A DNA stretch of 64,000 nucleotides from Diaminobutyricimonas aerilata. Lineage in GTDB: Bacteria > Actinomycetota > Actinomycetes > Actinomycetales > Microbacteriaceae. Where the stretch lies: assembly GCF_002797715.1 (NCBI RefSeq), contig NZ_PGFF01000001.1:1635304-1699303 (forward strand), in the 5' to 3' direction. Shown here piece by piece: positions 1 through 64,000 of the stretch; the first letter of the stretch is position 1; every line of letters starts with the position of its first letter. The position numbers were made by a program, and so were the translations under genes. The notes beneath the pieces were generated by a model. It was not told the DNA's origin, did no database searches, and saw nothing but the letters and a program-made list of their open reading frames with translations.

Positions 1-313
1 CCGGGAGATCCCGGCCGACATCGTGCACGAGACCGACAGCCTCATCGCGTTCCGGGACATCGCTCCGCAGGCGCCCGTGCACCTGCTGATCGTGCCGAAG
101 ACGGAACGGTACGCGAACGTCGTCGAGCTCGCCGAAGGCGACCCCGCACTGCTGGCCGACATCGTGAGCACCGCCGGCCGGCTCGCGCACGAGCACACCG
201 GCGGGCAGTTCCGCCTCGTCTTCAACACCGGCGCCGAAGCCGGACAGACCGTGTTCCACGTGCACGCCCACCTGCTGGGCGGGCGACTAGAGGAAGGCAC
301 ACTTGCCCACTAG
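1..313 (+). CDS. HIT family protein, C-terminal part (cut by window start)
   Basis: The frame is open from the first base of the window, so the start lies upstream. The visible part ends with the histidine triad (V-F-H-V-H-A-H-L) near bases 250-273, the nucleotide-phosphate binding and catalytic signature of HIT hydrolases. These act on AMP-linked or dinucleotide substrates; the exact substrate cannot be read here. The stop lies inside the first codons of the following phoH-like gene (11-bp overlap), so it is the first visible gene of a translationally coupled row. Confidence 0.9.
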   Translation, partial: REIPADIVHETDSLIAFRDIAPQAPVHLLIVPKTERYANVVELAEGDPALLADIVSTAGRLAHEHTGGQFRLVFNTGAEAGQTVFHVHAHLLGGRLEEGTLAH

Positions 314-1406
314 CGACACCGGCTCCACCGGCGTACCGATCGAGCGCGCCGAACTGCACGTCGACGGCGTCGCGATGGTGCGACTGCTCGGCCCGCAGGA
401 CCGCCTGCTCACCACCCTCGAACGGCAGTACCCCGCCGTCGCCGTGCTCGTCCGCGGCAACCAGATCTTCCTCGACGGCCCCTCCGACCAGGTGAAGGCC
501 GCCCGAACGCTCGTAGAGGAGCTCATCCAGATGGTCCGCAACGGCACCGACCTCGGTCCGGCCGACATCGCCTCGTCGGCCCGCATCATCGAGAGCGGCG
601 CCGGCAGCCCGGCGGAGGTGCTCAGCCAGGCGATCCTCACCAGCCGGGGCAAGAGCATCCGGCCGAAGACCCTCGGTCAGAAGAACTACGTCGACGCGAT
701 CGATCACAACACGATCGTCTTCGGGATCGGCCCCGCCGGTACCGGTAAGACCTACCTCGCGATGGCGAAGGCCGTGCAGGCCCTGCAGCGCAAGGAGGTC
801 GAGCGGATCATCCTCAGCCGGCCGGCGATCGAGGCGGGGGAGCGGCTCGGGTTCCTGCCCGGCACCCTCACCGACAAGATCGACCCCTACCTGCGGCCGC
901 TCTACGACGCGCTCAACGAGATGATGGACCCGGAGATCGTGCCCAAGCTCCTCGCCGCGGGCACCGTCGAAGTCGCGCCGCTCGCCTACATGCGCGGTCG
1001 CACCCTCAACAACGCGTTCGTCGTGCTCGACGAGGCGCAGAACACCACCCCCGAGCAGATGAAGATGTTCCTCACCCGACTCGGGTTCGGCTCGAAGATG
1101 GTCGTCACGGGCGACATCACGCAGGTCGACCTGCCCACGGGCGCGAGTGGACTGCAACTCGTCACGCGCATCCTCGACGGGATGGACGACATCCACTTCG
1201 CCCGCTTGGGCAGTGAAGACGTCGTGCGGCACTCGCTCGTCGGGCAGATCGTCGACGCCTACACCAAGTACGACGCCGAGCAGCAGGCGCGACGATTCCA
1301 GCGCGAGCAGGGAGTCGAGGCGCCCACGGGCGCGAACCGCGCGGAGCGGCGAGGCCATACGCCGCAGGATCACCAGCCGCGTCGCGATCGGCGGTGGGGC
1401 CGATGA
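303..1406 (+). CDS. phoH: PhoH-like P-loop ATPase
   Basis: A 367-residue PhoH-family protein. The N-terminal ~90 residues have a KH-like fold pattern; the PhoH ATPase domain follows, with Walker A GPAGTGKT near residues 143-150 and Walker B VVLDEAQN near 240-247. The family is linked to RNA metabolism, and its usual neighbour is ybeY, as here. The start is a TTG at 303 with an AGAGGAAGG ribosome site just before it, inside the end of the HIT gene. The last ~35 residues are basic and low in complexity. The stop overlaps the ybeY start as ATGA. Exact substrate unknown. Confidence 0.93.
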   Translation: MPTSDTGSTGVPIERAELHVDGVAMVRLLGPQDRLLTTLERQYPAVAVLVRGNQIFLDGPSDQVKAARTLVEELIQMVRNGTDLGPADIASSARIIESGAGSPAEVLSQAILTSRGKSIRPKTLGQKNYVDAIDHNTIVFGIGPAGTGKTYLAMAKAVQALQRKEVERIILSRPAIEAGERLGFLPGTLTDKIDPYLRPLYDALNEMMDPEIVPKLLAAGTVEVAPLAYMRGRTLNNAFVVLDEAQNTTPEQMKMFLTRLGFGSKMVVTGDITQVDLPTGASGLQLVTRILDGMDDIHFARLGSEDVVRHSLVGQIVDAYTKYDAEQQARRFQREQGVEAPTGANRAERRGHTPQDHQPRRDRRWGR

Positions 1407-1867
1407 GCGTCGAGGTCACCAACGAGTCGGGCATCGAGACCGACGAGGCGGCCCTGCAGCGGCTCGTCGTCTACTGTCTCGACGAGCTTCGGGTGCACCC
1501 GGATGCGGAACTGGCCATCATGCTCGTCGACGAGGCGGCGATGGAGCAGCTGCACGTGCAGTGGATGGACGAGCCAGGGCCGACCGACGTGCTGAGCTTC
1601 CCCATGGACGAGCTGCGTCCCGGTACGGAGGATGCGATCACCCCGGCGGGACTGCTCGGCGACATCGTGCTGTGCCCGCAGGTCGCCATCACCCAGGCGA
1701 AGACGGCCGGACATCCGATGCTCGACGAGCTGCTCATGCTCACGTGCCACGGGCTGCTCCACCTGCTCGGATTCGACCACGCCGAGCCCGATGAGGAGAA
1801 GGAGATGTTCGGACTGCAGCGCGACCTGCTGATCGGGTTCGCGCACTCCGAACGCCGCAAACGATGA
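1403..1867 (+). CDS. ybeY: Endoribonuclease YbeY (rRNA maturation)
   Basis: A 154-residue zinc endoribonuclease of the UPF0054 family, acting in 16S rRNA 3'-end maturation and ribosome quality control. The metal-binding signature H-G-L-L-H-L-L-G-F-D-H is at residues 116-126. I chose the ATG at 1403, overlapping the phoH stop as ATGA; a GTG nine bases upstream is also possible. The end overlaps the next start as ATGA. The order phoH-ybeY-CBS protein-era is conserved in actinobacteria and ties the row to RNA and ribosome maturation. Confidence 0.95.
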   Translation: MSVEVTNESGIETDEAALQRLVVYCLDELRVHPDAELAIMLVDEAAMEQLHVQWMDEPGPTDVLSFPMDELRPGTEDAITPAGLLGDIVLCPQVAITQAKTAGHPMLDELLMLTCHGLLHLLGFDHAEPDEEKEMFGLQRDLLIGFAHSERRKR

Positions 1868-3171
1868 TCCCGGTCTTCGTCGTCGCGGCGATCCTCCTCG
1901 TGGTGCTCGGCGGTCTGCTCGCAGCCGCCGACTCCGCCCTCGGGGTGCTGAGCCGCACCGACATCGTCGACCTGGCCGGTCGCAGCCGTGCGAAGCGGTC
2001 GCTCGTGGCGATCGCCGACGACGTGGGAGCCCACGTCAACGCGCTCAACTTCATGCGCATCGTGTCGGAGACCACCGCGGCGGTGCTCGTCTCGATCAGC
2101 TTCGCCTACGTGCTCGACTGGTGGTGGGCGCTGCTGGTCAGCGCGCTCATCATGATCGGTACGTCGTTCGTGCTCGTCGGCTCCAGTCCGCGCAGCGTCG
2201 GACGCGCCCACGCCCGCCCTGTGCTCGCCTTCTCGGCCCTGCTGGTGCGTGCGATCCGGGTGCTGCTCGGCCCGATCGCCGACCTCCTCGTGGCGATCGG
2301 CAACCGGGTCACTCCGGGTCGTCCGGGCGCACGCAGCTTCTCGAGCGAGGAGCAGCTGCTGAGCATGGTCGACGAGGCCACCGAACTCGACGTGCTCGAA
2401 GAGGGCGACCGCGAACTCATCCACTCGATCTTCGAGTTCAACGACACCGTCGTGCGCGAGGTCATGATCCCGCGCACCGACATGGTCACGATCGACGACG
2501 ACGAGACGATCGTCGACGCGATGTCGGTGTTCCTCGCCCGCGGCGTCTCGCGCATGCCCGTCGTCGGCAAGGACGCCGACGAGATCCTCGGGGTGCTCTA
2601 CCTGCGCGACGCGGCCCGGCTCATCCACGAGCAGCCCACGGGATGGGAGGCGACGACCGTGGGCCGGCTCGCCCGCCCCGCGCTGTTCGTGCCCGAGTCG
2701 AAGAAGGCCGACGACACGCTCCGGCAGATGCAGCTCGAGTCGAACCACCTCGCCATGGTCGTCGACGAGTACGGCGGGATCGCGGGTCTCGTCACCATGG
2801 AGGACCTCATCGAAGAACTCGTCGGCGACATCTCCGACGAGTACGACCGCACCGTCGCCGAGGTCGAACAGCTCGGTGAGCACCTGTACCGGGTGAGCGC
2901 TCGACTCCCGGTCGACGAACTCGGCGACCTCTTCGGCATCCAGCTCGACGACGACGACGTCGACACCGTCGGGGGACTGCTCAGCAAAGCGCTCGGCCGC
3001 CTGCCCGTGCAGGGCGCCCGCGCCGAGGTGTCGGGCATCGCGCTCACCGCCGAACGCACCGAGGGGCGGCGCAAACGGCTCTCCACCGTGCTCGTCGAGC
3101 GCGATCCCGACCACGTCGGCACCGACACCGGCGAACTCCGCCGGGCGGCCGCAACCGAGAGGCAGTCATGA
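1864..3171 (+). CDS. CNNM/CorC-type membrane protein with CBS pair
   Basis: A 435-residue hemolysin-family (CNNM/HlyC-CorC) protein. The first ~140 residues form a DUF21 membrane domain with several hydrophobic helices, starting with MIPVFVVAAILLVVLGG. A pair of CBS domains follows at about residues 190-320 (REVMIPRTDMV marks the first). A CorC/HlyC C-terminal domain lies at about 340-420. Family members are associated with Mg2+/Co2+ efflux; transport by this protein is inferred. It overlaps ybeY and era by 4 bp each (ATGA), so it is probably translated from the same message. Confidence 0.9.
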   Translation: MIPVFVVAAILLVVLGGLLAAADSALGVLSRTDIVDLAGRSRAKRSLVAIADDVGAHVNALNFMRIVSETTAAVLVSISFAYVLDWWWALLVSALIMIGTSFVLVGSSPRSVGRAHARPVLAFSALLVRAIRVLLGPIADLLVAIGNRVTPGRPGARSFSSEEQLLSMVDEATELDVLEEGDRELIHSIFEFNDTVVREVMIPRTDMVTIDDDETIVDAMSVFLARGVSRMPVVGKDADEILGVLYLRDAARLIHEQPTGWEATTVGRLARPALFVPESKKADDTLRQMQLESNHLAMVVDEYGGIAGLVTMEDLIEELVGDISDEYDRTVAEVEQLGEHLYRVSARLPVDELGDLFGIQLDDDDVDTVGGLLSKALGRLPVQGARAEVSGIALTAERTEGRRKRLSTVLVERDPDHVGTDTGELRRAAATERQS

Positions 3172-4058
3172 CCGAGCACCGCGCAGGATTCGTGACGTTC
3201 GTCGGACGTCCGAACGTCGGCAAGTCGACGCTCACCAACGCCCTCGTCGGCGAGAAGGTCGCGATCACCTCGTCGAAGCCGCAGACGACGCGACGCGCGA
3301 TCCGCGGCGTCGTGCACGGGAACGACGGGCAGCTCATCGTCGTGGACACCCCGGGCATGCACCGGCCCCGCACGCTTCTCGGTGAGCGTCTCAACGACGT
3401 CGTGCAGACGACCCTCGGGGAGGTCGACGTCATCGGATTCTGCGTGCCGGCGACCGAGAAGATCGGCCCGGGCGACCGATTCATTGCCGAGCAGCTCGAC
3501 CAGTACCCGCGCGCCAAGAAGATCGCCATCGTGACGAAGATCGACGCGGCGGGCAAGACGCAGGTCGCGGAGCAGCTGCTCGCCGTCAGCAAGCTGCGCG
3601 ACTGGGAGAGCATCATCCCCGTCTCGGCCGTCGACCGCATCCAGCTCGACACGCTCGTCTCCGAGCTCATCGCCCTGATGCCCGAATCGCCGAACCTGTA
3701 CCCCGACGACGCGGTGACCGACGAGACGCTCGAACAGCGGATCTCAGAGCTCGTGCGGGAGGCGGCGCTCGAGGGCGTGAGCGACGAGCTCCCGCACTCG
3801 CTCGCCGTGACGATCGACGACATCGTGCGGCGGGAGGATCGCGACCTCGTCGAGGTGTACGCCAACCTCTTCGTCGAGCGCGACAGCCAGAAGGGCATCA
3901 TCATCGGCCGCGGAGGCAGTCGGCTGCAGGACGTCGGCGCGCGGGCGCGAGCGGCCATCGAGCCGCTCGTCGGCGCGCAGGTCTACCTCTCGCTGCGGGT
4001 GAAGGTCGCCAAGGAGTGGCAGCGCGATCCGAAGCAGCTCGGTCGCCTCGGCTTCTGA
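3168..4058 (+). CDS. era: GTPase Era
   Basis: A 296-residue ribosome-assembly GTPase that binds 16S rRNA near its 3' end. G1 is GRPNVGKS (residues 13-20), G3 is DTPG (about residue 60) and G4 is TKID. The C-terminal KH domain contains GIIIGRGGSRL near residue 243. Length is normal for the family. The start overlaps the upstream CBS gene as ATGA. It is the last gene of the phoH-ybeY-corC-era row; the next gene has its own promoter. Confidence 0.97.
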   Translation: MTEHRAGFVTFVGRPNVGKSTLTNALVGEKVAITSSKPQTTRRAIRGVVHGNDGQLIVVDTPGMHRPRTLLGERLNDVVQTTLGEVDVIGFCVPATEKIGPGDRFIAEQLDQYPRAKKIAIVTKIDAAGKTQVAEQLLAVSKLRDWESIIPVSAVDRIQLDTLVSELIALMPESPNLYPDDAVTDETLEQRISELVREAALEGVSDELPHSLAVTIDDIVRREDRDLVEVYANLFVERDSQKGIIIGRGGSRLQDVGARARAAIEPLVGAQVYLSLRVKVAKEWQRDPKQLGRLGF

Positions 4059-4074
4059 GCGGGCCCGGGCCCTA

Positions 4075-4126
4075 CATCCGCAGGATGATTCCGGTCCGCG
4101 GGCGCACCTCCGCAGGATGATTCCGG
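4075..4126. promoter_or_regulatory. Repeated CATCC-N3-GGATG operator candidate before the two-component genes
   Basis: Two copies of an 18-bp direct repeat (TCCGCAGGATGATTCCGG) start at 4077 and 4109, 32 bp apart. The first contains a perfect palindrome CATCC-GCA-GGATG at 4075-4087; the second is CCTCC-GCA-GGATG at 4107-4119. A further CATCC half-site lies at 4137-4141, near where a -35 element would be. A related palindrome precedes the ABC exporter at 6038. The likely binder is the LuxR-type regulator at 5369; that is inference. Confidence 0.5.
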
Positions 4127-4169
4127 CGCCAGGAGGCATCCGACGGTGCCGTCGGCCGCCGGGACGGCC

Positions 4170-4175
4170 TAGCGT
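4170..4175 (+). promoter_or_regulatory. Leaderless -10 box (TAGCGT) for the histidine kinase
   Basis: TAGCGT is separated by 6 nt from the ATG at 4182, which fits transcription starting at the start codon. No ribosome site is present. Nearly the same string precedes the ATG of the exporter ATPase at 6110. Confidence 0.55.
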
Positions 4176-4181
4176 GGGAAC

Positions 4182-5372
4182 ATGATCCGCTCGCTGCGCC
4201 CCGGCCAGCTGGCGTTCGACATCATCGCGCCGGGCATCCTGCTGCTCATCTGCATCGGGCCGTACCTGCTGTTCAGCAACGCGGTCCTCAGCCTGTTCGT
4301 GCTCTTCGGCATGTGCGGGGCGCTCGTCATCCGGCGTCTCGCGCCCGGACTCTCCCTCACCGTCGCGTGGGTCGTCTGCCTCATCCAGATCTCCATGGGG
4401 GGTCAACCCGATCCGTCGAACCTCGCGATCCTCTCCGTGCTCTACAGCGTCGCCGCGTACGGCGGCCGTCCGAGCCGCTGGCTCGGGCTCGCCTCCGCCT
4501 TCCTCGGTGCCGGCGTCATCACCGCCTACGTCGTGCTCGTGCCCTACGTGCTCGGTCAGCGGATCGTCACACCCGGCGACGACGTCGTACTGAGTGCCTG
4601 GCAGGTGTTCCTCACCGCCGCGATCGCATTCGTGCTCGCCTGGACGCTCGGACTCCTCGTGCGCACGGCGCAGCGGGCCCGCGAGAGCCGGCGCGCCCAG
4701 TACGCCGCCGAGCAGGGAGTGGTGGTCGAGCAGGAGCGCACCCGCATCGCGCGGGACATGCACGACGTGGTGGCCCATTCGCTCGCCGTCGTGATCGCGC
4801 AAGCCGACGGTGCGCGGTACCTCGCGAAGAACGACCCCGAGGCGGTGACCGGGGCGCTCGAGACGATCGCCGGCACCGCGCGTGAGGCACTCGCCGACGT
4901 CCGCGTGCTGCTCGCGCAATTGCGTCACTCCCAGACGGAAGGACCCCAACCGGTGCTCGACGACCTCGACCGGCTCTACGACCAGTTCCGCTCCACCGGC
5001 CTCAAGGTGCGGGTCGAGACGGTCGGCGAGCCCCGCCCGGCCAGCACCGCGCTGCAGCTCGCGGTCTACCGCATCGTGCAGGAGGCGCTCACCAACGCCC
5101 TCCGCCACGGCGACATCGAGCACGAGGCGGTCGTCTCCTTCGCGTGGTCGGAGGCCGAGTTGAATCTCCACATCACGAGCGCGATCCGGTTGAGCGCGAC
5201 CGAGGCACGACTCGGCGAGGTTCGCGGCACCGAACCGCGCCTCGGCCACGGCATCGCGGGCATGACCGAGCGGGCCGTGCTCGTCGGAGGTGCGTTGACC
5301 GCGGAACGCGTCGGCTCGATGTTCGTCGTGCGTGCCGTTCTGCCCGTGCACGCCCCGGCGGTGGCCGCGTGA
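4182..5372 (+). CDS. Sensor histidine kinase (NarL/DesK class)
   Basis: A 396-residue membrane sensor kinase. The N-terminal ~165 residues hold several hydrophobic segments and no clear extracellular domain, typical of intramembrane sensors. A HisKA_3 domain has the phospho-acceptor in D-M-H-D-V-V-A-H-S, His194. A HATPase_c domain ends in GHGIAGMTERAVLVGG. The gene overlaps the response regulator by GTGA, and an exporter follows at once, so the pair probably senses a cell-envelope-active compound and switches on the exporter. The signal is unknown. A leaderless start is supported by TAGCGT 6 nt upstream. Confidence 0.93.
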   Translation: MIRSLRPGQLAFDIIAPGILLLICIGPYLLFSNAVLSLFVLFGMCGALVIRRLAPGLSLTVAWVVCLIQISMGGQPDPSNLAILSVLYSVAAYGGRPSRWLGLASAFLGAGVITAYVVLVPYVLGQRIVTPGDDVVLSAWQVFLTAAIAFVLAWTLGLLVRTAQRARESRRAQYAAEQGVVVEQERTRIARDMHDVVAHSLAVVIAQADGARYLAKNDPEAVTGALETIAGTAREALADVRVLLAQLRHSQTEGPQPVLDDLDRLYDQFRSTGLKVRVETVGEPRPASTALQLAVYRIVQEALTNALRHGDIEHEAVVSFAWSEAELNLHITSAIRLSATEARLGEVRGTEPRLGHGIAGMTERAVLVGGALTAERVGSMFVVRAVLPVHAPAVAA

Positions 5373-6034
5373 GCGACCGCATCCGCGTCGCCCTCGTCGA
5401 CGACCAGGCGCTCTTCCGCGCGGGCATCCGGATGCTCGTCTCCTCCCAGCCCGACCTCGAGTTCGCGGGGGAGGCCGGCGACGGCGCCGAGGGTGTCGCG
5501 CTCGCCCAGCGCGAGCGGCCCGACGTGGTGCTCATGGACATCCGCATGCCCGTCATGGACGGCATCGAGGCGACCCGCCGGCTCCTCCAGGGCGCCGCCG
5601 AGCGCGGTGAGCGCGCACCCCGGGTGATCGTGCTCACGACGTTCGACCTCGACGAGGCGGCGACGCGCGCCATCCGCGGCGGCGCGAGCGGATTCGTGCT
5701 CAAGGACGCCGACCCGGAGTTCCTGCTCGCCGCGATCCGCACCGTGCACGCCGGCAACGCGGTCATCGCCGCATCGGCGACCCGCGAGCTGTTCGAGCAC
5801 TTCGACTCCCGCGCGGCCACCCCCGAACCGCCGGAGAGCTACGGCACGCTCACCGCCCGGGAACGCGACATCTTCCTGCTCGCCGCCCGCGGACTCAGCA
5901 ACGCCGAGATCGCCGGTCGCGAGTACCTGAGCGAGGCGACGGTGAAGACCCACATCAGCCGCATCCTCGCCAAACTCGGTCTGCGCGACCGGGTGCAGCT
6001 CGTCGTCTTCGCCTTCGAACATCGCCTCGTCTGA
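5369..6034 (+). CDS. LuxR/NarL-family response regulator
   Basis: A 221-residue response regulator. The receiver domain has the acidic pair near D11-D12 and the phosphorylated Asp57 in VVLMDIRMP. A LuxR-type helix-turn-helix fills the last ~65 residues (LTARERDIFLLAARGLSNAEI). I chose the GTG at 5369, overlapping the kinase stop as GTGA; a longer open frame upstream is only overlap with the kinase gene. It is the cognate partner of the kinase, and its likely sites are the CATCC palindromes at 4075 and 6038. Confidence 0.95.
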   Translation: MSDRIRVALVDDQALFRAGIRMLVSSQPDLEFAGEAGDGAEGVALAQRERPDVVLMDIRMPVMDGIEATRRLLQGAAERGERAPRVIVLTTFDLDEAATRAIRGGASGFVLKDADPEFLLAAIRTVHAGNAVIAASATRELFEHFDSRAATPEPPESYGTLTARERDIFLLAARGLSNAEIAGREYLSEATVKTHISRILAKLGLRDRVQLVVFAFEHRLV

Positions 6035-6037
6035 GGT

Positions 6038-6102
6038 CATCCTCGCGATGTAGCGGGTTCGCTCTTGCGCCCGATCCCCGCGGGCACGGCCGTCCGTAGC
6101 GT
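6038..6102 (+). promoter_or_regulatory. Exporter promoter: CATCC-type palindrome and leaderless TAGCGT
   Basis: CATCC-TCG-CGATG at 6038-6050 is a one-mismatch match to the palindrome in front of the kinase gene. TAGCGT at 6097-6102 is followed by 7 nt and the ATG at 6110, again a leaderless arrangement. The shared operator candidate suggests that one regulator controls both units. Confidence 0.5.
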
Positions 6103-6109
6103 CGGGAAC

Positions 6110-6871
6110 ATGGAAATCAGTACGAGCGCCATGGGCCTGGTCGCCCGGGTGCAGAACCTCACCAAGACCTACGGCTCCGGCGACAACAGGGTGGACGCGC
6201 TCCGCGATGTGACCATCGGAATCCGGCGCGGTCAGTTCACCGCGATCATGGGTCCGAGCGGGTCGGGCAAGTCCACCCTCATGCACATCATGGCCGGCCT
6301 CGACTCGCCGACCGGCGGCCGGGTGTGGCTCGGCGACACCGACATCACCGGGCTCGGTGACAGCCAGCTGACGCTGCTGCGCCGTCGGCGGGTGGGCTTC
6401 GTCTTCCAGTCGTTCAACCTCGTTCCGACGCTCGACATCGCGGGCAACGTGCATCTGCCCTTCGAGCTCGACGGACGCAAGCCCAGCTCGCAGGAGCGGG
6501 AGTGGATCGACACCCTCGTCGACTCGCTCGGGCTGCGCGGTCGGCTGACCCACCGGCCGCACGAACTCTCCGGCGGACAGCAGCAGCGTGTCGCGATCGC
6601 CCGGGCGCTCGCCACGCGTCCGGATCTCGTCTTCGCCGACGAGCCGACGGGCAACCTCGACTCGCGTACCGGCCGAGAGGTGCTCTCGCTGCTCGCCGCC
6701 GCGAGCGCCCAGTACGGACAGAGCATCGCGATGGTCACCCACGATCCGATCGCCGCGAGCTACGCCGACCGCATCCTCTTCCTCGCCGACGGTCGCGTCG
6801 TCGAGGATCGGGAGCGGTCGACCGCCGAGGAGATCTCCCGCTACATGCTCGCGATGGAGGCGGCAGCGTGA
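6110..6871 (+). CDS. ABC exporter ATP-binding protein (LolD/MacB type)
   Basis: A 253-residue ATPase. Walker [10 protein letters not shown] is at residues 48-56, signature LSGGQQQR near 154, and Walker B VFADEPT near 175 followed by the family-typical GNLDS. This subtype pairs with FtsX-like permeases in lipid, lipoprotein or antibiotic-peptide extrusion. The start is the ATG at 6110, chosen for the -10 box 7 nt upstream. A TTG at 6065 in the same frame lacks support. The end overlaps the permease by GTGA. Confidence 0.95.
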
Positions 6872-8268
6872 CGCGGTTCGATGCGCGCGAGCACCGGGCG
6901 AGCATCCTCGTCGCGGTGCTGGGTGCCACCTTCGGGGTCGGCCTGCTGCAGGTGACCGGATTCCTGTCGGCCGCCATCGCGGCGGACGAGGTGACCGGCA
7001 GCAGCGACACCGTCGCGTTCATGCTCACCATCACCGCATCCGTCTTCATCGTCGTGGCGATGTACGTGAGCGCGATCGTGACGGCGAACACCTTCTCGAC
7101 GATCATCGCCGGTCGCACACGCACGATCGCGCTGCTCCGGCTCGTCGGATCGAGCGCGAGCGCCCAGCGCCGCGCCGTCGCCCGGGAAGGACTGGTCGTC
7201 GGGGTGATCGGCGCAGTCGTGGGTGCCGTGCTCGGCACCGGACTCGCCGCCGCGGGCGCCGCGCTCGCGGTCGCGACGGAGACGCTCCCGGCGACGGACT
7301 ACTCCTACGTCCAGCCGACGCTCATCCTCCCGGTGGTCGCCGTGGTGCTCACGACGTGGCTCGCGTCGTGGGTCGGCTCCCGTCGGGTGCTCACCGTCAC
7401 GCCGATGCAGGCGATCGGCGGGGCGCGGGAGTTGAGCGTCGAGGAGGTCACCGGCCGGCCGATGCGCAACGCCGTCGCGATCGTGCTCTTCGTGCTCGGC
7501 GGTGCCCTGCTCGCCGCGGGTGTGTTCGTCGGGCTCGTCTCGCCGTTCGGCGTCTTCATCGGACTCATCGGCGGCATCCTCTCGTTCACCGGACTCGTGA
7601 CCGGTGCCCACCTCGTGATGCCGCGCGTGCTGCGGCTCGTCGGCCGGATGATGGGACGCTCGTCCGCCGGACGCCTCGCCGCCGAGAACGCGGTGCGGTA
7701 CCCCGAGCGCAGCTCCCGCACCACGATCGGACTCGTCATCGGCGTGACGCTCGTCGTCATGTTCTCGGTGGCCATGGCGAGTTACAGCGACCTCATCCGC
7801 GCCGCCCAGCGCGAGCAGCCGGAGGTCTACGCGGGCATCGACGAGATGCTGACCGCGACGATCGTCGTCTTCAGCGTGCTCATCGGCTTCAGCGCCCTCA
7901 TCGCCGCGGTGGGCATGGTGAACAACCTCTCGCTCAGCGTCGTGCAGCGCACACGGGAACTCGGCCTGCTGCGGGCACTCGGCTTCACGGCGCGCCAGGT
8001 GCGCCGGATGATCCTCGCCGAGAGCGCGCAGCTCACCATCGCGGCGGTCGTGACCGGCATCGTGCTCGGCTTCTTCTACGGCTGGGTCGGCGCGCAGTCC
8101 CTGCTCGGCTCGATCAACGGCAGCCCCGGCGTCATCCTCCCGGGCGTGCCGTGGGTCGTGCTCGGCGTCGTCGTGGTCGCCGCCGGCGTGCTCACGTGGG
8201 CCGCGGCGGTCACCCCCTCCCGCCGGGCGACGCGCGTGAGCCCGGTCGTGGCCCTCGCCGTCGACTGA
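6868..8268 (+). CDS. ABC exporter permease, FtsX-like (two FtsX domains)
   Basis: A 466-residue membrane protein with two FtsX-type domains. Each has a leading helix (residues ~10-35 and ~225-270) and helix clusters, with the conserved RTREIALLR-like turn seen as RTRTIALLRLVG and RTRELGLLRALG. It forms the transport channel with the preceding ATPase. The GTG start at 6868 overlaps the ATPase stop. The gene ends just before a strong hairpin terminator. Resistance or detoxification is inferred from the adjacent two-component system; the substrate is unknown. Confidence 0.92.
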   Translation: MTRFDAREHRASILVAVLGATFGVGLLQVTGFLSAAIAADEVTGSSDTVAFMLTITASVFIVVAMYVSAIVTANTFSTIIAGRTRTIALLRLVGSSASAQRRAVAREGLVVGVIGAVVGAVLGTGLAAAGAALAVATETLPATDYSYVQPTLILPVVAVVLTTWLASWVGSRRVLTVTPMQAIGGARELSVEEVTGRPMRNAVAIVLFVLGGALLAAGVFVGLVSPFGVFIGLIGGILSFTGLVTGAHLVMPRVLRLVGRMMGRSSAGRLAAENAVRYPERSSRTTIGLVIGVTLVVMFSVAMASYSDLIRAAQREQPEVYAGIDEMLTATIVVFSVLIGFSALIAAVGMVNNLSLSVVQRTRELGLLRALGFTARQVRRMILAESAQLTIAAVVTGIVLGFFYGWVGAQSLLGSINGSPGVILPGVPWVVLGVVVVAAGVLTWAAAVTPSRRATRVSPVVALAVD

Positions 8269-8281
8269 CCCGCATCTCCAC

Positions 8282-8317
8282 GAACGGGCCGGATCCCTGC
8301 GGGGACCCGGCCCGTTC
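8282..8317 (+). terminator. Hairpin terminator after the exporter operon
   Basis: Arms of 16 bases (8282-8297 and 8302-8317) pair with one A/C mismatch around a TGCG loop. There is no T-run, as is common in high-GC actinobacteria. Confidence 0.8.
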
Positions 8318-8342
8318 TCCGTCCCGGGCTCGTCCCCGGGGC

Positions 8343-8439
8343 GTCGGAAATTCAGGATCCGCGGGCCGCGCGGAGCCGGGTCGACCCGGAATCGCGCGGC
8401 CCGCGTCGTCGCTCCCCGCCCCGCTCCTGAATTTCCGAC
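8343..8439. repeat. Palindromic element, copy A (97 bp)
   Basis: Perfect 15-bp inverted arms GTCGGAAATTCAGGA (8343-8357) and TCCTGAATTTCCGAC (8425-8439). The interior holds ACCCGGAATCGCG at 8384-8396, the reverse complement of the family core; the core therefore lies 46 bp from the right end (minus polarity). It sits between the exporter terminator and the leuA leader promoter. Confidence 0.9.
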
Positions 8440-8462
8440 ACCGCCTCCGGCCGGGGGAGTGG

Positions 8463-8468
8463 TAGCCT
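8463..8468 (+). promoter_or_regulatory. -10 box (TAGCCT) of the leuA leader transcript
   Basis: TAGCCT lies 6 nt before the GTG that starts the leader peptide, so the transcript probably begins at or next to that codon. No convincing -35 hexamer was seen. Confidence 0.55.
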
Positions 8469-8474
8469 CGACCC

Positions 8475-8519
8475 GTGCTGTTTGGTGCGCTCCTTCTTAG
8501 CCGCCGCGACGGGTCCTGA
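8475..8519 (+). CDS. leuL: leuA leader peptide (14 residues, Leu-rich)
   Basis: A short frame reading MLFGALLLSRRDGS, with four Leu in 14 residues, three of them consecutive (CTC-CTT-CTT). CTT is unusual in this GC-rich context. The GTG start is 6 nt after a TAGCCT box and the stop is 65 nt before leuA. The 3' end of the frame overlaps the left arm of an 8-bp hairpin. Leucine leader peptides before leuA are known in actinobacteria, where ribosome stalling on Leu codons controls attenuation. The role here is inferred from position and composition. Confidence 0.75.
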   Translation: MLFGALLLSRRDGS

Positions 8520-8539
8520 TCAGGCCTCACTCGTCGCGG
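8504..8539 (+). promoter_or_regulatory. Leader hairpin upstream of leuA
   Basis: CCGCGACG (8504-8511) pairs perfectly with CGTCGCGG (8532-8539). Inside the loop is a second palindrome, CCTGATCAGG (8515-8524), that spans the leader stop codon. A ribosome stalled on the Leu codons or resting at the stop would change which stem forms, as expected of an attenuator. Confidence 0.55.
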
Positions 8540-8584
8540 AGTTCGTCGTTGGCCGACCACCGAACCCAGGCGAGGAGCAAGTAG

Positions 8585-10357
<1,773 letters not shown>

Positions 10358-10370
10358 CGCGAACACCGAT

Positions 10371-10407
10371 CGGGTGCCGGCGGGCCGCTGAGGTCCGCCG
10401 GCACCCG
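10371..10407. terminator. Hairpin terminator between leuA and the convergent TRIC gene
   Basis: Sixteen-base arms (10371-10386 and 10392-10407) pair with a single G/T around a 5-nt loop. It lies between two convergent genes and probably serves both. Confidence 0.8.
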
Positions 10408-10420
10408 GCACACCGGGGGA

Positions 10421-11086
10421 TCAGCGACGCGGTCGAGGACGGATGCGCGGCAGCCGGCTGAGGGCCCGCTGCTCGGGCAGGCTCCACTTGAAGAGCACCG
10501 CGAGCACGCGCACGCCGAACGTGAGGGCGACGCACACGCTCGCGGCGACGTAGACGTCGACCCCGGCGCTCACGAGCCCGACGAGGGTCAGCGATCCCGC
10601 CGCGGCCGCGACTGCGTAGAGCGAGCCGACGTGCATGAGCGCGATCGGCAGGTTGAGCAGCAGGTCACGCAGGATCGACCCGCCGACCGCCGCGAGCACC
10701 CCGACGAACGCCGCGGGGATCTCGGGCAGACCGAACGCGAGCGCCTTCGTCGTGCCGATCGCACAGAACAACCCGATCGTGAGCGCGTCGAGCAGCGTGA
10801 TGCCGACGTTGACGCGCACGAAGATCCGCTCGAGCAGCATCCCGAGCAGCGCCGCCCCGGTCGCGACGACGAGGTACCAGTTGCTGTGCAGCGGGGCGAT
10901 GTCGGTCGAGAGCAGGATGTCGCGCAGCACACCGCCGCCGAACCCGGTCGCGATGCCGACGATCGCCACGCCGAGCAGGTCGAGCCGCCGGTCGCGGAAC
11001 TGGGCGGCGAAGAGCGCGCCCTGCACTCCGCCGATCCCGACGGCGAGCAGGTCGGCCCAGAGCGGGATCGAGAATGCGGCGGCCAT
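10421..11086 (-). CDS. TRIC-family (UPF0126) membrane protein
   Basis: A 221-residue protein with about seven hydrophobic segments and two internal repeats marked by GFGGGVLRDILL and AVGGSILRDLLL, the glycine-rich signatures of the bacterial TRIC/YicG family. Structural work on the family describes trimeric cation channels; the physiological ion here is unknown. The C-terminal tail is rich in Arg and Pro. It lies 70 bp downstream of the transketolase gene on the same strand, with a possible hairpin in between. Confidence 0.88.
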   Translation of the reverse strand: MAAAFSIPLWADLLAVGIGGVQGALFAAQFRDRRLDLLGVAIVGIATGFGGGVLRDILLSTDIAPLHSNWYLVVATGAALLGMLLERIFVRVNVGITLLDALTIGLFCAIGTTKALAFGLPEIPAAFVGVLAAVGGSILRDLLLNLPIALMHVGSLYAVAAAAGSLTLVGLVSAGVDVYVAASVCVALTFGVRVLAVLFKWSLPEQRALSRLPRIRPRPRR

Positions 11087-11104
11087 CCGTCATTCGTAGC
11101 ACGG

Positions 11105-11134
11105 GACCGCCGCCCCGCGGGGCGCGGCGCGGTC
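11105..11134 (-). terminator. Possible hairpin after the transketolase gene
   Basis: GACCGC/GCGGTC ends enclose a GCCCC/GGGGC stem with small bulges, in the 70-bp gap between two minus-strand genes. It may be a terminator or an intercistronic stem; pairing is imperfect. Confidence 0.4.
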
Positions 11135-11156
11135 GGGTCAGCGCACGGCGGTCGGG

Positions 11157-13178
11157 TCAGTCGGCGACGAGCAGCTCCCGCGCGGCGCGTTCCACCGCAT
11201 CCGTCGTGATCCCGCGACGCTCGAGCACCTGCGCACCCGACCCGGACTCTCCGAACTGCTCGATCGAGACGACGCGGCCGTCGAGACCCACCCAGCGGTA
11301 CCAGGCGTCGCCGCGACCGGCCTCGACCGCGACCCGGCGGCGGAGCGCCGGCGGCAGCACGGTGTCGCGGTACGACGGCTCCTGCTGCTCGAACCACTCC
11401 CAGCACGGCAGGGAGACGACGCGCACGCCGACACCGTCCGCGCCGAGGCGACGCGCCGCCTCGATCGCGAGGTGCAGTTCGCTCCCGCTTGCGAGCAGGG
11501 CGATGTCGGCCCCGTCGCCGGCGGTGAAGGCGACGTAGCCGCCGCGGGCGACGGAGTCCGGGTCCGCCGGGGGCAGCACGGGGAGCGTCTGCCGGGAGAG
11601 CACGAGCGCGACGGGGCCCTCAGGTCGTGTCGCGATGCGGCGCCACGCCGCCACGGTCTCGTGGGCGTCGCCCGGTCGGATGACCGCGAGCCCGGGGATG
11701 GTGCGCAGGGCCGCGGTCTGCTCGACCGGTTGGTGAGTGGGGCCGTCCTCGCCGACCGCGACGGAGTCGTGCGTGTAGACGTGGATGACCGGCAGCTGCA
11801 TGAGCGCGGCGAGCCGCAGGGCCGGGCGCTGGTAGTCGCTGAAGGCGAGGTACGTCGACCCGTAGGGGCGCCAGAGCCCGTGCAACGCGATCCCGCTGAG
11901 GATCGCCGCCATCGCGTGTTCGCGGATCCCGAAGTGCACGAACCCGCCTCCAGGGGTCTGCGGGTCAACCGCGTCCCCCGGTACGGCCACGCTCGTCGAG
12001 CCGGACAGGTCGGCCGAGCCGCCCCACAGCATACCGGCGCCGTGAAGGCGCACGAGCACGCTCCCGCTCGCCGACCGGGTCGCGACGGCCTCCCCGCCCA
12101 CGGGCGTGCCGGCGACGAGGTCCGCGAGGGCCGCGGGGTCGGGCGTGCGGGCGGCCGAGCGTGCGGCGGCGGTGTCCGGATGCGCGACCGCCCACTCCCG
12201 GTGCCGCGCGTCCCACTCCTCGTGCGCGGCGCCGCCTCGCGCGACGGCTTCGCGGCAGTGGGCGAGCACCTCGTCGTCGACGAGCTCGTCGAGTCCCGCG
12301 TCGCGGGCGAAGCCGAGCAGTTCCTTGACGGTCGCGACATCGTCGTCGCCGAACCCGCCGGCGTGGGCGGCCGGGGTACCGGCGCGCGACGGCGACGGGG
12401 CGCCGATCACGCTCCGCACGGCGACGAGGGTCGGTCGCCCGTCGCCGCGTTCGGCGTCGCGCAGCACGCGGTCGATCTCGTCGAGGTCGGACGAGTCGGA
12501 CACTTCGAGCACCCGCCACCCGTAGGCGCGGTAGCGGGCGCGCACATCCTCGCGGAACGTCACCTCGGTGCGGCCGTCGATGGTGATCCCGTTGTCGTCC
12601 CACAGCAGCACGAGATTGCCGAGCCCGAGGGTGCCGGCGAGACTGGACGCCTCGGCGGAGACGCCCTCCTGCAGGCATCCGTCACCCGCGATCACCCAGA
12701 CCCGCGAAGCGAACAGGCCGCTGTCGCGACCATGGAGCGCCTCGTCGCGCCGGGCGGCGAGCGCGATGCCGACGGCGCTCGCGACGCCCTGGCCGAGCGG
12801 TCCGGTCGACATCTCGACGCCCGGCGTGTGCCCGAGTTCCGGATGTCCGGGCGTTCGTGAGTCGAGGGTGCGGCTGAGGGCGAGATCACCGAGTTCGAGT
12901 CCGTATCCGGTGAGGAAGAGCTGCACGTACAGCAGCAGGCTCGCGTGCCCGGCCGAGAGCACGAACCGGTCGCGGCCCTCCCAGGCCGGATCCGCGGGGT
13001 CGTGGCGCAGCACGCGCGAGAACAGCACGTGCGCGAGCGGCGCGAGCGCCATCGCCGTGCCCGCGTGTCCGTGCCCCTTCGCCTGCACGACGTGGGCCGG
13101 GATCGCCATGGCGGTGCGCACCGCCCGACGATCGAGGGCGCTGCCTCCGCGGACCGCTGATGACTCACCATTGACCAT
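11157..13178 (-). CDS. Transketolase
   Basis: A 673-residue thiamin-diphosphate enzyme moving two-carbon units between sugar phosphates. The N-terminal TPP domain has the GDG motif in VIAGDGCLQEGVSAEA (about residue 165) and the closing DDNG about 30 residues on. The pyrimidine domain includes HFGIREHAMAAI, and a C-terminal transketolase domain follows. Its place next to a sugar PTS and a divergent ROK regulator, rather than with transaldolase and zwf, suggests a pathway-specific paralog feeding pentose phosphates from the imported carbohydrate into central metabolism. The start codon lies in an inverted repeat shared with the ROK promoter region. Confidence 0.93.
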   Translation of the reverse strand: MVNGESSAVRGGSALDRRAVRTAMAIPAHVVQAKGHGHAGTAMALAPLAHVLFSRVLRHDPADPAWEGRDRFVLSAGHASLLLYVQLFLTGYGLELGDLALSRTLDSRTPGHPELGHTPGVEMSTGPLGQGVASAVGIALAARRDEALHGRDSGLFASRVWVIAGDGCLQEGVSAEASSLAGTLGLGNLVLLWDDNGITIDGRTEVTFREDVRARYRAYGWRVLEVSDSSDLDEIDRVLRDAERGDGRPTLVAVRSVIGAPSPSRAGTPAAHAGGFGDDDVATVKELLGFARDAGLDELVDDEVLAHCREAVARGGAAHEEWDARHREWAVAHPDTAAARSAARTPDPAALADLVAGTPVGGEAVATRSASGSVLVRLHGAGMLWGGSADLSGSTSVAVPGDAVDPQTPGGGFVHFGIREHAMAAILSGIALHGLWRPYGSTYLAFSDYQRPALRLAALMQLPVIHVYTHDSVAVGEDGPTHQPVEQTAALRTIPGLAVIRPGDAHETVAAWRRIATRPEGPVALVLSRQTLPVLPPADPDSVARGGYVAFTAGDGADIALLASGSELHLAIEAARRLGADGVGVRVVSLPCWEWFEQQEPSYRDTVLPPALRRRVAVEAGRGDAWYRWVGLDGRVVSIEQFGESGSGAQVLERRGITTDAVERAARELLVAD

Positions 13179-13210
13179 CCCGCTACTTTGGGATAGGACT
13201 AGTCAAAAGT
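13177..13210. promoter_or_regulatory. Divergent control region between transketolase and the ROK gene
   Basis: Contains ATCCC-N8-GGGAT (13177-13194) over the transketolase start, ACTTT ... AAAGT (13185-13210), and TAGTCAAAAG (13200-13209). A matching TAGGCAAAAG sits in the promoter of the PTS genes at 14433-14442. These are candidate sites for the ROK regulator. Confidence 0.4.
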
Positions 13211-13235
13211 CAATCGACGCACCTGGAGAGAAGCT

Positions 13236-14429
13236 GTGACAGCGATGTCGACGGGGCCGGGCGTCGTGCTCGATCTCATCCGGTCCGGTGCTGCGACGAC
13301 CCGACGTGAGCTCGTCGACCGCCTCGGCTGGTCGCGCGTCACGCTCTCGCGGCGGCTCGACGAGCTGCTCGGCGCGGGCCTCATCGAGACCGTCGGTCAG
13401 CAGAGCAGCAGCGGAGGGCGCCCCCCGGAGCAGTTCGCGATCGCGGCCGACGCGGGCGTCATCCTCGCCATCGACGTCGGGGGTTCGCACACGCGGATCG
13501 GGGTCACCGACCTCAGCTCCGCCGTGTTGACCGAGGACGAGGCCGACATCGGGCTGTTCGACGGCCCCGACGAGATCTTCAGCTGGGCGATGCAGGTGTT
13601 CGATTTCCTGCTCCCACGGGTCGGGCGCAGCCGCGCGCACGTGAAGGCGGTCGGGGTCGGCGTCCCCGGACCCGTCGACGTGACCACCAATCTGCTCGGC
13701 ACGCCGCAGAACGACCGGCGCTGGGAGGGCATCCGCATCGAGGACTACCTCGCGCAGTACCTCGACCGGGCGGTGGTCGCCGTCGACCGCGACGTCAACA
13801 TCATGGCGCTCGGCGAACACCGACTCGCGTGGCCCGGCTACCGGGACCTCGTGGTCGTCAAGGTCGGCATGGGCATCGGATGCGCCTTCGTCTGGAACGG
13901 CGGCGTCTACCGCGGGGCCCGCGGCGGGGCAGGGACCATCAGCGCCCCGCGCACCGGGCGGCCGAGCGATCCGCTCGTGCGCCTCGAGCAGGTCGCGAGC
14001 GGACGCGTCATCCGCGATCGACTCGCGGAGGCCGGGCGGACGGTCTCGACGAGCGCCGAGATCGTGGCGCTCGCGCGATCGGGCGACCGCCTCGTCGTCC
14101 AACTGGTCGAGGAGTGCGGCGAGCTGATCGGGGCGGCCCTCGCCGATGTCGTCGGTCTCGTGAACCCGGAGGCGGTCGTCGTCGGCGGCAACCTCGCCGG
14201 CGCGGGGGAGCGGTTCCTCGGCGCGATCCGAGCCGGCATCCTCGGCACGACGCATCCGTTCTCCCGCCGCGGACTGCAGATCGAGGCCTCGAGGCTCGGG
14301 CCGAAGGCCGGCGTGCGCGGCGCCTCGCTCATCGCGCAGGACGCCCTCTTCGACGCCGAGCGGGTCGAACGCACCCTGCGCGAGGAGCCGGCATTCCGCC
14401 TCGACACGCCGAGCGTGTCTTTCGCATAG
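13236..14429 (+). CDS. ROK-family transcriptional regulator
   Basis: A 397-residue regulator with an N-terminal winged helix-turn-helix (residues ~10-65, TTRRELVDRLGWSRVTLSRRLDELL) and a ROK sugar-kinase-like domain starting at AIDVGGSHTRIG. The Cys-rich zinc motif of ROK sugar kinases (CxCGxxGCxE) is absent: the equivalent stretch reads GRPSDPLVRLEQVASG, consistent with a sensor rather than a kinase. It starts at a GTG with GGAGAG upstream, divergent from transketolase and just before the PTS genes. It probably responds to the PTS carbohydrate or its phosphate. Confidence 0.9.
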   Translation: MTAMSTGPGVVLDLIRSGAATTRRELVDRLGWSRVTLSRRLDELLGAGLIETVGQQSSSGGRPPEQFAIAADAGVILAIDVGGSHTRIGVTDLSSAVLTEDEADIGLFDGPDEIFSWAMQVFDFLLPRVGRSRAHVKAVGVGVPGPVDVTTNLLGTPQNDRRWEGIRIEDYLAQYLDRAVVAVDRDVNIMALGEHRLAWPGYRDLVVVKVGMGIGCAFVWNGGVYRGARGGAGTISAPRTGRPSDPLVRLEQVASGRVIRDRLAEAGRTVSTSAEIVALARSGDRLVVQLVEECGELIGAALADVVGLVNPEAVVVGGNLAGAGERFLGAIRAGILGTTHPFSRRGLQIEASRLGPKAGVRGASLIAQDALFDAERVERTLREEPAFRLDTPSVSFA

Positions 14430-14432
14430 TGG

Positions 14433-14462
14433 TAGGCAAAAGATCGTGTCGCGTACTACAGT
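14433..14462 (+). promoter_or_regulatory. Promoter of the PTS genes (TAGGCA-N18-TACAGT)
   Basis: A -10 TACAGT at 14457-14462 lies 18 bp after TAGGCA (14433-14438). The -35 region is part of TAGGCAAAAG, which matches TAGTCAAAAG in the ROK/transketolase control region, so a repressor there would cover the -35. Confidence 0.45.
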
Positions 14463-14502
14463 CACCTCAACCGGCACGGCCGGATACGCGAAGGAGCGAG
14501 CG

Positions 14503-14970
14503 ATGACGGATGTCGGACGGGTGCACGTCGGCGAGACCGCCGTGGTCGCGCGGGCCCACGTCGCCGACTGGCGTGACGCACTCCGACTCGCCGGCGACGC
14601 CCTCGTGCGAGCGGGTGCCACCACCGCCGACTACACGGACGAGATGATCGCCGCGGTCGAGGAACTCGGCCCCTACATCGTCATCGCCCCGGGCATCGCG
14701 ATCGGACACTCCCGTCCGTCGCCCGCCGTGCTGTCCACCGGTCTCAGCATCGTGACGCTCGCGACCCCCGTCGAGTTCGGCAACAAGGCGAACGACCCGG
14801 TGTCGCTCGTCATCGGACTCGCGGCCACCGACCACGACGGGCACCTCGGCACGATGTCCGCCCTCGCGACCGTGCTGTCCGACGAGCAGGCCGTGACCGA
14901 CCTCATCGCCGCCCCCGACGCGGAGAGCATCGTGCAGATCTTCTCCCGCGTCGCCGACGCGACCGGCTGA
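14503..14970 (+). CDS. PTS sugar transporter subunit IIA (ascorbate/fructose-mannitol type)
   Basis: A 155-residue IIA domain protein. The phosphorylated His is His69 in P-G-I-A-I-G-H-S-R-P. It takes phosphate from HPr and passes it to the IIB protein encoded next. I chose the ATG at 14503 because AAGGAG is placed 6 nt before it; earlier in-frame codons lie in the promoter. The neighbouring IIB and IIC identify an L-ascorbate (Ula)-type permease. Confidence 0.92.
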   Translation: MTDVGRVHVGETAVVARAHVADWRDALRLAGDALVRAGATTADYTDEMIAAVEELGPYIVIAPGIAIGHSRPSPAVLSTGLSIVTLATPVEFGNKANDPVSLVIGLAATDHDGHLGTMSALATVLSDEQAVTDLIAAPDAESIVQIFSRVADATG

Positions 14971-15024
14971 GCCGGATCCGCGAACCCGAACGACCGAGCA
15001 CGACCACCCGGAAGGACCGACTCA

Positions 15025-15297
15025 ATGAAGATCGTCACAGTGTGCGGCATGGGCATCGGCACGTCAGTGCTGCTCAAGATGAACGCCGAGAAGGCCCTGC
15101 GCGCGCTCGGCGTCGACGCCGATGTCGAGGCGGCGGACATCGGCACCGCCCGCGGAGCCGCTCGCACCGCCCAGCTCGTGCTCACCTCCGAGGACCTCGC
15201 CGACGAAATCGGGGATGTGCCCGCGAAGGTCGTCGTCATCCAGAACTTCACCAACATGGACGAGATCACGAAGAAGATCACGGACGCACTGCAGTAG
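15025..15297 (+). CDS. PTS sugar transporter subunit IIB (ascorbate/lactose type)
   Basis: A 90-residue phosphocarrier. The active Cys7 stands in the P-loop-like V-C-G-M-G-I-G-T-S, as in UlaB-type IIB proteins. It receives phosphate from IIA and passes it to the incoming sugar in the IIC channel. GGAAGGA precedes the ATG. It is 54 bp downstream of IIA and 52 bp upstream of IIC. Confidence 0.93.
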   Translation: MKIVTVCGMGIGTSVLLKMNAEKALRALGVDADVEAADIGTARGAARTAQLVLTSEDLADEIGDVPAKVVVIQNFTNMDEITKKITDALQ

Positions 15298-15349
15298 GGA
15301 ATCCCCGGCGGGATCACCGCCCGGGTCACGATAGAGAAAGGAACCCACG

Positions 15350-16876
15350 ATGGAGTGGTTGGTGGTCGTTCTCGACTTCCTGGGTCAGCAGATCCTCAAC
15401 GTGCCGGCGTACCTCATCGGCATCATCACCGCGGTCGGGCTCATCGCGCTGCGGCGCTCCGCGGGGCAGGTGATCGGCGGCGGCCTCAAGGCGGCCATCG
15501 GGTTCCTGATCCTCGGCGCGGGTGCCGGCGTCGTAGTGGCCTCGCTCGATCCCCTCGGCCGGCTGATCCTCGCCGTGACCGGCGCGCAGGGCGTCATCCC
15601 CACCAACGAGGTCATCACCGCGATCGCGTCCGAGCAGTACGGGGCGCAGAGCGCGTACATCCTCGTTCTCGGGTTCATCGTGATGCTGCTCCTGGCCCGG
15701 TTCACCCCGCTGCGGTACATCTTCCTCACCGGCCACCACATGGTGTTCATGTCGCTGCTGCTCACCGTGGTGCTCTCGGTCGGACTCGGCGAGGAGCTCG
15801 GCTGGCTCGTCGTCATCCTCGGCGCGGTGCTGCTCGGCGTGATCATGGTCGTCATGCCGGCGTTCGCCCAGCCGTGGATGCGCAAGATCACGGGCGACGA
15901 CACGATCGCGATCGGGCACTTCGGCACCCTCGGCTACATCGCCGCCGGGGCCGCCGGTCAGGCCGTCGGACGCCGCAGCCGCTCCACGGAGGAGATCAAC
16001 TTCCCGCAGGGGCTGCGCTTCCTGCGCGACTCGACCGTCGCGACCGCGCTGTCGATGGTGCTGATCTACCTCGTCTTCGCGATCTGGGGCCTCATCGCGC
16101 TGCCGACCGCCGAGGCGCTCGACATCTTCGGCTCCGAGAACCAGGGCGCCTACATCATGGCCGCGTTCGGTCAGGCCCTGCAGTTCGGCGTCGGCGTCGC
16201 GATCATCCTCTTCGGCGTGCGCACCGTGCTCGGCGAGCTCGTGCCGGCCTTCCAGGGCATCGCGGAGAAGGTCGTGCCCGGGGCGAAGCCGGCGCTCGAC
16301 ATCCCGATCGTCTTCCCGTTCGGGGCGAACGCCGTGCTCATCGGCTTCCTCGCCTCGTTCCTCGGCGGGCTGGTGACGCTCGTGCTCATCGCCGTATGGC
16401 TCAACCCCGCGTTCGGTCTCGCGCTCATCCTGCCCGGCATGGTGCCCCACTTCTTCACCGGAGGCGGTGCGGGCGTGTTCGGCAATGCGACCGGCGGGCG
16501 CATCGGCGCCGCGGTCGGCGGTTTCGTCAACGGCGTGCTCATCACGATCCTGCCGGCCGTGCTGCTGCTCGTCTTCGGCGAGCTGGGCTTCGCGAACAGC
16601 ACCTTCGGTGACGCGGACTTCGGCTGGTTCGGCACGGCGATCGGCGTGAGTCTGCTCGGCGGCCCCGTGATCGGCGTCATCGTGTGTGTCCTCATCGGCG
16701 CGGCGCTCGTGGTCGGCGCGTCGATCTTCCAGAAGCGCGTGGTCGACACCGGTTGGGTACCGGGCGCTCGACGCGACGCTCTCCTCGCGGAAGGCTCGGG
16801 GGCCGAGACCGCGACCACGACTCCTGACCGGCCAGCGGGTGGCCGGACCCAGGGCAAGTCGGGCGCCCGTCACTGA
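15350..16876 (+). CDS. PTS ascorbate-family transporter subunit IIC
   Basis: A 508-residue membrane channel of the SgaT/UlaA family with about eleven hydrophobic helices. It carries typical sequences such as [10 protein letters not shown] and [11 protein letters not shown] and a cytoplasmic basic loop near [20 protein letters not shown]. It moves the sugar while IIB phosphorylates it. The substrate may be L-ascorbate or a pentitol or pentose-like compound; the transketolase next door suggests its product enters the pentose phosphate pathway. GAAAGGA precedes the ATG, and a hairpin terminator follows. Confidence 0.92.
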
Positions 16877-16889
16877 CCGACGCCCGACG

Positions 16890-16925
16890 ACGGTGCCCCG
16901 CGTCCGCTCGGACGCGGGGCACCGT
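16890..16925 (+). terminator. Hairpin terminator after the PTS genes
   Basis: A near-perfect stem with arms 16890-16905 and 16910-16925 and a 4-nt loop. Confidence 0.85.
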
Positions 16926-16971
16926 CCTGCCCGCTCCGGCCCGTCCACCACGATCGGCCAGGCGCGACCGC

Positions 16972-16977
16972 GATAAT
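16972..16977 (+). promoter_or_regulatory. Leaderless -10 box (GATAAT) for recO
   Basis: GATAAT is followed by 6 nt and the GTG start of recO at 16984, with no ribosome site between. Confidence 0.55.
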
Positions 16978-16983
16978 CGACGA

Positions 16984-17964
16984 GTGCCGACCTACCGTGA
17001 CGAAGCCGTCGTGCTGCGCACCCACAAGCTGGGTGAAGCCGACCGCATCGTGACGATGTTGAGCCGCCAGCACGGCAAGATCCGTGCCGTCGCGAAGGGG
17101 GTCCGCCGCACCTCGTCGAAGTTCGGATCCCGGCTCGAGCCCTTCATGGTCGTCGACGCGCAGCTGTACGTCGGCCGGAGCCTCGACATCATCCAGCAGG
17201 CCGAATCCCTCGGCGCCTACGGCGCGATGATCGCCGGCGACTACGCGAGCTTCACCGCCGCGAACGCGATGGTCGAGACCGCGGACCGCCTCACCGACGA
17301 CGACGGCAGCCTCCAGCAGTACCTGCTGCTGGTCGGCGCGCTTCGCTCGCTGTCCCGGCGGGAACACGGACCGGGCCTCACCCTCGACTCGTATCTGCTG
17401 CGCGCCCTCTCGATCGCCGGATGGGCCCCGAGCTTCGGCGACTGCGCCGTGACCGGCGCACCGGGGCCGCACTCGGCGTTCGTCGTGCAGATGGGCGGCG
17501 TGGTGGCGGACGCGGTCGCGCCGCCCGGCGCGCCGCGCATCGACGCGGCGACACTCGACCTGCTCGGCGCCCTGCTCTCCGGGGACTGGGTGCACGCGGA
17601 ACAGGCGCCGGAGGCGACGCGCGCGCAGGCCAGCGGGATCGTCGCGGCGTACACGCAGTTCCATCTCGAGCGCGGGCTGCGCTCGCTCCAGCACGTGGAC
17701 CGTTCCGCCGCGGCGGCCGCGCCCCGTACGACCGTCGCTCCCGTCGTGCTCGACCGCGGTGCGGGGAGCGCTGCGCCTGCGCCGCACGACGCGAGCAGCC
17801 CGTCGGACCGGGGTTCCGCGTCCGGTGACCCCGCCGCATCCGCCCAGCCCTTCGTATCCGCCCAAACCTCCGCATCCGAACCCACCACCGCACCCGAACC
17901 GGCCACTGCACCCGAGCCCGGTACCGCGTCGGATCCGGTCGCCCCGATCCCAGGAGCCCGATGA
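16984..17964 (+). CDS. recO: DNA repair protein RecO
   Basis: A 326-residue RecFOR-pathway protein that helps load RecA and anneal single strands. The N-terminal OB-fold begins [21 protein letters not shown], and the C-terminal RecO domain extends to about residue 240. Two oddities. The zinc-binding Cys set of many RecO proteins is reduced to one Cys (C154), followed by [15 protein letters not shown]. After residue ~240 there is an ~85-residue Ala/Pro/Ser/Thr tail with repeated TAPEP units, longer than the usual ~250-residue protein. The end overlaps uppS as ATGA. The GTG start is supported by a leaderless -10 box. Confidence 0.92.
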
Positions 17965-18764
17965 GCCCGGTCGCCAAGACACACAAGGATGCGGTCGACT
18001 TCGTCCCGCTCGACTGGACGGGCATCCATCCGCCCGAGTTCCCCCGGGGTGCCGTGCCGGATCACGTCGCGATCGTCATGGACGGCAACGGCCGCTGGGC
18101 GAACGCCCGCGGCAAGACGCGCATCGAGGGGCACAAGGCGGGGGAGGCCGCGCTGCTCGACGTCGTCGCGGGCGCGATCCAGGTGGGCGTGAAGCACCTC
18201 AGCGTGTACGCGTTCTCGACCGAGAACTGGAAGCGTTCGCCCGAGGAGGTGCGCTTCCTCATGGGGTACAACCGCGATGTGCTGCACCGGCGGCGCGACC
18301 AGCTCAACGAGTGGGGCGTGCGCATCCGGTGGGCCGGGCGGCGTCCGCGTCTGTGGGGGTCGGTGATCTCGGAGCTGCAGTTCGCCGAGCGGCTCACCGC
18401 GCACAACAGCACGCTCACCCTCACGATGTGCGTCAACTACGGAGGCCGCAACGAGATCGCCGACGCGGTGCGCGGGATCGCCGACGACGTCGCGGCCGGG
18501 CGGCTGAAGCCGTCGGCGGTCACCGAGAAGCTGCTGCAGCGCCGGCTCTACGTGCCCGAGCTGCCCGACGTCGACCTGTTCGTACGCAGTTCGGGCGAGC
18601 AGCGCACGAGCAACTTCATGCTGTGGCAGTCCGCTTACGCCGAGATGGTGTTCCTCGACACGCTGTGGCCCGACTTCACGCGCGAGCAGCTGTGGGAGGC
18701 GATCCGCATCTACGCGACCCGCAACCGCCGCTTCGGCGCCGCCGTCGACGCCCCCACCGCCTGA
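17961..18764 (+). CDS. uppS: Isoprenyl transferase (polyprenyl diphosphate synthase)
   Basis: A 267-residue cis-prenyltransferase making the long-chain polyprenyl diphosphate carrier for cell-wall synthesis. Family signatures are present: [12 protein letters not shown] near residue 35, FSTENWKRS, and the C-terminal [16 protein letters not shown]. Chain length cannot be told from sequence. It is translationally coupled to recO (ATGA), the common recO-uppS order. Repeat element copy B begins 28 bp after the stop. Confidence 0.96.
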
Positions 18765-18792
18765 CGCCCGCCCTCCCCGGTCCCGCCGTCGT

Positions 18793-18890
18793 GTCGGAAA
18801 TTCAGGAGTCCCGCTCGCGACCCGATAGCCGAGCCGTGTGATTCCGCGGCGGCGCATACGCCCGCCGGTGGCGGTTCCTGAATTTCCGAC
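18793..18890. repeat. Palindromic element, copy B (98 bp)
   Basis: Perfect 15-bp inverted arms at 18793-18807 and 18876-18890. The core GATTCCGCGG starts at 18840, 47 bp from the left end (plus polarity). It lies 28 bp downstream of uppS. Confidence 0.9.
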
Positions 18891-18986
18891 GTCTCGGCCC
18901 GGCCTCTTCCACGCACCCCGAGCCCGGTGAGGAGGCGCACGACGGGCCGTGCGCGGACCGCGCACGACGCGCTCGAGTGCGGGCTT

Positions 18987-19084
18987 GTCGGAAAGTCAGG
19001 AGTTTGCGCGTGGGAGCGGGCGGCGGGCCACGCGATCCCGGGGGTGCGAACGAGTTGACCGACTGGCACTCCTGAATTTCCGAC
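18987..19084. repeat. Palindromic element, copy C (98 bp)
   Basis: Left arm GTCGGAAAGTCAGGA (one change) at 18987-19001 and perfect right arm at 19070-19084. The core GATCCCGGGGGTG is at 19034-19046, 47 bp from the left end (plus polarity). Its start is 194 bp after that of copy B. Confidence 0.9.
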
Positions 19085-19250
19085 ACCACGACACCACTGC
19101 GGCACAACGGCACGGTGGCAGCGGGCGTGTGGGGCGGGCCGGAGAAGGGGGATCGCGTGCGGGGTTTGAGTCGGACGCACCTGAAGTGGTAGCCTCCTTC
19201 GAGTCGCAGTGACCTTAACCGCGGCCGTGCCGTCCGGCGAGAGGAACCGC

Positions 19251-19958
19251 GTGCAGAACCGCGCTCACGTGCCGCTCGCCGTGTCGACCGTCATCTTCGC
19301 CCTGCGTCCGCATCCCGAGACCGGGCTCAGCACGCTGTGGTTGCCGCTCGTCCGCCGCATCCGGGACCCCTTCGAGGGACTGTGGGCGCTGCCCGGCGGA
19401 TGGGTGCGGGCCGACGAGAGCCTCGCCGACGCCGCCGCGCGCAACCTGCTCGAGACCACGCACGTGCGACCCGCCTACCTCGAACAGCTGTACGCGTTCG
19501 GGGATGTCGACCGCTCGCCGACCGGACGCGTCGTGTCGGTCGTGTACTGGGCGCTCGTGCGTGCGGAGCAGATCGAACGCGAACCGGAGGGCGAGAACGT
19601 GCGGTGGGTGCTCGCCGACGAGCTGCCCGAGCTCGCGTTCGACCACAACCTCATCGTCGAGTACGCGCTGTGGCGGCTGCGCACCAAGGTCGAGTACTCC
19701 CGGATCGCGCAGGCGTTCCTCGGTGAGACGTTCACGCTGAGCGAGCTCCGCCACGTGCACGAGGCGATCCGCGGCGTCGCCCTCGACCCGGCTAACTTCC
19801 GCCGCCAGATGCTCTCCGGCGACGCCCTCGTCGTCACCGACGAACGGGTCACCGGCGGACGCCACCGCCCGCCGCGCCTCTACCGCTACGACACCTCCAT
19901 CGAGCTCGCCGACAACGGCCCGCTCCCGCCCTACCGACCCGAGGGGAACCGCTCGTGA
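19251..19958 (+). CDS. nrtR: NUDIX-domain regulator NrtR of NAD synthesis
   Basis: A 235-residue protein with an N-terminal NUDIX-like domain (LPGGWVRADESLADAAARNLLE is a degenerate Nudix box) and a C-terminal winged helix (residues ~155-225, FTLSELRHVHEAI). This is the NrtR layout, in which ADP-ribose-type ligands release the repressor from NAD genes. Its fused position before nadA-nadB-nadC fits. I chose the GTG at 19251 because AGAGGA lies 5 nt before it; a GTG at 19209 in frame is possible but unsupported. The stop overlaps nadA as GTGA. Confidence 0.85.
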   Translation: MQNRAHVPLAVSTVIFALRPHPETGLSTLWLPLVRRIRDPFEGLWALPGGWVRADESLADAAARNLLETTHVRPAYLEQLYAFGDVDRSPTGRVVSVVYWALVRAEQIEREPEGENVRWVLADELPELAFDHNLIVEYALWRLRTKVEYSRIAQAFLGETFTLSELRHVHEAIRGVALDPANFRRQMLSGDALVVTDERVTGGRHRPPRLYRYDTSIELADNGPLPPYRPEGNRS

Positions 19959-21223
19959 CCTCCGTCGCGCTGACCATCGACCGCATCCGCACCGGCCGCG
20001 CGGCGGGCACCACCTGCACGCCCGAGCTCGCGCGCGAGCCGTGGGACGCGGTGCTCGGCTACGGACCGGGCGCGAGCATGGGCGACGTGCTCCCGACCGG
20101 CTCGCCGCGCCAGGGCGGCCTGCCCGAGCAGTACCGGCAGGCCTCGACGGATGAGCTGCACGACCGCATCCGCGCCGCGAAGGCGACGCTCGGCGACCGC
20201 GTCGTCGTGCTCGGGCACTTCTACCAGCGTGACGAGGTCGTGCAGCACGCCGACTTCGTGGGCGACTCGTTCCAGCTCGCGAACGCGGCGCAGACGGTGC
20301 CCGATGCGGAGGCGATCGTCTTCTGCGGCGTGCACTTCATGGCCGAGACGGCCGACATCCTCGCGAAGCCCGGGCAGCAGGTGATCCTGCCGAATCTGGC
20401 GGCCGGATGCTCGATGGCCGACATGGCGGACCTGGACTCGGTCGAGCAGTGCTGGGCGGAGCTCGAGGAGCTCTACGGCACCGAGCCGGACGCGGACGGC
20501 CGCGTGCCGGTCATCCCGGTCACCTACATGAACTCGTCCGCGGCGCTGAAGGGCTTCTGCGGCGAGCACGGCGGCATCGTATGCACGAGCTCGAACGCCG
20601 AGACGGTGCTCGAGTGGGCGTTCGAGCGCGGTCAGCGGGTCTTGTTCTTCCCGGATCAGCACCTCGGCCGCAACACGGCGAAGCGGATGGGGGTGCCCAC
20701 CTCGCGCATGCCGATGTGGAACCCGCGCAAGCCGCTCGGCGGCAACGACGTCGACGCGCTGCTGGACGCGCGGGTGCTGCTCTGGCACGGCTTCTGCTCC
20801 GTGCACAAGCGCTTCTCCGTCGGCCAGATCGAGCAGGCCCGTGCCGAGCACCCCGGCGTGCGGGTCATCGTGCACCCGGAATGCCCGGAAGCCGTCGTTG
20901 ACGCCGCCGACGAGGCCGGTTCCACCGATCACATCCGCAAGGCGGTCGCGGCGGCCACCGAGCCGACGACCTTCGCGATCGGCACCGAGATCAACATGGT
21001 GAACCGGCTCGCCGCGGAGTTCCCGCAGCACACGATCTTCTGCCTCGATCCGGTGATCTGCCCCTGCTCGACGATGTACCGCATCCACCCCGGCTATCTC
21101 GCCTGGGTGCTCGAAGCGCTCGCGCGGGGCGAGACGCTCAACCGCATCACCGTCGCGGACGACGTGGCCGCGAACGCGCGCGTCGCTCTCGAGCGGATGC
21201 TCGCGGCGAAGCCGCGAGGCTGA
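19955..21223 (+). CDS. nadA: Quinolinate synthase A
   Basis: A 422-residue [4Fe-4S] enzyme condensing iminoaspartate with dihydroxyacetone phosphate to quinolinate. Cluster ligands are visible as Cys124 (FCGVHFMAE), Cys310 (PECPEA) and one of Cys369/Cys371 (CPCSTM). The GTG start overlaps nrtR, and nadB starts 1 bp after the stop. The Cys-desulfurase gene at the end of the operon could supply sulfur for its cluster. Confidence 0.97.
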   Translation: MTSVALTIDRIRTGRAAGTTCTPELAREPWDAVLGYGPGASMGDVLPTGSPRQGGLPEQYRQASTDELHDRIRAAKATLGDRVVVLGHFYQRDEVVQHADFVGDSFQLANAAQTVPDAEAIVFCGVHFMAETADILAKPGQQVILPNLAAGCSMADMADLDSVEQCWAELEELYGTEPDADGRVPVIPVTYMNSSAALKGFCGEHGGIVCTSSNAETVLEWAFERGQRVLFFPDQHLGRNTAKRMGVPTSRMPMWNPRKPLGGNDVDALLDARVLLWHGFCSVHKRFSVGQIEQARAEHPGVRVIVHPECPEAVVDAADEAGSTDHIRKAVAAATEPTTFAIGTEINMVNRLAAEFPQHTIFCLDPVICPCSTMYRIHPGYLAWVLEALARGETLNRITVADDVAANARVALERMLAAKPRG

Positions 21224-21224
21224 C

Positions 21225-22697
21225 ATGCGGATCATCGTGGTCGGCTCGGGGATCGCCGGGCTGTCCGTCGCGATGCGGGCGAGCGCCCACCACGAGGTCG
21301 TGCTCGTGACGAAGGGCGCCCTCGGCGGGGGGAGCACCGCGTGGGCGCAGGGCGGCATCGCCGCGGCGGTGGACGACGCGGATGTCGCCGTCCACTTCGA
21401 GGACACGCTCGCGGCGGGTGCCGGGTTGGCGGATCCGGATGCGGTGCGCGTGTTGTGTTCTGAGGGTCCGCACCGCGTCGCGGAGCTGGTCGGGCTCGGC
21501 GTGCCCTTCGACCGCGACCGCGCCGGGTTCGCGCGCGGGCGGGAGGCTGCCCACTCGCGCCGGAGGATCCTCCACGCGGACGGCGACGCCACGGGTGCGG
21601 CCATCTCGCGGACCCTCGTCGCCGCCGTACGGCGCGCGACGGTGCAGGTCATCGAACACGCCTTCCTCGACGAGGTGTTCGTCGTCGACGGTCGCGCGAG
21701 CGGGGTGCGCCTGCTGCTGGGCGGCGACGAGGTGGTCCTCCGCGCGGACGCCGCGGTGATCGCGACCGGCGGCTGGGGCGCCCTGTATCCGCACACCACG
21801 AATCCGCCGGGGGCGACGGGCGACGGTGTCGCCGCCGCGTGGCGGGCGGGCGCCGCGCTGGCCGACCTCGAGTTCGTGCAGTTCCATCCGACCGCTCTCG
21901 CCGTGCCGGGCCGTCCGCTCGTGTCGGAGGCGGTGCGTGGCGAGGGAGCGACCCTGATCGATGAGCGCGGCCGCCGGTTCCTCGTCGACACGCACCCGGA
22001 CGGGGAACTCGCCCCGCGCGATGTCGTCGCCCGGGCGATCGCCGCCCACCGGGCGAGCGGACACGAGGTGCTGCTCGACGCCACCGGGGTGCCCGGGCTC
22101 GCGCGCCGTTTCCCGGGCCTCACCACAGTGTGCCTCGAGCACGGCTACGACTGGACGCGCGAGCCGGTGCCGGTGACCCCGGCCGCGCACTATGCGATGG
22201 GCGGCATCGCGACCGACCTGCACGGACGCTCCACCGTTCCGGGGCTCTACGCCGTGGGGGAGGCCGCCCGCACCGGCGTGCACGGCGCGAACCGGCTGGC
22301 GTCGAACTCGCTGCTCGAGGGGCTCGTGTTCGCCGCACGGGTGGTCGAGGCGCTCGAGTCCGCGGACCCGTGGCGCGGTCCGCCCGTCGCCCGGGAGCAG
22401 CTGCGCGAAGCCGGGGACATCCCGATCGAACGCCACGAGCTCGCCGCGATCGCGTGGGACCACCTGGGCCTCGAGCGGGATGCGGTCGGGCTGAGAGCCG
22501 CTATCGCGCGCCTCGACACCGCGCACGTCGCCGGCTCCACCGTCCCCGATCGGGAGACCCGCAACCTCCTCGACCTCGCGCGACTCACCGCGCGGGCCGC
22601 CCTCCGTCGCGAGCGCTCCGTCGGGGCCCACCATCGCCACGACGCGGCTGCGCACATCCGCTCCGAATCCCGCCCCCTGGAGGTGGCCGCGTGCTGA
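21225..22697 (+). CDS. nadB: L-aspartate oxidase
   Basis: A 490-residue flavoenzyme oxidising L-aspartate to iminoaspartate, the substrate of NadA. The FAD dinucleotide motif V-G-S-G-I-A-G is at residues 6-12; STAWAQGGIAAA and the C-terminal GGIATDLHGRSTVPGLYAVGE are typical of the fumarate-reductase/NadB family. The ATG follows the nadA stop by one base and the end overlaps nadC. Confidence 0.96.
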   Translation: MRIIVVGSGIAGLSVAMRASAHHEVVLVTKGALGGGSTAWAQGGIAAAVDDADVAVHFEDTLAAGAGLADPDAVRVLCSEGPHRVAELVGLGVPFDRDRAGFARGREAAHSRRRILHADGDATGAAISRTLVAAVRRATVQVIEHAFLDEVFVVDGRASGVRLLLGGDEVVLRADAAVIATGGWGALYPHTTNPPGATGDGVAAAWRAGAALADLEFVQFHPTALAVPGRPLVSEAVRGEGATLIDERGRRFLVDTHPDGELAPRDVVARAIAAHRASGHEVLLDATGVPGLARRFPGLTTVCLEHGYDWTREPVPVTPAAHYAMGGIATDLHGRSTVPGLYAVGEAARTGVHGANRLASNSLLEGLVFAARVVEALESADPWRGPPVAREQLREAGDIPIERHELAAIAWDHLGLERDAVGLRAAIARLDTAHVAGSTVPDRETRNLLDLARLTARAALRRERSVGAHHRHDAAAHIRSESRPLEVAAC

Positions 22698-23548
22698 CCC
22701 CGCAACTCATCGACCGCGTCGTGCGCAGCGCCCTCGAGGAGGACGCGCCGTGGGGCGACGTCACGTCGGAGACGCTCATCCCGGCCGACGCGACCGCGAC
22801 GGCGGTGCTCGCCGCCCGCGGTGCCGGCGTGTTCAGCGGGGGAGCGGTGTTCACCGCGGCGATGCGCGCGGCGGACCCCGCGACGACCGTGGAACTGCGA
22901 CTCCCGGACGGCGCGCCGCTCGTAGCCGGCGACGTGGTCGCCGTCGTGCGCGGTCGCGCCCGGTCGGTGCTCACCGCCGAGCGGGTCGCGCTGAACCTGG
23001 TGCAGCGGATGAGCGGCATCGCCACCGAGACCGCCCGCTTCGTCGAGGCCGTCGCCGGCACGGGCGCACGCATCGCGGACACCCGCAAGACCGTGCCCGG
23101 CCTCCGCGCCTTGGACCGTCACGCGGTGGGCTCCGGGGGCGGACGCAACCACCGGTTCTCCCTCTCCGACACCGTCATGGCGAAGGACAACCACCTCGCC
23201 GTGCTCACCGCCACCGGTCGCCCGCTCGCCGAGGTGCTGCGCGAGGCGAAGAACCGCCTGCCGCACACGATGCACCTCGAGGTGGAGGTGGACCGGCTCG
23301 ACCAACTCGACGACGTGCTCGCCTCCGGCGTCGTCGACACCGTGATGCTCGACAACTTCTCGCTGGAAGACCTGCGGCTCGGTGTCGACCGGGTGGCCGG
23401 ACGGTGCATCGTCGAGGCGAGCGGCACCGTGTCGTTGGAGACGGTGCGCGCCATCGCGGAGACGGGCGTCGACGTGATCTCCGTCGGCGCACTCACCCAC
23501 AGCGTCCGCGCCCTGGACCTGGGGCTCGATGTGACGGTCGGCGCATGA
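22691..23548 (+). CDS. nadC: Nicotinate-nucleotide pyrophosphorylase (carboxylating)
   Basis: A 285-residue quinolinate phosphoribosyltransferase converting quinolinate and PRPP to nicotinate mononucleotide. Motifs: DTRKTVPGLRALDRHAV near residue 131, GGGRNHRFSLSD, and the C-terminal EASGTVSLETVRAIAETGVDVISVG. The GTG at 22691 overlaps the nadB stop. The end overlaps the desulfurase start (ATGA). With nadA and nadB it completes de novo NAD synthesis from aspartate to NaMN. Confidence 0.97.
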   Translation: MLTPQLIDRVVRSALEEDAPWGDVTSETLIPADATATAVLAARGAGVFSGGAVFTAAMRAADPATTVELRLPDGAPLVAGDVVAVVRGRARSVLTAERVALNLVQRMSGIATETARFVEAVAGTGARIADTRKTVPGLRALDRHAVGSGGGRNHRFSLSDTVMAKDNHLAVLTATGRPLAEVLREAKNRLPHTMHLEVEVDRLDQLDDVLASGVVDTVMLDNFSLEDLRLGVDRVAGRCIVEASGTVSLETVRAIAETGVDVISVGALTHSVRALDLGLDVTVGA

Positions 23549-24681
23549 TCTACCTCGACCACGCCGCGAGCGGACCGGTGCGCCGCAGCGTGCTCGAGGC
23601 GATGTGGCCGTTCCTCACCGGCGAGTTCGGGAATCCCTCGAGCACGCACGGCTTCGGAGAGCGCGCCGCAACCGCCCTCGACGACGCGCGCGCGGCGATC
23701 GCGGAGGGCCTCGGCTGGCGGCCGGCGGAGGTCGTCGTCACCTCGGGCGGTACCGAGGCGGACAACCTCGCCGTCAAGGGGCTCGCCCTCGCCCGGCCGC
23801 GCGGACGGCACGTCGTCGTCTCCGCGGTCGAGCATCAGGCGGTGCTCGAATCGTGCCGCTATCTCGAGCGATTCCACGGCTTCACCGTCGACATCGTCGG
23901 GGTGGATGCCCGGGGCGTCGTCGACCCGGAACACCTCGCCGCCCTCGTCCGCGACGACACGACACTCGTGAGCGTGCAGCACGCGAGCAACGAGATCGGC
24001 ACGGTGCAGCCGGTCGCCGCCGTCGCCGAGATCGCGCACGCCCGCGGGGCGCTCCTGCACACGGACGCGGTGCAGTCGGCCGGCTGGCTCGACGTGTCCG
24101 CGGGGGCGCTCGGCGCGGATGCGGTGAGCGTGTCGGGTCACAAGCTGGGCGCTCCGAAGGGGGTCGGTGCGCTGCTCGTGCGCCGGGGGGTCGCCCTGGA
24201 ACCGCTCGTGCACGGCGGTGGCCAGGAGCGCGGACGCCGCTCCGGAACCGAGAACGTGGCCGGCGCGGTGGGACTTGCGGAGGCGGTACGCGCCGTGCGC
24301 GCCGAGCGCCGCCCCGCTGCGGTCGTCGCCGTGCGTGACGCCTTCATCGACGGCGTGCTCAGTGCCGTGCCGGGAGCACGCCTCACCGGCCACCCGGAGG
24401 CGCGACTGCCGGACCACGCGTCGTTCGTGATCGAGCGCACGAGCGGCGAGGCGGTGCTGCTCGAGCTCGAGCGGCGGGGCGTGACGACCTCGAGCGGATC
24501 CGCGTGCGCAGCGGGTCGCGACGAGCCCTCGGCGGTCCTGCTGGCGATCGGACTCGACGCCGACACCGCGCGCACCGCGGTGCGGTTCACCTTCGGCGAC
24601 GGGGCCGAGGCGGTCGACGTGCCGACCGTCGTCGCGGCGGTCGCCGAGTCCGTGCAGAGCGTGGGTGCGCTGCAGCATTGA
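23545..24681 (+). CDS. Cysteine desulfurase (NifS/IscS-like) of the nad operon
   Basis: A 378-residue class V aminotransferase-fold enzyme. It starts with IYLDHAASGPVRRSVLEAM, has the PLP Lys in SVSGHKLGAPKG near residue 200 and the persulfide Cys321 in TSSGSACAAG. It releases sulfur from cysteine for Fe-S clusters. Its overlap with nadC indicates dedication to the NadA cluster, an arrangement seen in several Gram-positive nad operons. The true start is the ATG at 23545, although the frame is open further upstream within nadC. Confidence 0.93.
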   Translation: MIYLDHAASGPVRRSVLEAMWPFLTGEFGNPSSTHGFGERAATALDDARAAIAEGLGWRPAEVVVTSGGTEADNLAVKGLALARPRGRHVVVSAVEHQAVLESCRYLERFHGFTVDIVGVDARGVVDPEHLAALVRDDTTLVSVQHASNEIGTVQPVAAVAEIAHARGALLHTDAVQSAGWLDVSAGALGADAVSVSGHKLGAPKGVGALLVRRGVALEPLVHGGGQERGRRSGTENVAGAVGLAEAVRAVRAERRPAAVVAVRDAFIDGVLSAVPGARLTGHPEARLPDHASFVIERTSGEAVLLELERRGVTTSSGSACAAGRDEPSAVLLAIGLDADTARTAVRFTFGDGAEAVDVPTVVAAVAESVQSVGALQH

Positions 24682-24692
24682 GCGGTCGCGCC

Positions 24693-24722
24693 GGCGTCGC
24701 GGTCCGCGGCGTCGCGGTCCCG
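24693..24722. repeat. Tandem 15-bp direct repeat in a convergent gap
   Basis: GGCGTCGCGGTCC occurs twice in tandem between the desulfurase gene and the convergent LysR gene. No function is apparent. Confidence 0.5.
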
Positions 24723-24738
24723 CCACCCGTGGGCGCGC

Positions 24739-25689
24739 TCAGGAGTCGGTGCGCTCGAGCTCCCACTCCGTCCCGTCGAGCGCGAGCACCTCGCGCAGAA
24801 CGGCGCCGATCGCCGGGACGCGAGCCGATCCGGACTGGGTCACGAGTCGGATGCTGCGGTCGCTCGAGGGCGCCGTGCGGCGCACGACGGCTCCGGCGGG
24901 CACCGCGGCCGTCGACAGTGCGAGGCGGGGGAGCAGTGCGACGCCGAGTTCCGCCGCGACGAGGTTGAGCACGGCGACCGCGTTGTCGGTCTCCAACCGG
25001 ATGGTCGGCGACATGCCGACCGCCTCGCACGCGGCGAGCAGATGTCCGCGGCACAACGGGCAGCCGGCGATCCACGCCTCGTCGCGGAGATCGGCGAGAT
25101 CCACGGCCTCGCGCGCGGCGAGCCCATGGTCGGCCGGCAGAGCGAGCACGACGGGCTCCGTGAAGAGCTCGATCGTCTCGAGGCTGGTGTCGTCGGCGCG
25201 ATGCGGATCGGCCCGATCGCCGGGATAGGCGAAGGTGATGGCGACGTCGGCGAGACCGTCCCGCAGCATCCCGATCGCTTCGGGCGGCTCGGCCTCCACA
25301 TACCCCACGGTCAACCCGGGGCGATGCTCCCGCAAGCGGGCGAGCAATCGCGGCACCAGGGTCGACGAGGCGGTCGGGAACGCCGCGACCCGCACGGATC
25401 CCGCCCGCAGGCCGACCAGGTCGGAGAGTTCCCCGCCCGCCGCATCCAGCGCCGACGTGATCGCCACCGCGTGCCGCGCGAGCACCTGGCCCGGCTCGGT
25501 GAGCCGCACCCCGCGGCCCGCGCGCACGACGAGCGGCGCCCCCAGCCGCGTCTCGGCGCGACGCAGGTGCTGGCTCACGGCCGGCTGGCTGTAGCCGAGG
25601 GCACGCGCCGCCGCGCTGATCGTGCCGTGCTCGGCGATCGCACGCACGATGCGTACCGAGAGCAGGTCGAGTCCACCCAACGCTTCCAT
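24739..25689 (-). CDS. LysR-family transcriptional regulator
   Basis: A 316-residue regulator. The N-terminal helix-turn-helix spans about residues 5-65 (GTISAAARALGYSQPAVSQHLRRAE), followed by a periplasmic-binding-like effector domain. A Cys pair occurs in CPLCRGH near residue 218. It is divergent from a class V aminotransferase gene, the classic LysR target layout. The ATG at 25689 is favoured because TAAGCT lies 6 nt upstream (leaderless); a GTG just before it at 25692 is the alternative. Effector unknown. Confidence 0.92.
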   Translation of the reverse strand: MEALGGLDLLSVRIVRAIAEHGTISAAARALGYSQPAVSQHLRRAETRLGAPLVVRAGRGVRLTEPGQVLARHAVAITSALDAAGGELSDLVGLRAGSVRVAAFPTASSTLVPRLLARLREHRPGLTVGYVEAEPPEAIGMLRDGLADVAITFAYPGDRADPHRADDTSLETIELFTEPVVLALPADHGLAAREAVDLADLRDEAWIAGCPLCRGHLLAACEAVGMSPTIRLETDNAVAVLNLVAAELGVALLPRLALSTAAVPAGAVVRRTAPSSDRSIRLVTQSGSARVPAIGAVLREVLALDGTEWELERTDS

Positions 25690-25695
25690 CACACC

Positions 25696-25744
25696 AGCTT
25701 ATGGAACGCATGGCACACATGTTCTTGTGGCATGTGTCATGCCG
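25696..25744. promoter_or_regulatory. Divergent LysR/aminotransferase control region
   Basis: On the minus strand TAAGCT (25701-25696) is the -10 box of the LysR gene. Next to it, ATGGCACACATG ... CATGTGTCATG (25713-25744) is an imperfect inverted repeat, the kind of dyad bound by LysR proteins. GATGCT 6 nt before the aminotransferase ATG could be its -10 box. Confidence 0.45.
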
Positions 25745-25760
25745 GCGAGATGCTGACGGC

Positions 25761-26804
25761 ATGGTCTCGCCCGAACTGTCCTCCGCCATCGCCGAATTCG
25801 GTGAGCCCCGCGGCTACCTCGCGGCCGCATCCATCGGCCTGCCGCCCCGCCGCGCGGTCGAGGCGCTCACCGCCGACCTCGCCGCCTGGGCCGCCGCCGA
25901 CCGCGATCCGCAGGGCTACGACCCGGTGATCGCCGCGACCCGTGCCTCCTACGCCGACCTCGTGAACGTGCCGGCGTCGAGCGTCGCGATCGGCTCGCAG
26001 AGCTCTGTGCTCACGTCCCTCGTCGCGGCCGCCGTGCCCGAGGGCGCCGAAGTGCTGCTCGTCGACGGCGACTTCTCGTCGATCGAGTTCCCGTTCCTGC
26101 AGCGCCCGGGCGTGCGCGTGCGTGCCGTGCCGCTCGAGGAACTCGCGGACGCCGTCACCGACGAGACGTGGATCGTCGTCTTCTCGCTCGTCCAGTCCGC
26201 GACAGGGCGCGTGGCCGACACGGCCGCCATCCTCGAGGCCGCGCAGCGGCACGGCGCGTACACCTTCTGCGACACCACCCAGGCGGCCGGCGTGCTTCCG
26301 GTCGACGCGTCGCCGTTCGATGTGACGGTGTGCCACGCGTACAAGTGGTTGTGCGCCCCCCGCGGGGTCGCGTTCCTCACGGTGAGCGAGCGGATGCTCC
26401 CGCTGCTGACCCCGACGCAGGCCGGCTGGTACGCGGGGGACGACGTGTGGTCGAGCTGCTACGGCCCCGCGATGAACCTCGCCCACGACGCGCGTCGCTT
26501 CGACGTGTCTCCCGCCTGGCAGGCGTGGATCGGTGCAGAGCAGTCCATCGGGCTCTTCGCCGGGCTCGACATCGACGAGGTGTGGCGCCGCGCGAGCGGA
26601 CTCGGCGACGCGCTGTGCGACGCCCTCGGGGTGCCGCAGCAGCACCAGGCGATCGTGACCTGGCCCGACCCGACGGGCGCCGACCTCGCGCGGCTCACTG
26701 CGGCGGGCATCCGCGCGTCGGGTCGAGCCGGTCGCGTGCGGGCCGCGTTCCACCTCTGGAACGACGAGTCGGACGTCGCCGCCGTCGTCGCCGCGGTGCG
26801 CTGA
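25761..26804 (+). CDS. Class V aminotransferase-fold PLP enzyme
   Basis: A 347-residue PLP-dependent enzyme of the aminotransferase V/cysteine-desulfurase superfamily. The PLP Lys is in VCHAYKWLCAPRG near residue 197, with the preceding Asp in TFCDTTQAAG. The desulfurase catalytic Cys loop is not recognisable, so an aminotransferase, lyase or epimerase role is more likely than sulfur transfer. I chose the ATG at 25761, because earlier in-frame ATGs fall in the operator dyad. The divergent LysR regulator probably controls it. Substrate unknown. Confidence 0.82.
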   Translation: MVSPELSSAIAEFGEPRGYLAAASIGLPPRRAVEALTADLAAWAAADRDPQGYDPVIAATRASYADLVNVPASSVAIGSQSSVLTSLVAAAVPEGAEVLLVDGDFSSIEFPFLQRPGVRVRAVPLEELADAVTDETWIVVFSLVQSATGRVADTAAILEAAQRHGAYTFCDTTQAAGVLPVDASPFDVTVCHAYKWLCAPRGVAFLTVSERMLPLLTPTQAGWYAGDDVWSSCYGPAMNLAHDARRFDVSPAWQAWIGAEQSIGLFAGLDIDEVWRRASGLGDALCDALGVPQQHQAIVTWPDPTGADLARLTAAGIRASGRAGRVRAAFHLWNDESDVAAVVAAVR

Positions 26805-26830
26805 CCCGTTCCCGTCGGGGCCGTCGCCCT

Positions 26831-27415
26831 TCAGGATCCGTCGTCGTCCGTTCCACGTCGGAGGTCGGCCACCGGTCCGTCCATCCACCGCTCGACGTCC
26901 GCTCGTGAGCTCAGCCGCACGACCGTGAGCGACGGATGCGCCGCGGCTGCCTCCGGCACCTGCTCCTTGTACTTGTTGCGGGTCGAGATCGCCCAGCGCA
27001 CCACGTTCTCGCGGTCGGTGAAGATGGTGTGCAGCGGCGGCTCCACGTTTCCGTTCCACAGCACCTCGCGCGTGCGGGCGCGGCGCAGTGTGCGCCGCAC
27101 CACCCGGGCGAGAGTGAGCGGGAACGGCAGGTCGAGCCAGACGAGCGTGTCGGCGCGAGCGGCGAGCAGTGGTCGCGCCGACGTGTACTGCCACTCGGTG
27201 ATCCACTCGTCGCGAGCGGCGAGGTGGCGCACGTCGTCGAGGAACTCGGGTCGCGGCGTCCATTGCGGGCCGTGGTGCAGCGCGTCGAGCTCGGTGTGCG
27301 GGATCCCGGTCACCGCGGACAACCGGCGGGCGAGCGTCGTCTTGCCCGATCCGGAGACGCCCGCGACCAGGATGCGGCGCGGTCGGTGGGGGAGCGGATC
27401 GCCGGCGAGGAGCAC
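26831..27415 (-). CDS. P-loop kinase-like ATPase (adenylate kinase/FlaR type)
   Basis: A 194-residue AAA-family protein with Walker A GVSGSGKTT near residue 20, the HTELDALHHGPQWTPRPEF region of FlaR/topology-modulation-type proteins, and a basic LID-like segment (RVVRRTLRRARTR). The family resembles nucleoside-phosphate kinases, but the substrates are not established. GTG start, supported by TACCAT 7 nt upstream (leaderless). It is divergent from glyS. Confidence 0.82.
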   Translation of the reverse strand: MLLAGDPLPHRPRRILVAGVSGSGKTTLARRLSAVTGIPHTELDALHHGPQWTPRPEFLDDVRHLAARDEWITEWQYTSARPLLAARADTLVWLDLPFPLTLARVVRRTLRRARTREVLWNGNVEPPLHTIFTDRENVVRWAISTRNKYKEQVPEAAAAHPSLTVVRLSSRADVERWMDGPVADLRRGTDDDGS

Positions 27416-27422
27416 GGGCCCG

Positions 27423-27461
27423 ATGGTAGTGCGAGGGGCGTCACCCGCTGATCACTAGACT
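27423..27461. promoter_or_regulatory. Back-to-back promoters of the P-loop gene and glyS
   Basis: TACCAT on the minus strand (27428-27423) lies 7 nt before the GTG at 27415. TAGACT on the plus strand (27456-27461) lies ahead of glyS and would give a leader of about 50 nt containing AGGAGA. No T-box structure fits in that leader. Confidence 0.5.
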
Positions 27462-27516
27462 GGTGATCCCTGCCGACCGGCGAACCAGCTCGGCTGATCC
27501 CAGGAGAAACGACCCC

Positions 27517-28899
27517 GTGGCGACCACTGCACTCGATTCCGTCATCTCACTCGCGAAGCGTCGCGGCTTCGTCTTCCAATCGGGCGAGATCTACGGCGGA
27601 TCCCGGTCCGCGTGGGATTACGGACCCCTCGGTGTGGCGCTCAAGGAGAACATCAAGCGCCAGTGGTGGCAGCAGCTCGTGCAGGGCCGCGACGATGTCG
27701 TCGGTCTCGACTCCGCCGTCATCCTGCCCCGCAAGGTGTGGGAGGCATCCGGACACGTCGCCGTGTTCAGCGACCCGCTCGTCGAGTGCCTGCACTGCCA
27801 CAAGCGCTACCGGGCCGACCACCTGCTCGAGGAGTTCGAGGAGAAGAAGGGCCGCGCGCCCGAGAACGGCCTCACCGACATCGCGTGCTCGAACTGCGGC
27901 ACCCGCGGCCAGTGGACGGAGCCGCGCGAGTTCAGCGGGCTGCTGAAGACCTACCTCGGGCCGGTCGACGACGAGGCGGGCATGCACTACCTGCGTCCGG
28001 AGACGGCGCAGGGCATCTTCGTCAACTTCGCGAACGTCCTGTCGGCGGCGCGCATGAAGCCGCCGTTCGGCATCGGTCAGATCGGCAAGAGCTTCCGGAA
28101 CGAGATCACGCCGGGCAACTTCATCTTCCGCACGCGCGAGTTCGAGCAGATGGAGATGGAGTTCTTCGTCGAGCCGGGCACCGATGAGGACTGGCACCAG
28201 TACTGGATCGACGAGTCGTACCGCTGGTACCGCGACCTCGGGCTCAAGGAGGAGAACCTCCGCCTCTTCGAACACCCGCAGGAGAAGCTGAGCCACTACT
28301 CCAAGCGCACCGTCGACATCGAGTACCGCTTCGGCTTCACGGGTGGCGAGTGGGGCGAGCTCATGGGTGTGGCGAACCGCACCGACTTCGACCTGACCAC
28401 CCATTCCGAGGCATCCGGAACCGACCTGTCGTACTTCGACCAGACGAAGAACGAGCGCTGGACCCCGTACGTGATCGAGCCGGCGTTCGGCCTCACGCGT
28501 GCGCTCATGGCGTTCCTCATCGACGCGTACTCCGAGGACGAGGCGCCGAACACGAAGGGCGGCGTCGACAAGCGCACCGTGCTGCGGCTCGACCGGCGCC
28601 TCGCGCCGGTGAAGGTCGCCGTGCTGCCGCTGTCGCGCAACGAGCGTCTCTCGCCGGTCGCGCGCGACCTCGCCGCCGACCTGCGCAAGTACTGGAACAT
28701 CGACTTCGACGACGCGGGCGCCATCGGCCGCCGCTACCGCCGCCAGGACGAGATCGGCACCCCCTTCTGCGTCACTGTCGACTTCGACTCCCTCGACGAC
28801 CAGGCCGTGACGGTGCGCGAGCGCGACACGATGTCGCAGGAGCGCATCTCCCTCGACAACCTGCGCGGTTACCTCGCGGGCCAGCTCCTCGGCGCCTGA
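27517..28899 (+). CDS. glyS: Glycine--tRNA ligase (dimeric, class II)
   Basis: A 460-residue alpha2-type glycyl-tRNA synthetase. It starts [27 protein letters not shown]. Class II motif 2 is in [23 protein letters not shown], motif 3 in the C-terminal [13 protein letters not shown], and an anticodon-binding domain covers the last ~100 residues. A CxxC pair near residue 91 (CLHCHKRY) and another in CSNCG form the insertion typical of this form. I chose the GTG at 27517 because AGGAGA is correctly spaced; an upstream in-frame GTG at 27463 lies next to the -10 box. Confidence 0.97.
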
Positions 28900-28968
28900 C
28901 CCGCCCGCGCGCCCGGCGCCGGCCTCCGCATACCGCGGCACGACCGGTGCCCTCCTCGATCGCCAGGT

Positions 28969-29065
28969 GTCGGAAATTCAGGAGTCGGGCGGTGCCCGGG
29001 GTCGGCGCACCCGGAATCGCGGCACAGCACACCGGGCACTGACCGCGCATTCCTGAATTTCCGAC
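28969..29065. repeat. Palindromic element, copy D (97 bp)
   Basis: Perfect 15-bp inverted arms at 28969-28983 and 29051-29065. The interior has ACCCGGAATCGCG at 29009-29021, identical over 13 bp to copy A and in the same orientation, so minus polarity with the core 47 bp from the right end. It is 70 bp after glyS and about 118 bp before the DUF559 gene. Confidence 0.9.
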
Positions 29066-29182
29066 GCTCTGAGCGTGGTTGTTCGGTCCCGCGCGTCCAC
29101 CACACGGCGCGACGGCTGGCCGTTGTGCACGGATCCGCGATCGACGCACCGTCGCGGGAGCCGGTTCGCGACCGTGGTCGAC

Positions 29183-30124
29183 GTGAGCATTGCGGACTGG
29201 GTGGATGAGCTGGGCGGCATGGCGCAGAAGCAGCAGCTCGTGCGTCGAGGCGCCGGCGATCGGCACCTGACCGCAGCCGTTCGTACGGGGGAGGTGATCC
29301 GGGTGCGCAACGGCTGGTACACGACGCTTCCGACCGACGATCCGCGCGTCCGTGCGGTCCGCGTCGGAGGTCGGTTGACGGGGGTCTCCGCGATCGCGGC
29401 GTGGGGAGGGTGGGTCGAGCGGTCGACGACGCTCCATGTCGCGGTGCCGGTGAACGCCGCGCGGCAGAGGTCACCGGGGAACCGTCGACGGCGACTAGCG
29501 CGCGGCAGAGACGGCGTGGTGCTGCATTGGGAGGAGCGCGAACGGTCCGCACACGGCGACAGCATGTTCGTCGGCCTGGCGGACGCACTCCGACGCGCCG
29601 CGCTCGACGAGCCGCTCGAGGTTGCCGTCGCCGCTTTCGATTGGGCGATGCGCACCGGGCGCTTCGAGCGGACGGATCTCGAACGGGTGCTGGAGGAGCT
29701 GCCCGCCCGGCTGCAGGTGCTCGCCGCTCTGGTGGACCCGGCACGCGAGTCGTTGCCGGAGAGCCTGCTCTGCACGCGCGCACGGCTGGCCGGCCATCGC
29801 GTTCGTACCCAGGTGCCGATCACCGGCACATCACAACGCATCGACGTCGTCGTCGACGGGATCGTCGCCGTGGAGGTGGACGGCCGCGAGCACCATCTGC
29901 TCACCTTCGAACGCGACCGCGCGAAGGATCTCTCGATCACCCGCGACGGGTACCACCCGCTACGGCCCACCGCGCGGCTCGTCTTCGACCGGTGGCCCGA
30001 GGTGCTGGCGGCCATCCGTGCTGCGATCGCGGCCCGCCGCTCCGCTCTCAGCGTCGGAAACTCAGGAGAACCGCCGGGCGGTCCGCCGGGACGCCGCATG
30101 CTTCCGGCCTTCGCGTCCCGATGA
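29183..30124 (+). CDS. DUF559/AbiEi-like protein with endonuclease-type fold
   Basis: About 313 residues. The N-terminal ~50 residues (SIADWVDELGGMAQKQQLVRRG) resemble the AbiEi-type antitoxin winged helix. The C-terminal third (IDVVVDGIVAVEVDGREHHLLTFERDRAKD, residues ~215-290) matches the DUF559/Vsr-like PD-(D/E)xK pattern, with Asp, V-E-V-D and a downstream Arg/Lys. No partner toxin gene is adjacent. The last ~24 residues (after AIAARRSAL) are read from repeat copy E, which supplies the stop. I chose the GTG at 29183; GTGs at 29174 and 29075 are possible. Activity is unproven. Confidence 0.7.
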   Translation: MSIADWVDELGGMAQKQQLVRRGAGDRHLTAAVRTGEVIRVRNGWYTTLPTDDPRVRAVRVGGRLTGVSAIAAWGGWVERSTTLHVAVPVNAARQRSPGNRRRRLARGRDGVVLHWEERERSAHGDSMFVGLADALRRAALDEPLEVAVAAFDWAMRTGRFERTDLERVLEELPARLQVLAALVDPARESLPESLLCTRARLAGHRVRTQVPITGTSQRIDVVVDGIVAVEVDGREHHLLTFERDRAKDLSITRDGYHPLRPTARLVFDRWPEVLAAIRAAIAARRSALSVGNSGEPPGGPPGRRMLPAFASR

Positions 30125-30160
30125 AGTACCGCGCACCAGCCTGGCTCCTGAATTTCCGAC
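30053..30160. repeat. Palindromic element, copy E (108 bp)
   Basis: Left arm GTCGGAAACTCAGGA (one change) at 30053-30067, perfect right arm at 30146-30160. About 10 bp longer than the other copies, and the GATYCCG core is not evident. It overlaps the 3' end of the DUF559 gene. Confidence 0.85.
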
Positions 30161-30235
30161 ACCACGCCGCACGAGAGTCGGCTTCGCCAGGTCTAGCGCG
30201 GGGAATACGGAACCGCACGACGGGTTGCAGTTCAC

Positions 30236-30886
30236 GTGAGTGAACCCATCAAGGTGGACATCTGGTCGGACATCGCGTGCCCGTGGTGCTACATCGGCAA
30301 ACGCAAGTTCGAGGCCGGCGTCGAACGCTTCGGCGGCGACGTGGAGATCGAGTACCACTCCTTCGAGTTGGCCCCCGACACTCCCGTCGAGTTCGAGGGC
30401 GGCGAGATCGACTTCCTCTCCGGGCACAAAGGCATTCCGCGCGAGCAGGCGGAGCAGATGATCGACCGCGTGACGCAGATCGCGGCGTCGGTGGATCTGG
30501 CCTACGACTACGACGCGCTGCAGCACACCAACACGGTGAAGGCGCACGAGCTCCTCCACGCCGCGAAGCAACACGGCGTGCAGCTCGAAATGATGGAGCG
30601 CCTCTTCTCCGCCTACTTCGTCGAGGGTCGCCACGTGGGTCGCATCGACGATCTGGCCGATCTCGCGGCCGAGATCGGCCTCGACCGCGACGAGACCCAT
30701 CGCGCCCTCGCGACGGATGAGCACCTCGGCGCCGTGCGCGAGGACCAGGCGCTCGCCCAGCAGCTCGGCATCCAGGGCGTGCCGTTCTTCGTCTTCGACG
30801 GCAGGTTCGCCGTGTCGGGCGCGCAGGACGCGGCGACGTTCGCCGACGTGCTCGGCCAGGTGCGGGATGCGAGGGCGGCCGCGTGA
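30236..30886 (+). CDS. DsbA-family oxidoreductase (FrnE-like)
   Basis: A 216-residue thioredoxin-fold protein without a signal peptide. The active site C15-P-W-C18 in DIACPWCYIGKRKFE, the cis-Pro in QGVPFFVFDGRFAVSGAQ and a helical insertion match FrnE/polyketide-type DsbA proteins, which act in the cytoplasm as disulfide oxidoreductases or isomerases. GTG start at 30236 with no clear ribosome site. The stop overlaps a 39-residue Cys protein as GTGA. Confidence 0.9.
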   Translation: MSEPIKVDIWSDIACPWCYIGKRKFEAGVERFGGDVEIEYHSFELAPDTPVEFEGGEIDFLSGHKGIPREQAEQMIDRVTQIAASVDLAYDYDALQHTNTVKAHELLHAAKQHGVQLEMMERLFSAYFVEGRHVGRIDDLADLAAEIGLDRDETHRALATDEHLGAVREDQALAQQLGIQGVPFFVFDGRFAVSGAQDAATFADVLGQVRDARAAA

Positions 30887-31002
30887 GCGACATCAAGCTC
30901 ATCCCGCTCGGTGCCCCGGATGCGGCCGTCTGCGAGGGGGACTTCTGCGTCATCCCCGCGGTCTCGGATGTGATCAGCCGGCTCGACGCCGACGAGGCGT
31001 GA
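30883..31002 (+). CDS. Small 39-residue protein with a Cx4C pair
   Basis: A short frame starting at a GTG that overlaps the FrnE stop (GTGA). It reads MSDIKLIPLGAPDAAV, then C-E-G-D-F-C, then VIPAVSDVISRLDADEA. Two Cys at positions 17 and 22 are separated by four residues. Codon use is strongly GC-ending, as in the neighbours. No ribosome site is needed because of the overlap. I do not recognise a characterised family. Coupling to a thiol oxidoreductase suggests a redox partner or substrate, which is inference. Confidence 0.65.
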   Translation: MSDIKLIPLGAPDAAVCEGDFCVIPAVSDVISRLDADEA

Positions 31003-31003
31003 C

Positions 31004-31492
31004 TCAGTCCCTGGGGGCTGCCGGGTCCGCGATGTCGGCCACTGTCGCGTCGAAGGCGCGGATGAGGTCGTCGGCGTCGACGAGCAGGCTGTACCCGTGC
31101 TCGCCCGCCCCCATCGCGACGGACCCGGTGACGTCGGTGTCGGCGAAGACCGGCCAGGCGGTTGTCGAGCCGAACGGGGTGATGGTGCCGCGTTCGTATC
31201 CGGTGGCCTCGAGGGCGACGGATGCCTCCGGCAGCTTGAGCTTGTTGACGCCGACCACGGCGCGCAGCTTGGGCCAGGAGATCTGCTTGTCACCCGGGAC
31301 GAGGGCGAACAGGAACGTGCCGTCGTGGCGCTTGACCACGAGGGTCTTGACGACCTCCCGCGGGCTGACGCCGATGAGTGTCGCCGCCTCTTCGAGCGAT
31401 CCGGCGGCCGGGCGCTCACGGAATTCGACCGTCACACCCCGCGCCTCGGCGTCGGCGCGTGCCCGGTCCCGTCCTGTTCTCAGTTCGTCCAC
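31004..31492 (-). CDS. YbaK/EbsC-type aminoacyl-tRNA deacylase
   Basis: A 162-residue protein of the YbaK/ProX editing family, which hydrolyses mischarged aminoacyl-tRNAs such as Cys-tRNA(Pro). Conserved segments: SPREVVKTLVVK (Lys of the active region), FALVPGDKQISWPKLR, ATGYERGTITPFG and DTDVTGSVAMGAGEHGYSL. I chose the GTG at 31492, which gives a normal length; the frame stays open upstream only as antisense to dusB. It converges on the FrnE pair, with stop codons one base apart. Confidence 0.88.
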   Translation of the reverse strand: MDELRTGRDRARADAEARGVTVEFRERPAAGSLEEAATLIGVSPREVVKTLVVKRHDGTFLFALVPGDKQISWPKLRAVVGVNKLKLPEASVALEATGYERGTITPFGSTTAWPVFADTDVTGSVAMGAGEHGYSLLVDADDLIRAFDATVADIADPAAPRD

Positions 31493-31557
31493 AGCGACGA
31501 CAACCCGACACGCGTCCCCCGGATTCCCGCCGTGCCGCACGCGGAGGCAGGGTCTGG

Positions 31558-31563
31558 GAGAAT
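31558..31563 (+). promoter_or_regulatory. Possible leaderless -10 box (GAGAAT) for dusB
   Basis: GAGAAT is 7 nt before the ATG at 31571. It is weaker than the TANNNT examples but has the same spacing. Confidence 0.35.
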
Positions 31564-31570
31564 CAGAGTG

Positions 31571-32746
31571 ATGACCACGATGACCGCTGCCGAGCCCGGG
31601 CTGCACATCGGCCCGCTGCGGCTCGATGTGCCGGTCGTTCTCGCGCCCATGGCCGGGATCACCAACACCGCGTTCCGGCGGCTGTGCCGCGAGTACGGGG
31701 CCGGTCTGTACGTGAGCGAGATGATCACGAGCCGCGCGCTCGTCGAGCGCACCCCCGAGAGCATGCGGCTCATCCAGCACCACGAGTCGGAGACGCCGCG
31801 CAGCATCCAGCTCTACGGGGTGGACCCGACGACGGTCGCCGAGGCGGTCACGATGCTCGTCGCCGAGGATCGCGCCGACCACATCGACCTGAACTTCGGA
31901 TGCCCGGTGCCGAAGGTCACCCGCAAGGGCGGCGGTGCCGCTCTGCCGTGGAAGCTCGGGCTGTTCCGCGAGATCGTCGAACGGGCCGTCCGTGCCGCCG
32001 GCGACGTGCCGCTCACGGTCAAGATGCGCAAGGGCATCGACTCCGACCACTTGACCTACCTCGAGGCGGGCAAGGCGGCCGAGGGGGCCGGGGTCGCCGC
32101 CATCGCGCTGCATGCACGCACCGCCGCCGAGTTCTACTCCGGCACCGCCGACTGGTCCGCGATCGCGACGTTGAAGCAGACCATCACCGGGGTGCCGGTG
32201 CTCGGCAACGGCGACATCTGGAGCGCCGACGACGCGCTGCGGATGGTGCGCGAGACCGGGTGCGACGGAGTCGTCGTCGGCCGTGGCTGCCTCGGCCGCC
32301 CGTGGCTGTTCGGCGATCTCGCCTCCGCGTTCCGTTCGGAGGTCGACCCGACCGTCGAGCGCGTGCGGCACGAGCCCGCGCTCGGTGAGGTCGCCCGCGC
32401 GTTCCGGCGGCACGCGGAGTTGCTCGTCGAGTTCTTCGGCGGTGACGAGGGCCGCGCGTGCCGGGACATCCGCAAGCACGTCGCCTGGTACTTCAAGGGC
32501 TACGCCGTCGGTGGCGAGCTCCGCGCCCGGCTCGCCACCGTGGAGAGCCTCGCGCACCTCGACGAGCTGCTCGGCGAGCTCGACCCCGACCAGCCGTACC
32601 CCGGCGAGGCCGCCGAGGGCCAGCGCGGTCGGGCGGGAACCCCCAAGGTGCCGGCGCTTCCCGACCGCTGGCTCGAGAGCCGCGAGCTGCAGGAGACCCA
32701 CCGCGACGAGTTGAACCTCGCGGAATTGAGCACCAGTGGCGGGTGA
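31571..32746 (+). CDS. dusB: tRNA-dihydrouridine synthase
   Basis: A 391-residue FMN enzyme reducing uridines in the D-loop of tRNA. The TIM barrel begins VVLAPMAGITNTAFRRL; the catalytic Cys111 stands in NFGCPVPKVTRKGGG; KMRKG and GNGDIW follow in order. The C-terminal helical domain ends near residue 360, with an extra basic tail. The ATG at 31571 is chosen, with an in-frame ATG nine bases on as alternative. The stop lies 11 bp inside dgt, so both are probably translated together with dnaG. Confidence 0.93.
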   Translation: MTTMTAAEPGLHIGPLRLDVPVVLAPMAGITNTAFRRLCREYGAGLYVSEMITSRALVERTPESMRLIQHHESETPRSIQLYGVDPTTVAEAVTMLVAEDRADHIDLNFGCPVPKVTRKGGGAALPWKLGLFREIVERAVRAAGDVPLTVKMRKGIDSDHLTYLEAGKAAEGAGVAAIALHARTAAEFYSGTADWSAIATLKQTITGVPVLGNGDIWSADDALRMVRETGCDGVVVGRGCLGRPWLFGDLASAFRSEVDPTVERVRHEPALGEVARAFRRHAELLVEFFGGDEGRACRDIRKHVAWYFKGYAVGGELRARLATVESLAHLDELLGELDPDQPYPGEAAEGQRGRAGTPKVPALPDRWLESRELQETHRDELNLAELSTSGG

Positions 32747-34016
32747 GTGGCACAGCCACGCCGACGCGGATGCCGCGCTCGAACGTGGATACGGCCCGGC
32801 CGACGCCGAGCGATGGTTCCCCGAGGAGCACTCCACCCGCCGCAGCGACTTCGCGCGTGACCGCGGGCGCCTGCTGCACTCGAGCGCGCTCCGCCGTCTC
32901 GCCGCGAAGACGCAGGTGCTGAGCCCGACTGCCGGTCTCGACTTCGCCCGCAACCGGCTCACCCACTCCCTCGAGGTCGCCCAGGTCGGCCGCGAACTCG
33001 CCACGAGCCTCGGACTCGACCCCGACGTCGTCGACACCGCGTGCCTCGCCCACGACCTCGGCCACCCACCCTTCGGCCACAACGGCGAACGCGCGCTCAA
33101 CACGTGGGCCGCCGACATCGGGGGTTTCGAGGGCAACGCGCAGACCCTCCGCCTGCTCACCCGCATCGAGCCGAAGGTGTTCGGTCCCGACGGCCACAGC
33201 TACGGGCTCAATCTCACGCGGGCGAGCCTCGACGCGAGTTGCAAATACCCCTGGCCCGAGCAGCACGGCATCCCCGACCCGAGCGGTCGCAGCAAGTTCG
33301 GCTTCTACGCGGACGACACCCCCGTGTTCGAGTGGCTGCGCGCGGGCGCGCCCGACCGCGTGCGCTGCATCGAGGCGCAGGTGATGGACTTGAGCGACGA
33401 CATCGCCTACAGCGTCCACGACTTCGAGGACGCGATCGTGAGCGGCTACCTCGACGTGCCGGCGCTCAGTGCGCGTGCCGACCACGACGAACTGGTCGAC
33501 GCGATGTTCGAGTGGATCGGCGGGGAGATCGATCACGACGAGCTCATCGCCGCCTTCGACCGGCTCGACAACCTCGACTTCTGGATCGACGACTGGAACG
33601 GCAGCCGGCGCGACCTCGCGAAGCTCAAGAACCTGACCAGCCAGCTCATCGGACGCTTCGCGCACGAGGCCGTGCACGCCACTCGCGCGGCTTATCCGAG
33701 CGGCAGTCTCATCCGGTTCGGCGCGGATGTGGTGGTCCCGCGGGAGACGCAGGCGGAGATCGCGGTGCTCAAGGGCATCGTCGCCGCCAACGTCATGTCG
33801 ACGAACTCCCGCAAGCCGATCTACGCGCGTCAGCGGAGCATCCTCACCGAGCTCGCCGACGCGCTCTACGCCACCGGCCCCCGCGACCTCGACCCCGGGT
33901 TCGCCGCGGACTGGAACGCGGCCCCCGACGACGCCGCCCGGCGGCGCGTCGTCGTGGACCAGGTCGCGTCGCTCACCGACCAGTCGGCGATGGCCTGGCA
34001 CGAGCGGTTGGCGTAG
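32736..34016 (+). CDS. dgt: Deoxyguanosinetriphosphate triphosphohydrolase-like protein
   Basis: A 426-residue HD-domain dNTPase splitting dGTP (or other dNTPs) to the nucleoside and triphosphate. The metal-binding set is visible as NRLTHSLEVAQVG, AHDLGHPPFGHNGE (HD pair) and DLSDDIAYSVHDFEDA. A GTG start overlaps the dus gene by 11 bp, and dnaG starts 6 bp after the stop. The dus-dgt-dnaG order is conserved in actinobacteria and links nucleotide pool control with replication. Confidence 0.94.
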   Translation: MAGEWHSHADADAALERGYGPADAERWFPEEHSTRRSDFARDRGRLLHSSALRRLAAKTQVLSPTAGLDFARNRLTHSLEVAQVGRELATSLGLDPDVVDTACLAHDLGHPPFGHNGERALNTWAADIGGFEGNAQTLRLLTRIEPKVFGPDGHSYGLNLTRASLDASCKYPWPEQHGIPDPSGRSKFGFYADDTPVFEWLRAGAPDRVRCIEAQVMDLSDDIAYSVHDFEDAIVSGYLDVPALSARADHDELVDAMFEWIGGEIDHDELIAAFDRLDNLDFWIDDWNGSRRDLAKLKNLTSQLIGRFAHEAVHATRAAYPSGSLIRFGADVVVPRETQAEIAVLKGIVAANVMSTNSRKPIYARQRSILTELADALYATGPRDLDPGFAADWNAAPDDAARRRVVVDQVASLTDQSAMAWHERLA

Positions 34017-34022
34017 CGACCC

Positions 34023-36164
34023 ATGGCCGGACTCATCCGCAGGAGCGACATCGACGAGGTGCGGTCACGCACCAACATCGCCGACATCATCGGCGACTAC
34101 GTCACGCTCAAGGGCGCGGGGGTCGGGTCGATGAAGGGTCTGTGCCCCTTCCACGACGAACGCAGTCCGAGCTTCCACGTGCGGCCCCAGGTCGGGTTCT
34201 ACCACTGCTTCGGATGCGGCGAGGGCGGCGACGTCTACACGTTCCTGCAGAAGATGGACCACGTCACCTTCCAGGAGGCCGTGGAACGACTCGCGGCGCG
34301 CATCGGCTACGAGCTGCACTACGAGGACGGCGGCTCGGCCGGCGATCACGGCAACCGTGCGCGCCTGCTCGCCGCGAACCGGGCGGCCGAGCAGTTCTTC
34401 CAGGCACAGCTGGCCTCTCCCGGCGCCGAGCCGGGGCGGCGCTTCCTCGGCGAGCGCGGTTTCGACCAGTCGGCGGCCGAGCGGTTCGGCATCGGTTTCG
34501 CCCCGAAGTCGTACGACGCCCTCTCGAAGCACCTCAAGGCCCAGGGCTTCACCGACGACGAGCTGGTCTCCGCCGGACTCGTCGGGCGAGGGGATCGCGG
34601 GCTGTACGACCGATTCCGCGGGCGCCTCATCTGGCCCATCCGCGACACGACCGGGCAGACCCTCGGATTCGGCGCGCGCCGACTGCTCGACGACGACCAG
34701 GGCCCCAAGTACCTCAACACGCCCGAGACGGCGGTGTACCACAAGAGCCAGGTGCTGTATGGGCTCGATCTGGCCAAGCGCGACATCGCGCGCGGCAAGC
34801 AGGTCGTCGTGGTCGAGGGCTACACCGACGTCATGGCGTGCCACCTCGCGGGCGTCACGACGGCGGTCGCGACGTGCGGCACGTCGTTCGGCGTCGACCA
34901 CATCAAGATCATCCGTCGGGTCCTGGGCGACTACGACAACGCCGACTCGCGTCAGCTCGGCGAGGTCGTGTTCACGTTCGACCCGGATGAGGCGGGGCAG
35001 AAGGCGGCGAGCCGGGCGTTCGCGGAGGAGCAGCGGTTCGCCGCACAGACCTTCGTCGCCGTCGCGCCCGACGGACTCGACCCGTGCGACCTCCGGCTCC
35101 AGCGTGGCGAAGACGCCGTGCGACGACTCATCCAGCAGCGGCGCCCGATGTTCGAGTTCATGGTGCGTCGCGTGCTGGGTGGGTTCGACCTCGAGACCGT
35201 CGAGGGGCGCGTCGCCGCCCTGCGGGCCGCCGCGCCCGTCGTGGCGGGCATCCGCGACCAGGCCCTCGGCATCGGCTATGTGCGCAACCTCGCCGGGTGG
35301 CTGGGCATGGACCCGAGCGAGGTGCAGCGCGCCGTATCCGCGGCACGTTCCGCCGGGGAGCGCACCGCCGCATCCGGGGATCGCAAGACGGGGGACGGCA
35401 CCCGTGGCGAGCGCGGCGAGCGCGGCTCCGGCCGGGGCGACGGCACTCGCGTGGACGGGCCCCGCGGCGAGGGGCAGCGTCGCTTCGACTCGCGACGACC
35501 CGAGGGGGTGCCGACCGCGACGGGCGCCCGGCGCGGTCCGGGCGACGCGCCGCTGGCCTCCGGTCCGCGCTCGGATGCGAGCCGTCCCGGCGGGCGGCGC
35601 CCGGGGGAGTCCGTGCAGCCCGACTGGCCCGACGCCCCGCCGCCCGACCCGTACGACGAGCCCGGCTACCCCGGCGCCGAGGTGGCGGAACCGGCCGCGT
35701 CGCTCACGACCCTGCCGACGGACCCGAACACCCGCCTCGAACGGGACGCGCTCATGGCGATGCTGCAGCATCCGGCGGAGGTCGGCGCGGACCTGCTCGG
35801 TCGCGCCGCGCACGTCGCGTTCGCCAACCACAGCCTCGCCGTGGTGCGCGACGCGATCGCCGCGACCCTCGACCTGGTCGACCGGTCCGACTGGCTCATG
35901 CGCGTCTCCGACGAGGTGCCCACCCGGTTCGCGACCCTCGTGCAACAGCTCGGCGTGGCGCCCCTGCCCGGTCGGCCGGAGCAGCTCGCGAACTATTGCC
36001 GCAGCGTCGTCACCGACCTCGTCGCCCGCGACCTGCTGCGCCGCAAGGCGGAGCTGCTCGGTGCCCTGCAGCGCGCCTCCGCCGACGACGCCCGCTACCG
36101 GGAGCTGCAGCAGCAGCTCGTGCAGGTCGAGGCGGACCGCCGGGCATTGCGCGAGGAGACCTGA
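34023..36164 (+). CDS. dnaG: DNA primase
   Basis: A 713-residue primase. The N-terminal CHC2 zinc ribbon uses C41-x2-H44 and C62-x2-C65. The catalytic core follows, with the TOPRIM motif VVVEGYTDVMA near residue 260. A long Gly/Arg/Pro/Asp-rich linker (about residues 450-560) is low in complexity. The C-terminal ~150 residues are the helical DnaB-binding region. The larger-than-usual size is due to the linker. It is the last gene of the dus-dgt-dnaG row. Confidence 0.97.
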   Translation: MAGLIRRSDIDEVRSRTNIADIIGDYVTLKGAGVGSMKGLCPFHDERSPSFHVRPQVGFYHCFGCGEGGDVYTFLQKMDHVTFQEAVERLAARIGYELHYEDGGSAGDHGNRARLLAANRAAEQFFQAQLASPGAEPGRRFLGERGFDQSAAERFGIGFAPKSYDALSKHLKAQGFTDDELVSAGLVGRGDRGLYDRFRGRLIWPIRDTTGQTLGFGARRLLDDDQGPKYLNTPETAVYHKSQVLYGLDLAKRDIARGKQVVVVEGYTDVMACHLAGVTTAVATCGTSFGVDHIKIIRRVLGDYDNADSRQLGEVVFTFDPDEAGQKAASRAFAEEQRFAAQTFVAVAPDGLDPCDLRLQRGEDAVRRLIQQRRPMFEFMVRRVLGGFDLETVEGRVAALRAAAPVVAGIRDQALGIGYVRNLAGWLGMDPSEVQRAVSAARSAGERTAASGDRKTGDGTRGERGERGSGRGDGTRVDGPRGEGQRRFDSRRPEGVPTATGARRGPGDAPLASGPRSDASRPGGRRPGESVQPDWPDAPPPDPYDEPGYPGAEVAEPAASLTTLPTDPNTRLERDALMAMLQHPAEVGADLLGRAAHVAFANHSLAVVRDAIAATLDLVDRSDWLMRVSDEVPTRFATLVQQLGVAPLPGRPEQLANYCRSVVTDLVARDLLRRKAELLGALQRASADDARYRELQQQLVQVEADRRALREET

Positions 36165-36229
36165 GACCGGTCGCGAAATCACCCCGGCGACCCGCCGGAA
36201 GCGTTGCGGTCTCATTAACAAAACCGCCC

Positions 36230-36285
36230 GCGGTCCGGCTGACTGTTCACCGTGTGTTAGGACTGTTACACAGCACGGCCTCGAC
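36230..36285 (+). promoter_or_regulatory. Promoter region of the peptide ABC operon
   Basis: The 196-bp gap before the binding protein is less GC-rich than its surroundings around 36210-36270. It contains CTGACT (36239-36244), TAGGAC (36258-36263) and a dyad TGTGT ... ACACA (about 36253-36272). These may be the promoter and an operator; spacing to a single best -10 is uncertain. Confidence 0.35.
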
Positions 36286-36360
36286 GCCATCCCCCTCACG
36301 TCCACCCCGCACGGGGTCGACGGCGCGTCCGGGCCTCCAACCAGGAAGAGGTAACCGGAT

Positions 36361-37998
36361 ATGGCATCCGCGTTCACATCCCGCCGAGCAGCCGGTCGTG
36401 CCGGCGCTGTCGGCATCGCAGCCCTCACCCTCGTGCTCGCCGGCTGCGCCGCCGGCGGCGGACAGGAATCGGGCGGCAGCGGCGACAACGTGATCCTCAT
36501 CGGAACCACCGACAAGGTCACCACGCTCGACCCGGCCGGCTCGTACGACAACGGGTCGCTCGCCATCCAGACGCAGGTCTTCCCGTACCTGCTCAACTCG
36601 CCGTACGGCAGCCCCGACGTCGAGCCCGACATCGCCGAGTCAGCCGAGTTCACGAGCCCCACCGAGTACACGGTCGTGCTCAAGGAGGGCCTCAAGTGGG
36701 CCAACGGCAACGACCTGACCGCGTCGGACGTCAAGTTCACCTTCGACCGTCAGCTCGCCATCGCCGATGAGAACGGCCCCTCGAGCCTGCTCTACAACCT
36801 CGCGAGCACCGAGGCCGTCGACGACACGACCGTCGTCTTCACCCTCAAGACCCCGAACGACCAGGTCTTCCCGCAGATCCTCTCGAGCTTCCCCGGCGCC
36901 ATCGTGGACGAGGACGTGTTCTCGCCCGACTCGATCACTCCGGACGAGGAGATCGTCGACGCCAACGCGTTCGCCGGTCAGTACGTCATCACGAGCTACG
37001 ACTTCAACAGCACGGTCGAGTTCGAGCCCTACGAGGACTACCAGGGTCTGCTCGGCCCGGCCGAGAACGACGGCGTCGTGCTGAGCGTGTACGCCGACTC
37101 GTCGAACCTCAAGCTCGACGTGCAGGAGGGCGAGATCGACGTCGCCCACCGCAGCCTCGCCCCGACCGACATCGAGGACCTCCGCGGCCAGGACGGCGTG
37201 AAGGTGCACGACGGCCCCGGTGGCGAGACCCGCTACATCGTCTTCAACTTCAACACGATGCCGTACGGCGCCACGACCCCCGAGGCCGACCCGGCCAAGG
37301 CCCAGGCCGTGCGTCAGGCCGCGGCCGCACTCGTCGACCGCGAGGCGATCGCCGAGCAGGTCTACAAGGGCACCTACACGCCCCTGTACTCCTTCGTGCC
37401 CGAGGGCTTCACCGGAGCCACGGAGCCCCTGAAGGAGCTCTACGGTGACGGCGAGGGCGGACCGGATGCCGACCAGGCCGCGCAGATCCTCGCCGACGCC
37501 GGTGTGGAGACGCCCGTGCAGCTGAGCCTGCAGTACAACTCCGACGACCATTACGGTCCCTCTTCGGCCGACGAGTACGCCCTCGTGAAGAGCCAGCTCG
37601 ACGAGTCGGGTCTCTTCGAGGTCGATCTGCAGTCGACCGAGTGGGTGCAGTACTCGAAGGACCGCACCGCCGACGTCTACCCGGCCTACCAGCTCGGCTG
37701 GTTCCCGGACTACTCGGACGCCGACAACTACCTTACCCCGTTCTTCCTCAAGGAGAACTTCCTCGCCAACCACTACGACAACCCGCAGGTGAACGACCTC
37801 ATCCTGCAGCAGGCGGTCACGCCGGACACCGCTGAGCGCACGGCCCTCATCGAGCAGATCCAGCAGCTCGAGGCCGAGGACCTGTCGACCCTGCCGCTGC
37901 TGCAGGGCGCGCAGATCGCCGTGGCCGGAACCGACATCGACGGCGTCACTCTCGACGCGTCGTTCAAGTTCCGCTACGCATCACTCACCCGCGGCTGA
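36361..37998 (+). CDS. Oligopeptide ABC transporter substrate-binding lipoprotein
   Basis: A 545-residue SBP_bac_5 (DppA/OppA-type) protein. A signal peptide ends in a lipobox L-A-G-C with the lipidated Cys29, then a Gly/Ser linker. Family motifs include TTLDPAGSYDNGSLAIQTQVFPYL near the N-terminus and PYGATTPEADPAKAQAVRQAAAALVDRE centrally. It captures di- or oligopeptides (or a similar solute) outside the membrane. AAGAGG precedes the ATG. Two hairpins follow before the permease genes, which should raise binding-protein output over the membrane parts. Confidence 0.94.
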   Translation: MASAFTSRRAAGRAGAVGIAALTLVLAGCAAGGGQESGGSGDNVILIGTTDKVTTLDPAGSYDNGSLAIQTQVFPYLLNSPYGSPDVEPDIAESAEFTSPTEYTVVLKEGLKWANGNDLTASDVKFTFDRQLAIADENGPSSLLYNLASTEAVDDTTVVFTLKTPNDQVFPQILSSFPGAIVDEDVFSPDSITPDEEIVDANAFAGQYVITSYDFNSTVEFEPYEDYQGLLGPAENDGVVLSVYADSSNLKLDVQEGEIDVAHRSLAPTDIEDLRGQDGVKVHDGPGGETRYIVFNFNTMPYGATTPEADPAKAQAVRQAAAALVDREAIAEQVYKGTYTPLYSFVPEGFTGATEPLKELYGDGEGGPDADQAAQILADAGVETPVQLSLQYNSDDHYGPSSADEYALVKSQLDESGLFEVDLQSTEWVQYSKDRTADVYPAYQLGWFPDYSDADNYLTPFFLKENFLANHYDNPQVNDLILQQAVTPDTAERTALIEQIQQLEAEDLSTLPLLQGAQIAVAGTDIDGVTLDASFKFRYASLTRG

Positions 37999-38004
37999 TG
38001 CCGA

Positions 38005-38065
38005 GCGGGGTCCGGATGCGTCCGGACCCCGCGCCAGGGCGGCCCGCGTCAGCGCGGGCCGCCCT
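38005..38065 (+). terminator. Tandem hairpins between binding protein and permeases
   Basis: A perfect 12-bp stem (38005-38016/38021-38032, TGCG loop) is followed by a perfect 13-bp stem (38036-38048/38053-38065, TCAG loop). They lie inside the operon, so they probably stop part of the transcripts or protect the 3' end of the binding-protein mRNA. Confidence 0.7.
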
Positions 38066-38111
38066 CCGCATGCTCCCTCCCGGTCCGCGACCGGTACTGA
38101 CAGGACTACCC

Positions 38112-39203
38112 ATGACCCTCACCGCCGAGAACGGCACGCCGGCGACGGACACCCCGTCGAAGCGCCGCCGCAGCGGCCCGTCGAATTCGCTCGGGCGCTA
38201 CATCCTGGTGCGCTTCCTTCTGATCTTCCCGACCGTCTTCATCCTCGTGACGATGGTCTTCCTCTTCATGCGCGCGATCGGCGACCCGATCACGGCGGCG
38301 CTCGGCGGCCGGCTCAACGCCGAGCAGCTGCAGGAGCGCATCGTGGCGGCCGGCTACGACCGGCCGATCGTCGTGCAGTACTTCGAGTACCTCGGCCAGA
38401 TCTTCACCGGCAACTTCGGCACGACGCTGAGCGACAACCGCCCGGTGCTCGAGGTGCTAACCCGGTACGGGGGAGCGACCCTCGAGCTGGCGTTCTACGC
38501 CCTCATCGTGGCCTTCATCGTCGGCATCCCGCTCGGCATGCTCGCCGCGTACTTCCGCGACCGCTGGCCGGATGCGGTGCTGCGCGTGTTCGCGATCCTC
38601 TGCTACGCGACCCCGGTGTTCTTCGCGGGCCTCGTGCTCAAGCTCGTGTTCTCGGTCGCTCTGGGGTGGCTGCCGGTCGCGGGCCGCGCGTCCGTGCGCA
38701 CGGAGCTGCAGCTCGCGCGCCTCGACGGCGGGACGGGCATCTACATCATCGACGCGTTCCGCATCGGCAGCGGCGCGGTCTTCTCCGACCTGCTCGCCCA
38801 CGCGGTGCTGCCGGCGCTTGCTCTCGGTCTGCTGACCGCGGGCGTGTTCCTGCGACTCGTGCGCACCAACCTCATCGGGACCCTGTCGATGGACTACGTG
38901 GACGCGGCGCGGTCGCGCGGCGTCAACGAGTTCCGGCTGGCGCGCAAGCACGCATACAAGCCCGCGCTCATCCCGATCATCACGGTCATCGGCCTGCAGA
39001 TCGCCCTGCTGCTCGGCGGCGCGGTGCTCACCGAGACCACCTTCGAGTGGGAGGGGCTCGGGTTCCAGCTCGCCCGATACCTCACCGCGCGCGACTTCGT
39101 CGCCGTGCAGGGGATCGTGGCGCTCCTCGCCGTCATCGTCGCGCTCACCAACTTCATCGTCGACATCGTCGCGGCGATCATCGACCCTCGAGTGAGGTAC
39201 TGA
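38112..39203 (+). CDS. Peptide ABC transporter permease (DppB type)
   Basis: A 363-residue inner-membrane permease with about six helices. The N-terminal helix region starts YILVRFLLIFPTVFILV, and the EAA-type loop is seen as DYVDAARSRGVNEFRLARKHAYKPA. I chose the ATG at 38112; the frame is open back to the binding protein, but that part is the tandem-hairpin DNA. A ~40-residue hydrophilic N-terminal extension is present. The stop overlaps the next permease start (TGATG). Confidence 0.93.
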   Translation: MTLTAENGTPATDTPSKRRRSGPSNSLGRYILVRFLLIFPTVFILVTMVFLFMRAIGDPITAALGGRLNAEQLQERIVAAGYDRPIVVQYFEYLGQIFTGNFGTTLSDNRPVLEVLTRYGGATLELAFYALIVAFIVGIPLGMLAAYFRDRWPDAVLRVFAILCYATPVFFAGLVLKLVFSVALGWLPVAGRASVRTELQLARLDGGTGIYIIDAFRIGSGAVFSDLLAHAVLPALALGLLTAGVFLRLVRTNLIGTLSMDYVDAARSRGVNEFRLARKHAYKPALIPIITVIGLQIALLLGGAVLTETTFEWEGLGFQLARYLTARDFVAVQGIVALLAVIVALTNFIVDIVAAIIDPRVRY

Positions 39204-40210
39204 TGTCCGTGTCGTCCCGCCTCAAGCGGCTCCCCGTCGTCCACCAACTGCGCCAGTCCGTCGGACTGCAGCGCGCCATGCTCGTGGTCGGACTCGTCAT
39301 CACCGGCATCTTCCTGCTCGTCGCGGTGTTCGCGCCGCTGCTCGCCCCCTACGGCTATTCCCAGCTGCGGGATGAGGGGGGCAACTTCGGCGCGCAGCAG
39401 GCGCCGAGCTCCGCCCACCTGCTCGGCACGACGGTGGGCGGCTACGACGTGCTCTCGCGGGTGATCTGGGGGGCGCAGACCGCGGCCCTCGTCATCGTGA
39501 TCGCCGTCATCCTGTCGATCTTCCTCGGCGTGCTGCTCGGACTGATCTCGGGCTACATCGGCGGCTGGCTCGACCGGGTGCTCGTCGTCGTCGCCGACGC
39601 CGTGTACGCCTTCCCGAGCCTGCTGCTCGCCATCGTCGCGGCGATCGTCATCAGCGGCGGGCAGTCGAGCATGATCGGCGGCGTCTTCGCGGCTGCGATC
39701 TCGATCACCGTCGTCTTCATCCCGCAGTACTTCCGGGTCATCCGGGCGGAGACGGTCCGCATCAAGTCGGAGGCGTACGTCGAGTCCGCGAAGGTCATGG
39801 GCTCGTCGACCGCGCGCATCATGTTCCGTCACGTGTTCCGCAACGCCACGCGCACCCTGCCGCTCATCTTCACGCTCAACAGCTCCGAGGCGATCCTCAC
39901 GCTCGCGGGACTCGGCTTCCTCGGCTTCGGCATCGAGCCGACCTCGGCCGCCGAGTGGGGGTACGACCTCAACAAGTCGTTGTCGGATGTCACGAGCGGC
40001 ATCTGGTGGACCTCGATCTTCCCCGGCGCCGCGATCGTGCTCGTCGTGCTCGGCATCACGCTGATCGGGGAGAGCCTCAACGACCTCGCCGATCCACGCT
40101 TGCGTGCCCGTCGCCGCGCCGACGGCACCCCCGCCCTTGCCGCCGAGACCTCGGTCGTGCCCGGCGGCAGTCTCAGCCCCGCAGCCCAGGGATTGGAGCC
40201 CCGCGCATGA
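39203..40210 (+). CDS. Peptide ABC transporter permease (DppC type)
   Basis: A 335-residue permease. The N-terminal OppC domain has one helix (MLVVGLVITGIFLLVAVFAPLLAPYG with the typical LLAPY), then a BPD_transp_1 domain with the EAA-type loop SEAYVESAKVMGSSTARIMFRHVFRN. It pairs with the DppB-type subunit. The ATG at 39203 overlaps the previous stop by one base, and the end overlaps the ATPase gene by ATGA. Confidence 0.93.
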   Translation: MSVSSRLKRLPVVHQLRQSVGLQRAMLVVGLVITGIFLLVAVFAPLLAPYGYSQLRDEGGNFGAQQAPSSAHLLGTTVGGYDVLSRVIWGAQTAALVIVIAVILSIFLGVLLGLISGYIGGWLDRVLVVVADAVYAFPSLLLAIVAAIVISGGQSSMIGGVFAAAISITVVFIPQYFRVIRAETVRIKSEAYVESAKVMGSSTARIMFRHVFRNATRTLPLIFTLNSSEAILTLAGLGFLGFGIEPTSAAEWGYDLNKSLSDVTSGIWWTSIFPGAAIVLVVLGITLIGESLNDLADPRLRARRRADGTPALAAETSVVPGGSLSPAAQGLEPRA

Positions 40211-41844
40211 GCGTTCTCGACATCCGCGACCTGCGCATCCGGTTCGCCACCGACGAGGGCGACGTCGACGCCGTCAAGTCGGTCGACCTCGCCGTCGAGG
40301 CGGGCGAAGTGCTCGCCATCGTCGGGGAGTCCGGCAGCGGCAAGAGCGTCACCGCGCGCTCGATCCTCGGACTGCTTCCCGAGACGGCGACCGTGAACGG
40401 CGCCGTCGTCGTCGGTGGCGACGATGTCGTCTCCCTGCACGGCGCCGCGCTGCGGCAACTGCGCGGAGGCACGGCGGCGATGGTCTTCCAGGAGCCCTCC
40501 ACCTCGCTCAATCCCGTGTTCACCGTCGGCTGGCAAATGGCGGAGGGCCTGCGCGCACACTCCGGGATCAGCCGCGCCGAGGCGCGCGCCCGCTCGATCG
40601 ACGCCCTCCGCAAGGTCGGCATCCCCGACCCCGAGAAGCGCATCGACCACTACCCGCACCAGTTCTCGGGCGGTCAGAAGCAGCGCATCGTCATCGCGAT
40701 GGCGCTCGTGCTCGACCCGAAGCTCATCATCGCCGACGAGCCGACGACCGCCCTCGACGTCACCGTGCAGGCCGAGATCCTCGACCTGCTCCGCCGGTGC
40801 CGCGACGAGTTCGGGGCGGCGATCGTGCTGATCACCCACAACATGGGAGTCGTCGCCGACCTCGCCGACCGCGTGGCCGTGATGTACGCCGGCGAGATCG
40901 TCGAGCAGGCGCCGGTCGACCAGTTGTTCGCCTCGCCGCGCGCGGAGTACACCCGCAAGCTCCTCGCGGCGGTGCCGCGGATGGGCGCGCGGCTCACCGA
41001 GCGCGTCGTGCCGGACGAGGCGGTCGCGCCGGTCGTGTCGGCCCGCGACCTCGAGATCCGCTACCCGGGACGCTTCGGCCGACCGGGCTTCCTCGCCGTC
41101 GACCGGGTGAGTTTCGACATCAGGCCGGGCGAGGTGCTCGGCCTCGTGGGCGAGAGCGGGTCGGGCAAGACCACCATCGGCCGCGCGATCGCCGGGCTCA
41201 CCCGCGTGACCGGCGGCTCCCTCGAGGTGCTCGGTGTGCAGATGCGGGGGATGCGCGAGCGCGAGTTCCGTTCCGTGCGCCGCGATCTCGGGTTCGTGTT
41301 CCAAGACCCCGCGTCGAGCTTCAACCCGCTGCTGACGATCGCCCAGGCGGTCGCGGAACCGCTCGTCGTGCACGGCGTCGCCCGCACGCCCGCCGAGGCC
41401 CGCGGGCGCGTCGACGAGCTGCTCGAGGCGGTCCAGCTCTCGGGTGCCTACGGCGACCGGTTCCCGCACGAGCTCTCCGGCGGCCAGCGTCAGCGTGCGA
41501 GCCTCGCCCGGTCGCTCGCGCTCGAGCCGACGCTGCTCATCGCGGACGAGCCGACGAGCGCGCTCGATGTCTCCGTGCAGGCGCGCGTGCTCGAGCTCTT
41601 CGCCGAGCTGCAGGAGCGGTTCGGCTTCGCGACGCTGTTCATCAGCCACGACCTCGCGGTCGTCGACCTCCTCGCCGACCGGATCGCGGTGCTCTACCAC
41701 GGCGAACTCGTCGAGGAGGGGCCCGGCGACCGGGTGCTGCAACAGCCGCAGCATCCGTACACCCGCAAGCTCATCGGCTCGCTTCCGGTGCCCGACCCGG
41801 TGGAGCAGCGGCGGCGTCGCGAGGCGCTGCGGCACTCCTCGTGA
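40207..41844 (+). CDS. Fused double ABC ATPase (DppD-DppF type)
   Basis: A 545-residue protein carrying two complete ATPase domains. Domain 1 has GESGSGKS near residue 40, FSGGQKQR and IIADEPTTALD. Domain 2 has GESGSGKTT near 315, LSGGQRQR and LIADEPTSALD. Each domain has the oligopeptide-type end HPYTRKL or EYTRKLL. The fusion replaces the separate D and F subunits and should make an asymmetric ATPase pair for the two permeases upstream. The ATG overlaps the DppC gene. Confidence 0.94.
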   Translation: MSVLDIRDLRIRFATDEGDVDAVKSVDLAVEAGEVLAIVGESGSGKSVTARSILGLLPETATVNGAVVVGGDDVVSLHGAALRQLRGGTAAMVFQEPSTSLNPVFTVGWQMAEGLRAHSGISRAEARARSIDALRKVGIPDPEKRIDHYPHQFSGGQKQRIVIAMALVLDPKLIIADEPTTALDVTVQAEILDLLRRCRDEFGAAIVLITHNMGVVADLADRVAVMYAGEIVEQAPVDQLFASPRAEYTRKLLAAVPRMGARLTERVVPDEAVAPVVSARDLEIRYPGRFGRPGFLAVDRVSFDIRPGEVLGLVGESGSGKTTIGRAIAGLTRVTGGSLEVLGVQMRGMREREFRSVRRDLGFVFQDPASSFNPLLTIAQAVAEPLVVHGVARTPAEARGRVDELLEAVQLSGAYGDRFPHELSGGQRQRASLARSLALEPTLLIADEPTSALDVSVQARVLELFAELQERFGFATLFISHDLAVVDLLADRIAVLYHGELVEEGPGDRVLQQPQHPYTRKLIGSLPVPDPVEQRRRREALRHSS

Positions 41845-41849
41845 GCGCG

Positions 41850-41855
41850 TAGCCT
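41850..41855 (+). promoter_or_regulatory. -10 box (TAGCCT) before the extra ABC ATPase
   Basis: TAGCCT lies 5 nt after the end of the fused ATPase gene. Transcription from it would give a ~22-nt leader with the strong ribosome site GGGGGAGGGG (41871-41880). Confidence 0.45.
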
Positions 41856-41883
41856 GGACACAGCGATTCTGGGGGAGGGGCAC

Positions 41884-42732
41884 GTGGACGAGGGCCCGGC
41901 GATACACGCGGACGACGTGTCGCTCAACTATCCGGCGGACCGGCGAGGAGCGCGGGGCCTCGCCGTGCGCGGTGTCTCGCTGACCGTTCCGCGCGGCACC
42001 ATCCTCGGGATGGTGGGTGAGGCGGGGTCGGGCAAGTCGACGATCGCGCGCGCCATCGCGGGCCTCGGCGGTCTGCCGGCCCACGACTCCCCGCACATCG
42101 TCGGCGGCAGCCTCACGGTGCTCGGGCGCCCCCTGCGCCGGATCGGCACGCGCGCACGGGACCGACTGCAGGCCCGGATCGGGTACCTCCCGCAAGACGG
42201 CGGCTCGCGTCTCGACGCGCACCTGACGGTCGGCGAGAACGTCGCCCTGCCGATCTACCTGCGCGACCGGCGCTTCAGCCGCCGGCAGGCGGGCGGCATC
42301 GTCGCGACCCTCATCGACGCGGTGCACCTGCCGCTCGGCACCATGTCGCTGTACCCGCACGAGTTGAGCCAGGGCCAGCGGCAGCGCGTCGCGCTCGCCC
42401 GAGCCCTCGTGCTCGAGCCGGAGCTGCTCGTCGCCGACGACCCGACGATGGGCGTCGACGTGCTCGTGCGCGGGGCGATCCTGGATGTGCTCGGCGAACT
42501 CCAGCGCCAGCGCGAGTTCAGCGCCCTCATCATCGCCCACGAGGTGGGGGAGCTGCGCCGCATCGCCGACCGCCTCGCCGTGTTGCACCGCGGCATGATC
42601 GTCGGGTACGGCCCGGTCGACGAGGTGCTCGCGCGACCCCACCACCCGTACGTCGAGCGTCTCGCGCAGGAGTACCGCCACCAGCATCCGGACACCCCCG
42701 TGCTGTCGACCGCGCCGGCGAAGACGCGATGA
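41884..42732 (+). CDS. Extra oligopeptide-type ABC ATPase with altered Walker B
   Basis: A 282-residue ATPase related to DppD/DppF: Walker A GEAGSGKST near residue 45, signature LSQGQRQR, and the family C-terminal HHPYVERLAQEYR. Walker B reads L-L-V-A-D-D-P-T, so the catalytic Glu is replaced by Asp186, and the usual TALD of the D-loop is MGVD. This suggests slow or absent hydrolysis, or an asymmetric partner. It has its own promoter and a strong ribosome site, with no permease of its own. The end overlaps the lactonase-type gene by ATGA. Confidence 0.88.
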   Translation: MDEGPAIHADDVSLNYPADRRGARGLAVRGVSLTVPRGTILGMVGEAGSGKSTIARAIAGLGGLPAHDSPHIVGGSLTVLGRPLRRIGTRARDRLQARIGYLPQDGGSRLDAHLTVGENVALPIYLRDRRFSRRQAGGIVATLIDAVHLPLGTMSLYPHELSQGQRQRVALARALVLEPELLVADDPTMGVDVLVRGAILDVLGELQRQREFSALIIAHEVGELRRIADRLAVLHRGMIVGYGPVDEVLARPHHPYVERLAQEYRHQHPDTPVLSTAPAKTR

Positions 42733-43718
42733 CGGCGCTTCGACTGCTCGTCGGCGGTTACACGGCCGATCAGGACGGCGCCGCGACGGGCATCGGACTC
42801 GTCGAGGTCGACGCGGACGGGCGGATGAGCCACCGCGGCACGATCGTGGAGACCGAGTCGCCGTCGTTCCTCGCCCGGCGCGGCGACGTGGTGTACGCGA
42901 GCGCCGAAGGCGCGGGGCGCCTCGACGCGTTCCGGGTCGCCCCCGATGCGGCGTCCGCCGAACCGCTCGCCCGTATCGCGACGGGCGGTGCGCTGCCGTG
43001 CCATGTGACGCTCACCGCCGACTCGGCGCTCGTCGCCTGCTACGGCGACGGGATGCTCGCCCGCCACCCGCTCCTGGACGACGGCACACCGGGGGAGCCC
43101 GCCCAGGTGCTGCGCCCGGAACCCGGGCCGGCCGCGATGAACCGCGGGGGAGCGCACGCCCACGCGAGCATCGTGCTCGCCGACGGGCGCGTGCTCTCGA
43201 GCGACCTCGGCACCGACGCCGTCCACGTTCACACCATCGGCGAGGACGGATCGCTGCAGCGCGTCGGCACCGTCCGCCTGCCGGCCGGATCCGGTCCGCG
43301 CCACTTCGCTCAGCATCCGACCGGCATCGTGTACGTCATCACCGAGCTCGACAACCACGTCGTCGCGCTCGACGAGAACCTGCGCCCGATCGTCTCGGTC
43401 TTCCTCGACCGCGCCGACGAGGAGTACCCGTCGGAGGTCGCGGTCAGTGCCGACGGACGCTTCGTCTACGCGGCCGTGCGCGGTCGCGACACGATCGTGG
43501 TGCTCGCCGCACACGACGGAGGCCGTCGCCTCGAGCGGATCGCCGAGGTGCCCACGCGGGGCGCATGGCCGCGCCACTTCGTCCTGTCCGGCCGACGTCT
43601 CTACGCCGCCGACCAGCTCGACCACCGGGTCGCCGCGTTCGATCTCGGCGAGAACGGGGTGCCGGTCTACTCGCACGCGGTGGACGTCCCGTCGCCGAGC
43701 GCCCTGCTCGCGTGGTGA
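42729..43718 (+). CDS. Lactonase-family seven-bladed propeller protein
   Basis: A 329-residue member of the 6-phosphogluconolactonase-like (YbhE/Lactonase_7) family. It starts LLVGGYTADQDGAATGIGLVEVD; a central SDLGTDAVHVHTI and GSGPRHFAQHPTGIVYVITEL are typical, and the C-terminal WPRHFVLS matches the last blade. Enzymes of the family open sugar lactones; many paralogs are uncharacterised. ATGA overlap with the ATPase upstream indicates cotranslation. There is no signal peptide. Confidence 0.85.
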   Translation: MTALRLLVGGYTADQDGAATGIGLVEVDADGRMSHRGTIVETESPSFLARRGDVVYASAEGAGRLDAFRVAPDAASAEPLARIATGGALPCHVTLTADSALVACYGDGMLARHPLLDDGTPGEPAQVLRPEPGPAAMNRGGAHAHASIVLADGRVLSSDLGTDAVHVHTIGEDGSLQRVGTVRLPAGSGPRHFAQHPTGIVYVITELDNHVVALDENLRPIVSVFLDRADEEYPSEVAVSADGRFVYAAVRGRDTIVVLAAHDGGRRLERIAEVPTRGAWPRHFVLSGRRLYAADQLDHRVAAFDLGENGVPVYSHAVDVPSPSALLAW

Positions 43719-43752
43719 GCGACACTCGATTTTGCCGGGGCGGCTCCTTTGG

Positions 43753-43758
43753 TAGAGT
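43753..43758 (+). promoter_or_regulatory. -10 box (TAGAGT) of tRNA-Asn
   Basis: TAGAGT lies 18 nt before the tRNA. TTGCCG at 43732-43737 is a possible -35 with a short 15-bp spacer. Confidence 0.5.
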
Positions 43759-43776
43759 GACCTAGCTGTTCCACGA

Positions 43777-43849
43777 TCCTCGATAGCTCAATTGGCAGAG
43801 CAGCCGGCTGTTAACCGGCAGGTTGATGGTTCGAGTCCATCTCGGGGAG
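43777..43849 (+). tRNA. tRNA-Asn (anticodon GTT)
   Basis: The cloverleaf fits: acceptor TCCTCGA/TCGGGGA with one T/G pair, D-arm GCTC ... GAGC, anticodon loop CTGTTAA with GTT, and T-loop GGTTCGAGTCC. Discriminator G at 43849; the CCA is not encoded directly (CAGCCA follows). Confidence 0.97.
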
Positions 43850-43854
43850 CAGCC

Positions 43855-43882
43855 ACGGGGCCTCGCGCAAGCGGGGCCCCGT
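43855..43882 (+). terminator. Terminator after tRNA-Asn
   Basis: ACGGGGCCTCGC and GCGGGGCCCCGT form a 12-bp stem with one T/G pair around a GCAA tetraloop, 5 nt after the tRNA. Confidence 0.85.
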
Positions 43883-43946
43883 TCTCGTTCCGGCGGTGCG
43901 CCGGTAGTGTTCCTCCGAGCCCGCAGGGCGCAGCGGAGGGATCGAC

Positions 43947-44855
43947 GTGGACGACTGGCTGCAGGCGAACGCCGAGTCGCTCGTCGTCGCGTTCGCCGCG
44001 GTCGCGGCGGTGCTCGCTCTCGCCCTGCTCATCGTGCTGGTCGCCCTCGCGCGGACGCGGCGCTCGGTCGACACGGAGCGCGCGCAGCGAGCCGAGGCCG
44101 AACGGACCGCGGTCGACGCGCGCCTCGAGGTCGCCGATCGCGACGCCCGCCTCCGCGTGCTCCGCGAACTGCATGAGGTGGCGGTGCGGTCCGTCGGCGA
44201 CATCGCCGTGCGGGCCGACGGCGCGCGGCACTCGGTTCCGGATCCTGCCGCGGCCGCCCGCGCCATCGACGGCGTCGCCGTGTCGGCGCGTGCCGCGCTC
44301 GGCGATCTGCGTCGCGTGCTCGCGTTCGCGGGCGACCTCGACGCGCCGAGCGAACCGTGGTCGGGCATCCGACCGGCTCGGGAGCTGTTCGACACACTGC
44401 GGTCGGCCGGGCTCGCGATCGAGGTCGAGGAGACCGGGGCACGGTTCCCCCTCACCGACGGCGCGGAGGTGGCGATCTACCGCATCCTGCAGGAGGCGCT
44501 CGTGAATGCTCTGCACCACGGCGGTCCGGGCACGACCGTGCGGGTCGGCTTCGGCTGGACGGCGACCGGTCTGCAGGTGAAGGTCGACGACGACGGGCTC
44601 CGCGTCGCCGGCGATGGAGGCGGCTACACGATGCAGGACGACCTGCGTGCGCTCACCGAGGTGGTCGAGGGCCGCGGGATCGCGGAGATGCGTGCCCGCA
44701 CCGAGCTCTTCGGCGGCGTGCTCACCGCCCACCGAGTGCCCGGTGTCGGGTTCTCCCTCTCCGCCGTCTTCCCGACGCTGCGTCACCACAACGCCGTACA
44801 CGGTGTGGATCTCGGCGTGCGACCGGGCAGACTGGCAGACGATGACCCGCACTGA
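43947..44855 (+). CDS. Orphan NarL-class histidine kinase-like protein
   Basis: A 302-residue protein with one N-terminal transmembrane helix (LVVAFAAVAAVLALALLIVLVAL), a short coiled-coil-like stretch, a HisKA_3-like motif with His in L-R-E-L-H-E-V-A-V-R-S (about residue 75), and a HATPase region with YRILQEALVNALHHG and EGRGIAEMRARTELFGG. HD of the usual H-D-V motif is HE here, and the following His is Arg. No response regulator is adjacent. GGAGGG precedes the GTG. It overlaps azlC by 14 bp. Signal and partner unknown. Confidence 0.8.
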   Translation: MDDWLQANAESLVVAFAAVAAVLALALLIVLVALARTRRSVDTERAQRAEAERTAVDARLEVADRDARLRVLRELHEVAVRSVGDIAVRADGARHSVPDPAAAARAIDGVAVSARAALGDLRRVLAFAGDLDAPSEPWSGIRPARELFDTLRSAGLAIEVEETGARFPLTDGAEVAIYRILQEALVNALHHGGPGTTVRVGFGWTATGLQVKVDDDGLRVAGDGGGYTMQDDLRALTEVVEGRGIAEMRARTELFGGVLTAHRVPGVGFSLSAVFPTLRHHNAVHGVDLGVRPGRLADDDPH

Positions 44856-45609
44856 CTCCTCCGCCGCTCACGATCCGGGCGACGGCCCGCCCCACCGGGA
44901 CGACGCGCACGACAGCCCCGCAGACCCCGACGCCGACCGGCGCGCGGCGGTCCGCGCGAGCTGGGCGGTCGGCATCCCCGTCTCCGCCTACGGCGTCTCG
45001 TTCGGGGCGCTCTCGGTCGCGTCCGGGCTCGACATCTGGCAGACGTGCGTGCTGAGCCTGCTGATGTTCTCCGGCGGCTCGCAGTTCGCCCTCATCGGCG
45101 TCGTCGCGAGCGGCGGAGCGGGCGCGGGAGTCGCGGCGATCACCGGCGCGACCCTGCTCGGAACGCGCAACGCCCTCTACGCCATCCGCATCGCCCCGCT
45201 CATCCCCGGCCCCTGGTGGCGGCGACTCGCGGCAGGGCACCTCACGATCGACGAGTCGACCGCGGTCGCCACCGCGCAACCCACCCTCGCCTCCCAGCGC
45301 ACCGGATTCTGGTGGACCGGTGTGATCATCTTCGTGGGATGGAACCTCACGACGCTCGCAGGTGCCCTCGTCGGCGATCTGATCGGTGACGTGCGCGCGT
45401 ATGGACTCGACGCCGCGGCCGCCGCAGCGTTCCTCGGGCTCCTGTGGCCCCGGCTCAAGCAGCTGCAGCCCGTCGTGGTCGCCGTGGCGGCGGCGGTGCT
45501 CGCCGTCGTGCTCACGCCGGCGCTGCCCACGGGCGTGCCGGTGCTCATCGCGGCGGCGGTCGCCGTAGTGGTCGGGATCACGAACTGGCTGGGGAGGCGC
45601 AGGGCATGA
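44842..45609 (+). CDS. azlC: AzlC-family branched-chain amino acid exporter, large subunit
   Basis: A 255-residue membrane protein. After a ~35-residue Asp/Pro-rich cytoplasmic start come about seven helices, with VSFGALSVASGLDIWQT and LLGTRNALYAIRIAP typical of AzlC (BrnF/YgaZ). With AzlD it exports branched-chain amino acids or related compounds. The ATG at 44842 is chosen inside the end of the kinase gene. The stop overlaps azlD as ATGA. Confidence 0.92.
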   Translation: MTRTDSSAAHDPGDGPPHRDDAHDSPADPDADRRAAVRASWAVGIPVSAYGVSFGALSVASGLDIWQTCVLSLLMFSGGSQFALIGVVASGGAGAGVAAITGATLLGTRNALYAIRIAPLIPGPWWRRLAAGHLTIDESTAVATAQPTLASQRTGFWWTGVIIFVGWNLTTLAGALVGDLIGDVRAYGLDAAAAAAFLGLLWPRLKQLQPVVVAVAAAVLAVVLTPALPTGVPVLIAAAVAVVVGITNWLGRRRA

Positions 45610-45914
45610 CCGTCTGGCACATCGTGCTCATCTCGGCGATCGCCGTGCTCGCACTGAAGCTCAGCGGCTACCTCGTGCCGCCCTCGGTTCTCGAGAAGCC
45701 GACCGTGTCGCGCACGAGCAGTCTGCTGACCGTGGCCCTGCTCGCCGCGCTCGTCGGCGTGCAGACGTTCACGACCGGTAGCGCGATCGTGCTCGACGCC
45801 CGCGTGCCGGCGATCGGGGTCGCCGCCGTGCTCCTGGCGCTGCGGGCGCCCTTCATCGTCGTCGTCGTGGCGGCGGCCGCGACGGCGGCGCTGCTCAGGA
45901 TGTGGTGGCCCTGA
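45606..45914 (+). CDS. azlD: AzlD-family small subunit
   Basis: A 102-residue protein with four hydrophobic helices. The LKLSGYLVPPSVLEKPTVSR loop after the first helix is the AzlD (BrnE/YgaH) signature. It is the obligate partner of AzlC. The ATG overlaps the azlC stop. It converges on def, 12 bp away. Confidence 0.92.
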   Translation: MTVWHIVLISAIAVLALKLSGYLVPPSVLEKPTVSRTSSLLTVALLAALVGVQTFTTGSAIVLDARVPAIGVAAVLLALRAPFIVVVVAAAATAALLRMWWP

Positions 45915-45926
45915 CGGCGGTCGTCG

Positions 45927-46493
45927 TCACCCCTCGAGGTCGTCGACTCCCGGGAGCCAGCTCTGACCGGGAACGCCCCATCCGCTCTTGCGGATCGTCT
46001 TGAGCACGCCCTTCGCATGCTCCGGCTGCAAGCGGTCGACGTAGAGCACCCCGTCGAGGTGGTCGAACTCGTGCTGGAAGATGCGCGCGAGCCATCCCTC
46101 GGCCACGATCTCGAACGGACGCTGCTCGAGGTCCACGGCGCGCAGCACGGCCTTGTGGGCGCGGCGCAGCGGAGCGCGCTCACCGGGCACGGACAGGCAG
46201 CCCTCGCTCTCCTCCTCCTCGTCGAGTTCGGCGGTCGAGAGCGGGCTCAACAGCAGCTCGGGGTTGATGGCGACGCCGCGCCACTCCACGTCGGCCTCGT
46301 CGGTCCAGCCGAAGACGAACACGCGCGCATCCACGCCCACCTGGGGGCCGGCGAGTCCGACGCCGGGGGCGGCGTCCATGGTCTCGAACATGTCGGCGAC
46401 GAGGCGGCGCAGATCGTCGTCGAAGACGGTCACGGGCGCGGCGGGAGTGTGGAGCACCGGATCCCCGGTGATTCGAATGGGCAGAACGGCCAT
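45927..46493 (-). CDS. def: Peptide deformylase
   Basis: A 188-residue metalloenzyme removing the formyl group from new proteins. All three motifs are present: G-V-G-L-A-G-P-Q-V-G (about residue 45), E-G-C-L-S-V-P-G (Cys metal ligand) and Q-H-E-F-D-H-L-D-G (His ligands and catalytic Glu, about residue 140). The acidic run LDEEEESE before motif 2 is a small insertion. A leaderless start is supported by TATCCT 6 nt before the ATG. Confidence 0.96.
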   Translation of the reverse strand: MAVLPIRITGDPVLHTPAAPVTVFDDDLRRLVADMFETMDAAPGVGLAGPQVGVDARVFVFGWTDEADVEWRGVAINPELLLSPLSTAELDEEEESEGCLSVPGERAPLRRAHKAVLRAVDLEQRPFEIVAEGWLARIFQHEFDHLDGVLYVDRLQPEHAKGVLKTIRKSGWGVPGQSWLPGVDDLEG

Positions 46494-46499
46494 TCGCCC

Positions 46500-46527
46500 A
46501 GGATATCGGCGGAGTTCCCGGTAGATT
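46500..46527. promoter_or_regulatory. Back-to-back leaderless promoters of def and the DMT gene
   Basis: Minus strand TATCCT (46505-46500) is 6 nt before the def ATG. Plus strand TAGATT (46522-46527) is 7 nt before the GTG at 46535. Both genes therefore start translation at or next to the mRNA 5' end. Confidence 0.6.
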
Positions 46528-46534
46528 CGTGGGC

Positions 46535-47452
46535 GTGCCGCCCGCCATCGACGACATCGCCGCTCAGATCTCTCTGACGCCGTATCAGGCCCTCGGTATC
46601 CCGTTGGCCCTGTTCGGTGCGGTGTTCCTCGCGCTCGGAGCGCAGTTCCAGCACCGCGGCGTCGCGAAGGTCGAAGCGAGCCACGGGTCCGGCGCGAAGG
46701 CCGGGTTGAGCATCCGCGAACTGCGGGCCCTGCTCGGTCGTCCGTCGTGGGTCGTCGGCACGGTGATGCTCGGTCTTGCGATCGTGTTGCAACTCGCGAG
46801 CCTGCGGATCGCGCCGCTGCTCGTCGTGCAGCCGCTCGGCGCCATCGCCCTCGTCATCACCTCGATCGTCAACGCCCGAGCGACCAAGACCCCGCTCGAC
46901 GGATTGGCGATCCGCGCGATCGCCCTGTGCATCGGCGGCGTCGGCGTCTTCGTCGCCATCGCGGCGTTCACGGCCACCGAGCGTCCGATCCGGGAGCCGC
47001 AACTGCTCATCATCCTCAGCGTGCTCGCCGTGGTGACGGTCGTGCTGGGGACCGTCTTCCTCATGAAGCGCCGCAGCGCGAATGCGATCTTCTACATCCT
47101 GGCCGCGGGCGTGCTGTACGGATTCGTCGCGACGCTCGCGAAGGTGGTGCTCAACCGCATCTTCACGGGCAACTTCGAATGGCTGACGATGCTGTGCATC
47201 GTGGCGCTGCTCGCCGCCGCCGCCCTCGGCGCGTACTTCGTGCAGACGGCGTATTCGGTCGGATCGCCGGATCTCGTCATCGCCGGCCTCACCGTCGTGG
47301 ATCCGATCGTGGCGGTCAGTATCGGCATCGTGGTGCTCGGCGAGGCCGCCCAGGCACCGCTGCTGGCGATGATCGCCTTCCTCGTCGCGGGAGCAGTCGC
47401 CGTGATCGGCGTCTTCCAGCTCGCGAAACACCACCCTCAGACCGTCCGTTGA
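46535..47452 (+). CDS. DMT-superfamily (EamA-like) transporter
   Basis: A 305-residue membrane protein with about nine hydrophobic helices in two EamA-like halves. Segments such as ALGIPLALFGAVFLALGAQF and the C-terminal VVDPIVAVSIGIVVLGEA resemble NIPA/DMT-type permeases. The substrate is unknown; metabolite or Mg2+ transport are possible. The GTG at 46535 is chosen for its -10 spacing; a GTG six bases upstream is also open. Confidence 0.85.
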   Translation: MPPAIDDIAAQISLTPYQALGIPLALFGAVFLALGAQFQHRGVAKVEASHGSGAKAGLSIRELRALLGRPSWVVGTVMLGLAIVLQLASLRIAPLLVVQPLGAIALVITSIVNARATKTPLDGLAIRAIALCIGGVGVFVAIAAFTATERPIREPQLLIILSVLAVVTVVLGTVFLMKRRSANAIFYILAAGVLYGFVATLAKVVLNRIFTGNFEWLTMLCIVALLAAAALGAYFVQTAYSVGSPDLVIAGLTVVDPIVAVSIGIVVLGEAAQAPLLAMIAFLVAGAVAVIGVFQLAKHHPQTVR

Positions 47453-47465
47453 GCGTCGCTCGCGG

Positions 47466-47471
47466 TAGGGT
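47466..47471 (+). promoter_or_regulatory. -10 box (TAGGGT) of the glycosyltransferase gene
   Basis: TAGGGT precedes a ~40-nt leader with AGGAA (47504-47508) 8 nt before the GTG. Confidence 0.4.
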
Positions 47472-47516
47472 CGGCAGACCCCCGCACTCGCTCCCACCCC
47501 GTTAGGAACTGTCGAC

Positions 47517-48737
47517 GTGGCCGAATCCTCGACCCCAGCGACGAAGCCCCTGCGCATCGTCATCGGATGCGACACCTTCGCTCCCGACGTGAACGGCGCC
47601 GCCAAGTTCGCCGAGCGGCTCGCCGCCGCCCTCGTGCGGCACGGCCACGAGGTGCACATCGTGGCGCCGGCGGCGTCCCGTAAGCACGGCACCTGGACGG
47701 AGGTGCACGAGGGCGAGCGGATGACCGTGCACCGGCTCAAGAGCTGGCGCTGGTACCCGCACCCGTGGCTGCGTTTCGCGCTCCCGTGGCAGATCGAGGC
47801 CAACTCCCGCCGCATCCTCGACGAGGTGAAGCCCGACGTCGTGCACTTCCAGTCGCACATCGTGGTGGGACGCGGGCTCTCCGTCGCGGCGATCGAACGC
47901 GGCATCCGTGTCATCGGCACCAACCACTTCATGCCGAACAACGCCCTGCAGTTCACCCTCATCCCGGAGGCCTTCCAGCAGCGCGCGGTGAAGGCGATGT
48001 GGCGCGCGGCGCAGCGCAGCTACCTGCGTGCGGAGGCCGTCACGACGCCGACGCGTCGAGCGGCGGAGTTCCTCGAGGCGAACACGTCGCTGCACAACGT
48101 GCTCGCGATCTCGTGCGGGCTCAACGTCTCCGACTACACCGCCGACCTCGGACCGCGCACCGATCACCGCGTGGTGTTCGTCGGACGCGTGGAGGAGGAG
48201 AAGCAGGTCGACCGGCTCATCCGCGCCGTGGCGCAGTTGAAGGACGAACTCGACGTGCAACTCGAGATCGTCGGCGACGGCGACCAGCGTCGCCCGCTCG
48301 AGGCCCTCGCGACCGAGCTGGGCGTGCGCGATCGTGTGCACTTCGCCGGCCGGGTGAGCGACGAATACCTGCGCGCCGCACTCACGCGCGCGAGTGTGTT
48401 CGCCATGCCGTCGATCGCCGAGCTGCAGAGCATCGCGACGATGGAGGCGATGGCCTCCGGACTTCCCGTCGTCGCCGCCGACGCCATGGCTCTGCCGCAC
48501 CTCGTGCACGACGGCGAGAACGGCTACCTCTTCGAGCCCGGCAACGCCGACGAGCTCGCGGCGCGCCTCCGCGACGTGCTCACCGCCACGCCCGAGCGCT
48601 ACCGCGAGATGCAGCAGGAGAGCCTGAACATCGTGGCCGCCCACGACATCGAGAACACCGTGCGCACCTTCGAACGGCTCTACCGCGGCGAGCCCGTCGG
48701 CGCGAACGGAGCCCCCGCGGGCAACAGCGCGCACTGA
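47517..48737 (+). CDS. GT4-family glycosyltransferase
   Basis: A 406-residue GT-B glycosyltransferase. The N-terminal acceptor domain has IGCDTFAPDVNGAAKFAERLA; the C-terminal donor domain has VVFVGRVEEEKQVDRLI and a glycosyltransferase E-x7-E-like stretch, SIAELQSIATMEAMASGLPVVA. Such proteins transfer a sugar from a nucleotide donor to lipids such as diacylglycerol or phosphatidylinositol in actinobacterial membranes. The acceptor is not certain. GTG start. Confidence 0.88.
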   Translation: MAESSTPATKPLRIVIGCDTFAPDVNGAAKFAERLAAALVRHGHEVHIVAPAASRKHGTWTEVHEGERMTVHRLKSWRWYPHPWLRFALPWQIEANSRRILDEVKPDVVHFQSHIVVGRGLSVAAIERGIRVIGTNHFMPNNALQFTLIPEAFQQRAVKAMWRAAQRSYLRAEAVTTPTRRAAEFLEANTSLHNVLAISCGLNVSDYTADLGPRTDHRVVFVGRVEEEKQVDRLIRAVAQLKDELDVQLEIVGDGDQRRPLEALATELGVRDRVHFAGRVSDEYLRAALTRASVFAMPSIAELQSIATMEAMASGLPVVAADAMALPHLVHDGENGYLFEPGNADELAARLRDVLTATPERYREMQQESLNIVAAHDIENTVRTFERLYRGEPVGANGAPAGNSAH

Positions 48738-48748
48738 GCACGTACGAC

Positions 48749-48778
48749 GAAGGGCCCGGCCGTTCGGCCGGGCCCTTC
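48749..48778. terminator. Terminator between glycosyltransferase and phoX genes
   Basis: A 13-bp perfect stem (48749-48761/48766-48778) with a GTTC loop between convergent genes. The plus strand ends in a short T-containing tail. Confidence 0.85.
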
Positions 48779-48794
48779 TCTGTTCATCCGAGCG

Positions 48795-50864
48795 TCAGGA
48801 ACGCCAGACCTGCACGACCGAGGGACGCGGTCCGCCCCACTTGCCGTCGCCGGTCAGCTGGTTCGGGGCGACGTAGTCGGGGAAGTACGAGTGCTGGTCG
48901 CCCCACGCGCCGTCCTCGCCCGGGTGCTGCACCGCGACGAAGACCATGCCGTCCTCGTCCTTGATCACCGGGCCGCACGTCTCCGCCTCGCGCGGCACCG
49001 AGAGGAACTGCTGCACGCGGCCGCGCTCCGGCCCCTCGAGCGGCACCTTGAAGAGGCCGTCGCCGTAGCCGATCGTGCCGGGAGCGCCGTCGGTGGAGAT
49101 CCACAGGGTGCCCTCGGAGTCGAAGGCGAGGTTGTCGGGGCACGAGATCGGGGAGACCTTCTCGGCCGGGAATCCCGCGAAGTAGGCGCTCGGGTTCGTC
49201 TTCGGGTCGCCGCACAGCAGCAGGATGTTCCACGCGAATCTCGTGGCGGTGGCGTCGTCGCCGGCCTCGACGATCTCGAGCACGTGACCGTCGCGGTTCG
49301 CGTTACGCGGGTTCGCTTCGGTCGCACCCTCCTTGCCCGGCTTGCCGCGGTCGCTGTTGTTCGTGCAGGCGACGTAGATGCGCCCGGTCTTCGGGTTCGG
49401 CTGCACATCCTCGCAGCGGTCCATCTTGGTGGCGCCCACCGCATCCGCGGCGAGCCGGGTGTGCACGAGCACCTCGTCGACCGCGAAGCCGGGAACGCGC
49501 GATTCGCCGTCGACGACCAACGGGATCCACTCGCCGCTGCCGTCGAAGGCGCCGTCGGCCGGCAGGTTCCCCGTGCCGGTGATCTCACCGCTGGGGGAGT
49601 CACCCGTGAACCGGGCCACGTACAGGCTGCCCTCGCGCAGCAGGCGCTTGTTGTGCCAGCGCGCGTTGAGGCGCGGACGCGGGTCGTACTTCTCCTTCGA
49701 GACGAACTTGTAGAGGTAGTCGAACCGCTCGTCGTCGCCCGTGTACGCCGCGACGTGTCCCGTCTTGCCGATGATGACGTTGGCGCCCTCGTGCTTGAGA
49801 CGCCCGAGCATCGTGTGCTTCACGGGAGGCTCGTTCGGCGCCAGCGGGTCGACCTCGACGACCCAGCCGAACCGGTTGGGCTCGTTCTCGTACCCCGGGT
49901 TGGTCGCGTCGAACCGCGGCTCGATCTTCTCCCACCCGCGCGCGGTCGGGGCGTTGCCGAGCCCGTAGCGCTTCTCGGCGTCGCTCGTGCCGGCCGTGCG
50001 GAAGTAGCCGTTGAAGTTCTCCTCGCCGGAGAGCACCGTGCCCCACGGGGTGGTTCCGCCGGCGCAGTTGCCGAGCGTGCCGAGAACGCGCGTGCCGCTG
50101 CGGTCATCCTTCGTGCGCAGCAGCGGCGATCCGGCGGCGGGTCCCGTGAACTCGAACTCGGTCGCCACGGTGATGCGGCGGTTGAGCTTCGCGCCGACCT
50201 TGTACTTCCAGGCCTTGCTGCGTCCGGTGCGGTAGAGCTGCACGACCGACATGCCGTGCGCGGCCATGGCGATGCGGCGCTGCTCGTCGGCCTGCGCCTC
50301 GTCGGCGGCCGGCGGGAACATGATCCCCTCGTTGGTGTACTCGTGGTTCGCGACGAGCACCCCGAGCAGGCCGAGCCACGGCACCTCGATGATGTCGAGG
50401 TAGTCGTTGTTGTAGCCGAACTGACGCGCCTGCAGCTCCGCGGTCTGCGCCTCGGGCGAGAACACGTCCTTCTTCGAGAACAACGGGTCGCCCCAGCGGA
50501 TGAGCGGCGCCCACTGGTACCCCTGCGGCACGGTCACCGCGTCGACGGACGCCGGCACCGGCGTGATCGGGGTGAACGGCAGGGTGCTGCTCTGCGCGGC
50601 GGCGGCGCTCGGCACATCCGTCACCTGACCGCCGACGACGATGGCGGCAGCCCCCACCCCTGCGCCGATCAGCAGCGACCGGCGGCTGAGGGCGATCGCG
50701 GCGATGTCGCGGAAGTAGTCGTTCTCGCTGGTGTTGGGCACGGGATGGAAGCACGCGTCGGCGCACTTCAGGTGGCACGTGACGGCGCTGCGCTTGCCGG
50801 TGGTGTGGCCGGTCATCGGCAGCAGCGGAAGCAGCCGGCGGGCGGGGCGGTCGGTGAGAGTCAA
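48795..50864 (-). CDS. phoX: PhoX-family alkaline phosphatase (DUF839), Tat-exported
   Basis: A 689-residue PhoX-type protein, a Ca/Fe-dependent phosphatase family. An unusually long N-terminus precedes a twin-arginine signal S-R-R-S-L-L at residues 60-65 and a hydrophobic stretch. Conserved blocks include VANHEYTNEG, GTVLSGEENFNGYF, RFGWVVEVDP and CPDNLAFDSEGTLWISTDG. A Cys-rich part before the Tat motif (TCHLKCADACFHP) is shared with family members. I chose the TTG at 50864, 6 nt after GAGGAG. Three PHO-box-like repeats upstream support induction by phosphate starvation. Confidence 0.9.
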   Translation of the reverse strand: MTLTDRPARRLLPLLPMTGHTTGKRSAVTCHLKCADACFHPVPNTSENDYFRDIAAIALSRRSLLIGAGVGAAAIVVGGQVTDVPSAAAAQSSTLPFTPITPVPASVDAVTVPQGYQWAPLIRWGDPLFSKKDVFSPEAQTAELQARQFGYNNDYLDIIEVPWLGLLGVLVANHEYTNEGIMFPPAADEAQADEQRRIAMAAHGMSVVQLYRTGRSKAWKYKVGAKLNRRITVATEFEFTGPAAGSPLLRTKDDRSGTRVLGTLGNCAGGTTPWGTVLSGEENFNGYFRTAGTSDAEKRYGLGNAPTARGWEKIEPRFDATNPGYENEPNRFGWVVEVDPLAPNEPPVKHTMLGRLKHEGANVIIGKTGHVAAYTGDDERFDYLYKFVSKEKYDPRPRLNARWHNKRLLREGSLYVARFTGDSPSGEITGTGNLPADGAFDGSGEWIPLVVDGESRVPGFAVDEVLVHTRLAADAVGATKMDRCEDVQPNPKTGRIYVACTNNSDRGKPGKEGATEANPRNANRDGHVLEIVEAGDDATATRFAWNILLLCGDPKTNPSAYFAGFPAEKVSPISCPDNLAFDSEGTLWISTDGAPGTIGYGDGLFKVPLEGPERGRVQQFLSVPREAETCGPVIKDEDGMVFVAVQHPGEDGAWGDQHSYFPDYVAPNQLTGDGKWGGPRPSVVQVWRS

Positions 50865-50948
50865 AGGGAGTCTCCTCAAGGTCGTACAGCGCCCCCCGAA
50901 CGAGGCACGACTTCACGATGCCAGGGGAGGCGCGGTGGGCCCACGAGC

Positions 50949-50981
50949 GCCAGGTGACGGTCACATGAACCATCGGTGAAC
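50949..50981 (-). promoter_or_regulatory. PHO-box-like triple 11-bp direct repeat before phoX
   Basis: On the minus strand, from 50981 down, three adjacent 11-bp units read GTTCACCGATG, GTTCATGTGAC and CGTCACCTGGC. They match the actinobacterial PHO-box layout (GTTCACC-type 7-mers every 11 bp) recognised by PhoP. Confidence 0.65.
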
Positions 50982-51002
50982 GACGAAGTCGGCGACGCCC
51001 GG

Positions 51003-51008
51003 TATCGT
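51003..51008 (+). promoter_or_regulatory. -10 box (TATCGT) of the CAT-anticodon tRNA
   Basis: TATCGT is about 35 nt before the tRNA 5' end. No clear -35 was found. Confidence 0.4.
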
Positions 51009-51042
51009 GAATCCCGCCGGCGTGGCCGGTGCGCGCACGCGC

Positions 51043-51119
51043 GGGGCGGTAGCTCAGCCGGTTAGAGCAGCGGACTCATAATCCGTCGGTCACGGGTTCA
51101 AGTCCCGTCCGCCCTACCA
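51043..51119 (+). tRNA. tRNA with CAT anticodon (elongator Met, or Ile2)
   Basis: A 77-nt cloverleaf with the CCA encoded (51117-51119). The acceptor stem closes with a G1/T72 pair, D-arm GCTC ... GAGC, anticodon stem CGGAC/ATCCG-like with loop containing CAT, and T-loop GGGTTCAAGTCCC. There is no initiator C1/A72 mismatch and no run of three G/C pairs in the anticodon stem, so it is not initiator tRNA. Elongator Met and lysidine-modified Ile2 cannot be separated by eye. Confidence 0.92.
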
Positions 51120-51147
51120 GTCCGACGAACGTCGTCTCGGTCGCGCG

Positions 51148-51513
51148 TCAGTCCCTGTGCGGGAGCGTCACCGGGTCCGCTCGTCCGGGGCCGCCGCATG
51201 GACCGTGGTCGACGTGCTGCCACACCACGTCGACCTCGTGGCGGTCGAGTTCGGTCCCGGCCTCGTCGAGCACCGCGACGACGATCGATTCCGGCTCTCC
51301 GATCCCCACCTGCACCTGCCACCCCCGCAGGATGGACCGGGCGGACTGCGGCGTCTCGCATCCGTCGACACAGACGACCTCGGCCACACGTGAGTCGGGG
51401 GTCGCGACGTCCACGGTGTTCAGCCAGCCGACCGGGGTACACACCGCGGGCTGTGAACAACCCGCCAGACACACCGCGATCAGCGCCGCGAGCACGACTC
51501 CGGTCTTGAGCAT
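51148..51513 (-). CDS. Small predicted lipoprotein
   Basis: A 121-residue protein. The signal peptide ends in the lipobox L-A-G-C with Cys19. The mature part has further Cys in AVCTPVGW, VVCVDGCETP and GPCGGPG. I recognise no domain. It stands alone between a tRNA and another hypothetical on the same strand. The lipobox and GC-ending codons support a real gene; function unknown. Confidence 0.75.
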   Translation of the reverse strand: MLKTGVVLAALIAVCLAGCSQPAVCTPVGWLNTVDVATPDSRVAEVVCVDGCETPQSARSILRGWQVQVGIGEPESIVVAVLDEAGTELDRHEVDVVWQHVDHGPCGGPGRADPVTLPHRD

Positions 51514-51574
51514 CGGCAGCCTCCTACAACCCCAGACGGCGGGTGCGGCAGATCCGTTGGGGCGCCGACCGCGG

Positions 51575-52081
51575 TCAGGGTTGCGGCATCGGGTCGGACT
51601 CGACGTTCCCGCTCGCGAACGGGAACGGGAAGTAGACGGTGCCGACTCCGATCTGCTCGATCGGGACGGTCCAGAACCAGACGTGCGCCACGATCACCGA
51701 GACGCCGGCCGTGATCCCGACGAAGGCTGCAGCGCGGTCGAGATAGCGGATCGCCTCCGCTTCGGTTGCTGCGCGTCGCAGAGCGGTCGAGATCGACCAC
51801 ACGACCGCGATTGCGAATGCGGCCACGACGAAGATCGTGGGGGAGAGGGTGAGCGAGTGACACACCGGGACATCCGACGTGGGGTTCCCGGCCGCGTCGA
51901 TGTATCCACCGTCTCCGGCGAGCCCGCCTGCGCACCAGCTCGCGGATCCTCCGGTGAACGTCCAGTAGAACCAGCCCGCCCCGAACGTCCAGATCAGGAG
52001 TCGCCGGACGCGTCGGAGCACCCTGCCTCCAGGCAGTGTCACGAGCGCCTCGGCCGGAACTCGGTCGATGGTCGCTCGCAT
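51575..52081 (-). CDS. Hypothetical membrane protein
   Basis: A 168-residue protein with three hydrophobic segments: WTFGAGWFYWTF near residue 35, SPTIFVVAAFAIAVVWSIST near 85, and AAAFVGITAGVSVIVAHVWFW near 125. Two Cys (SWCAGG and PVCHSL) flank an extracytoplasmic loop and could form a disulfide. The ATG at 52081 follows AGGAGG with good spacing. No family recognised. Confidence 0.7.
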   Translation of the reverse strand: MRATIDRVPAEALVTLPGGRVLRRVRRLLIWTFGAGWFYWTFTGGSASWCAGGLAGDGGYIDAAGNPTSDVPVCHSLTLSPTIFVVAAFAIAVVWSISTALRRAATEAEAIRYLDRAAAFVGITAGVSVIVAHVWFWTVPIEQIGVGTVYFPFPFASGNVESDPMPQP

Positions 52082-52166
52082 GCCGCCTCCTGCAGGTGGT
52101 CCGTCGATGCCCTCATGGTGACATCGACTCACGAACCGCGCAACGGGCGCGAGGAAGCGTGAGGGC

Positions 52167-52292
52167 CTAGGCCGCGTCGCCGTCCGAGAGGGCGGACTGG
52201 AGGCCGGGGGCCGGCGGGCGCAGGCGCTCCGGGTGCGCTTCCGCGTGCGCACGATGCACGGCGGAGATGTCGGTGTCGTCCATGGTGGTCAT
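52167..52292 (-). CDS. Possible small protein (41 residues)
   Basis: A short frame MTTMDDTDISAVHRAHAEAH ... GDAA with almost all third positions G or C, in the gap between the membrane protein and the SOS-controlled gene. No ribosome site was seen; the ATG lies in GGTCATGACC. It is supported by codon use and an acidic, soluble composition only. Confidence 0.45.
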   Translation of the reverse strand: MTTMDDTDISAVHRAHAEAHPERLRPPAPGLQSALSDGDAA

Positions 52293-52483
52293 GACCGGTC
52301 CAATCGCGTGAGGTCGGCGTCCGATCGGTGAGTCCCGGCGCCTGGCCAGCGACGATACCCGCGCTCGCGCGGCGTCCCGTGCGCCAAAGGTCCCAAACCA
52401 CGATCCGCACCCCCGAATTGGGGGCGCTGTCCGAGAGACGGAGCGCCGGCGTCCCGCCCTCGGCGTGTCGCCCCCGCGCGGCG

Positions 52484-52512
52484 TACACTTCCTCTATCGA
52501 ACACATGTTCGA
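52484..52512 (+). promoter_or_regulatory. SOS (LexA) box over the start of transcription
   Basis: TCGAAC-ACAT-GTTCGA at 52497-52512 is a perfect palindromic match to the Gram-positive/actinobacterial LexA operator. TACACT at 52484-52489 is placed as the -10 box, putting the transcription start at about 52496, directly at the operator. Confidence 0.8.
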
Positions 52513-52524
52513 ATGGAGGTAGCC

Positions 52525-52785
52525 GTGGAACCCGTCGCTCTCGCCCTCGTCGACGACGTGCCGACCGCACTCACCTGGCGCGACAAACGGTTCCGGGTGG
52601 CGGACAGCCCGACCCGATTGAGCCGCCCCGCCGACTGGTTCTACGACGCCGTCATCACACATCCGCCCGTCCCCGCGATCCGTTGGCGGTTCGTGGGGCG
52701 CGCCGACGACGGAGAATCGCGGGTGTTCGATGTGCGCTACGACCTCGTGAGCGCCCGATGGGAGCTCGTGCGCGCGTTCGAGTGA
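52525..52785 (+). CDS. Small SOS-controlled protein, DUF6504-like
   Basis: An 86-residue protein. The pattern P-x-A-L-T-W-R-D-K-R-F-R-V followed by W-F-Y-D-A and D-V-R-Y-D-L-V-S-A-R-W-E-L-V-R-A-F-E resembles DUF6504 proteins, which are often found near translesion polymerase (ImuB/DnaE2) genes. It is controlled by a LexA box 12 bp upstream and has GGAGG 5 nt before the GTG. No polymerase of the ImuB or DnaE2 type is next to it here. Role in mutagenic repair is inferred. Confidence 0.7.
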   Translation: MEPVALALVDDVPTALTWRDKRFRVADSPTRLSRPADWFYDAVITHPPVPAIRWRFVGRADDGESRVFDVRYDLVSARWELVRAFE

Positions 52786-52851
52786 CCACCCGGGCCGTAG
52801 AATCGACGAGCGGCCTCACCACCCGCACCACTCCCTCTCTCCAGGATCAGG

Positions 52852-53586
52852 ATGCTCAGACTGCAGCGGATGACGCATGCCCTGCTGCGCCCGAGCGCCC
52901 GGGTGTGGCACGCGACCCAGCTGGACCGCTGGCGCGCGATCCCGCGACCCCACGACGACCCGATCGTCGACGTTCCGGGGGACGACGCTGATCGCGTGCT
53001 GCTGATCGGCGACGGCGCCGCCTGCGGGTACGGTGTGGTCAGTCATCATCTCGCGTTGGCCGGCGCGTTGGCGAGGCGTCTCGCGCACGCCACGGGACGC
53101 GGCGCGCGCGTCGAGGTGGTCACGCACCCCCGTCTGTTCGTCGGCGAGCTGAAGATCGAGCTCGAGCGACTCGAGCTCCGCGGCATGGACGCCATCGTCG
53201 TGACGACGGGCATCGGCGACGCGTGCCGACTGACCTCCATCCGCTCGTGGCAGCACGATGTGCGCGGCGCGGTCGACGCCGTGGTGGCCCACGCGCGACG
53301 CGACACGCCCGTGCTTTGGCTCGGCATCCCGTCCGTGCGGGCGATCCCGGTGTTCCGCGGTGTCTCCGCGCGCATCATCGAACACCACGCCGCGTTGTTG
53401 AATCGGCAGACGAGGATGCTGCTCGACGATCATCCGCGCGCGCAGTTCGTGCCGTTCGAACCGGATCCGCATCGCGACGGCGAACGGCACCGGAGTGCCG
53501 CGACATTCTCCCGCTGGGCCGATCTCGTCACCCCGTCGCTCCACCGCGCGCTGGACGAGCAGGTCGAGGGGCCGGTCGCGAAATAA
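52852..53586 (+). CDS. SGNH/GDSL-fold protein lacking canonical catalytic residues
   Basis: A 244-residue protein with an SGNH-hydrolase pattern. Block I reads LLIGDGAACGYGV, where the usual nucleophile Ser of GDS is Gly. Block III-like VVTTGIGD replaces G-x-N-D. The C-terminal DxxH is not present (the stretch reads RHRSAATFSRWA). The fold is probably kept while classic esterase chemistry is lost, or another nucleophile such as the nearby Cys is used. TAGAAT at 52798-52803 is a likely -10 box; CAGGATCAGG precedes the ATG. Confidence 0.75.
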   Translation: MLRLQRMTHALLRPSARVWHATQLDRWRAIPRPHDDPIVDVPGDDADRVLLIGDGAACGYGVVSHHLALAGALARRLAHATGRGARVEVVTHPRLFVGELKIELERLELRGMDAIVVTTGIGDACRLTSIRSWQHDVRGAVDAVVAHARRDTPVLWLGIPSVRAIPVFRGVSARIIEHHAALLNRQTRMLLDDHPRAQFVPFEPDPHRDGERHRSAATFSRWADLVTPSLHRALDEQVEGPVAK

Positions 53587-53634
53587 TCCCGTGTCGACGA
53601 CCGTTGCCACTGAAGACTCGACAAGGATGGATGT

Positions 53635-54462
53635 ATGACCGACACCGCCACGCTCAGCCCCGACGAGCAGCTCGCCGCATTCCGCAAGCGCCGTGAGGAG
53701 GTCGTGGTGCAGCCGCTCGGCAGCCTGGCCCTCGTCAACACGCAGTGGGTGGACTCGGAGCAGACGATCTGGGGTGTCCCGGGAACCTGGGCGCCGCGCA
53801 CCGACGGCGGATCCGGCCTGATCGTGAAGGCGGCGGCGTCCGAGGGGATCCGCGTCGACGGCGAGCTCGTCGACGGCGAGGCGATCGTTCGCGGCAAGGA
53901 CGACCCCGCCCCGAGCGAGATCGTGTTCAGCGACACCGTGCGCGGCTTCGTCATCGCGAGCGAAGAGGGCACGTACGCCCTCCGCGTGTGGGACGCCGAA
54001 TCGGAGGACATCCAGAAGTTCGGCGGCATCGACGCGTTCCCGTACAACCCGGAGTGGGTCATCCACGCCAGCTTCACCGAGAACCCCGAGGGCACCACCC
54101 TCGGCTTCGAGCACCTCAAGGACAACGGCAAGACCCGCGAAGAGGTGATCCCCGGCAGCATCCGCTTCACCAAGGACGGCGTCGACTACGACCTCGCCGC
54201 ATTCAAGGCCGGCCGCGCGCTGCAGCTCGTGTTCGCGGACACGACGAACGGGGACTCGACCTACAGCGTCGGACGGTTCCTCTACGTGGCGCCGAACCCG
54301 GATGGCACGATCATCCTCGACTTCAACCGTGCGGTGCTGCCTCCGTGCGCGTTCAGCTACAACTTCAACTGCCCGCTGCCGCCGAAGCAGAACCGTTTCC
54401 GCGTGCCGATCGAAGCGGGCGAGAAGAACGTGCTCGCCAAGGACGGCTCGCTGCTCCACTGA
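53635..54462 (+). CDS. DUF1684 domain protein
   Basis: A 275-residue protein. The C-terminal half (FLYVAPNPDGTIILDFNRAVLPPCAFSYNFNCPLPPKQNRFRVPIEAGEK pattern, residues ~220-265) is the DUF1684 signature with its two conserved Cys and a fixed Asn/Pro-rich loop. The family is widespread but uncharacterised. No signal peptide, so cytoplasmic. A GNAT gene starts 6 bp after the stop. Confidence 0.88.
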   Translation: MTDTATLSPDEQLAAFRKRREEVVVQPLGSLALVNTQWVDSEQTIWGVPGTWAPRTDGGSGLIVKAAASEGIRVDGELVDGEAIVRGKDDPAPSEIVFSDTVRGFVIASEEGTYALRVWDAESEDIQKFGGIDAFPYNPEWVIHASFTENPEGTTLGFEHLKDNGKTREEVIPGSIRFTKDGVDYDLAAFKAGRALQLVFADTTNGDSTYSVGRFLYVAPNPDGTIILDFNRAVLPPCAFSYNFNCPLPPKQNRFRVPIEAGEKNVLAKDGSLLH

Positions 54463-54467
54463 TCGAC

Positions 54468-55025
54468 ATGGTGGAGATCTACCGCCCGGTCGAGCCGGAC
54501 TGGGAGCGGGTGCGTGATCTGCGGCTCCGTGCACTGCGCGACACCCCCGTCGCGTTCCTCGAGAGCGTCGACGACGCGCTCGCCCTGCCCGAGGAGATCT
54601 GGCGCGAGCGCGCGCGTCGGAACGAGCAGCCGGACACGGTCGTGCTCGTCGCCCGCGATGCGGAGGCGGGCTGGGTCGGCACGATGACCGCAGTGGTGTC
54701 TGAGGCGGGCCCCTGGTACCTGGACCAGCGGCGTGAGCGGCCCCGCGAGCGACGCGCGTACCTCGTCGGTGTGTGGATCGACCCGGGCTTCCGCGGACGT
54801 GAGGCGGGTGTCACGGACCAGCTCCTCGCCGCCATCGCGGCGTGGGTGCGGGACGACCGCGGCCTCGCGAGACTCCACCTGCACGTGAGCGACGAGAACC
54901 CCCGCGCCCGCCGCTACTACGAGCGACGCGGCTTCACCGCGACCGGGGTGCTCGACCGCATCGAGGGCCGCGACGACACACAGGTGGAGCTCGTCGCCGC
55001 CGTCGCCGACCTCATCCCGGCCTGA
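54468..55025 (+). CDS. GNAT-family N-acetyltransferase
   Basis: A 185-residue acetyltransferase. It starts VEIYRPVEPDWERVRDLRLRALRDTP; YLVGVWIDPGFRGREAGVTDQLL is the acetyl-CoA-binding motif A region, although the usual R/Q-x-x-G-x-G/A is R-G-R-E-A-G. The C-terminal NPRARRYYERRGF is the typical last motif. ATG at 54468, probably cotranscribed with DUF1684. Substrate unknown. Copy F begins 50 bp after the stop. Confidence 0.88.
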   Translation: MVEIYRPVEPDWERVRDLRLRALRDTPVAFLESVDDALALPEEIWRERARRNEQPDTVVLVARDAEAGWVGTMTAVVSEAGPWYLDQRRERPRERRAYLVGVWIDPGFRGREAGVTDQLLAAIAAWVRDDRGLARLHLHVSDENPRARRYYERRGFTATGVLDRIEGRDDTQVELVAAVADLIPA

Positions 55026-55074
55026 CCTCACCCGCCGTCGGCCGCCGCTGTTCGGCGCGTCGGCGCGTCGGTGC

Positions 55075-55172
55075 GTCGGAAATTCAGGAGTCGGCGGGTC
55101 GAAGGGCTGAACCTGACCCATGATCCCGGGGGTGACTCGGAGCCACTGGTGCACCGCTCCTGAACTTCCGAC
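55075..55172. repeat. Palindromic element, copy F (98 bp)
   Basis: Perfect left arm (55075-55089); right arm TCCTGAACTTCCGAC with one change (55158-55172). The core GATCCCGGGGGTG at 55122-55134 is identical to copy C and again 47 bp from the left end (plus polarity). Confidence 0.9.
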
Positions 55173-55263
55173 GCACGACCGCGGAAATGCAGCAACCGAC
55201 CCACGCGGACACTGCCCACGCCCGCACAACGGGGCCTGCGGGCGCAGCGTCGGCGCGCCCAGC

Positions 55264-55360
55264 GTCGGAAACTCAGGAGTACGGCCGTCGCGCGGGTGCG
55301 TCGAGCCCGTGAACGTGCGGGCGTCGGCGAGCGGACGCCCACCACTCCTGAATTTCCGAC
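55264..55360. repeat. Palindromic element, copy G (97 bp)
   Basis: Left arm GTCGGAAACTCAGGA with one change (55264-55278), perfect right arm (55346-55360). The core is degenerate. It starts 189 bp after copy F, nearly the B-C spacing. Confidence 0.88.
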
Positions 55361-55457
55361 GGCCCGGGGCACGTGCGGGGCGGCGGCGGGCGGGTGACGC
55401 GCTCCTGCGGAGCACACGGCCGCGAGGCGGGTCGGCGGCAGGCGGCAGACTGGACGG

Positions 55458-57089
55458 ATGTACATCGTGCTCGAGCGCCGTCCCGACGGGGGCGTGCTCG
55501 CGCACCACACGGACGACGGCGGCCGCGTGACAACGACGGACGCGGTGCGGGAGGGCGACCTCGCGACCTACGTGTCGAGCCGCGAGCCCGGCGACACCCG
55601 ATGGGTGTGGCACGACACCGCCGCCTGGTACCCGCGCCTGCTCGCCGCCGGCGTGCGGGTCGAGCGGTGCCACGACCTTCGGCTCGCGCACGTCATCCTG
55701 CGCTCCTCGCTGTTCACCGCGCACACCTCGATCGCTGCCGCGCCGAGTTCCGGCTGGGACCGGCTCGCGGGAGCCGCCGCGGTGGACCTCGATGCCTTGT
55801 TCGACGTCGAGCAGCGCGACGACCTCGATCCGGTCGCCGAGTTCGCGTTGCAGCGCGAAGCGGTCACCGGCTCCGATGCGCGCATCGGCCGCCTCGTGAA
55901 CGCGGAGTCGGCGGGCGCTCTCGTCGCCGCCGAGATGACGCACGCCGGACTGCCGTGGCGAGCGGATGCCCACGACGCGTTGCTCGCGGCGGCGCTCGGT
56001 CCACGCCCGCGGCACGGTGAACGCCCAGCGGAACTGGAGCGCCTCGCCGATGAGGTGCGTCGCGCGCTCGACGCGCCCGACCTCAACCCGGATTCCCCGC
56101 CGGAACTCGTGCGCGCCCTCCGCCGCGCGGGGATCACCGTCGACTCGACGCGCTCGCACGAGTTGAAGCGCATCGAGCACCCGGTCATCCCGCCGCTGCT
56201 CGAGTTCAAGAAACTCGCGCGCCTGCACACCGCGAACGGCTGGCACTGGCTCGACACCTGGGTGCGTGACGGGCGATTCCGTCCGGTGTACGTTCCCGGC
56301 GGTGTCGTGACCGGCCGATGGGCCTCGAACGGCGGGGGAGCGCTGCAGCTTCCCGCGCAGGTGCGTTCCGCCGTGATCGCCGACCCGGGGTGGAAGCTCG
56401 TCGTCGCCGATGCCGCCCAGCTCGAGCCCCGGGTGCTCGCCGGGATGTCGGCCGATACCGCAATGGCGACGGCCGCGCGCGCGAGCGACCTCTACCAGGC
56501 CATGGTCGACAGCGGGGCGGTGCAGACGCGCGAGCAGGCGAAGTACGGCATCCTCGGCGCGATCTACGGCGGCACCCGGGGCGAGAGCGGCCGGATGTTG
56601 CCCCGCATCACCCGCGCGTATCCGCGCGCGATGGCCCTCGTCGAAGACGCGGCCCGGGCGGGCGAGCGCGGCGAGCGGGTGCGCACCTGGCTCGGCCGCA
56701 CGTCGCCTCTTCCCGGCGAGGCCATGGTGACATCGACGGACGAACCGGATGCGGTGGACCGCGCGGCCCAGGGGCGCGCACGCGCGTGGGGTCGGTTCAC
56801 CCGCAACTTCGTGGTGCAGGGCACCGCGGCCGAATGGGCGTTGCACTGGATGGCGACCCTGCGCATCCGGCTCTGGGAGCTCGGCGACGGACGACTCGAG
56901 GAACGACCGCACCTGGCGTTCTTCCTGCACGACGAAGTCGTCGTGCATACGCCGGAGGCGTCGGCCGAGCGGGTCGCCGAGACGATCCGCGAGTGCGCCG
57001 CGGAGGCGGGCCGGTTGCTGTTCGGCTCGTTCCCGATCGAGTTCCCGCTGAGCGTCGCCATCGTCGACGACTACGGGCAGGCCAAGTGA
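55458..57089 (+). CDS. Family-A DNA polymerase with 3'-5' exonuclease-like N-terminus
   Basis: A 543-residue protein. The C-terminal ~330 residues are a Pol I-type polymerase: motif A VVADAAQLEPRVLAG near residue 315 (the usual DYSQIELR has A-A for Y-S, keeping the metal Asp), motif B with K-Y-G-I-L-G-A-I-Y-G-G near 360, and motif C F-L-H-D-E-V-V near 490. The N-terminal ~200 residues align in place of an exonuclease domain, but the acidic catalytic set is not evident. It is much shorter than PolA (no 5' nuclease). It is a second family-A polymerase of unknown role. Confidence 0.88.
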   Translation: MYIVLERRPDGGVLAHHTDDGGRVTTTDAVREGDLATYVSSREPGDTRWVWHDTAAWYPRLLAAGVRVERCHDLRLAHVILRSSLFTAHTSIAAAPSSGWDRLAGAAAVDLDALFDVEQRDDLDPVAEFALQREAVTGSDARIGRLVNAESAGALVAAEMTHAGLPWRADAHDALLAAALGPRPRHGERPAELERLADEVRRALDAPDLNPDSPPELVRALRRAGITVDSTRSHELKRIEHPVIPPLLEFKKLARLHTANGWHWLDTWVRDGRFRPVYVPGGVVTGRWASNGGGALQLPAQVRSAVIADPGWKLVVADAAQLEPRVLAGMSADTAMATAARASDLYQAMVDSGAVQTREQAKYGILGAIYGGTRGESGRMLPRITRAYPRAMALVEDAARAGERGERVRTWLGRTSPLPGEAMVTSTDEPDAVDRAAQGRARAWGRFTRNFVVQGTAAEWALHWMATLRIRLWELGDGRLEERPHLAFFLHDEVVVHTPEASAERVAETIRECAAEAGRLLFGSFPIEFPLSVAIVDDYGQAK

Positions 57090-57108
57090 GGCGCGCCGAA
57101 TCACACGC

Positions 57109-57138
57109 TTGTCATTTCGCAGCCTGATCCGCAATAAT
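57109..57138 (+). promoter_or_regulatory. Promoter TTGTCA-N18-AATAAT before DUF3145
   Basis: TTGTCA (57109-57114) and AATAAT (57133-57138) are spaced 18 bp, one of the few near-consensus sigma-A promoters in the window. The predicted leader is about 50 nt. Confidence 0.6.
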
Positions 57139-57196
57139 GCAGGGGACAGGCACTGTCACGCCGAGATCAGACCGATGGGGAAGTCGCATCTGATCG

Positions 57197-57712
57197 ATGG
57201 GAGTGGAAGTGGCTGCTGCGATTGCGCGCGGAGTGCTGTATGTGCACTCCGCTCCTCGTGCTCTGTGCCCGCATGTGGAGTGGGCGGCAGGTCGCGCCCT
57301 GGGGCGTGCCGTCAATTTCGATTGGATGGCGCAGCCCGTGCTGAAGGGTGCCCAGAGAACCGAGTTCTACTGGGAGGGTGAGCGCGGCACCGGCGCGAAG
57401 CTGGCCTCAGCGTTGCGCGGGTGGGAGCACCTGCGCTTCGAGGTCACCGAGGATGCCGGACTCGGCACCGACGGCGGCCGCTGGTTGCACACCCCCGACC
57501 TCGGCATCTTCTTCGCCCAGACCGACACCGTGGGCAACATCGTCATCCCCGAGGACCGGGTGCGGTACGCGATAGAGATCGCCGGATCGAACGCGCTCGA
57601 ACTGCACCGTGAGCTGCGGCTCGCGCTCGGGCAGGCGTGGGACGACGAACTCGAGCCGTTCCGGCACGCGAGCGAAGACAACCCCGTCGTCTGGCTGCAC
57701 AAGGTCGGCTGA
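57197..57712 (+). CDS. DUF3145 protein
   Basis: A 171-residue actinobacterial protein. ARGVLYVHSAPRALCPHVEWAAG at the start and YWEGERGTGAKLASALRGWEHLRFEVTEDA identify DUF3145. The family is conserved and typically lies next to the fatty-acid synthesis cluster, as here, but has no known function. The start may be the ATG at 57197 or the GTG at 57209. It converges on fabF with a shared terminator. Confidence 0.9.
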   Translation: MGVEVAAAIARGVLYVHSAPRALCPHVEWAAGRALGRAVNFDWMAQPVLKGAQRTEFYWEGERGTGAKLASALRGWEHLRFEVTEDAGLGTDGGRWLHTPDLGIFFAQTDTVGNIVIPEDRVRYAIEIAGSNALELHRELRLALGQAWDDELEPFRHASEDNPVVWLHKVG

Positions 57713-57728
57713 CGACGGAGAAGACGAA

Positions 57729-57762
57729 GAACGGGCCGCCTCCGCGAGGAGCCGGCCCGTTC
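57729..57762. terminator. Terminator between DUF3145 and fabF
   Basis: GAACGGGCCG/CGGCCCGTTC outer stem (10 bp) with an inner CTCC/GGAG stem and a GCGA loop, between convergent genes. Confidence 0.85.
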
Positions 57763-57776
57763 TGCGCGCGTGCGGC

Positions 57777-59021
57777 TCAGTAGCTGCGGAACGCCGCCAC
57801 CGAGTTGTGTCCGCCGAATCCGAACGAGTTGCTGATGGCGAGCAGCGGACCGTCGCCGAGCGGGCGGGGCTCGGTGACCACGTCGAGCGGGATCTCCGGG
57901 TCCTGCTCGTCGAGGTTGATCGTCGGCGGGGCGACACGCTCCGAGACGGCGAGGATGGTGAAGATCGCCTCGAGGGCGCCGGTTCCACCGAGCAGGTGGC
58001 CGGTCGACGCCTTCGTGGCCGACACGGGGATGATCGGCAGGTGATCGCCGAAGATGCGCGCGAGTGCCCGGTATTCGGCGATGTCGCCGACCGGGGTGCT
58101 CGTGGCGTGAGCGTTGATGTGCGAGACGTCCTCCGGCGTGGCGCCGGCCTGCTCGATCGCCGTCTTCATGGCTCGTGCGGCCGCAGACCCCTCCGGGTCG
58201 GGAGCAGTGATGTGGTACGAGTCGCTCGTGACCGAACCGCCGGCGAGCTCCGCGTAGATGCGGGCGCCGCGGGCCAGCGCGTGCTCCTCCGTCTCGAGCA
58301 CCACGGCACCGGCGCCCTCGGCGAGCACGAAGCCGTCGCGGTTGACGTCGTACGGGCGCGAGGCGCGGGCCGGGTCGTCGTTGCGCTTCGAGAGCGCCTG
58401 CATCGATGCGAACGCCGCGATCGGAAGCGGGTGGATGACCGCTTCGGTGCCGCCGGCGATGACGACGTCGGCGATGCCGAGCTGGAGGTGCTCGTAGGCG
58501 TTCGCGAGCGCCTCGGTGCCGGATGCGCAGGCCGAGACGACCGTGCGGGCACCGCCGCGCGCGGACACCTCCATGCTCACAGCGGCCGCGGCCGAGTTCG
58601 GCATGATCATCGGGATGGTCATCGGCAGCACGCGCCGCGGACCCTTCTCGCGCAGCGTGTCCCAGGCGTCGAGGAGGGTCCAGAGCCCGCCGATGCCGGT
58701 GGCGTAGTCGACGAGGATCCGCACCGGGTCGGTGTCGGGGGCGCCGGCGTCCTGCCACGCCTCGCGCGCGGCGATGAGGGCGAACTGCGCGGACGGGTCG
58801 AGACGCTTCGTCTCCTGACGGCTGAGCACGTCGGCCGCGGGTACCTTCGCCTGCGCGGCGAACGTCACCGGCAGCTCGTGGGCGGCGACCCACTCCTGTT
58901 CGAGCGGGCGCACGCCGGACTCGCCGCGGAGCAGGGCGTCCCAGCTCTCACGCGCGGTCCCGCCGAGCGGGGTGGTCGCACCGATACCGGTGACGACGAT
59001 CTTCTTGGGTGTGGTGGTCAT
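57777..59021 (-). CDS. fabF: 3-oxoacyl-[ACP] synthase II
   Basis: A 414-residue condensing enzyme elongating acyl-ACP with malonyl-ACP. Catalytic Cys165 in V-V-S-A-C-A-S-G, His in HINAHATSTPVGD, Lys in SATKASTGHLLGGTGALE and the second His in the same motif. The ATG at 59021 follows AGAGGAAA. The frame stays open upstream, but that part is the hairpin region after acpP. Last gene of the fabD-fabH-acpP-fabF row. Confidence 0.97.
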   Translation of the reverse strand: MTTTPKKIVVTGIGATTPLGGTARESWDALLRGESGVRPLEQEWVAAHELPVTFAAQAKVPAADVLSRQETKRLDPSAQFALIAAREAWQDAGAPDTDPVRILVDYATGIGGLWTLLDAWDTLREKGPRRVLPMTIPMIMPNSAAAAVSMEVSARGGARTVVSACASGTEALANAYEHLQLGIADVVIAGGTEAVIHPLPIAAFASMQALSKRNDDPARASRPYDVNRDGFVLAEGAGAVVLETEEHALARGARIYAELAGGSVTSDSYHITAPDPEGSAAARAMKTAIEQAGATPEDVSHINAHATSTPVGDIAEYRALARIFGDHLPIIPVSATKASTGHLLGGTGALEAIFTILAVSERVAPPTINLDEQDPEIPLDVVTEPRPLGDGPLLAISNSFGFGGHNSVAAFRSY

Positions 59022-59060
59022 ACGACTTTCCTCTGATGGATCGTGGGCCGCATCCGCGTA

Positions 59061-59092
59061 TCCGGCCGGACTCGCTGCCGTGCCCGGCCGGA
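59061..59092 (-). terminator. Intercistronic hairpin between acpP and fabF
   Basis: TCCGGCCGG (59061-59069) pairs with CCGGCCGGA (59084-59092) around a 14-nt loop. It follows acpP within the operon and may stabilise the acpP message or stop part of transcription before fabF. Confidence 0.5.
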
Positions 59093-59106
59093 TGCGCGGT
59101 GGAGGG

Positions 59107-59355
59107 TCAGCCCTGCGCGTTGACGATGAAGTTGACGGCGTCACCCACGGTCTTGAGGTTCTTGACCTCGTCGTCCGGGATCTTCACGTCGAACTTCTCC
59201 TCGGCGTTGACCACGATGGTCATCATCGAGATGGAGTCGATGTCGAGGTCGTCGGTGAAGGACTTGTCCAGCTCGACCGTGTCGGTCGCGATGCCGGTCT
59301 CATCGTTGATGAGCTCGGCGAGTCCGGCCAGAACTTCTTCGGTGGACAATGCCAT
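59107..59355 (-). CDS. acpP: Acyl carrier protein
   Basis: An 82-residue acidic protein. The phosphopantetheine attachment site is Ser41 in D-L-D-I-D-S-I-S-M-M, with Ile where most ACPs have Leu after the Ser. It carries the growing chain between FabD, FabH and FabF. GAGGAG precedes the ATG. Confidence 0.97.
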   Translation of the reverse strand: MALSTEEVLAGLAELINDETGIATDTVELDKSFTDDLDIDSISMMTIVVNAEEKFDVKIPDDEVKNLKTVGDAVNFIVNAQG

Positions 59356-59395
59356 GTTTTTTCTCCTCAGGGGGTGTCGTTGACCGTGGTCAAGC

Positions 59396-60394
59396 TTAGG
59401 GGAGCCGCACGACCTGGGCCCCGAACACCAGGCCGGCTCCGAAGCCGATCTGCAGGGCCAGGCCGCCGCTGAGCTGCGGGTTCTCCTGCAGCAGGCGGTG
59501 GGCGGCGAGGGGGATGGATGCCGCGGACGTGTTGCCGGTGTCGGCGATGTCGCGGCCGATCGCGACGCTCTCCGGCAGCCCCAGCTGCTTGGCGAACTCG
59601 TCGACGATACGCATGTTGGCCTGGTGGGGGATGAAGGCGACGATGTCGTCGGGGCCGACACCGGCCACGTCGAGCGCCTGCCGGGCGACCTTCGCCATCT
59701 CCCAGACGGCCCAACGGAAGACGGTCTGGCCCTCCTGGCGGAGCGTCGGCCATTCGGCCTCGCCGTCGCGGAACTGAGTGAGCGTGGCGTTCATGCCGAC
59801 CGCATCCGCCTTCGACCCGTCGGAGCCCCACACGGTCGCGCTGATGCCGGGCTCGTCGGCGGGGCCGATCACCGCGGCGCCCGCGCCGTCACCGAGCAGG
59901 AAGGAGATCGACCGATCGGTGGGGTCGACCACGTCGGACAGCTTCTCGGCCCCGATGACGAGGGCGTAGTGGGCGGCCCCTGCCCGGATGAGGGCGTCGG
60001 CCTGGGTGATCGCGTAGGTGTAGCCGGCGCACGCCGCGTTGAGGTCGTAAGCCGCGGCCGGGTTGGCCCCCACACGGTCGGCGACGACGGCGGCCATGGA
60101 CGGCGTCTGCTGCACGTTGCTGATCGTCGCGATGAGCACCGCGTCGATCTGGGACGGGTCGACACCGGAACGTTCGATCGCCTCGCGGGCGGCGCGCTCG
60201 GCGAGGTCGACCGCGCCGACGGACTTCGACGCGCGGGTGCGCGTCACGATCCCGGTGCGCTGGCGGATCCACTCGTCCGACGAGTTGATCGGCTCGATGA
60301 GATCGTCGTTCGGCACGACGAGGTCTCCGCGGGCGGCGCCGAGCGCGTAGATGCGCGTGTACTGGGCACCGACGCCCTGCTTCAGCGTGGTCAC
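59396..60394 (-). CDS. fabH: 3-oxoacyl-[ACP] synthase III
   Basis: A 332-residue initiating condensing enzyme joining an acyl-CoA primer to malonyl-ACP. Cys122 in N-A-A-C-A-G-Y, His in FIPHQANMR and Asn in DTGNTSAASIP make the catalytic triad. The start is the GTG at 60394, which overlaps the fabD stop as GTGA and follows AAGGAGG. In this group FabH often prefers branched primers, which is not visible here. Confidence 0.97.
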   Translation of the reverse strand: MTTLKQGVGAQYTRIYALGAARGDLVVPNDDLIEPINSSDEWIRQRTGIVTRTRASKSVGAVDLAERAAREAIERSGVDPSQIDAVLIATISNVQQTPSMAAVVADRVGANPAAAYDLNAACAGYTYAITQADALIRAGAAHYALVIGAEKLSDVVDPTDRSISFLLGDGAGAAVIGPADEPGISATVWGSDGSKADAVGMNATLTQFRDGEAEWPTLRQEGQTVFRWAVWEMAKVARQALDVAGVGPDDIVAFIPHQANMRIVDEFAKQLGLPESVAIGRDIADTGNTSAASIPLAAHRLLQENPQLSGGLALQIGFGAGLVFGAQVVRLP

Positions 60395-61326
60395 GAGTCC
60401 TCCTTGGGCTGGTCGGCGCGGAGCATCTCGGTGGCGGCCGCGAGGTCGTCGGGGGTCTTCACTGCGACGGAGGGCACGCCCTTCAGCCCGCGCTTGGCGA
60501 GCCCGACGAGGGCGCCCGCGGGTGCGAGCTCGATGATGCCGGTGACGCCGTCCGCCGCGAACGACTCCATCGTCGCGTCCCAGCGCACCGGCGAGGCGAC
60601 CTGGCCGACGAGGAGCTGTACGAAGTCGGCACCGGATGCGACGCGCTGACCGCTGTTGTTGGTCCAGAGCGGCAGGCGCGGGTCCGCGGGGGAGAGGGTG
60701 CCCGCCACCTCGGCGAGTCGCTCCCGGGCGGGCTGCATGTACCGGCTGTGGAACGCGCCGGCCACCTGCAGCGGGATGACGCGGGCTCGTGCCGGCGGTT
60801 CGGCCGACAGCTGCGCGAGCGACTCCAGCGCCCCGGCGACGACGACCTGCCCGCCGCCGTTGTGGTTGGCCGCCTCGAGGTCGAGCGCGGCGAGCTTCGC
60901 CGCGAGCTCGTCGGGGTCGGCACCGATGACGGCACTCATCCCGGTCGCGTTCTGCGCTGCGGCCTCCGCCATCGCGCGAGCGCGTTCGGAGACGAACCGG
61001 AGCGCCTCGTCGTCGCTCAGCACACCGGCGATCGCGGCGGCCGAGATCTCCCCGACGGAGTGCCCGGCCACGCCGGCCACGTCGTCCGATCCGCCCGCGT
61101 CGACAAGGGCGTGCCAACTGACGAGACTCGCGGCGACGATGAGCGGCTGGGCGACGGCGGTGTCGCGGATGGTGTCGGCATCCGACTCGGTGCCGTGACG
61201 CACGAGGTCGATGCCGACCGCCTGGGAGTACTGCTCGAGCAGTTCGCGGCTGCGCCCGTGGGCGAGCCAGGGTTCGAGGAATCCGGGGGTCTGCGAGCCC
61301 TGTCCGGGGGCGACGACGACGATCAC
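60391..61326 (-). CDS. fabD: Malonyl-CoA:ACP transacylase
   Basis: A 311-residue enzyme loading malonyl onto ACP. The nucleophile is Ser90 in G-H-S-V-G-E, with the early APGQGSQTPGFL and the later GAFHSRYM (catalytic His). GTG start at 61326, preceded by AGAGAGGA. First gene of the fab row, immediately downstream of the FasR-type regulator on the same strand. Confidence 0.96.
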   Translation of the reverse strand: MIVVVAPGQGSQTPGFLEPWLAHGRSRELLEQYSQAVGIDLVRHGTESDADTIRDTAVAQPLIVAASLVSWHALVDAGGSDDVAGVAGHSVGEISAAAIAGVLSDDEALRFVSERARAMAEAAAQNATGMSAVIGADPDELAAKLAALDLEAANHNGGGQVVVAGALESLAQLSAEPPARARVIPLQVAGAFHSRYMQPARERLAEVAGTLSPADPRLPLWTNNSGQRVASGADFVQLLVGQVASPVRWDATMESFAADGVTGIIELAPAGALVGLAKRGLKGVPSVAVKTPDDLAAATEMLRADQPKEDS

Positions 61327-61359
61327 TGCTCTATCCTCTCTGCACCCCGGCCGCGACCG

Positions 61360-61408
61360 CTGTGCAAATCGGCCTAATGTTCGGCCGGATCGTTGTATAT
61401 GTCCTACG
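61360..61408 (-). promoter_or_regulatory. AT-richer region before fabD, possible FasR site
   Basis: The gap between fasR and fabD contains TATACA on the minus strand and an imperfect dyad ATCGGCC ... GGCCGGAT around an AT-rich centre (61367-61390). It is a plausible promoter and operator, but no known FasR consensus was matched. Confidence 0.35.
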
Positions 61409-62596
61409 TCAGCCGCGGCGACGTTGCGCGTCCGGCTCGGCGATCGAGCCGATGATGAGCGCCGTCTGGAGGATCAGCGCCTCCCGCGCGCCGGTGGCGT
61501 CCCAGCCGATGACCTCGCTGATCCGCTTGAGCCGGTAGCGCACGGTGTTCGGATGCACGAAGAGCTCGCGCGCGGTCGCCTCGAGCGAGCGTCCGTTGTC
61601 GAGGTAGCACCAGAGCGTGGTGAGCAGCTCGGTCGAGTGCGCCTGCAGCGGCTTGAACACGCGGTTGATGAGCGTCGAGCGGGCGAGCGGATCACCGGCC
61701 AGGGCGCGTTCGGGCAGGAGGTCATCGGCGAGCGTCGGTCGGGGCGCGTTGCGCCACGAGCGCGCGACCGCGAAGCCGGCGAGGGCGGCGCGGGCGCTCT
61801 TCGACGCGTCGACGAGGCTCGGCACCTCCGGTCCGAGCACGAGGTGGCCGGGGCCGAAGCCCGGTTCGAGCCGGGTGGCGATCTCGAGGAACGGGATGAC
61901 CTCGGCCTCGGTCTCGTGCTGCACGGGCGACGCGCGGCCGATGACGAGCACGAGGCGGCTGCCCTGCACTCCGATGAGCACGTCCGCGTCGAGGTGGCGT
62001 GCGGTGCGGCGGAGCTGGTCCACGTCGAGCTGCTTCGGGGCGGTGCCGACGAGCACGCACACCTCGCCGTGCCCGTTCCAGCCGAGCGCGGCGATGCGGC
62101 TCGGCAGCTCGTTGTCGTACTCGCCGCTGAGGATCGAGTCGACGACGAGCGCCTCGAGTCGGGCATCCCACAGTCCGCGCTGCTCCGCGGCGCGGGCGTA
62201 CACGTCGGCCGCGGCGAACGCGATCTCCCGGCTGTAGAGCAGGATCGCCTCGCGGAGCGACTCGTCGGCTCCCTTGATGCGGTCCTCGACGACCTCGACG
62301 GTCACGCGGATGAGCTGCAGCGTCTGCTGCAGGCTCACCGAACGCAGCAGCTCGCGGGGCGCCGCGCCGAACACGTCGGCCGCGATCCACGGGGTGGACT
62401 TCGGGTCGTCGTACCAGGAGATGAACGAGGTGATGCCGGCCTGGGCGACGAGGCCCACGGCGGAGCGCCGTCCCGGCGGCATGTCGCCGTACCAGGGGAG
62501 GGTCTCGTCGAGCCGCTTCAGGGTCGCGGTCGCGAGCTCACCCGAGAGTGTGCGCAGCCACGCGAGCGTCTGCTGCTTGGTGCGGGGCGCGGCCAA
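61409..62596 (-). CDS. fasR: PucR/CdaR-type regulator of fatty-acid synthesis (FasR-like)
   Basis: A 395-residue regulator with a C-terminal PucR-type helix-turn-helix (SLEATARELFVHPNTVRYRLKRISEVIGWD, residues ~335-370) and a long helical N-terminal domain. FasR proteins of this build activate the fabD-fabH-acpP-fabF operon directly downstream in Streptomyces and Mycobacterium, and the layout is the same here. The TTG start is the first in-frame initiator after aceE, but its ribosome site is weak. Confidence 0.87.
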   Translation of the reverse strand: MAAPRTKQQTLAWLRTLSGELATATLKRLDETLPWYGDMPPGRRSAVGLVAQAGITSFISWYDDPKSTPWIAADVFGAAPRELLRSVSLQQTLQLIRVTVEVVEDRIKGADESLREAILLYSREIAFAAADVYARAAEQRGLWDARLEALVVDSILSGEYDNELPSRIAALGWNGHGEVCVLVGTAPKQLDVDQLRRTARHLDADVLIGVQGSRLVLVIGRASPVQHETEAEVIPFLEIATRLEPGFGPGHLVLGPEVPSLVDASKSARAALAGFAVARSWRNAPRPTLADDLLPERALAGDPLARSTLINRVFKPLQAHSTELLTTLWCYLDNGRSLEATARELFVHPNTVRYRLKRISEVIGWDATGAREALILQTALIIGSIAEPDAQRRRG

Positions 62597-62630
62597 CGGT
62601 CACCGCGCCCGTTCGCCGGTGGCGGTCATG

Positions 62631-64000
62631 TCAGCTCTCGCCGCCGGCCGATCCGGTCGTTCCCGCGGTGACATCGTGCAGCCGGTACTTCTCGATGGCC
62701 TGCCGGACGACCGCGGGGTCGATCTTGCCCTGACGAGCGAGACCCTGCAGCGTGCGCACCACGATCGACGGGCCGTCGATCGTGAAGAAGCGACGGGCGG
62801 CGGGCCGCGTGTCGGAGAAGCCGAAGCCGTCGGCGCCGAGCGTGTAGTAGTCGCCCGGAACCCACGCGCGGATCTGATCGGGCACCGCGTTCATGAAGTC
62901 CGACACCGCGATGAACGGACCCTCGTGGCCGTTGAGCTTCGCCGTGACGTACGGCACAGCCTGCTCGGCGTCCGGGTTCATGAAGTTGTGGTGGTCCGCT
63001 GCGACACCGTCGCGACGCAGCTCGTTCCACGACGTGACGCTCCACACCTCGGCGGCCACGCCCCAGTCGTTCGCGAGCAGCTCCTGCGCCTCGAACGCCC
63101 ACGGCACGCCCACACCCGAGGCGAGCAGCTGAGCACGCGGACCCTCGGTGATGGGGTTGCGCAGCTTGTAGATGCCGCGCAGCAGCCCGTCGACGTCGAG
63201 GTTCTCGGGCTCGGCCGGCTGCACGAGCGGCTCGTTGTAGACCGTGATGTAGTACATGACGTTCGGGTCGGGGTGCTGTCCCCCGTACATCCGCTCGATG
63301 CCGGCGCGCACGATGTGCCCGATCTCGTAGCCGAACGCCGGGTCGTAGGTCACGACGGCCGGGTTCGTCGAGGCGAGCAGCGGCGAGTGGCCGTCGGCGT
63401 GCTGGAGGCCCTCGCCGGTCAGCGTCGTGCGTCCCGCGGTCGCGCCGATGATGAAGCCGCGGGCCATCTGGTCACCCGCCGCCCACATGGCGTCGCCGGT
63501 GCGCTGGAAGCCGAACATCGAGTAGAAGACGTACACCGGGATGAGCGGCTCACCCTGCGTGGCATAGGCGGTGCCCGCGGCGGTGAAGGCGGCGAACGCA
63601 CCGGCCTCGTTGATGCCGACGTGCACGATCTGGCCCTGCGGGCTCTCCTTGTAGGCGAGCAGCAGTTCGCGGTCGACGCTCGTGTAGGTCTGCCCGTTCG
63701 GGTTGTAGATCTTCGACGTCGGGAAGTACGCGTCCATGCCGAACGTGCGCGCCTCGTCGGGGATGATCGGCACGATGCGGTGGCCGAAGTCCTTCGAGCG
63801 CAGCAGGTCCTTCAGCAGGCGGGCGAACGCCATCGTCGTGGCGACCTCCTGCTTGCCGGAGCCCTTCTTGACGATGTCGTACGTCGTCGGTTCGGGGAGC
63901 GAGATCTGCGTGAACCGCGAGCGGCGCTCCGGCACGTAGCCGCCGAGCTCGCGGCGGCGCTCCTGCAGGTACTGGATCGCCTCGTCGTTCTCACCGGGGT
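62631..64000 (-). CDS. aceE: Pyruvate dehydrogenase E1 (homodimeric), C-terminal part
   Basis: About 455 C-terminal residues; the frame remains open at the window edge (reading [19 protein letters not shown]), so the start lies beyond 64000. Sequences such as [43 protein letters not shown] and [12 protein letters not shown] are typical of AceE. It decarboxylates pyruvate with thiamin diphosphate for the pyruvate dehydrogenase complex, feeding acetyl-CoA to the fab genes. The stop is 34 bp before fasR. Confidence 0.97.

Follow-up and report, generated by a model that had tools for sequence, protein, structure and literature searches.

A DUF559/AbiEi-like nuclease gene and its cognate, helically phased inverted repeats apparently form a two-part genetic system in actinobacteria

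Bacterial genes that reside next to a population of related repeats are known from the RAYT/REPIN systems. A vertically inherited gene for a Y1 (HUH) tyrosine transposase is flanked there by cognate inverted-repeat elements with further intergenic copies elsewhere, different paralogs have separate repeat families, and the elements keep their conserved arms and spacer length while the spacer sequence drifts. The coexistence of a resident gene with dispersed repeats is an open puzzle of this biology. Inverted repeats are also bound by the antitoxins AbiEi of Streptococcus agalactiae and Rv2827c of Mycobacterium tuberculosis, which recognise repeats in their own promoters that are separated by 3 and 13 bp; AbiEi binds its 23-bp repeats cooperatively (PMC7319586). 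Long two-part targets are known for the EDxHD homing endonuclease I-Bth0305I, which dimerises on nearly 60 bp (PMC3943268). In parABS and other regulator-operator clusters, the gene for the binding protein has its sites gathered around it. DUF559/AbiEi-like proteins, most of them without an assigned role, are frequent among actinobacteria.

We analysed one such gene of Diaminobutyricimonas aerilata within a stretch of 64,000 nucleotides, hereafter the window (Table 1). The original prediction had placed it, like a passenger, between two copies of a palindromic element, one about 118 bp upstream and one overlapping its end. This layout was confirmed: the right arm of element D ends approximately 118 bp before the GTG start, element E covers the final 72 bp of the reading frame, and positions 28969-30160 run exactly from outer arm to outer arm. 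The bracketing also goes beyond chance, as the closest paralog (G000:C1:3277114-3278025, 79% identical) shows an equal element-gene-element layout, with one element at a nearly equal distance upstream and another over its 3' end, and the arrangement recurs in many homologs when compared with controls.

Table 1. Features of the window (coordinates within the 64,000-nucleotide stretch; domain assignments are predictions from a structural model)
Feature	Position	Strand	Remarks
Dispersed element	8344-8438		arm match to arm match; intergenic
Dispersed element	18794-18889		first in doublet
Dispersed element	18988-19083		second in doublet
Left neighbour, class II tRNA synthetase (presumably glyS)	27517-28899	+	conserved synteny; outside the unit
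Element D, upstream of nuclease gene	28969-29065		inverted arms 28969-28983 and 29051-29065, 81 bp start to start
Possible core motif CCCGGAATC in element D	29010-29018		near the dyad; fixed distance from one arm
AbiEi-fold / Vsr-EDxHD nuclease gene	29183-30124	+	GTG start at 29183; in-frame alternative start 29174; stop 30124
Residues 1-185, predicted winged helix and second domain	29183-29737	+	AbiEi antitoxin fold (6y8q), Foldseek E 5.9e-6; Z 8.0, 174 residues
Residues 188-291, predicted nuclease domain	29744-30055	+	3hrl Z 12.2; I-Bth0305I 3r3p Z 11.5; Vsr 1cw0 Z 9.6
Element E, downstream	30053-30160		92 bp spacing; overlaps the end of the reading frame
Right neighbour, DsbA-family protein	30236-30886	+	conserved synteny; outside the unit
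Dispersed element	55076-55171		first in doublet
Dispersed element	55265-55359		second in doublet

The predicted structure of the gene product (AlphaFold2, pLDDT 91, pTM 0.86) shows an AbiEi-type DNA-binding half, with the two-domain fold of these antitoxins in residues 1-185, fused to a Vsr/EDxHD-type nuclease. Residues 189-287 match NGO0050 (3hrl), I-Bth0305I and Vsr; the nuclease domain dominates the structural matches listed, so that the absence of other folds among them carries little weight. The predicted EDxHD/Vsr assignment is judged by the fold and by residues E193, D221, E231 and D245, which do not vary across 40 homologs, rather than by the full motif. Element E encodes the C-terminal tail, which is disordered in the model. 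By profile comparison the sequence matches 3hrl (E 1.6e-5) and AbiEi (E 0.001), and its scores against MTES_1575 REase (21.4 bits) and DUF559 (17.3 bits) both fall below the cut-off. The DUF559/AbiEi label of the original prediction thus finds weak backing in sequence and clear backing in the predicted structure.

Element D is placed to be a candidate promoter inverted repeat for AbiEi-like binding, and in most units an element lies upstream, some 200 bp ahead of where the match starts. Both the AbiEi fold and the promoter binding known for AbiEi and Rv2827c (PMC7319586) would suit an autoregulated antitoxin or repressor, for which the flanking elements serve only as operator and terminator and the dispersed copies are by-products. 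We consider this improbable: no AbiEii/DUF1814 toxin gene is adjacent, the neighbours encoding a class II tRNA synthetase and a DsbA-family protein, a nuclease is fused to the AbiEi half, and besides the downstream copy there are tens of remote ones. The likeness to AbiEi antitoxins lies in the fold of one half, whereas the arms here are 60-104 bp apart and the elements have dispersed copies. I-Bth0305I and Vsr share the fold of the C-terminal domain; in contrast to them, the gene lies in neither an intron nor a phage, has an AbiEi-type DNA reader, and many intact target-like elements persist in its host.

The window holds seven elements of approximately 100 bp (95-108 bp), each with inverted arms GTCGGAAATTCAGGA (arm core TCGGAAATTCAGGA) around an unconserved spacer. 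At up to two mismatches, 14 arm matches occur in the window, where shuffles predict 0.07, and 70 in the genome, where the reversed control gives none (genome-wide counts derive from pattern searches and extracted stretches). Between the window unit and that of its closest paralog, DNA similarity spans the gene and not the spacers; beyond the gene, the arms alone match. Two genes of the window genome are exceptions in having no flanking elements: a DUF559 gene of 35% identity (L083) and the gene that matches PF04480 most strongly (L241). Many elements with 81/82-bp spacing contain a central motif at a fixed offset (6.2 bits, versus 5.4-5.6 bits for motifs fitted to spacer controls), a modest margin that makes the motif suggestive; the equivalent possible core near the dyad of Frigoribacterium elements is GGCGTGTCG. 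Doublets are frequent, with elements 130-200 bp apart and mostly unrelated spacers (18794-19083 and 55076-55359 in the window, several on contig C49 of genome G029).

The same association was found in relatives. A homolog passed the pair test when one 12-mer plus its reverse complement occurred both upstream and downstream of it with a score of at least 32/36. This was the case for 36 of 65 homologs, for none of 64 distal controls, placed some 1.1 kb away, and for none of 780 shuffles. In a second set of 72 named loci from another collection, overlapping the first in a few loci (e.g., L047/L180), 43 of 71 testable loci passed against 5 of 527 slid controls, several of these five sitting in loci that hold extra elements. 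Class-wide, 7 of 21 DUF559 genes scored above every one of the 20 shuffles made for each, where about one gene would be expected to do so. Roughly 40% of homologs showed no cognate pair by this mismatch-tolerant test, which was used instead of an exact 8-mer flank test that proved too weak (14/50). Cognate elements therefore flank DUF559 genes in other genomes far more often than they flank controls, and we regard the association of gene and elements as practically certain. Since related actinobacterial genes carry their own matching repeats, gene and repeats make up a two-part genetic system that is apparently undescribed. Some other DUF559 units have very different, highly regular arms (CCGCGTGTAGGTG, GAATCTGTGCCT and TCGCGGATCCGG at L049 of genome G017, L055 of G021 and L081 of G017).

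Arms are specific to protein subfamilies (TCGGAAATTCAGGA, TCGGCAACTCCTG, CCGAAAACGAAGGAG, CTTCCGAAATGACGGA and others), and their similarity follows protein identity (Mantel rho 0.46, exceeded in 0 of 999 permutations): similar arms were found in 63-75% of protein pairs above 50% identity and in 3-4% of pairs below 40%. Shared descent contributes to this co-divergence, which consequently supports, and does not prove, recognition. Arm families are abundant only in genomes that possess the cognate gene. Arm TCGGAAAYTCAGGA has 26-60 matches in four genomes with close homologs and 0-4 elsewhere, arm GAAAACGMAGGA has 85, 43 and 11 matches in three genomes that carry its cognate gene and 0-3 elsewhere, and the Frigoribacterium arm occurs in 16 of 16 genomes (reversed control 0). 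The protein very probably recognises its arms specifically. Ordinary terminators or chance inverted repeats beside a common gene would likewise be intergenic, but the controls within the same loci, the gene-specific arms and the helical phasing leave this explanation hardly any credibility.

The spacing of the arms points to the form in which the DNA is read. Opposed arms lie 70-72, 81-83, 92 or 103-104 bp apart and same-direction arms mostly 33, 44-45, 55-56 or 88-89 bp, a periodicity near 10.6-11 bp that is far above a uniform null (R 0.93, 0.87 and 0.77 versus 99.9% null values of 0.60, 0.44 and 0.58). In the largest family, with 44 elements in G029, arms match within elements just as they do between elements at arm, inner and outer positions, with no extra pairing; the within-element excess of a mixed multi-genome set is attributed to differences between species, although it may be real. 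Phasing without a pairing excess gives the elements the appearance of sites that a protein binds in pairs on duplex DNA. The elements do not behave like the hairpins of REP systems, the precedent named in the original prediction, and a hairpin or RNA reading was discarded in view of the missing pairing signal and of Rfam, where the elements had no match of note.

These observations also bear on a RAYT/IS200-type system, in which a Y1 transposase would move hairpins as single strands and the DUF559 gene would be incidental. The outward layout is that of REPINs, with inverted conserved arms, a kept spacer length and a resident gene alongside (PMC3116915). Nonetheless, the Y1 transposase (PF01797) is absent from the five genomes tested while control genomes score, so that the elements of these genomes need an explanation other than RAYT; with the arms tracking the DUF559 protein and no elevated pairing in the 44-element family, this reading is exceedingly unlikely. 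GTAG-tagged REP hairpins were not among the incidental observations. The gene-element system works like RAYT/REPIN in having cognate repeats on both sides of the gene and further copies across the genome, spacers that drift at constant length, and a separate repeat family for each paralog. We do not count it as a member, because two defining features are absent, the Y1 gene from the five genomes and hairpin pairing from the best-sampled family: the enzyme is of the predicted AbiEi plus Vsr/EDxHD type, and the sites are helically phased on duplex DNA. Both in its enzyme and in the form of its DNA, the system departs from all gene-repeat pairs that we could trace, and we regard it as a new category; our literature search, which covered few subscription papers, found no publication linking DUF559/AbiEi genes to dispersed palindromes.

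Elements are mostly confined to intergenic DNA and tend to cluster around the gene. Coding sequence takes up 86% of the DNA (genes called by a simple codon-usage script), yet 86 of 100 elements are entirely intergenic, with every gene orientation represented; 28 of 83 lie between convergent genes, which account for 29% of intergenic bases, and thus no promoter preference is evident. In G029, 50 of 52 arms fall inside 129 kb surrounding the gene, against 2 expected, a second arm family being more dispersed; in G023 nearly all arms are on the 228-kb contig carrying the gene. The window genome has 15 other sites, of which 5 are no more than 40 kb from one of its two genes, where 0.7 would be expected (p 4e-4). 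This concentration resembles parABS and regulator-operator clusters, which differ in lacking the nuclease fold, element-bounded copying and gene-specific arm divergence seen here. Symmetric nested arrays, with two to three forward arms followed by two to three reverse arms in approximately 11-bp steps, occur at G000:C1:1921721-1922027 (L028), 2178924-2179118 (L029), 2192725-2192986 (L030) and 3125210-3125461 (L033).

Some elements have multiplied. Two copies on C49 of G029 (122247 and 122414) match over a stretch that runs exactly from arm to arm and have different flanks (spacer alignment score 41 of 43), and two at L281 (3483-3567 and 3733-3817) are 93-94% identical over 85 bp, again with differing flanks; therefore, elements multiply as arm-bounded units, possibly with the nuclease as agent. 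Other duplicates form tandem arrays that repeat every 90 or 100 bp, a pattern that ordinary slippage can produce. Two genomes that are 97-99.9% identical share nearly all elements, which indicates that copying is rare or old; a single array difference between near-identical genomes was discarded as it falls on Ns. No clean insertion or empty site with target duplication was found, since intergenic DNA is too diverged and near-identical genomes share their elements.

We slightly favour a model in which the resident nuclease binds arm pairs and its cutting allows local copying of the elements. The winged-helix half would read the arm of about 15-19 bp, and at least two molecules (a dimer) would occupy the inverted arms on one face of duplex DNA, as we infer strongly from phasing, co-divergence and fold. 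The nuclease half might nick or cut near the element centre, and repair of the break could copy elements to nearby intergenic sites, so that they would accumulate around the gene; the upstream element probably doubles as an operator through which the gene controls itself, on the pattern of AbiEi. That cutting drives the copying is, taken by itself, not quite an even bet. Spacers are mostly unrelated between copies, so that selection on fixed sites could account for a large part of what is seen; the homologs without a pair also weigh against the model, as does G023, where the gene (L071/L258, G023:C6:176849-177750) is frameshifted and split over two frames and the full element set is retained. 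Binding without mobilisation would make the protein a regulator or chromosome-organising factor with a weak or repurposed nuclease, its elements being selected sites near the gene like parS near parB. The retention of arms and phasing, the symmetric arrays (+++---, steps of 33/44/55 bp) and the stability between near-identical genomes all agree with this, but we hold it to be somewhat unlikely in the face of element-bounded copies, unchanged nuclease residues in 40 homologs and indifference to promoters. If nuclease-driven copying fails, the finding reduces to a binding-site system that is new for the AbiEi family.

Going further, we tentatively speculate that actinobacteria could hold a large class of nuclease-repeat systems that has so far gone unrecognised and is convergent with RAYT/REPIN, in which each AbiEi-Vsr nuclease would recognise and propagate its own phased duplex elements within a local chromosomal domain. 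This would provide a second, independent example of a resident gene with a dispersed repeat population, built on an unrelated enzyme and on duplex rather than hairpin DNA. If every DUF559/AbiEi-like protein is matched by a DNA element of its own, sequence alone reveals what the whole family acts on, and this substrate is directly testable.

The orthologous locus illustrates how the unit is inherited. The order glyS-unit-dsbA is common to Glaciihabitans, Salinibacterium, Frigoribacterium and others, and the flanking elements persist there across genera. In the congener G001, in G007 and in G031, the unit is absent and the glyS-dsbA gap measures 145-220 bp, close to the approximately 146 bp that lie outside the element pair in the window, which argues that the unit is gained or lost in one piece while the locus around it stays stable; the flanks are too diverged to reveal an insertion junction, and no phage or plasmid relatives were found. 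The gene is consequently not the free passenger that had been proposed, being vertically inherited at syntenic loci, even though the unit is gained or lost block-wise. Of the proposed analogy, in which a PD-(D/E)xK-type protein goes with palindromes as RAYTs go with REPs, the cognate flanking and its persistence between glyS and dsbA stand, so that neither of the two refuting outcomes stated with it occurred; the free passenger and a REP-hairpin nature of the elements do not stand. The unit-less gaps (L254, L257 and L266) contain other, unrelated strong hairpins (e.g., GGTACGTCCGTGCCCGCTCGAGCGGGCACGGACGTACC), which may be terminators or further repeat families.

Follow-up and report, generated by a model that had tools for sequence, protein, structure and literature searches.

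What does a gene for a protein of only 86 residues do behind a perfect SOS box when no translesion polymerase gene stands beside it? This is the question raised by a locus in the genome of Diaminobutyricimonas aerilata, studied here within a stretch of 64,000 nucleotides (the window). The answer favoured here, with somewhat more confidence than doubt, is that the product would be an ImuB-C-type adaptor, free and repressed by LexA, that serves an error-prone polymerase in trans.

A perfect SOS box before a solitary gene

The gene and its control region comprise the following features (window coordinates).

52460..52465, + strand, -35-like hexamer TCGGCG (TTGGCG in many relatives), seen in the sequence 18 nt upstream of the -10
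52462..52470, + strand, conserved element GGCGTGTCG, 35 nt upstream of the SOS box and shared with the promoters of relatives
52484..52489, + strand, putative -10 TACACT, seen in the sequence; a TAnnnT is similarly placed in most relatives
52497..52512, + strand, SOS (LexA) box, the perfect palindrome TCGAACACATGTTCGA, identified by sequence, genome count and conservation in relatives
52515..52519, + strand, probable ribosome-binding site GGAGG, seen in the sequence 5 nt upstream of the GTG
52525..52785 (stop included), + strand, 86-codon gene with a GTG start for a standalone ImuB-C/DUF6504-like protein, supported by profile comparisons and dN/dS

The box begins after a gap of 7 nt from TACACT and overlaps the predicted transcription start of the gene. 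TCGAACACATGTTCGA is the sole SOS-box match without mismatch in the window; matches with up to two mismatches numbered 18, against 4.59 expected from shuffles, so that within the window the perfect match alone is telling. The whole genome (3,494,536 bases, one contig) contains five perfect TCGAAC-N4-GTTCGA sites, and the same pattern read backward occurs nowhere in it. The earlier note had described a perfect box at the predicted start with TACACT upstream, and the sequence, the genome count and all 41 copies of the gene considered below bear this out; the genome-wide count and the conservation in 41/41 copies rule out a box arisen by chance. A generic sigma-70 scan called no promoter upstream of the gene, and the putative -10 therefore rests on inspection by eye and on the relatives.

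The other four perfect boxes lie at these genome positions.

1794523, before imuA', at the start of the imuA'-imuB-dnaE2 cassette
2523502, at an AlkB-like 2OG-Fe(II) oxygenase gene (Pfam match)
663671, near an unassigned unit
852530, apparently within a coding region

The AlkB-like gene (L042 1785-2510, - strand) has its box at the gene start. The imuA'-imuB-dnaE2 cassette, in which ImuB and DnaE2 were labelled from family matches and imuA' from its position only, lies about 106 kb from the orphan gene and has its own perfect box. The search for imuB and dnaE2 in the same genome thus located both at a distance, in agreement with the statement that no translesion polymerase gene is adjacent.

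Relationship of the protein to ImuB-C

Against the Pfam model DUF6504 (PF20114) the window protein scored 16.7 bits (E 0.0089), under the curated cut-off of 24.2; nine of 29 relatives matched at E <= 0.1 and one at E <= 4e-5. The family profile and standalone DUF6504 proteins aligned along their whole length, 88 columns, at 95.5% (E 1.4e-8), and a second such comparison gave 94.9%. The resemblance to DUF6504 that had been suggested from the letters is real but distant: judged by its sequence, the protein is DUF6504-like and distantly related, and it is no PF20114 member by the curated threshold.

The supposed association of this family with translesion polymerases also held. Two alphaproteobacterial ImuB proteins matched DUF6504 over cut-off, at residues 430-504 and 437-512 respectively; plasmid records label them 'DUF6504 family protein', next to an 'error-prone DNA polymerase'. 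Standalone copies, moreover, precede DnaE genes (see below). DUF6504 at the C-terminus of alphaproteobacterial ImuB is the published ImuB-C domain (Aravind et al., 2013). According to the available text of that paper, the superfamily is mainly beta-strand and has a conserved Trp close to the C-terminus together with two or more conserved basic residues (PMC3765255). Among 29 orphan-family sequences eight residues are invariant; with regard to the ImuB-C traits, W79 and R55 are invariant and R22 is conserved in at least 90%. The window protein appears to fit the wider ImuB-C superfamily. It shares its domain family with the ImuB C-terminal domain via PF20114; unlike that domain, it is not fused to a Y-family core, and compared directly with the ImuB C-terminus of the same bacterial family, the orphan family shows weak similarity (31%, 17 columns). 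A PF20114 search of the genome's own ImuB gave no match.

The product is predicted to be a small all-beta protein. Its model, for which the alignment consisted of 39 standalone DUF6504 homologues from named genomes, contains strands only (mean pLDDT 86.1). The model of a standalone DUF6504 protein (mean pLDDT 79.6) has the same strand order, its third and fourth long strands being separated by a variable insert. Neither model matched a PDB fold at E <= 0.001, which does not show that the fold is new; the best VIA-align hit reached Z 6.4 over 54 residues, below the level that VIA-align calls telling. No solved relatives were found by sequence search, no match in BFVD at E <= 0.001, and no phage relatives in 50,697 phage records or in PHROGs.

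Standalone ImuB-C genes beside polymerase genes

Standalone ImuB-C proteins beside polymerase genes are already known. The available text of a 2026 study describes DnaE2B-[ImuB-C] and DnaE2B-[ImuB-C]-PolY modules of Actinobacteria, in which the DnaE2B-linked ImuB-C comes from genomes without ImuA/ImuB (PMC12926913); standalone ImuB-C is also treated in accessible parts of PMC6511836. In D. deserti, as far as the available text goes, a small standalone ImuB-C of 80 residues is SOS-controlled and operonic with imuY and dnaE2, and measurements there covered induction dependent on RecA and mutagenesis dependent on ImuY/DnaE2 (PMC8072749). In Streptomyces venezuelae, dnaE2 and dinP are listed in the accessible text as members of the LexA damage regulon (PMC9380542).

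DUF6504 matches occurred in 120 of 296 genomes of the class. At all of the best 30 actinomycete places an SOS box with 0-1 mismatch (26 perfect) was found 34-277 nt upstream of the match, and at 26 of these best 30 a DnaE-like gene occurred within the short locus. Larger stretches had the order ImuB-C, DnaE, often a Y-family polymerase and sometimes a SAV_6107 HEPN gene. Two further canonical loci, L077 and L079, had no box by the exact pattern. The linked DnaE proteins scored 650 and 612 bits against the NCBIfam error-prone polymerase model (cut-off 939), compared with 1444 for the genome's own DnaE2, and thus differ from it; they are called DnaE2B-like here by a name borrowed from PMC12926913, not from placement on the tree of that paper.

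Within the window's own bacterial family, 18 weaker copies were examined; within 300 nt, 13 of them show a box of 0-2 mismatches and one (L287) a box with three; no box was found within that distance at L278, L283, L290 and L291, the last of which is probably no homologue. Nine of the weaker copies (L275, L276, L277, L282, L285, L286, L287, L288 and L289) immediately precede a DnaE2B-like gene that is 40-47% identical to a Nocardioides counterpart, eight having a box of 0-2 mismatches and one a box with three. These nine copies come from eight genomes, seven of which have no ImuB. In sequence the L275 protein falls between the orphan and DnaE2B types, and a low-resolution tree attaches it basally to the DnaE2B-linked rows; as this tree was built from 95 columns and leaves 43 of 80 inner forks open, its broad grouping alone was used. 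L280 and L281 are DnaE2B-type ImuB-C relatives without a DnaE gene within 4 kb; both have an APP1-domain phosphatase gene and an SRAP gene nearby, and L281 also a HipA-like gene.

The orphan protein resembles those of the published DnaE2B-[ImuB-C] modules in being small and all-beta as predicted, in having an upstream SOS box and in aligning over its full length; theirs, however, occur with a polymerase gene in genomes without ImuA/ImuB, whereas here the gene stands alone and ImuB is present in most carriers. The D. deserti protein is likewise small and standalone, and it is under the SOS control that is predicted for the orphan, but its gene belongs to an operon and its system has been measured.

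The orphan branch in Microbacteriaceae

With the window protein as query, matches at E <= 0.001 were found in 41 of 149 related genomes. A profile of 29 sequences matched in 49 of the 149, and 47 of these belong to the 90 genomes of the window's family (Microbacteriaceae-like), leaving no match in 43/90. The 47 were split by score, after the list had been seen, into 38 strong and nine weak. The strong genomes yielded 41 orphan copies (the window gene, 37 others and three second copies), among which the weaker copies are not counted.

An upstream SOS box with 0-2 mismatches was present in 41/41 copies (27 perfect, 10 with one mismatch and four with two); in the control region, 180 nt downstream of the stop, a two-mismatch box occurred in 2/41. 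Eight pairs of relatives gave dN/dS values of 0.20-0.47; the two pairs that include the window gene itself gave 0.32 and 0.76, their synonymous sites being highly diverged. These sequence comparisons indicate that the orphan gene is under purifying selection. They bear on the idea that the gene is a relic without present function, the small subunit that remained when an ImuB-C-DnaE2B operon was lost. The presence of DnaE2B-linked relatives in the same family, the lack of a conserved neighbour and the 43 family genomes without a match would agree with such an origin; the box kept in every copy, the dN/dS values of the eight pairs and the eight invariant residues argue against it and make it quite improbable.

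No neighbouring gene family is shared by most of the 41 orphan loci, the commonest besides the gene itself occurring at 5/41. No DnaE2B-type polymerase gene was found near the window gene or around the 40 other copies. Two copies (L252, and L266, the second copy of G028) lie directly upstream of imuA'-imuB-dnaE2. A family-A bifunctional 3'-5' exonuclease/DNA polymerase gene lies 2.7 kb downstream of the window gene (55458-57089, + strand; NCBIfam PRK14975.1-1, 738 bits); it was rejected as a partner, this family being near only 3/41 orphan loci, the window included. A plasmid of Gryllotalpicola protaetiae (Microbacteriaceae) carries a homologue with 33% identity, annotated as hypothetical (L225 4986-5246), with a one-mismatch SOS box just upstream of its start and a divergent SRAP gene near it.

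Literature searches combining Microbacteriaceae, LexA and SOS box found nothing, and no mention of DUF6504 was found either. The available text of PMC12926913 makes no mention of Microbacteriaceae. Among the article passages covered by the search, no orphan ImuB-C outside polymerase operons was found in ImuB-bearing genomes. The part for which no earlier description was found is thus the orphan branch, preceded by SOS boxes and present mostly in ImuB-bearing genomes of the window's family.

Partner polymerase and proposed role

ImuB was present in 35 of the 38 strong carrier genomes; among the family's other 52 genomes it occurred in 28 (p = 6.7e-5), and among the eight DnaE2B-linked genomes in one (Fisher p = 1.7e-5 against the orphan carriers, G077 being counted in both groups); both tests use raw genome counts, uncorrected for phylogeny or genome size. 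The three remaining carriers (G005, G035 and G087) have no ImuB and no DnaE2 match at E <= 1e-100. Since such carriers exist, the imu-cassette DnaE2 cannot be the sole partner.

A Y-family polymerase (DinB/Pol IV) might be the partner instead of DnaE2, as reported for standalone ImuB-C in Geobacter and Clostridia. A DinB-type gene scored far over cut-off in 8/8 genomes checked, including the three carriers without ImuB; being present in all eight, however, it says little about partnership. No dinB was found near the 40 orphan copies searched, and the weak dinB matches at L252 and L266 are ImuB itself. A Y-family partner is accordingly considered unlikely.

Under the reading of an adaptor acting in trans, LexA would keep the orphan gene off and DNA damage would turn on its production. 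The free ImuB-C-type protein would then dock on an error-prone DnaE2-type polymerase, in the manner of AlphaFold models (2026) in which, according to the available text, ImuB-C binds the PHP domain of DnaE2 and ImuA (PMC12926913), and would supply the mutagenic polymerase with an additional, diffusible adaptor or modulator. The ancestral protein most probably acted next to a DnaE2B-type polymerase, and the orphan lineages, which mostly carry ImuB-DnaE2 instead, would have kept the small subunit. The suggestion of a detached part of a mutagenic repair system, made in the earlier note, fits this picture, as DUF6504 belongs to translesion systems and no translesion polymerase gene is adjacent.

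ImuB-C was first proposed as a damage-recognition (DNA-binding) domain (Aravind et al., 2013; PMC3765255, available text), and the orphan might act in this way without a polymerase. SRAP genes near three orphan copies (L229, L257 and L267), besides the one on the Gryllotalpicola plasmid, are in line with such a role. They accompany few copies, however, and the docking of ImuB-C on DnaE2 in the 2026 models, as presented in the accessible text (PMC12926913), points elsewhere; action in damage recognition alone is held to be very improbable.

A free domain alone behind an SOS box, mostly alongside full-length ImuB, amounts to a natural experiment. The orphan gene can be removed without touching the polymerase operon, which makes the role of ImuB-C directly testable.

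A second promoter element

The element GGCGTGTCG occurs exactly in 22/41 orphan promoters (L229-L268 and the window), mostly 34-37 nt upstream of the SOS box, and in 8/30 imuB-locus promoters (L195-L224), mostly as the reverse complement and at a similar distance from the box, against a background of 31/4583 windows; some imuB-locus boxes (L199, L201, L207, L214 and L218) are at odd distances and may not belong to imuA' promoters. In 20 genomes with both an orphan and an imuB locus, the element was found with 0-1 mismatch at both in nine, at the orphan only in two, at imuB only in two and at neither in seven (p = 0.022). As it was spotted by eye before counting, the shared element counts as a lead, one pointing to a second input that the orphan promoter would have in common with the imu cassette. 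The related TTGGCGTGTC occurs with 0-1 mismatch in 23/41 orphan copies. In the own genome, TTGGCGTGTC-N14-TAnnnT with up to two mismatches was not enriched (six and zero sites by strand, compared with two and 11 in the backward control), and the window site is the best match to it, with one mismatch.

A common promoter element suggests joint expression with the imuB locus, and together with the joint presence of ImuB and the free protein in most carriers it would suit a brake, in which the free domain competes with the ImuB C-terminus for DnaE2 and restrains or terminates mutagenic synthesis once SOS has been induced. The profile of the free protein, however, is closer to the DnaE2B partners than to the ImuB C-terminus, and carriers without ImuB exist, so that a brake is judged rather improbable. 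A more ambitious extension of the adaptor reading is possible, though doubtful: most carriers might operate a mutasome that contains ImuB-C twice, as a tethered module within ImuB and as a free one, co-switched by LexA and GGCGTGTCG, in which the free module, descended from a DnaE2B partner, would be an in-trans, dosage-set governor or exchange factor of DnaE2 that sets SOS mutagenicity.

Control by PafBC was considered with TGTCRGTG-N8-TAnnnT, which is taken here to be the PafBC motif. The strict motif precedes 9/30 canonical DUF6504 genes and 4/11 same-family relatives of the DnaE2B-linked type, and it was found in 0/29 imuB-locus promoters and 0/41 orphan promoters; the looser TGTCRGYG occurs in 16/29 imuB-locus promoters (background 2/6040 for the strict and 80/6040 for the loose form). 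Given the 0/41, no claim of PafBC control is made for the orphan. Promoters of standalone DUF6504-dnaE loci (L043-L072 and L275-L289) often join TTGACG, a PafBC-like TGTCGGTG-N8-TAnnnT and a LexA box.
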